In this document: positions 1 through 18,324 of the stretch, piece after piece
Position numbering within the stretch: position 1 is the stretch's first letter
Layout: each line of letters opens with the position of its first letter
DNA from: Desulfobacteraceae bacterium
GTDB taxonomy: Bacteria; Desulfobacterota; Desulfobacteria; Desulfobacterales; Desulfobacteraceae
Direction: 5' to 3'
NCBI GenBank assembly: GCA_022712835.1
Contig: JAFLJU010000525.1
Coordinates: 1 to 18,324, forward strand
DNA: 18,324 nucleotides
Translations under genes and position numbers: made by a program
The notes under the pieces: generated by a model
What the model was told of the DNA's origin: nothing
What the model saw: the letters and a program-made list of their open reading frames with translations, nothing else
The model's database searches: none

Positions 1-397
1 CAAATATCTGGTAGTCGTCGATGACGAAATCTTTCCTCAATACCGGCAGGTCCGTGGCTTTGCAGGCAAGTTCAAGGTCGCTTAGGCTGCCCTTGAAATA
101 AACCGGTTCGGTGAGTACCGAAATGGCCCTGGCCCCGGCCGTAGTATATTTTTTAACATAGGATTCCACATCCAGGTCCAATCGGATCTCCCCCCGGGAG
201 GGGGAGGCTTTTTTGATTTCCGCAATGATCCCCACATTCTCCCCATGGCTTTCTGCCATGGCAGACAAAAAACTTGTGGGCGTTTTTGTCTGTTCGGCTT
301 CCCGGCGAATGGTTTTCAAGGGAACAGCCGATCTGTTTTGTTTAATCTCTTCCTGCTTTATTTCCACCATTTTTCTTAAAAAACCCTCGACTTTCAT
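1..397 (-). CDS. trpC: Indole-3-glycerol-phosphate synthase, N-terminal part (cut by window edge)
   Basis: TrpC closes the indole ring in tryptophan synthesis, turning carboxyphenylamino-deoxyribulose phosphate into indole-3-glycerol phosphate in the cytoplasm. Reading left from the ATG at 397-395, the frame stays open for 132 codons to the edge of the window, so the C-terminal half is missing. The visible part carries the family signatures: AEIKKASPSRG (catalytic Lys and phosphate contact), then LTEPVYFKGS, then LRKDFVIDDYQIF. The first 50 or so residues are a charged helix, as in the family. The start lies one base after the trpD stop (TAA-G-ATG), so it is the fourth gene of the trp operon and probably translationally coupled. 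The ribosome-binding site is weak. Identification is secure; only the ending is unknown. Confidence 0.95.
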   Translation of the reverse strand, partial: MKVEGFLRKMVEIKQEEIKQNRSAVPLKTIRREAEQTKTPTSFLSAMAESHGENVGIIAEIKKASPSRGEIRLDLDVESYVKKYTTAGARAISVLTEPVYFKGSLSDLELACKATDLPVLRKDFVIDDYQIF

Positions 398-398
398 C

Positions 399-1418
399 TT
401 AACCATTCTCCCGGGTGTATTGGGCCAGACGCTCAAGCTTTTCCAGGGCCTTGCCGGATTCAATGGCTTTTCTGGCAAGACTGATCCCCTCTTCAATTGT
501 ATGGACCATATTTGCTGCCACAAGACCCACACCTGAATTGAGCAGGACGATGTCTTGCTTGGGGCCTTTTTGACCCGAAAGGATATCCCGGGTAATGGCG
601 GCATTTGTCTGCACATCTCCGCCTTTCAGGTCATTGGGGTCTGCATAGTCCTCAAAATAGTTCAAAGGATCCAGATCATAGGATTTTATGGTATTGTCAC
701 ACAGTTCTGAAACCCGGGTTAGATTGGTGGTGGTGATTTCATCCATGCCGTCGTGGCCGTGGACCACAAAGGCGCGTTCCACACCGAGCAGTTTCAAAGC
801 TTGTGCAAACATTTCTGTAAGCCCTGGGGCATAGACCCCCAGGATTTGACAGGAGGCAGCCGCCGGGTTGGTAAGCGGCCCCAACATATTGAAGATGCTG
901 CGGATGCCGCAGTCTTGCCTTGCCTTGCCTGCATATTTCATGGATCCGTGGTACATGGGGGCAAACATGAAGCCAATACCGATCTCGTTGATGGCCTCTT
1001 CCACAATTTCAGGATCGATATTCAGATTAACCCCTAGGGCTTCGAGCACATCGGCACTGCCGCATTTGCTTGAGATACTTCTGTTACCGTGTTTGGCCAC
1101 GGTAACGCCGGCTCCCGCCACCACAAAGGCGGTGGTGGTGGATATATTAAAGGAGCCAGAGGAATCCCCTCCGGTTCCGCAGGTATCGATTACATTTTTG
1201 GACAGGGTCTGGATTCGAATCGCTTTTCGCCGCATGGCACGGGCAGCTCCTGCCAACTCTTCAAAGGTTTCCCCCTTGGTGGCAAGGGCCGCCATAAAAG
1301 CGCCGATCTGGGCCTCTTTTATTTCACCTGAGAAAATATCGGTGAGCATGGATGCCATTTGATCCTGGGAAAGGTTTTGGCCCCCAATGATGGTATTAAG
1401 GTTTGCTGTAAATGTCAT
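399..1418 (-). CDS. trpD: Anthranilate phosphoribosyltransferase
   Basis: TrpD transfers the phosphoribosyl group of PRPP to anthranilate, the second step of the tryptophan branch. The 339 residues match the usual length of a stand-alone TrpD. The PRPP-binding glycine motif GTGGD is at about residues 81-85, followed by NIST (91-94) and KHGNR (109-113). An HGHDGMDEI segment near residue 220 fits the Mg-binding and anthranilate-binding region. The N-terminal helical bundle contains LSQDQMASMLTDIFSG. The start ATG follows the trpG stop by one base (TGA-G-ATG), and an AAGGAG ribosome-binding site lies inside the trpG end, so coupling is likely. It is not fused to trpG, unlike in the enteric bacteria. 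Confidence 0.97.
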   Translation of the reverse strand: MTFTANLNTIIGGQNLSQDQMASMLTDIFSGEIKEAQIGAFMAALATKGETFEELAGAARAMRRKAIRIQTLSKNVIDTCGTGGDSSGSFNISTTTAFVVAGAGVTVAKHGNRSISSKCGSADVLEALGVNLNIDPEIVEEAINEIGIGFMFAPMYHGSMKYAGKARQDCGIRSIFNMLGPLTNPAAASCQILGVYAPGLTEMFAQALKLLGVERAFVVHGHDGMDEITTTNLTRVSELCDNTIKSYDLDPLNYFEDYADPNDLKGGDVQTNAAITRDILSGQKGPKQDIVLLNSGVGLVAANMVHTIEEGISLARKAIESGKALEKLERLAQYTRENG

Positions 1419-1419
1419 C

Positions 1420-1989
1420 TCATACTCCTTTGATAAAGTTCCGGATCAGCCGTTTGCCCACGGTGGTCATGAAGGACTCCGGGTGGAACTGCACTCCCTG
1501 GGTGGGATGTTCTTTGTGGCGGATGCCCATGATTTCACCATCATCTGTTCTGGCCGTTACCTCAAGACAGTCTGGCAAATCTTCTTCCCGGACGGCCAGG
1601 GAATGGTAGCGCATGACGGAAAAAGGGCTTTTTATTCCTGAAAAGATATCTTCCCCGTTGGCTTCAATCATGGAGGTTTTGCCATGCATGATTTTCTTGG
1701 CGTGGATGATGGTTCCACCAAACGCTTGGGCTATGGTCTGGTGTCCCAGGCACACCCCTAAAATGGGGATTACACCCGATAGATGTTTAACAACATCCAG
1801 GGAAATCCCGGCATCCTCAGGTCTTCCAGGGCCGGGTGATATCACGATGGCGTTTGGGTTGAATTTTTTAAGTTCCTCCACACAGATCTTGTCATTTCTG
1901 AAAACCTCTACCCTGGCCCCGGTGTGGAGAACATAGTGGACCAGATTAAAGGTGAAAGAATCATAGTTATCAATAATGGCTACCTGCAT
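1420..1989 (-). CDS. trpG: Anthranilate synthase component II (glutamine amidotransferase)
   Basis: This is the class I glutamine amidotransferase subunit that releases ammonia from glutamine and passes it to TrpE. The 189 residues are the standard single-domain size. The nucleophile is Cys80 in GVCLGHQTIAQAFGG. The rest of the triad is His169 and Glu171 in VQFHPES. The N-terminus IDNYDSFTFNLVHY and the SPGPGRPEDAG segment (51-61) are typical of TrpG/PabA. The same protein might also serve folate synthesis as PabA, which sequence alone cannot exclude. Placement directly behind trpE makes TrpG the main role. The ATG abuts the trpE stop (TAA-ATG), with a GGAGG-like ribosome-binding site in the end of trpE. 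Confidence 0.96.
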   Translation of the reverse strand: MQVAIIDNYDSFTFNLVHYVLHTGARVEVFRNDKICVEELKKFNPNAIVISPGPGRPEDAGISLDVVKHLSGVIPILGVCLGHQTIAQAFGGTIIHAKKIMHGKTSMIEANGEDIFSGIKSPFSVMRYHSLAVREEDLPDCLEVTARTDDGEIMGIRHKEHPTQGVQFHPESFMTTVGKRLIRNFIKGV

Positions 1990-3498
1990 TTATTTGCCTC
2001 CGTTAATATCTGAAAGGGCAAGTTTCAAGGCCATTTCCACACTCTTTGCCTTATTTTTGCACTCTTCATGTTCTGTTTTGGGATCTGAGTCATGGACAAT
2101 CCCGGCACCCGCCTGGACGGTGAGGGTATCATTTTCCATGACAGCCGTGCGGATGGTGATGGCAAAATCCATGTTTCCGGTAAAGGAAATATACCCGGCA
2201 GCCCCCCCATATACTCCCCTGGGACGATTTTCAAGTTCGGAAATGATTTCCATGGCCCGGATTTTTGGCGCCCCGGACAGGGTCCCGGCCGGAAAGGTGG
2301 CCTTGAATAGATCAAAGGCGTCACAGCCTTGTTTCAGGTCACAGGTGATATTAGACACCAGGTGCATGACATGGGAATACCGTTCAATCACCATGGTATC
2401 AGTGACCTGGACGGTTCCGGCTTCGGCAATCCTGCCCAGATCGTTTCGGCCAAGATCAATGAGCATCACGTGTTCCGCCCTTTCCTTTTCATCATTTAAG
2501 AGTTCATCTGCAAGCGCTCGATCCTCTTGTTCCGTGGCCCCCCGGGGTCTTGTCCCCGCAATGGGGCGAAGGGTTGCAATGTTGTTTTCCAGCCGCACCA
2601 TGGTTTCAGGTGAAGAACCGGCAATAACGGTATCGGAAAAGTTCATGAAAAACATATAGGGAGAGGGGTTGATATACCGCTGGGCCCTGTATATAAGGAC
2701 GGGATCTATGGCCGCCTTACAAGAAAAGGGCTGGGAATAGACTGCCTGGAAAACATCTCCTTCCACTATATGATTTTTTATGGTTTCAACCCCCTGAATG
2801 TATTGGTCTTCCGGTGTCAGGGGACTGAAGCTGACATCGGGTATGGGGTCATGTTTCTTTTTTTCAAAAGGCTTATGGATGGTATCCACAAGGGCGCTCA
2901 GATCCGCCTTGGCTTCATCAAAGATCTTGCCTGGATCTGAAGGATTGGATTTTGTTGAATTCCCGGGCAGGTAGCATATTTTCACACAGGTAAGGGTTTG
3001 TTTCATATTATCAAAAATAATCATACAATCCGGGATGATAAAATGACCATAGGGGGTCCCTTCTGGCAGGGACACTTTGATATCTTCAAAAAAGGACACC
3101 ATTTCATAGGTGAAATATCCCGTGAGTCCACTCCAGAAACGGGGCAGGTCTGGGATATCAGCAGGGGTATATCCGTTGATGAGCGTGCGCATCACCCCCA
3201 GAGGATCGTTTTTATGGAGAATTTTTTCTTGTTTATTTTGGGTGGTGATTTCCACATACTCTTTGAATATTTTGACGGTGCCAAAAGCGGATACACCTAA
3301 AAAACTATATCTGGCCCATCTTTCGCCGCCTTCCACACTTTCCAGTAAAAAACATTCTTTGTTTTTGTCATAGAATTTTTGCAAAATAGAGACCGGGGTG
3401 TCGGTATCGGCTAACACCCTTGTACAGACAGGGATCACATTGGCGGTCCCGGCAAGGGAAACAAATTTTTCTTTATTGGGAAATTGTTCTAATATCAT
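1990..3498 (-). CDS. trpE: Anthranilate synthase component I
   Basis: TrpE converts chorismate plus ammonia to anthranilate, the committed step to tryptophan. At 502 residues it is full length. The N-terminal domain carries LLESVEGGERWARYSFLG starting at residue 51. In characterised TrpE the LLES stretch forms part of the tryptophan feedback site, so allosteric inhibition is likely retained. The C-terminal chorismate-binding domain has GTRPRGATEQEDR, LIDLGRNDLGRIAEAGTV, TFPAGTLSGAPKIRAMEI and GAGIVHDSDPKTEHEEC, all hallmarks of the family. A usable AGGA lies about 9 nt before the ATG. It is the first structural gene of the operon and lies behind the attenuator described at 3522-3731. Confidence 0.97.
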   Translation of the reverse strand: MILEQFPNKEKFVSLAGTANVIPVCTRVLADTDTPVSILQKFYDKNKECFLLESVEGGERWARYSFLGVSAFGTVKIFKEYVEITTQNKQEKILHKNDPLGVMRTLINGYTPADIPDLPRFWSGLTGYFTYEMVSFFEDIKVSLPEGTPYGHFIIPDCMIIFDNMKQTLTCVKICYLPGNSTKSNPSDPGKIFDEAKADLSALVDTIHKPFEKKKHDPIPDVSFSPLTPEDQYIQGVETIKNHIVEGDVFQAVYSQPFSCKAAIDPVLIYRAQRYINPSPYMFFMNFSDTVIAGSSPETMVRLENNIATLRPIAGTRPRGATEQEDRALADELLNDEKERAEHVMLIDLGRNDLGRIAEAGTVQVTDTMVIERYSHVMHLVSNITCDLKQGCDAFDLFKATFPAGTLSGAPKIRAMEIISELENRPRGVYGGAAGYISFTGNMDFAITIRTAVMENDTLTVQAGAGIVHDSDPKTEHEECKNKAKSVEMALKLALSDINGGK

Positions 3499-3521
3499 GG
3501 TGTTTTTCCTAGGTCATAAAT

Positions 3522-3552
3522 AAAAAAAGGCATGCACGTATTTTATGCAGCC
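3522..3552 (-). terminator. trp attenuator: intrinsic terminator before trpE
   Basis: On the minus strand, arms GGCTGCA and TGCAxGCC (one bulged base) form a 7-bp stem with a 9-nt loop and are followed at once by seven T residues (3528-3522). It ends about 23 nt before the trpE start. The position between leader peptide and first structural gene is that of a transcription attenuator. The 5' arm (3546-3552) is also able to pair with an upstream segment, which would prevent the terminator. Confidence 0.8.
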
Positions 3553-3670
3553 AATATTTAAACGACTGCAACAGCGTTGTGAATCGGCTGCTGCATTGAC
3601 GGGTTTGTGGGATCAAATCTATTAGATCAAATCTATCAGATCAAACAAGGGGTTCAAAGCAGCAGCAAGC
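3546..3670 (-). promoter_or_regulatory. trp leader alternative stems (antiterminator and competing pairings)
   Basis: Four overlapping pairings can be drawn by hand on the minus-strand RNA. Segment 1 (3659-3666, GCTGCTGC, inside the end of trpL) matches segment 2 (3587-3594, GCAGCAGC) over 8 bp. Segment 2 (3587-3595) also pairs with segment 3 (3567-3575) over 9 bp with one G-U. Segment 3 (3564-3570, TGCAGTC) pairs with the terminator 5' arm (3546-3552, GGCTGCA) over 7 bp with one G-U and an 11-nt loop. That 5' arm finally pairs within the terminator. Neighbouring pairings exclude each other, which is the architecture of a ribosome-mediated attenuator. Energies were not calculated. Confidence 0.72.
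3611..3645 (-). repeat. 14-nt tandem repeat, 2.5 copies, inside the trp leader
   Basis: On the minus strand TTTGATCTGATAGA is followed by TTTGATCTAATAGA and then the partial unit TTTGATC. The repeat sits between the trpL stop codon and segment 2 of the attenuator. It may only set the distance between leader peptide and switch; no known binding site was recognised. Confidence 0.7.
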
Positions 3671-3731
3671 GCCATAGGGGCCAGGGCCACCATTGGGAGA
3701 ACATTGTGTTTTTTGATTGAAATGGTCTCAT
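3654..3731 (-). CDS. trpL: trp operon leader peptide, 25 aa with four Trp codons
   Basis: A 25-codon frame on the minus strand starts at ATG 3731-3729 and stops at TGA 3656-3654. Its second half reads SQWWPWPLWRLLLL, with Trp at residues 14, 15, 17 and 20. Four Trp codons in seven positions of a short peptide just upstream of trpE are the signature of a Trp-sensing leader peptide. A GGGA lies 7 nt before the ATG and can serve as ribosome-binding site. The last four Leu codons form segment 1 of the RNA switch. Expected role: ribosomes pause at the Trp codons when charged tRNA-Trp is scarce and so set the fate of the downstream terminator. It is too short to be picked up by routine gene calling. 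Confidence 0.85.
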   Translation of the reverse strand: MRPFQSKNTMFSQWWPWPLWRLLLL

Positions 3732-3742
3732 CTGTTTTTCCC

Positions 3743-3765
3743 ATTTAGTCGATTTTATGCTAAAT
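3743..3765. promoter_or_regulatory. Inverted repeat ATTTAG-N11-CTAAAT near the trp transcription start
   Basis: Two 6-bp arms are separated by 11 bp and lie between the predicted trp transcription start and the trpL ATG. The position would suit an operator or a 5' RNA hairpin. It does not match the E. coli TrpR operator. The arms are AT-rich and chance cannot be excluded. Confidence 0.3.
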
Positions 3766-3790
3766 TTATTAAACAATAATACGGGTGACT

Positions 3791-3818
3791 ATTTAAATGA
3801 TTTGAGAAGACTTGTCAA
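3791..3818 (-). promoter_or_regulatory. Predicted sigma70 promoter of the trp operon
   Basis: On the minus strand a perfect -35 TTGACA (3818-3813) is followed after 16 bp by TTAAAT (3796-3791), which matches the -10 consensus at four of six positions. Transcription would start near 3784, giving an RNA leader of about 285 nt before trpE that contains trpL and the attenuator. Confidence 0.65.
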
Positions 3819-3823
3819 TACAA

Positions 3824-3845
3824 TTGTTTCTATGAGTAGAAACAA
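3824..3845. promoter_or_regulatory. Perfect 9-bp palindrome just upstream of the trp -35 box
   Basis: TTGTTTCTA and TAGAAACAA are exact reverse complements separated by TGAG. The site ends 6 bp from the trp -35 hexamer and also lies ahead of the divergent radical SAM gene. It could be a regulator site shared by the two transcription units. No known regulator consensus was recognised. Confidence 0.45.
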
Positions 3846-4007
3846 GGTTGGCAATGGTTTTTCCATTCTGGGGTGCTATCTGTCTGATTTTATGAAAAAA
3901 TCTCAATCTTTTCAAAGAACCCCCGAAAATTCCAAGTGTGGATTTGGATTAAATATGATACATGTTGGGTCTATTTTTTAAAATTATTATGTAAGGACAA
4001 ATCCTTT
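3846..4007 (+). promoter_or_regulatory. Upstream region of the radical SAM operon with a weak promoter candidate
   Basis: Together with the trp leader this makes a 509-bp gap between trpE and the radical SAM gene. In this part a TATGAT (3954-3959) resembles a -10 box, with only a poor -35 (TTCCAA at 3930-3935, 18-bp spacer). An AAGGA at 3993-3997 is the ribosome-binding site for the ATG at 4008. A 74-codon open frame from 3757 to 3981 crosses the trp promoter without a ribosome-binding site and is not called. Confidence 0.35.
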
Positions 4008-5543
4008 ATGTTGCTCATTTTCCCCCCGGTTGCAAAACCCTGTGAACCACCGGCCGGGGTAGCCTTGCTGGCTGCTGCTTTAAAAAGTCATGGGCTGCCC
4101 TGCAGTGTCTATGACGCAAGTGTTGACGGAATAATGTATTTAATCGAATCGGTCCGGGATGCAAAAGACCCATGGTCTTTGCGGGCATTGAAAAACAGAG
4201 ACTCCATCATATCTGATCTGAAGACCCCGAAGCTATATACAAATGTGGACCGCTATCACCAACGGGTCTATGATCTGAACAGGCTTTTGTCTATCTCCGT
4301 GGATCAAACCCGGTTTAAGATCAGCCTGAGCGATTATTCAGATAACCTTCTTTCTTCTGTGGATAGTAAGGATCTTTTAAAAAGTGCGACAGCCTTTGAA
4401 GAGAACCCGTTTTTCCCATTTTTTGAACAAAAGATCCGGCCCCTGATTCTGGCATCTGATTCTGAATATGTGGGGATTTCCCTTTGTTATTTGAACCAGG
4501 CCCTGGTCAGTTTTGCCCTGGCCGGCTGGATAAAACATAACTTTAAAGACAAAAAAATCGTCATGGGGGGCGGGCTTATCTCCTCTTGGATGAGTCGGCC
4601 CGAATTTGGGGATGCGTCCCATAATCCATTTTCCGGCTTGATTGATCGAATGATCAAAGGGGAGGGAGAGCAACCCCTGCTTGCGCTTTTCGGTGTAACG
4701 GATGCCCAAAAACATTATGTTCCCGATTATGGATTTGCCAAAAAGCATGCCTACCTGGCACCCGGGAGAATCTTGCCCTTTCGGGCTTCCATCGGTTGCT
4801 ATTGGAGTAAATGCAGATTTTGTCCTGAGCGAGCGGAAACCCGACCCTATTCGACAAAGCGGTCGGACATTATGTTGGAAGATTTAAAACAGATGACCTA
4901 CGAATATGCGCCGGATTATGTGCATTTTATTGACAATGCTGTTACCCCGGCATTTTTGAAAGCCTTGTCCCAAACCGAACTGGGATTTAAATGGTACGGG
5001 TTTGTACGATTCGAAAAGGAGTTTTTAAACTTTGAGTTTTGTAAGAATCTAAAAAAGAGCGGATGTGAGATGCTGAAACTTGGTCTTGAATCCGGGGATC
5101 AGGATGTGCTGGAACAGATGAACAAAGGGACAGACCTTGGGATGGTTGAAATCATTCTTTCAAATCTTAAGAAAGCCGGAATTTTGACCTATGTTTATCT
5201 TTTGTTTGGCACCAGTTTTGAAGATGAAACCGCTGCCCGGAAAACCCTTGACTATATTAAGATCCACAAGGGCAACATTGACTATTTGAACCTGGCGGTT
5301 TTTAATCTGCCCAAATTCAGTGAAGATGCCAAAGCCCTTGAGACCCAGGAGTTTTACCACGGAGATCTGTCCTTGTACCTGAATTTTATACATCCAATGG
5401 GCTGGACCCGGCGAAAAGTAAAAAATTTTTTAGACAAGGAGTTTAAAAAACAACTGGCCATTGGATCGGAATTCAGGAAAAATCCTGCCTATTTTTCATC
5501 CAATCATGCCATGCTCTTTAATCAGTTGGAGGATAAAAAATGA
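4008..5543 (+). CDS. B12-binding-domain-type radical SAM protein
   Basis: A 511-residue protein of the two-domain radical SAM class. The N-terminal part (LLIFPPVAKPCEPPAGVALL, then EYVGISLCYLNQALVSFA and KKIVMGGG near residues 160-190) has the Rossmann-like pattern of cobalamin-binding domains, but I see no DxHxxG cobalamin motif. The radical SAM core begins at SIGCYWSKCRFC with Cys264, Cys269 and Cys272, that is CX4CX2C rather than the usual CX3CX2C. GLESGDQDVLEQMNKGT and TYVYLLFGTSFEDE follow as in the barrel of this class. The substrate is unknown. I chose the ATG at 4008 because AAGGA lies 10 nt upstream; an in-frame start at 3936 would add 24 unlike residues. Its stop overlaps the cinA start (ATGA), so the two are coupled. 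Confidence 0.88.
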   Translation: MLLIFPPVAKPCEPPAGVALLAAALKSHGLPCSVYDASVDGIMYLIESVRDAKDPWSLRALKNRDSIISDLKTPKLYTNVDRYHQRVYDLNRLLSISVDQTRFKISLSDYSDNLLSSVDSKDLLKSATAFEENPFFPFFEQKIRPLILASDSEYVGISLCYLNQALVSFALAGWIKHNFKDKKIVMGGGLISSWMSRPEFGDASHNPFSGLIDRMIKGEGEQPLLALFGVTDAQKHYVPDYGFAKKHAYLAPGRILPFRASIGCYWSKCRFCPERAETRPYSTKRSDIMLEDLKQMTYEYAPDYVHFIDNAVTPAFLKALSQTELGFKWYGFVRFEKEFLNFEFCKNLKKSGCEMLKLGLESGDQDVLEQMNKGTDLGMVEIILSNLKKAGILTYVYLLFGTSFEDETAARKTLDYIKIHKGNIDYLNLAVFNLPKFSEDAKALETQEFYHGDLSLYLNFIHPMGWTRRKVKNFLDKEFKKQLAIGSEFRKNPAYFSSNHAMLFNQLEDKK

Positions 5544-6838
5544 TTGCAGAAATACTTTCCACCGGGGATGAAGTCCTTCTCGGTGATATTGTGGATACCA
5601 ACAGCCGCTTTTTGTGCGAAGGGCTTAAGGAATTGGGGTTTGGGGTTCAACAAATTACGGCGGTGGGAGATAAGGTGGAATTGATAAGCCAAACCATTCT
5701 TCAAATCGCCAAACGGGCCGATATCTGTCTTGTCACCGGTGGCCTTGGGCCCACCCTGGATGATCTGACCGCTTTAGGATGCGCCATGGCTGCTGGAGAA
5801 GAACTGAAGTTAAATCCCCATGCCCTTGAAACCATGGAGGCCTTTTTTAAAAAAAGAGGGTTTGAACTTACCAAGACCAACCAAAAACAGGCCATGTTGC
5901 CTGCCTCGGCAGAGGTCCTGGTCAACCGTCACGGGACAGCCCCTGGCTTTTACATGAAGTTGTGTCAGTGTCATTTCTTTTTTATGCCGGGAGTGCCTTC
6001 GGAAATGAAGTTTATGTTTGACGAACAGATCAAGGGCAAGCTTTTAGACACCTTTGGTATCAAAAATAAAATTTTTATTGAACGGCTTATGGTTTTCGGG
6101 ATAGGCGAATCACGGGTGGGAGAACTTTTAGGAGGGTTTGAAGACAAATTTGCCGGGATGAGTCTGGGATTCAGGGCCAGATTCCCGTTTATTGAGGTCA
6201 AAATTGTAAGTTCTGTGCCAGGCGGCCCAGGTGAATCAAGTGAACCAAGTGAACCAGACGAACCAGATGACATCCATATAAAACATATGGCAACTGCAAG
6301 ACAATGGGCCATATCCCGTCTTGAAAACAAGGTGATTTCTCCCAAAGGCCAAACCCTTGAGCAAGAGGTAGGAAGGCTCTTAACAGAAAAAAAATTCACC
6401 CTTGCCATTGCAGAATCTTGTACGGGTGGCATGATTTCCAACCTGGTCACCGATGTGGCTGGCAGTTCAGATTATTTTCTTTTTTCAGCCATCACCTATT
6501 CCAATGACGCCAAGATGAATATCCTGGGGGTTTCACAAGCCACCCTAGAGGCCCATGGAGCCGTCCATGAGCAGACAGCCCTTGAAATGGCTGTGGGCGT
6601 TAAACGAGCAGGCCAGGCCGATTGGGCAATTTCAACCACGGGGGTTGCAGGACCAACGGGAGGCACCGATGAAAAGCCTGTTGGCACGGTTTGTATTGGC
6701 ATTGCAGGTCCCGGGTTTGAAACGGCAAAACGGTATACCTTTAATTTCGGGAGCAGGGCAAGGAACAAAGAGATGTTTGCCGCCACGGCGCTTGAAGTTC
6801 TGAGGCGTCAGTTGGTGAAAGTTAAAAGCCATCATTAA
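5540..6838 (+). CDS. cinA: CinA family protein (nucleotide pyrophosphatase-like domain plus NMN amidohydrolase domain)
   Basis: The 432 residues hold two domains. The N-terminal MoaB/MoeA-like domain has AEILSTGDEVLLGDIVDTNS and VTGGLGPTLDDLTA. In studied CinA proteins this part acts as an ADP-ribose pyrophosphatase. The C-terminal PncC domain has AIAESCTGGMISN with the catalytic Ser and ISTTGVAGPTGGT. It deamidates nicotinamide mononucleotide for NAD salvage. Length and domain order are those of full CinA. The start overlaps the upstream stop as ATGA and has a GGAGG 8 nt ahead. Odd: between the domains, at about residues 231-244, is a Glu/Pro/Ser-rich linker coded by a 9-nt tandem repeat. 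The link to the radical SAM protein and the pump is positional only. Confidence 0.94.
   Translation: MIAEILSTGDEVLLGDIVDTNSRFLCEGLKELGFGVQQITAVGDKVELISQTILQIAKRADICLVTGGLGPTLDDLTALGCAMAAGEELKLNPHALETMEAFFKKRGFELTKTNQKQAMLPASAEVLVNRHGTAPGFYMKLCQCHFFFMPGVPSEMKFMFDEQIKGKLLDTFGIKNKIFIERLMVFGIGESRVGELLGGFEDKFAGMSLGFRARFPFIEVKIVSSVPGGPGESSEPSEPDEPDDIHIKHMATARQWAISRLENKVISPKGQTLEQEVGRLLTEKKFTLAIAESCTGGMISNLVTDVAGSSDYFLFSAITYSNDAKMNILGVSQATLEAHGAVHEQTALEMAVGVKRAGQADWAISTTGVAGPTGGTDEKPVGTVCIGIAGPGFETAKRYTFNFGSRARNKEMFAATALEVLRRQLVKVKSHH
6230..6271 (+). repeat. 9-nt in-frame tandem repeat within cinA
   Basis: Successive 9-nt units GGTGAATCA, AGTGAACCA, AGTGAACCA and GACGAACCA, plus a partial GATGAC, code for a Ser/Asp-Glu-Pro linker. 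Because the unit is a multiple of three, copy changes would alter linker length without shifting the frame. Confidence 0.75.
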
Positions 6839-6858
6839 TCGTTAGAATGGGAGTATCT

Positions 6859-8037
6859 ATGCGTTTTCTTCGAACCGTATCCATTGGGGCCCTTTCAAAT
6901 AAAACCCTGTCAATTCCGGCGGTGCTGATCTTCTTTTTAACCATTTCTTTTTGTGGCACAGGGGCAGGGGTAAATGCCCAGGATAGTCACCAGGGAAAGG
7001 CCCAGCCTCCGGCCCGGGTGGTTGTTTCAAAAATAGTCCATGAACGGGTGGCCCAGAACCATTCTTTTATCGGCACCCTTTATTATGACCGGGTAAGTCA
7101 CGTCTCTTCCGAAGTTTCAGGACTGGTAACAAAAATTAATGTCCGGGCAGGGGATCGGGTGAACCGGGATGAAATTTTGGTGCACCTGGATACACAAATA
7201 CTTGAAAAGGAAATCCAATTTCACAAGAACCAGATAGAGCTGGCTGGGCTTGATATTGATCACAAACAGGTCAATTTTAAGCGAATGGAGATGTTGTACA
7301 AAAATAGCTCCCTGAGTCAAAAAGATTTTGATGATGCCAGATATGTTCATCAGGCTGCTGTTTTAAGAAAACTCTCTGCCCAGACCAGCCTGGAAAAATT
7401 ATTGATCCAGAAAAGGAAAAGTGTCATCACTGCACCCTTTGAGGGAATAATTCTTGAAAAAAATGTGGATTTAGGCGACTGGGTCCAACAAGGGAAGCAG
7501 CTTTTTGACATTGGGTCTGTGAATGATCTGTTTGTCCGGGTGCCAATGGCGGAAACGTTGCTCAAATTTGTGGCAGTGGGTCAAAGCGTTCCTGTCATTA
7601 TCAATGCCTATGACCGGGAGATGACAGGGATTATTGAGAACCTGTCTCCTATTGCGGATGCAAAAACCAAAAATATCTTTTTGAAAATCAGGATTCCCAT
7701 GTTAACCAAGGTGGCCCAGAACATGTCAGCCACGGTATTTATTGCCACGGGCAACAAGGGAAAGCTTGCAATGATTCCACGAGATGCATTGATTCGGTTC
7801 CAGGGAAATGATTTTGTTTATGCAGTAAAAGAAGGCAAGGCGGAAAGACTTCCGGTTCATATTGTCACCTTCCTAGGCAATCGAATAGGGGCCGATGATG
7901 CGCATTTTATTGAAGGGTTGCCCATTGTGGTGGAGGGGAACGAACGATTGCGACCCGGTCAGCCCGTTGTGATTCTATCTGAAAAACCAAGTAAAAAATC
8001 AGACAAAAAACCAAGCGATAAATCAGGTGAACAATAA
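6859..8037 (+). CDS. RND efflux periplasmic adaptor (membrane fusion protein)
   Basis: The 392-residue protein links an inner-membrane RND pump to an outer-membrane channel. It opens with an export signal: a basic start, a hydrophobic run at about residues 18-32 and a likely signal peptidase I site after VNA (residue 40). No lipobox is seen, so it is not an AcrA-type lipoprotein. VSGLVTKINVRAGDRVNRDEILVHLDT and ITAPFEGIILEKNVDLGDWV are the two halves of the lipoyl domain. A helical hairpin lies between them and beta-barrel segments follow. The C-terminus is a Lys/Ser/Pro-rich tail. I chose ATG 6859 over the in-frame ATG at 6847 because GGGAG (6849-6853) sits 5 nt before it. Its stop abuts the pump gene (TAA-ATG). 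Confidence 0.92.
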   Translation: MRFLRTVSIGALSNKTLSIPAVLIFFLTISFCGTGAGVNAQDSHQGKAQPPARVVVSKIVHERVAQNHSFIGTLYYDRVSHVSSEVSGLVTKINVRAGDRVNRDEILVHLDTQILEKEIQFHKNQIELAGLDIDHKQVNFKRMEMLYKNSSLSQKDFDDARYVHQAAVLRKLSAQTSLEKLLIQKRKSVITAPFEGIILEKNVDLGDWVQQGKQLFDIGSVNDLFVRVPMAETLLKFVAVGQSVPVIINAYDREMTGIIENLSPIADAKTKNIFLKIRIPMLTKVAQNMSATVFIATGNKGKLAMIPRDALIRFQGNDFVYAVKEGKAERLPVHIVTFLGNRIGADDAHFIEGLPIVVEGNERLRPGQPVVILSEKPSKKSDKKPSDKSGEQ

Positions 8038-11000
8038 ATGGACATTATCCGATTCTTTATTCAAAAACCGGTGACCGTGGCCGTGGGCGTTATCCTGACA
8101 GTGATGTTCGGCCTTATCGGGTTTCAAAAACTTCCGGTTCAATTGACTCCGGATGTGGAAACCCCGCTGATAACGGTAAATACCACCTGGTACGGGGCTA
8201 CCCCTTATGAAATTGAAAAAGAGATCATTGAAAAGCAGGAAAGAGTTCTAAAAGGGCTCCAGGGACTCATCAAGATGGAGAGCGAAAGTTACAACGGGCT
8301 TGGAACCATTACCCTGTCTTTTAAAATCGGAATAAATGTGGATGATGCACTGCTCAAGGTTTCCAACAAAATGTCCGAGGTGGGCAATTACCCTGAAAAT
8401 GTTAATAAACCTACCATTGAGTCTTCCGGTGCCAATAGTTCTCCGGTGATCTGGATGGTTTTAAAAACATCATCCAATAACCCGGGACATATCAATCAAT
8501 TCAAAACCTTTTTTGAAGATAATGTCCGCCAGCATCTGGAGCGGATTAAGGGGGTGGGGTCCCTGTTGGTTTTTGGCGGGACAGATACCACGCTTGATGT
8601 GATCATTGATGCCAAAAAATTGGCCCGGTATAATGTGACAATTCAGCAGATCATGGTAGCCGTTCGTCAGTCAAACCAGAATATTTCCGCCGGAATTCTC
8701 GGCATGTCCAAGAAAAATTACCGGGTCAGAACCATCAGCCAGTTCCAAAATCCATTGGATGCCCTTGAGGTGGTTATTTTTGATGACGGAATCAAACGGG
8801 TCTATCTTCGGGATGTGGCCCGGGTAAAAAAAGGATATAAAAAAGAGAGTGCTGCGGTTCTCCACAAAGGAATTCAGGTCATTGTGGTGGGGGTTCGAAA
8901 GGAAAAAGGGGCCAATGTTTTAAGCATGACCGACTCGGTTGAAAAAGCGGTCCGTAACTTGAATGAAAATGTTCTTTTGACCCAGAAACTCACCCTGGAA
9001 ATGGTGTACGATCAGCGCCCTTATATTGAAACCGCAACGAACTTGGTGAAACGAAATATTTTGATCGGCAGCCTGCTGGCCATCTGTGTATTGCTGGGGT
9101 TTTTAAGGAGCGTGAGGGCAACCCTCATCACCGGCATTGCCATTCCCATTTCTGCCATTGGCTGTTTTATCTTCCTCTGGCTACTGGGAAGAAATTTAAA
9201 TATTGTCAGCATGGCCGGCATCTCTTTTGCCGTGGGAATGCTGGTGGACAATGCCATTGTTGTTTTGGAGAATATTGACCGCCATAAAAAGCTTGGTAAA
9301 ACCGCCTTTGACGCCGCCTATGATGGTACCAAAGAAGTCTGGGGTGCGGTGATGGCATCAACCGCCACCACCATGGCCGTTTTTTTACCGATTATTTTTA
9401 TCCAGGAAGAGGCCGGGCAATTGTTCCGGGACATCGCCATTGCCATCACCTCTTCTATTTTTTTAAGTCTTATTGTTTCTGTTTCTGTGATCCCCACCCT
9501 GTATCACCTGTTTTATAGGAAAAAAAATGGAGGGGGTGCCGATACGAATGCGTCTAAAAATGGATTGCAAACGAGCATTATTGGTCCTTTTCTGGTGGGT
9601 ATGATAATGAAGTTCAGCAATCTGTGCATGAAAAATATTCTGACCCGGCTTTCCACGGTTTTATTGTTCACCAGCCTTTCCATCGGTGTGATCTTTTGGC
9701 TACTCCCAAGTGCTGAGTACTTGCCCCAGGGCAATCGAAATTTAATTTTGAACATCCTCATTCCACCGCCGGGTTATTCCGTGGAAAAACTCAAAAGTTT
9801 AGGGGAATATGTATACAAAGAAAGCGAGCCTTATTTTCAGGAAGACAACAAGGACGGGATTCCAAAGATTAAGCATATGTTTTTTGTGGGGGCGGACCGT
9901 ATCACGCTTTTTGGTGGAATCTCTACCCATGAAACCCGTGCCCGGGAGCTGATTCCCCTTTTCACCCGGATAATGAGATCCATCCCCGGAGTGTTCGGTG
10001 TCAGTATCCAGGCCGGTATTTTTGAGTCTGGTATCGGTAAAGGCAGAACCGTGGATGTCAATATTTCAGGAGAAAACATCCAGGATATTATCCAGGCTGC
10101 CTATGGTTTGTTCGGTGCCATCAGCTCGAACATGAAAAATACCCAGGTTCGTCCCATCCCCTCCCTGGAAGCCAGCTATCCTGAAGCCAACATCATCCCC
10201 CTTCGTGAGAAACTGGCGGCCAACGGCCTGAGTGCCAGTGATCTAGGAATTTATATTGATATTCTCATGGATGGTCGCAAAATTGAAGAATATAGGCCCG
10301 AAGGGATAAAGCAGGTGGACCTGGTGCTCAAGGGGATGGATTCTTCGGCCAAATCCCCGGAAGATATTTTAAACGCTACCATTGCCAATAGTTTTGGCGA
10401 TTTGATCCGGATCAGGGATGTGGCCAAGATTGTCTATGGTGAAGGTCTGCCACAAATCAATCATCTGGAACGCGATCGCACCATTACCCTCCAGGTGACC
10501 CCGCCAGGGGACATGGCCCTCCAGGATGCCCTGGAAAAGATTACCGATGAGATTATCCCAAATTTGGAAAGCCAGGGTAGGCTTAAAAATGTCCGGGTCG
10601 GGGTAGGGGGAAATGCCGATAAATTGATGGAGACACGAAACGCCCTTCAATGGAATCTGCTGCTGGCATTGATCATTACCTATTTGCTCATGGCCGCCTT
10701 GTTTGAAAACTTTTTATATCCCTTTGTCATTCTTTTTACCGTTCCCCTGGCAGCCGCCGGCGGCTTTATCGGACTTTGGATGGTGAATGCCTATATCGCC
10801 CCCCAGGGGTTTGATGTGTTGAGCATGCTTGGGTTTATTATTCTCATCGGCACGGTGGTTAATAATGCGATCCTCATTGTGCATCAGTCATTGAACAATG
10901 TCCGTTATCATGGGCTTGTGGGAAAAGCGGCCGTATCAAATGCGGTGAGAACCAGAATTAGACCCATCTTCATGAGCGCCGTAACCAGCCTTCTGGCCAT

Positions 11001-11169
11001 GCTGCCCATGGTTCTTTCAACCGGGGCCGGCAGTGAATTGTACCGGGGGCTGGGGTCGATTCTCCTGGGGGGGCTTGCCATGTCAACGGTTTTTACCCTT
11101 TTTGTGATTCCATCTCTATTGGTGTTTGTTATTGGGTTTGAAACACCGCATCTTCTTAAATCAGATTGA
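8038..11169 (+). CDS. RND efflux transporter, HAE1-like inner-membrane pump
   Basis: At 1043 residues it has the normal length of an RND multidrug or hydrophobe pump. The N-terminus (FFIQKPVTVAVGVILTVMFG, then KLPVQLTPDVETPLITV) and the pattern of one membrane helix, a large periplasmic loop, six helices, a second loop and five helices fit the family. In helix 4, GMLVDNAIVVLENID keeps the first proton-relay Asp (Asp404), but the second is Asn (Asn405). In helix 10, TVVNNAILIV has Asn942 where AcrB has its relay Lys. Such variants occur elsewhere in the wider family, so the pump need not be inactive. The substrate cannot be told from sequence. No outer-membrane TolC partner is encoded in the window. 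The ribosome-binding site AGGTGA lies in the end of the adaptor gene. Confidence 0.95.
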   Translation: MDIIRFFIQKPVTVAVGVILTVMFGLIGFQKLPVQLTPDVETPLITVNTTWYGATPYEIEKEIIEKQERVLKGLQGLIKMESESYNGLGTITLSFKIGINVDDALLKVSNKMSEVGNYPENVNKPTIESSGANSSPVIWMVLKTSSNNPGHINQFKTFFEDNVRQHLERIKGVGSLLVFGGTDTTLDVIIDAKKLARYNVTIQQIMVAVRQSNQNISAGILGMSKKNYRVRTISQFQNPLDALEVVIFDDGIKRVYLRDVARVKKGYKKESAAVLHKGIQVIVVGVRKEKGANVLSMTDSVEKAVRNLNENVLLTQKLTLEMVYDQRPYIETATNLVKRNILIGSLLAICVLLGFLRSVRATLITGIAIPISAIGCFIFLWLLGRNLNIVSMAGISFAVGMLVDNAIVVLENIDRHKKLGKTAFDAAYDGTKEVWGAVMASTATTMAVFLPIIFIQEEAGQLFRDIAIAITSSIFLSLIVSVSVIPTLYHLFYRKKNGGGADTNASKNGLQTSIIGPFLVGMIMKFSNLCMKNILTRLSTVLLFTSLSIGVIFWLLPSAEYLPQGNRNLILNILIPPPGYSVEKLKSLGEYVYKESEPYFQEDNKDGIPKIKHMFFVGADRITLFGGISTHETRARELIPLFTRIMRSIPGVFGVSIQAGIFESGIGKGRTVDVNISGENIQDIIQAAYGLFGAISSNMKNTQVRPIPSLEASYPEANIIPLREKLAANGLSASDLGIYIDILMDGRKIEEYRPEGIKQVDLVLKGMDSSAKSPEDILNATIANSFGDLIRIRDVAKIVYGEGLPQINHLERDRTITLQVTPPGDMALQDALEKITDEIIPNLESQGRLKNVRVGVGGNADKLMETRNALQWNLLLALIITYLLMAALFENFLYPFVILFTVPLAAAGGFIGLWMVNAYIAPQGFDVLSMLGFIILIGTVVNNAILIVHQSLNNVRYHGLVGKAAVSNAVRTRIRPIFMSAVTSLLAMLPMVLSTGAGSELYRGLGSILLGGLAMSTVFTLFVIPSLLVFVIGFETPHLLKSD

Positions 11170-11195
11170 TCTTCATGGGTAAAAGCAAAATAATG

Positions 11196-11220
11196 ATTTT
11201 TAAATGACAGGATTAAAAAT
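11196..11220. terminator. Weak AT-only inverted repeat between convergent genes
   Basis: ATTTTTAA and TTAAAAAT form an 8-bp AT-only stem with a 9-nt loop at the end of the hydrolase gene, 27 bp after the pump stop. It might act as a weak terminator for one or both convergent units. It has no G-C pairs, so confidence is low. Confidence 0.25.
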
Positions 11221-11946
11221 ACCTTGAAACCAATCCACAGCTTGCCTGGCAAAATCGGCCTGGTGTGTCTTGGAACTCATCTGGTGATCCCCTTTTGTGT
11301 GGATGATCTTTTGCTTAGGGGACTGCATATGGGTATAAATATCATGGGCATTGTCTACGGGTACAACCTCATCGGCATCGCCATGGAAAATTAATACATG
11401 GTGAAGGGCACAGGATTTGTCCAGGAGATTAAACAGAAGATTTTTTTCAAAAAAACTTAAGGGGAGGGCCGGTCGGTTTCCATTGGCATGGACGGGAATG
11501 TTTTGGATGGTCCTACTTTGGACCGGGGTCGAGCATAAAACCCCACCGCAAATATTTATCCCAAGCCCGTCAAGAGATTCCCAGGCGTTGATACAGGTGG
11601 CACCTCCCATGCTGGATCCAAAGAGTCCCAATCTTTTTGATGTGAGATTTAAATCCATAACATGGCGGACAGCCCCAATATAATCTTGGGTTCTTTTTTC
11701 AAGGGAGGTATCTGTTAAGAAATTTCCCTGACTGTCACCGCAGCCCCTATGATCAAACCTGAAAAAAGCAACGCCGTTTGCCGGTAAGAGTCGGGATAAC
11801 ACCTTTTGTTTGGCAGATGCCTTGCTACCTTCAAGGCCATGGGATCCCACCACCAGGGGGGGGGCGTTTGTTTCTGGAAGATGGAGAATTCCTTTGAGGG
11901 TATGTCCTTCAATCGCGAAGTCGATATTTTTTATAGTGGTTTTCAT
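11200..11946 (-). CDS. Alpha/beta hydrolase (serine hydrolase)
   Basis: A 248-residue single-domain alpha/beta hydrolase. The nucleophile elbow is GSSMGG with Ser112. The acid is probably Asp192 in FHGDADEVVP and the base His221 in KGDHQM, in the canonical order. GSHGLEGS near residue 37 is the oxyanion-loop region, and FDHRGCGDSQG follows. No signal peptide is seen, so it is likely cytoplasmic; the substrate (ester, thioester or peptide) is unknown. I chose the ATG at 11946 because homology-like sequence starts there. A start at 12090 would add 48 atypical residues, run through repeats and lack a ribosome-binding site. The AAGG ahead of 11946 is unusually close to the ATG, so the start is less sure than the identity. 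Confidence 0.85.
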   Translation of the reverse strand: MKTTIKNIDFAIEGHTLKGILHLPETNAPPLVVGSHGLEGSKASAKQKVLSRLLPANGVAFFRFDHRGCGDSQGNFLTDTSLEKRTQDYIGAVRHVMDLNLTSKRLGLFGSSMGGATCINAWESLDGLGINICGGVLCSTPVQSRTIQNIPVHANGNRPALPLSFFEKNLLFNLLDKSCALHHVLIFHGDADEVVPVDNAHDIYTHMQSPKQKIIHTKGDHQMSSKTHQADFARQAVDWFQGIFNPVI

Positions 11947-12012
11947 CCTTGTATTTATGTCATTAAACGCGTATGATATCAAGTTTTGAAAATAAAATAT
12001 TTCCAATAACGG

Positions 12013-12042
12013 CCATGGGCCGCCCAAGGATTTCCATGGGCC
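12013..12042. repeat. 9-bp direct repeat CCATGGGCC, spaced 21 bp
   Basis: CCATGGGCC occurs at 12013-12021 and again at 12034-12042, two helical turns apart, in the gap between the divergent hydrolase and rRNA methyltransferase genes. Same-face spacing would suit a DNA-binding protein. No regulator was recognised. Confidence 0.4.
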
Positions 12043-12055
12043 CCCACAACAATAC

Positions 12056-12090
12056 ATGAAAGAATCCGCTAAGTTGATTGGTTCTTTCAT
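12056..12090. promoter_or_regulatory. Strong inverted repeat upstream of rlmD
   Basis: ATGAAAGAATCC and GGTTCTTTCAT pair over 11 bp with one bulged T and a 12-nt loop. The right arm ends against TATAAA (12090-12095), a possible -10 box for rlmD, so the repeat overlaps the likely promoter. It lacks the T-run of a terminator on the plus strand and looks more like an operator or an end marker for an unseen transcript. Confidence 0.5.
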
Positions 12091-12116
12091 ATAAATTTAA
12101 AAGATGAAATTTAAAT

Positions 12117-13505
12117 ATGTCTATCAGCAAACGAAAAACCTATGAACTTGAAATAATTGACCTGGCCTTTGGTGGTAAGGGGCTTGCAAAACCCGATGGA
12201 TTTCCCGTGTTTATCGATCGGTGCGTGCCCGGTGATACGGTCTTTGTAAAAATAAGCAAAAAGAAAAAATCCTGGGCCGAAGGAAAACTGATCCGGATTT
12301 TGAAACCTTCACAGCTTCGTCAGGAGGGCAGATGCCGGTATTGTAATTATTGTGGTGGATGTAAATGGCAGGAGTTGCCCTATGAGCTTCAGCTGGAATA
12401 TAAAAAAAGACATGTCACTGAATCCATTGAGCACATCGGCAGGTTACAAGGGGTTCCGGTCACAGATGTGATTCCTTCTGATCCGATATTCGGGTATCGG
12501 AATAAAATGGAATTTTCCTGTTCTACCCAGCGCTGGCTGATGCCTGAAGAACTTGAGGATGAGACCATCAAAAAAGGATTTGGTATCGGCCTCCATGTGC
12601 CCGGCACCTTTGACAAGGTCATTGATATCAAGCAGTGTGAAATCATGCCGGACATGGGAAATAAGATTTTGGAGGATGTAAGGGCTTTTATCCTGGAATC
12701 CGGACTGCCAGCCTATGGTCTTAAAACCCATGAAGGGTTTTGGCGATTTCTCATGGTGCGCCATTCAGTGGCAAAAGATGAGTGGATGGTCAATATTATC
12801 ACCCGGGATAAAAATTTATCTGTGGTATCAAAATTGGGAGAATTGCTGGCACAAAAATATCCCAATATTACCAGCATTCTCAACAATATCACAGATTCAA
12901 AATCCGGGGTGGCCAACGATAAAGAAGAGATCCTGATCCATGGGGATAATTTCATTACGGAAAAATTGGGCGATTTTAGCTTTGAAATATCAGCCAACTC
13001 TTTTTTCCAGACCAATACAAGAACCTGTCAAAAACTATATGCCAAGGTGGCCCAGTATGCTGATCTCACAGGGGATCAGACGGTTTTGGATTTATATTCC
13101 GGCACCGGTACCATTCCCATTTGGTTATCAAAGAAAGCCAAAAAGGTTTATGGAATTGAGATTGTTCCCTCTGCGGTCATTGATGCCAAAAAGAACGCCC
13201 AATTGAACGGGGTTGAAAATTGTGAGTTTTTTGAAGGGGACATAAAGGATGTGCTGCCAACACTTCCCCATATACCGGATGTGATCATTATTGATCCGCC
13301 CCGGGTGGGAATGCACAAGGATGTGGTCAGCCAGGTGCTGGCGATTAATGCCCCGAAAATTGTGTATGTGTCCTGTAATCCCGCCACCTTGGCCCGGGAT
13401 CTTGAAATGCTGGCTGTTCGTTATGAGGTGGTGGAAATCACCCCTGTGGATATGTTTCCTCATACCTATCACATAGAATCAGTGGCCTTGCTCACGCAAA
13501 AATAA
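12117..13505 (+). CDS. rlmD: 23S rRNA (uracil-5-)-methyltransferase, RlmD/RumA type
   Basis: This SAM-dependent enzyme makes 5-methyluridine in 23S rRNA. The 462 residues hold, in order, an N-terminal TRAM RNA-binding domain (about 1-62), a 4Fe-4S cluster site (Cys73, Cys79 and Cys82 in CX5CX2C, fourth ligand probably Cys174 in KQCEIM), and a Rossmann methyltransferase domain. SAM binding is shown by LDLYSGTGTIP. The catalytic nucleophile is Cys420 in VSCNPATLARDL, and the general base is probably Glu454 in HIESVALL. An extra Cys76 lies in the cluster loop. Whether it targets U1939, U747 or both (RlmCD type) cannot be decided here. The ribosome-binding site is weak. A strong terminator follows 19 nt after the stop. 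Confidence 0.93.
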   Translation: MSISKRKTYELEIIDLAFGGKGLAKPDGFPVFIDRCVPGDTVFVKISKKKKSWAEGKLIRILKPSQLRQEGRCRYCNYCGGCKWQELPYELQLEYKKRHVTESIEHIGRLQGVPVTDVIPSDPIFGYRNKMEFSCSTQRWLMPEELEDETIKKGFGIGLHVPGTFDKVIDIKQCEIMPDMGNKILEDVRAFILESGLPAYGLKTHEGFWRFLMVRHSVAKDEWMVNIITRDKNLSVVSKLGELLAQKYPNITSILNNITDSKSGVANDKEEILIHGDNFITEKLGDFSFEISANSFFQTNTRTCQKLYAKVAQYADLTGDQTVLDLYSGTGTIPIWLSKKAKKVYGIEIVPSAVIDAKKNAQLNGVENCEFFEGDIKDVLPTLPHIPDVIIIDPPRVGMHKDVVSQVLAINAPKIVYVSCNPATLARDLEMLAVRYEVVEITPVDMFPHTYHIESVALLTQK

Positions 13506-13524
13506 AACCTCGGCTGAAAATCAA

Positions 13525-13564
13525 AAAGAAAGAGCCCATGATCATAAGCATGGGCTCTTTCTTT
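13525..13564. terminator. Bidirectional intrinsic terminator, 16-bp perfect stem
   Basis: AAAGAAAGAGCCCATG (13525-13540) and its exact reverse complement (13549-13564) flank an 8-nt loop. T-rich tails follow on both strands: TTTCTTT on plus, CTTTCTTTTTG on minus. It sits between the stop of rlmD and the stop of the convergent CoA-transferase gene and can end both transcripts. Confidence 0.9.
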
Positions 13565-13609
13565 GCACTAAAATTTCCCCCGGTTATCCTTTCCTATATT
13601 TTTTTTGCT

Positions 13610-15523
13610 TTACCCCGTGGCGGTTTTGGAATCCTTGTCCGCCTTTTCCTTGTCCAGGGGTTCTGCAAACAGGCAGTTAAGGATAATCATGTCATCGTCC
13701 TTTTCAGAAGAGATACTATAGGGAAGCTTGTTAAAAAGGCGGATCATCCCCTTGTTCTGGGGGGAGGTGTAGGCGATCAACCCTTTTATTCCATTGTCTT
13801 TGGCTGCCATGGCAAGTTTTGCCTGGAGAATCTGGGCAATTCCCATACTCTGGTATTCCCGGGATACGGAAAATGCAATTTCTGCCATATTGATGATGGT
13901 GTTGCGGAAATATTCACCCACGGCAATGATCTTCTCAAACCCCAATTCTCCGATGGTGGCCACAATGGTCAGGTCATTGACATAGTCAATCTCATAGGTG
14001 GTTTCAATCTGATCGTGGACAAAGCTTTTTTTCTCGTGGAAAAACCGAGAGACAATATCCCCCCGGTTCATGGTATAATAGTGTTCCTGGACGCCCCTTT
14101 GATCCACAGGCTTGGCAGGCCGAAAGGTGATGGGAATTCCATTGATTTCGATAATCTGTTCATATTTGACAGGATAGACCCCCTTGGTGGCCTGCTTGAA
14201 CTTGCGTTCTGAGTCAATCAGGTCCAGTTCTTTGGCCTTGGAGAATAACTCGTCCCTGAAATCGGGATGGGCAATACTGATAAGGGCCAAGGCTCTTTCC
14301 TGGAGGGTTTTTCCAAACAGGTTTACAACTCCGTATTCCGTAGCAATCAACTGGACATCCCCCCGGGGAACCACCACCGGGTCCGTGAGACAAGGCACAA
14401 TTCGGCTTTGTCTGCCATGGTCACAGGTGGAGGTCATCATAAGAATCGATTTGCCATTTTCAGACATGGCAGCTCCCCTGGTAAAATCAAGTAACCCATT
14501 TATTCCGGTATAATTATTGTAGGGGAGGGCATCTGCCGCCACCTGGCCGGTAAGATCGATGGCCATTGCCGTATTCAAAGAGACCATGGAATTGTGCCTG
14601 GCAATAATGGCAGGGTTATTTATATAATCGGATGGATGGAATTCTATTGAAGGGTTGTCATCGAGGAATTCGTAGAGCAGATTGGTCCCCACGGCACTTC
14701 CTGCAACGAGTTTTCCATTGTTAAATCCTTTTCTTTTGTTGGTCACAACTCCCATGGAGAATAGTCGCATGATACTGTCGGTAAGATATTGTGAATGAAT
14801 GCCGATATCATTTTTTTGTGCCAGGCAGACCATGGTGGCTTCATTGGTGACGCCCAGACTTGTCTGGAGTGTAGATCCGTCATCAATGAGTCGTGAGATA
14901 TGTTTGGCAATGATATTGGCGGTTTCCAGTTCCGGCATGGGGTTGATGGTGAGCAGTTCTTCTTCGTGTGCAACGATATAGTCCACATCATTGACATGGA
15001 TAAAACTTCTACCCAAAACTCTGGGCATGTTCGGATTCACTTGGCAGATAACAATATCCGCGGATTCGCAGGCAGCCAACGTGATATCCACGGATACCCC
15101 AAGGCTCATCCAGCCGAAATCATCCGGGGGGGAGGCCTGAATCAAGGCTGCGTTCAATGGCATCAGGCCTGATTTAAACAATCTGGGAATCTGGGACAGA
15201 TTAATGGGGGTGATAAACCGCTGGTTTTTGCTGATCAATTTGGGTGAGGCAGACCCCAGATAAAACGAGCGAATATTGAATTGCTGGGAATGGGACTTAT
15301 TGGCAATCAGGGTTAAGGGGCCGCTTTCAATGCTTAGAAGTCGTACGATTTCAAGGTCCGTAAAACGGGCAGATGATAGCGACAGCTCATTGACAAGGTG
15401 CTGGGGTTCCCCGCAGGAGGATCCGATAAAAACGCGCTGTCCCGGACGAATACACTGCAGAGCATCCTTGGCAGTGGAAAGTTTTTCCACATAGCTGTCG
15501 GCCCAATAGGTAGTTTTTGACAT
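13610..15523 (-). CDS. Acetyl-CoA hydrolase/CoA-transferase family protein fused to a C-terminal GNAT domain
   Basis: A 637-residue fusion. Residues 1 to about 440 match the acetyl-CoA hydrolase/4-hydroxybutyrate CoA-transferase family: ALIQASPPDDFGWMSLGVSVD, NPNMPRVLG, NYTGINGLLDFTRGA and ATEYGVVNLFGKTLQERA. From about 465 on is a GNAT acyltransferase domain (FRPAKPVDQRGVQEHYY, then REYQSMGIAQILQAKL with the acyl-CoA loop). Activity would be CoA transfer between organic acids, with the GNAT part perhaps acylating a protein or small molecule; both are inference. Odd: at residue 245 the motif reads GIHSQYLTD, where related enzymes usually have His-Thr-Glu with the catalytic Glu. A GGAGAA ribosome-binding site lies 8 nt before the ATG. 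It is divergent from the TetR gene at 15764, its likely regulator. Confidence 0.92.
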   Translation of the reverse strand: MSKTTYWADSYVEKLSTAKDALQCIRPGQRVFIGSSCGEPQHLVNELSLSSARFTDLEIVRLLSIESGPLTLIANKSHSQQFNIRSFYLGSASPKLISKNQRFITPINLSQIPRLFKSGLMPLNAALIQASPPDDFGWMSLGVSVDITLAACESADIVICQVNPNMPRVLGRSFIHVNDVDYIVAHEEELLTINPMPELETANIIAKHISRLIDDGSTLQTSLGVTNEATMVCLAQKNDIGIHSQYLTDSIMRLFSMGVVTNKRKGFNNGKLVAGSAVGTNLLYEFLDDNPSIEFHPSDYINNPAIIARHNSMVSLNTAMAIDLTGQVAADALPYNNYTGINGLLDFTRGAAMSENGKSILMMTSTCDHGRQSRIVPCLTDPVVVPRGDVQLIATEYGVVNLFGKTLQERALALISIAHPDFRDELFSKAKELDLIDSERKFKQATKGVYPVKYEQIIEINGIPITFRPAKPVDQRGVQEHYYTMNRGDIVSRFFHEKKSFVHDQIETTYEIDYVNDLTIVATIGELGFEKIIAVGEYFRNTIINMAEIAFSVSREYQSMGIAQILQAKLAMAAKDNGIKGLIAYTSPQNKGMIRLFNKLPYSISSEKDDDMIILNCLFAEPLDKEKADKDSKTATG

Positions 15524-15651
15524 AATATAATTCTCCGTTGAGTTTAACGGTTTCTAGTTTATGGGATTTTTTATCTCCACGCCATGATAGTAAAAAAAAG
15601 GATAAATGGGAATACAAAAAGCGGAAAATGCTCATGAAATAAATCAGAAAT

Positions 15652-15664
15652 ATGATTAAATCAT
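15652..15664. promoter_or_regulatory. 13-bp perfect palindrome ATGATT-A-AATCAT
   Basis: This exact palindrome lies in the 240-bp gap between the divergent CoA-transferase/GNAT and tetR genes, about 129 bp upstream of the former and 100 bp upstream of the latter. It is a candidate site for the TetR protein or another regulator. It is AT-rich, so a chance origin is possible. Confidence 0.35.
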
Positions 15665-15715
15665 AAAAAAGGCATCTTTCCCTTGCGATTTTTTTTAGAT
15701 TTTTGTATTTATCCA

Positions 15716-15727
15716 TGTATATATACA
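15716..15727. promoter_or_regulatory. Candidate TetR operator, palindrome TGTATATATACA
   Basis: A perfect 12-bp palindrome 36 bp before the tetR start codon. It contains TATATA, which could be the -10 box of tetR, so binding there would give self-repression. A second short symmetric element, GAATCATATTC, follows at 15734-15744. No -35 of good quality was found. Confidence 0.45.
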
Positions 15728-15763
15728 GTTTATGAATCATATTCAAAAAATAAAGAGGTAAAT

Positions 15764-16393
15764 ATGGGTATACATGAACGTAAACAACGGGAAAAAGAAC
15801 AAAGACGAGAAGACATTATTACTGCGGCACGAAAGGTGTTCTCTGCCAAGGGATTTAACAGTGCCACCATGGAGGAGATTTCTTCTGTGGCGGAGTTAAG
15901 TCCAGGTACCCTGTATCTGTATTTCAAAAACAAGGAGGAACTTCACACCTCTTTGTCGATCAATATCCTAAAACACCTGGGTGGTGAAATAAAACAAGTC
16001 GTGGAACAGGACATATCGGTTGAGGAAAAAATTGAGAAATTTCGGGATGTGTTTATTGCTGTGTATGATTATGATCCCAATATTTTGATCAATTTGTTTC
16101 ACCTGCAGTCCGGAGAAACTTTACAGAATCTTTCTGATGAAGTCATGCAACAGTTGAAAAAATATTCTTCCCAGGCCCATGGCGCCATCATTACCGTGGT
16201 GAAAGAAGGAATTGACACCGGTGTATTTATCGATGAACATCCTGCAGCCATGGCCGATGTTATCTGGGGTTCCTATGCAGGAGTTGTCCTCTGGGTGGAT
16301 TCCAAACGTTTGTTGAACGACCAAAAAGATTTTGTCCGGTCTACGTTAAGAACCGCTTTTAAAATTATCATCCAGGGCATGAAGGTAAAATAA
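15764..16393 (+). CDS. TetR/AcrR-family transcriptional regulator
   Basis: A 209-residue regulator. The N-terminal DNA-binding domain spans about residues 1-60: a basic lead-in (ERKQREKEQRREDIITAARKVF), then the helix-turn-helix TMEEISSVAELSPGTLYLYFKNKEEL, which is typical of TetR proteins. The C-terminal ligand and dimer domain is poorly conserved and gives no clue to the ligand. An acyl-CoA or organic acid ligand would fit the neighbouring CoA-transferase, but this is inference. I chose ATG 15764 because AGAGG lies 8 nt ahead and family homology starts there; an in-frame extension to 15683 lacks a ribosome-binding site. It ends two bases before the stop of the convergent gene. Confidence 0.92.
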   Translation: MGIHERKQREKEQRREDIITAARKVFSAKGFNSATMEEISSVAELSPGTLYLYFKNKEELHTSLSINILKHLGGEIKQVVEQDISVEEKIEKFRDVFIAVYDYDPNILINLFHLQSGETLQNLSDEVMQQLKKYSSQAHGAIITVVKEGIDTGVFIDEHPAAMADVIWGSYAGVVLWVDSKRLLNDQKDFVRSTLRTAFKIIIQGMKVK

Positions 16394-16395
16394 GT

Positions 16396-16947
16396 TTATT
16401 TACAAAGCCTGTGAATTGTCTGGGCATGCCATTCTCCTCTACCGGAAAAGGTTGGCATGCCCTTTTCTTTGAGATAATCCGCAATAATTGAAAAGGTGGC
16501 CCCCTGATCACGCATGTTTTGGATGGTGGACAGGATGTCGTCTTTTGTGTAATGAGTTCCCGATGCATAACTGGTGGTGATTTTCTGGGAACCATTTTCA
16601 GAGAAATTTGCTGGTGGTGGGGCAGATATCATTTTGTTCAGTGTGTTGAAAAAGTCGGTAACGGCATTGCATTGTCTGATTTTGGCTTCTGCCATCAATT
16701 CGTTGGTTGCGGCCATTCTTTCAACCTGATCCGTCAGCGCAGTCGTGTTTTCAAGTATCTCCGGCAGAGCATGCCCCAATTGCTGTGCAAAACCTTCAAA
16801 ATTAGCGAAATCGCTGGTGGTCCTTCTGTCGTTTTGTATCCTTCTGTCGCTATCGGTTTTCTGATAATAATTACCGTCAAGATTTTTTCTTGGCGGTTGA
16901 ACATCCTTTTTACTGGAGCTTCTTAGGTTTCTCAAAAAATCATTCAT
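16396..16947 (-). CDS. Protein of unknown function with recombinase-like C-terminal segment
   Basis: I do not recognise this 183-residue protein. It begins with a charged, probably unstructured stretch containing SDRRIQNDRRTTSDF, a type of Asp/Arg-rich element seen in linker regions of delta-proteobacterial proteins. A predicted helical region follows (about residues 50-115, QQLGHALPEILENTTALTD). The last 50 residues, TKDDILSTIQNMRDQGATFSII and PTFSGRGEWHAQTIHRLC, resemble the helical segment found after the catalytic domain of large serine recombinases. There is no catalytic domain, so it is not a recombinase itself. It may bind DNA or be a small adaptor. A strong GGAGG lies 5 nt before the ATG, supporting real translation. 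Its 3' end holds the probable terminator of tetR. Confidence 0.75.
   Translation of the reverse strand: MNDFLRNLRSSSKKDVQPPRKNLDGNYYQKTDSDRRIQNDRRTTSDFANFEGFAQQLGHALPEILENTTALTDQVERMAATNELMAEAKIRQCNAVTDFFNTLNKMISAPPPANFSENGSQKITTSYASGTHYTKDDILSTIQNMRDQGATFSIIADYLKEKGMPTFSGRGEWHAQTIHRLCK
16422..16470 (+). terminator. Intrinsic terminator for tetR inside the convergent gene
   Basis: GGGCATGCC (16422-16430) and GGCATGCCC (16454-16462) are perfect reverse complements with a 23-nt loop that can itself form a small ACC-GGAAAA-GGT hairpin. TTTTCTTT follows on the plus strand. It lies 29-77 bp after the tetR stop and entirely within the last codons of the minus-strand gene, since the two stops are 2 bp apart. 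Confidence 0.7.
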
Positions 16948-16999
16948 GACGCCTCCTCACGTTGTCGTATTGATATGGTGACTATCCATTGGGGAAAAC

Positions 17000-17051
17000 A
17001 TTGCAAGGACCATTGCAAGAACCGTTGCATAAGATCCATTGCGTAAAATAG
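17000..17051 (+). repeat. Degenerate tandem array of an ATTGCAAGRACC unit, about four copies
   Basis: Units at 17000-17011 (ATTGCAAGGACC), 17012-17023 (ATTGCAAGAACC), 17024-17037 (GTTGCATAAGATCC) and 17038-17051 (ATTGCGTAAAATAG) decay from left to right. They lie 53-104 bp upstream of the 183-aa gene start, so they may be a multi-site operator or a slippage remnant. Confidence 0.55.
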
Positions 17052-17095
17052 ATTTTAGAAAAATAATAAGATTTATAATATAAATTATCTTAATA

Positions 17096-17143
17096 TATTT
17101 TGTCTATTATTTACTAATCTATTTTGTCTATTATTTACTAATC
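17096..17143 (+). repeat. Perfect 24-nt tandem duplication
   Basis: The 24-nt unit starting TATTTTGTC and ending TTACTAATC is present twice without a mismatch, with the first four bases of a third copy. Perfect identity in non-coding, AT-rich DNA suggests a recent duplication. Confidence 0.85.
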
Positions 17144-17369
17144 TATTGGTCAACCTCTCCAAACCAACCATGACAAATAATAAATATCAATTTAACTTAT
17201 TGGTGAAATTTTAAAAAGTGTTCCATAAATTACCATATTATAAAAGAAAAAGTCAAAGTATATTCTCCAAAAACAGCAATTGGGCAACTTCTCCAGAGGG
17301 TCTATATTTTTTTCCAACAGGGTTTTGCAATTTCCAAACACCATAAATCAAGACAGATTGTCCGTATGT

Positions 17370-18032
17370 CTACCAGAATCCCCATTCATTGTTAACAATG
17401 ACATAAATACCGAGAAAAAAATTGGTCACAGCATGGGCCAGGATGGGGGAAAATAGATTTTTTTTCTGATAGAGAAGCAGTGCATATATGAGACCTGCAA
17501 AAATTCCAGGTAACCACCGTTGGTGTTCCATTCCAAAAGCTAGGGAAACAAAAATATAAGAAAACCAGGTGAAGGTACCAAGGGAATATCGTGTAAAATT
17601 GGTGTCAATGAGAAATCGTAACGCAAAAGACCGCCAGAATAATTCTTCCATGACCGGTACGATCAGAACCGCTCCAAATAGGCGGCTTGCCATGAGAAGA
17701 TACACTTGGGGGCCCTGGGCCAGTTCAAAGGGGTTAAAACCGGCTTCAGGGCCAATTTTAGGATAAAAATTTTCAAACCCTATCCAGATTATACAAACAG
17801 CTATCCCGGCCATCACAGCATTTAAATCAAGCGTCACTTTGATTTCATGCTTGAATCTGGGCCAGTAGAAAAATAATAGGGCCATCACAGACAATGTTTT
17901 GGCTGGATATACCAGTGCTTTGGATAGGTTGAATACAGGTACCAGGTATGTGAAGCCTGCAAAGACGAAAAAAGGTACCACATAGGGAAGAAATTCGGAA
18001 ACCCGGGTTTTGGGTTTTAGTGAATCCGTCAT
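17370..18032 (-). CDS. CPBP-family intramembrane metalloprotease, exosortase-associated type
   Basis: A 220-residue integral membrane protein with about six to eight hydrophobic helices. The Abi/CAAX-protease (CPBP) motifs are complete: Glu129-Glu130 and Arg134 in VPVMEELFWRSF, His170 in FGMEHQRWLPG, and His200 with Asn204 in ILAHAVTNF. The FTWFSYIFVS segment and the NNEWGFW end resemble the CAAX-protease-related proteins that accompany PEP-CTERM/exosortase loci; this sub-assignment is from memory. No exosortase gene is in the window. The role might be processing of a membrane protein, but substrates are unknown. Start: AGGA is 9 nt before the ATG at 18032 but touches the ATG at 18041, so I prefer 18032. 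Confidence 0.85.
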   Translation of the reverse strand: MTDSLKPKTRVSEFLPYVVPFFVFAGFTYLVPVFNLSKALVYPAKTLSVMALLFFYWPRFKHEIKVTLDLNAVMAGIAVCIIWIGFENFYPKIGPEAGFNPFELAQGPQVYLLMASRLFGAVLIVPVMEELFWRSFALRFLIDTNFTRYSLGTFTWFSYIFVSLAFGMEHQRWLPGIFAGLIYALLLYQKKNLFSPILAHAVTNFFLGIYVIVNNEWGFW

Positions 18033-18065
18033 AGTTATCATTCCTGGTTTGATTTTTTTTTGGAC

Positions 18066-18091
18066 GTTCCCCTAAACATCTACTGGGGAAC
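18066..18091. promoter_or_regulatory. Inverted repeat GTTCCCC-N12-GGGGAAC upstream of the CPBP gene
   Basis: Perfect 7-bp arms with four G-C pairs each lie 34 bp before the CPBP start. No T-run follows the stem on either strand, so a standard terminator is unlikely. It could be an operator or a leader hairpin. Confidence 0.4.
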
Positions 18092-18102
18092 CCGCTTCCA
18101 TG

Positions 18103-18240
18103 TCAAGGCTTATTTTTTAGCCGACTGATTTTTTTTGAATAAAATGTTTTCATATCGTAATAAAAACTTTCGAGAAAAATCGGCGGAGGGGCGAAATCAA
18201 TTGGAAATGGCATGTTATCCTTGTGCCACTTGTTGGGCAT
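18103..18240 (-). CDS. Possible small protein, 45 aa
   Basis: A 45-codon minus-strand frame from ATG 18240-18238 to TGA 18105-18103. It starts MPNKWHKDNMPFPIDFAPPP and ends in a Lys-rich tail. AAGGGA lies directly before the ATG, too close to be an ideal ribosome-binding site. It begins 5 bp after the stop of a frame coming in from the right and ends 70 bp before the CPBP gene, so it could be a middle member of an operon. No homology is recognised and it may be spurious. Confidence 0.3.
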   Translation of the reverse strand: MPNKWHKDNMPFPIDFAPPPIFLESFYYDMKTFYSKKISRLKNKP

Positions 18241-18245
18241 TCCCT

Positions 18246-18324
18246 TTATTCAAGAATCGAAAGTCCAACCAACAGATGGTCTTGAAATTTTCCAGGCGCA
18301 GGTTCTGAAATATGTTTTATTTGA
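18246..18324 (-). CDS. Possible C-terminal end of a gene entering from the right
   Basis: A minus-strand frame is open from the window edge to TAA 18248-18246. Its 25 visible residues end PGKFQDHLLVGLSILE, which has ordinary protein composition. Too little is present to identify it. The other two frames on this strand also run for some distance, so it is only a candidate. Confidence 0.3.
   Translation of the reverse strand, partial: QIKHISEPAPGKFQDHLLVGLSILE

Follow-up and report, generated by a model that had tools for sequence, protein, structure and literature searches.

A putative ribosome-mediated attenuator with a his-type six-segment leader upstream of trpEGD in the Desulfobacteraceae

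Organization of the trp locus

The minus strand of the window (the whole 18,324-nt stretch of Desulfobacteraceae DNA analyzed here) carries trpE, trpG, and trpD in succession. The first structural gene, trpE (1990..3498), begins with an ATG at 3498, and its product matches Pfam PF00425 and PF04715 and scores 508.5 bits against NCBIfam TIGR00564, slightly below the cut-off of 517.7. It is followed in the same direction by trpG (1420..1989; PF00117, with TIGR00566 over its cut-off) and trpD (399..1418; TIGR01245 over its cut-off). Read along the minus strand, the region upstream of trpE comprises a palindrome, a TTGACA box, a weak −10 element, an SD-like GGGA, a leader ORF, a series of complementary segments, and a bulged hairpin with a U7 tract. 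The initial annotation had described a 25-codon frame with the peptide motif WWPWPLW, a stem with seven U residues, and a TTGACA promoter ahead of trpE, all of which were confirmed, the coordinates given for the feature (3522-3731) being exact. The genome, which had been taken for that of a sulfate reducer, is indeed of this type, its nearest trpE loci carrying the label Desulfobacteraceae or Desulfobacula. Among the 40 loci obtained by a protein scan for trpE, 38 are assigned by their labels to sulfate-reducer groups or to unassigned (delta)proteobacteria, the remaining two being a Clostridiales record and an Acidobacteriaceae record; one of the 40 (L033), being without a gene start, was left out.

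The sigma-70-type promoter (3790..3818, minus strand) consists of TTGACA at 3818-3813 and, after a spacer of 17 nt, TAAATA (or TTAAAT with a spacer of 16 nt), and it is conserved in relatives. A consensus scan of the window for promoters and terminators called neither the leader promoter nor the leader terminator, presumably because the −10 element is without the required final T and the terminator stem is bulged; given this miss, support for both elements is drawn from their conservation in relatives.

Two further features of the window were recorded. A divergent gene (3936-5543, plus strand), which shares its intergenic region with the palindrome, matches Radical_SAM only weakly, its 28 bits lying below the cut-off of 29.5. 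The sole Rfam match in the window, to STnc240 at 13497-13566 on the plus strand (E = 0.73, below cut-off), is a hairpin with a U-rich tail and is probably an ordinary terminator.

The leader ORF and its tryptophan codons

The leader ORF, MRPFQSKNTMFSQWWPWPLWRLLLL, occupies positions 3654..3731 of the minus strand, its 25 codons extending from an ATG at 3731 to a TGA stop codon ending at 3654, with the SD-like GGGA at 3742-3739. Codons 14, 15, 17, and 20 specify the four tryptophan residues of WWPWPLW (3672..3692), which are the candidate regulatory codons. Four Trp codons within eight were obtained in none of 20,000 dinucleotide shuffles of the 290-nt leader, and three or more in 54 of 20,000; the Trp cluster in this ORF is, thus, beyond chance. 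Among close relatives, a similar FQS stretch recurs at the N terminus in three and the Trp cluster in four. Between the ORF and the distal part of the leader, in the loop separating segments 2 and 3 (see below), lies a 14-nt tandem repeat of 2.5 copies (3611..3645), which is found in degenerate form in the relative G001.

Distribution of the leader among related loci

An alignment with five close relatives showed the ORF tail, the segments, and the U tract to be kept in four. In the fifth, G002 (loci L002 and L052), whose trpE is 84-85% identical, all elements from the transcript start to the U tract are missing. G002 represents a clean natural deletion of the whole attenuator, in which the palindrome, the promoter, and the U tract are retained.

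Wider conservation was assessed in three sets of loci. The family set of 86 genomes yielded 68 upstream regions, the other 18 genomes having no match, a distant paralogue only, or a gene without a start. In the class set, 108 genomes had a match, 23 of which are family members, and 80 of the other 85 were taken; the phylum sample comprised 40 of 119 genomes with a match. Class and phylum loci were scored for ORF and T-runs only.

A Trp-rich leader ORF (at least two Trp codons) precedes trpE in 45 of the 68 family loci, its start being ATG in 39, TTG in 5, and GTG in 1 under the rule that the most upstream start is taken. In a further locus, L061 of Desulfobacter latus (G007), the Trp frame is open and is preceded by other sequence, the promoter, the palindrome, and any nearby start codon being gone; this looks like a rearranged leader. 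No leader ORF was found in the other 22, which include G002. The expectation that related genomes would carry a Trp-rich short frame at the same place was, therefore, borne out for the 45 loci and G007, with 22 loci being without one.

A fixed automatic criterion (an ORF of up to 60 codons with at least 3 Trp in 8, within 420 nt upstream) was also applied. Within the family, 36 of 68 loci qualified, compared with 8 of 1,360 shuffles and a single one of 68 reverse strands; in the class outside the family, 57 of 80 loci did so, compared with 11 of 1,600 shuffles and none of 80 reverse strands. For the phylum sample, counted without a shuffle control, 17 of 40 loci qualified and 23 did not. Apart from the Trp cluster, the leader peptide sequences diverge between clades.

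Loci L081 (G051) and L100 (G064) present a terminator-like hairpin and U run before trpE with no Trp-rich ORF, and these hairpins are possibly remnants. In four other loci (L106, L107, L108, and L112, of G047, G039, G048, and G046, respectively), two strong tandem terminators of different sequence lie behind a Trp-rich leader ORF; in these same four genomes, no TrpR-family gene was found and no palindrome occurs at the promoter.

Complementary segments and alternative folds of the leader RNA

The 226-nt leader folds at −56.3 kcal/mol (z = −2.75), and 1 of 200 shuffles folds as well. Six segments can be delineated on the minus strand. Segment 1, CAAUGGUGGC (3686..3695), contains the first Trp codons and pairs with segment 2, GCUUGCUGCUGCUUUG (3655..3670), which forms the ORF tail; this 1:2 helix constitutes the protector. 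Segment 2 may pair alternatively with segment 3, AAUGCAGCAGCC (3586..3597), whose partner is segment 2 in the ON state or segment 4 in the OFF state and which can also pair with segment 5. Segment 4, GCUGUUGCAGUC (3564..3575), is partnered by segment 3 (OFF) or segment 5 (ON), and segment 5, UUGGCUGCAU (3545..3554), by segment 4 in the antiterminator or segment 6 in the terminator. Segment 6, GUGCAUGCC (3529..3537), was identified by folding as the 3′ arm of the terminator and is followed by the conserved U7 tract (3522..3528), the predicted 3′ end of the attenuated RNA. An intrinsic terminator, composed of a bulged stem and this tract, is thus predicted between the leader ORF and trpE.

The alternative RNA stems that had been noted from the sequence resolve, on folding, into two mutually exclusive sets, namely OFF (1:2, 3:4, and the 5:6 terminator) and ON (2:3 and 4:5). 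For the window leader, deleting all RNA as far as a stalled ribosome yields a minimum-energy structure with 2:3 and 4:5, and placing the ribosome on the stop codon once segment 6 has been transcribed yields one with 3:4 and 5:6. Eleven leaders were folded in detail, among which 3:4 with 5:6 was obtained at the stop codon in nine and a clear 2:3 with 4:5 on stalling in seven. G005 and G023 in this set use another 4:5 pairing, G044 has four segments, and the fold of G029, based on a wrong T-run, was left out; the 3:5 pairing also appears in G003. Many Desulfobacula-type leaders possess a 3:4 hairpin with its own U run, producing two tandem terminators (L058, L073, L077, and L086), and in G044, G045, G050, G052, and G053, only the 3:4 hairpin was called as a terminator.

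The protector hairpin was seen by folding in the window and in Desulfobacula types and was not clear in Desulfobacter-type leaders. In the nine-sequence group to which the window belongs, helix 1:2 is paired in 76.3% of cells and helix 2:3 in 100%.

Covariation and codon choice

Compensatory changes, on which the initial annotation had staked its reading, were apparent in one group of leaders and not in the window's own. Across 16 Desulfobacula-type leaders, the OFF helices are 89.4% paired and nine pairs have changed on both sides, a number reached by none of 500 shuffles, while their ON helices are 87.1% paired with covariation not above shuffles. In the window's group of nine, OFF and ON helices are 86.8% and 97.8% paired, respectively, and covariation is again not above shuffles; because the pairs are almost invariant, the evidence in this group is one of conservation and not of covariation. 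Such near-invariance would be explained if segments 2 to 5 each need two partners.

A second indication of selection on the RNA was obtained by synonymous shuffling of the ORF tail in 46 leaders (those of 45 family genomes and the window, with G007 left out). The native energy of the fold modelled on stalling lies below the shuffle mean in 45 of the 46, the exception being G057, and p < 0.05 was reached in 15 of 46, these leaders being related and hence not independent; for the window alone, the test was not significant (p = 0.109). As modelled in this way, codon choice in the ORF tail stabilizes the fold seen on stalling.

Ribosome-mask folding

The effect of ribosome position was modelled in the same 46 leaders as the extent to which upstream RNA ties up the 5′ arm of the terminator before the 3′ arm is made. 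RNA upstream of the ribosome was treated as absent, and the ribosome was assumed to cover 12 nt, beginning with the first base of the A-site codon. In 45 of 46 leaders, a ribosome at the best Trp stall left the terminator 5′ arm more sequestered than one at the stop codon did; the medians were 0.68 for the best stall, 0.015 for the stop, and 0.64 with no ribosome. The exception, G056, is a leader in which the first-scored hairpin overlaps the ORF. When followed codon by codon, sequestration falls close to the final Trp codons in many leaders, but that of the window shows no such drop.

The window itself is a weak case, with values of 0.87 (best stall), 0.75 (stop), and 0.86 (no ribosome), since segment 3 can pair with segment 5 when segment 2 is covered. 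The E. coli controls trpL, pheL, thrL, and ilvL behaved as expected, stall exceeding stop (for trpL, 0.62 on stalling, 0.00 at the stop, and 0.03 with no ribosome), whereas the mask test did not separate the two states for E. coli hisL (0.60 and 0.60). As a known attenuator is likewise left unseparated, the weak result for the window is not decisive either way.

A candidate operator and TrpR-family proteins

Directly upstream of the −35 box lies the palindrome TTGTTTCTACTCATAGAAACAA (3824..3845, minus strand), a candidate operator for a TrpR-family repressor. Of 69 loci (the window plus the 68 of the family), 61 carry the pattern TTTCTN6AGAAA no more than 600 nt from trpE, and in 59 of these 61, TTGACA follows the palindrome start at a distance of 23-25 nt; of the other two, G057 has TTGACT, and the match in G039 lies elsewhere and is probably due to chance. 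When a longer pattern was sought in ten genomes, 18 sites were recovered, compared with 5 for a reversed control pattern. Eight of the 18 are located at trpE, and eight of the other ten were read: two precede trpB (G001 and G002), one a trpB-related gene (G005), one a gene for a periplasmic binding protein (G005), and one a TrpR-family gene (G009), while three had no evident link to Trp. Two palindrome sites, at L041 (G005) and L046 (G001), are situated near Phenol_MetA_deg family genes.

TrpR-family domain PF01371 was detected in 65 of the 86 family genomes. It also matches in the B. subtilis control, and a PF01371 match is, therefore, insufficient by itself to establish a Trp repressor; the single TrpR protein that was scored reached 44 bits against an NCBIfam TrpR cut-off of 67. 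Inspection of 12 trpR loci revealed a clear site approximately 50 nt upstream of the TrpR match in G002 and G009 (1 and 2 mismatches of 16). A site with five mismatches occupies the same place in G001, G003, G008, and G062, being near chance by score and notable by position only.

The palindrome and the TrpR family were found to co-occur. Within 420 nt of trpE, the palindrome is present in 58 of the 68 family loci, comprising 53 of 56 TrpR-positive and 5 of 12 TrpR-negative loci, and outside the family in 6 of 8 TrpR-positive and 0 of 72 TrpR-negative loci. The corresponding Fisher values (8e-5 in the family and 9e-8 outside it) are both too small, as the genomes are related and hence do not count as independent observations. 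Three TrpR-positive loci of the family have no palindrome; these include G006, which has a one-mismatch site, and G012, in which the site lies further upstream; TrpR-negative G042 also has a one-mismatch site, and G176, whose PF01371 match is below cut-off, was counted as TrpR-negative. A survey of regulons in 196 proteobacterial genomes describes TrpR as conserved in gammaproteobacteria and absent in other classes (PMC5343134), and the co-occurrence observed here stands although TrpR was called absent there.

The window palindrome is, on these sites and this co-occurrence, probably the operator of a TrpR-like repressor, which probably acts on the same promoter as the attenuator. With a likely TrpR-type operator upstream of the promoter, attenuation is probably not the only control of the operon.

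Proposed mechanism and alternative explanations

It is proposed, with a probability of roughly 0.88, that the region upstream of trpE is a ribosome-mediated transcription attenuator of trpEGD, in which a his-type six-segment leader senses charged tRNA-Trp. The initial annotation of a trp attenuator is thereby upheld as regards a Trp-sensing leader and amended as regards its layout, which is the six-segment, his-like one and not the four-segment form of trp. From the ORF, its segments, and their folds, we infer the role of a stalling ribosome, termination at the U7 tract, and the response to Trp. When Trp is ample, the ribosome would reach the stop codon and cover segments 1 and 2, allowing segment 3 to pair with segment 4 and leaving segment 5 free for segment 6, upon which the polymerase would terminate at U7. 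When Trp is short, the ribosome would stall on the Trp codons and cover segment 1 only; 2:3 and 4:5 would then form, segment 6 would remain single, and the polymerase would read into trpE.

An odd-segment attenuator with inverted logic, the first model derived from the ON folds obtained without a ribosome, was dropped as the Trp codons can pair with the ORF tail, a pairing which restores the classical order. What remains of that model is a variant with the same parts in which the 1:2 protector is too weak, such that an untranslated leader would be read through by default and a ribosome at the ORF tail would force termination. Although unlikely, this variant would accord with the ribosome-free equilibrium, which is ON (above 0.4) in 39 of 46 leaders, compared with 0.03-0.44 in five E. 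coli leaders. A cruder comparison of equilibrium energies also puts 41 of 46 leaders on the ON side, the median for all 46 being 5.6 kcal/mol, but it is biased toward ON, as it favors that state by 1.8 for E. coli trpL too, and is not proof. If the variant were true, a leader deprived of its start codon would be expected to show increased and not reduced expression; in the ilvBNC leader of C. glutamicum, a start-codon mutant is described as lowering expression (PMC11857589). Against it stands the order of synthesis, which equilibrium energies ignore: in many of the 46 leaders, the Trp codons are able to pair with the ORF tail, both are transcribed first, and the Trp-to-stop stretch folds alone at −7.3 to −23.4 kcal/mol (−11.4 in the window and −21.1 in G062).

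The trpE attenuator of Sinorhizobium, whose RNA, rnTrpL, also acts in trans, represents a Trp-sensing leader outside the gammaproteobacteria, as does the leader described here. There, the leader peptide peTrpL has a reported function in trans (PMC7298713). That the peptide or the attenuated RNA of the present leader also acts in trans would accord with the length of the ORF and with the recurrence of part of its N terminus (FQS) in three close relatives, but is improbable given that the peptides diverge between clades outside the Trp cluster.

It is more doubtful still that the leader is a relic, decaying or irrelevant, in an operon controlled by the TrpR-like repressor alone. The frequency of the palindrome in the family, including 20 of the 22 leaderless loci, and the loss of the whole attenuator from G002 with its palindrome, promoter, and U tract kept would suit this explanation. 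However, 38 of 46 leader-bearing family loci (G007 included) also have the palindrome, so that the leaderless count is not in itself evidence that TrpR makes the leader expendable, and the window retains an intact ORF, segments, and U tract, all of them conserved in four relatives. A T-box, riboswitch, or other RNA-binding regulator accompanied by a chance Trp-rich ORF is very unlikely, as nothing was found in its favor beyond a terminator that would fit any attenuator, no Rfam family matches the window leader at E up to 1, and Trp clusters recur far above shuffles.

Relation to known attenuators and implications

The attenuator proposed here resembles E. coli trpL in having a Trp-rich leader ORF, a terminator before trpE, and an antiterminator predicted to form on stalling at Trp codons, as well as in the higher value of the stalled ribosome relative to that at the stop codon in the mask test. 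It differs from trpL in its size (25 codons with four Trp, as opposed to 14 codons with two), in the position of segment 2 inside the ORF, in the extra 3:4 hairpin between protector and terminator, and in a no-ribosome state which is ON in most of these leaders and 0.03 in trpL. The enterobacterial his attenuator comprises six segments, forming A:B, C:D, and E:F in the OFF state and B:C and D:E in the ON state. Our leader shares with that of E. coli and Salmonella the six segments, three OFF and two ON hairpins, and an extra middle hairpin, though Trp codons take the place of His codons; the likeness drawn here is one of layout. In the his leader, this extra hairpin has been described between the pause hairpin and the terminator (PMC1183508).

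As in the gammaproteobacterial TrpR regulon, a TrpR-family gene is accompanied by palindromic sites at trpE and, in some relatives, at trpB and trpR. The palindrome, TGTTTCTANNNNTAGAAACA, differs from the E. coli operator, and at trpE it is located upstream of the −35 box, which is also unlike the gammaproteobacterial arrangement.

The mechanism proposed is classical, while its spread in the phylum and its pairing with a TrpR-type site appear to be little described. The main text of a genome-wide terminator study contains no Desulfo- or Geobacter names (PMC2965389), and no description of a Desulfobacterota trp attenuator was recognized among the literature matches listed, which cover full-text articles and few subscription papers; such cases may be contained in the 2010 attenuation survey of Lopatovskaya et al. 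(cited in PMC4833913). Among 20 relatives, the highest RF00513 (Trp_leader) score was 24.3 bits, short of the cut-off of 41, and every other family likewise stayed below cut-off.

We may speculate that, in the Desulfobacterota, the attenuator is the older layer and functions as a default-ON relay, being read through when untranslated and terminating only if a ribosome moves past the Trp codons. Some lineages would later have acquired a TrpR-like repressor and its palindrome, leaving the attenuator free to be lost, as in G002, or duplicated, as with the tandem terminators of Desulfobacula; this scenario is tentative and, taken as a whole, rather unlikely. The present findings would extend a textbook mechanism to a phylum whose leaders, as represented by the window and 20 relatives, are matched by no Rfam family at cut-off. 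The combination of an attenuator with a TrpR-like operator suggests that trpE is under double control in these distant anaerobes, much as in E. coli, and because natural cases exist in which either layer is missing, it becomes testable in what order the layers arose and under which circumstances one can be dispensed with in the presence of the other.
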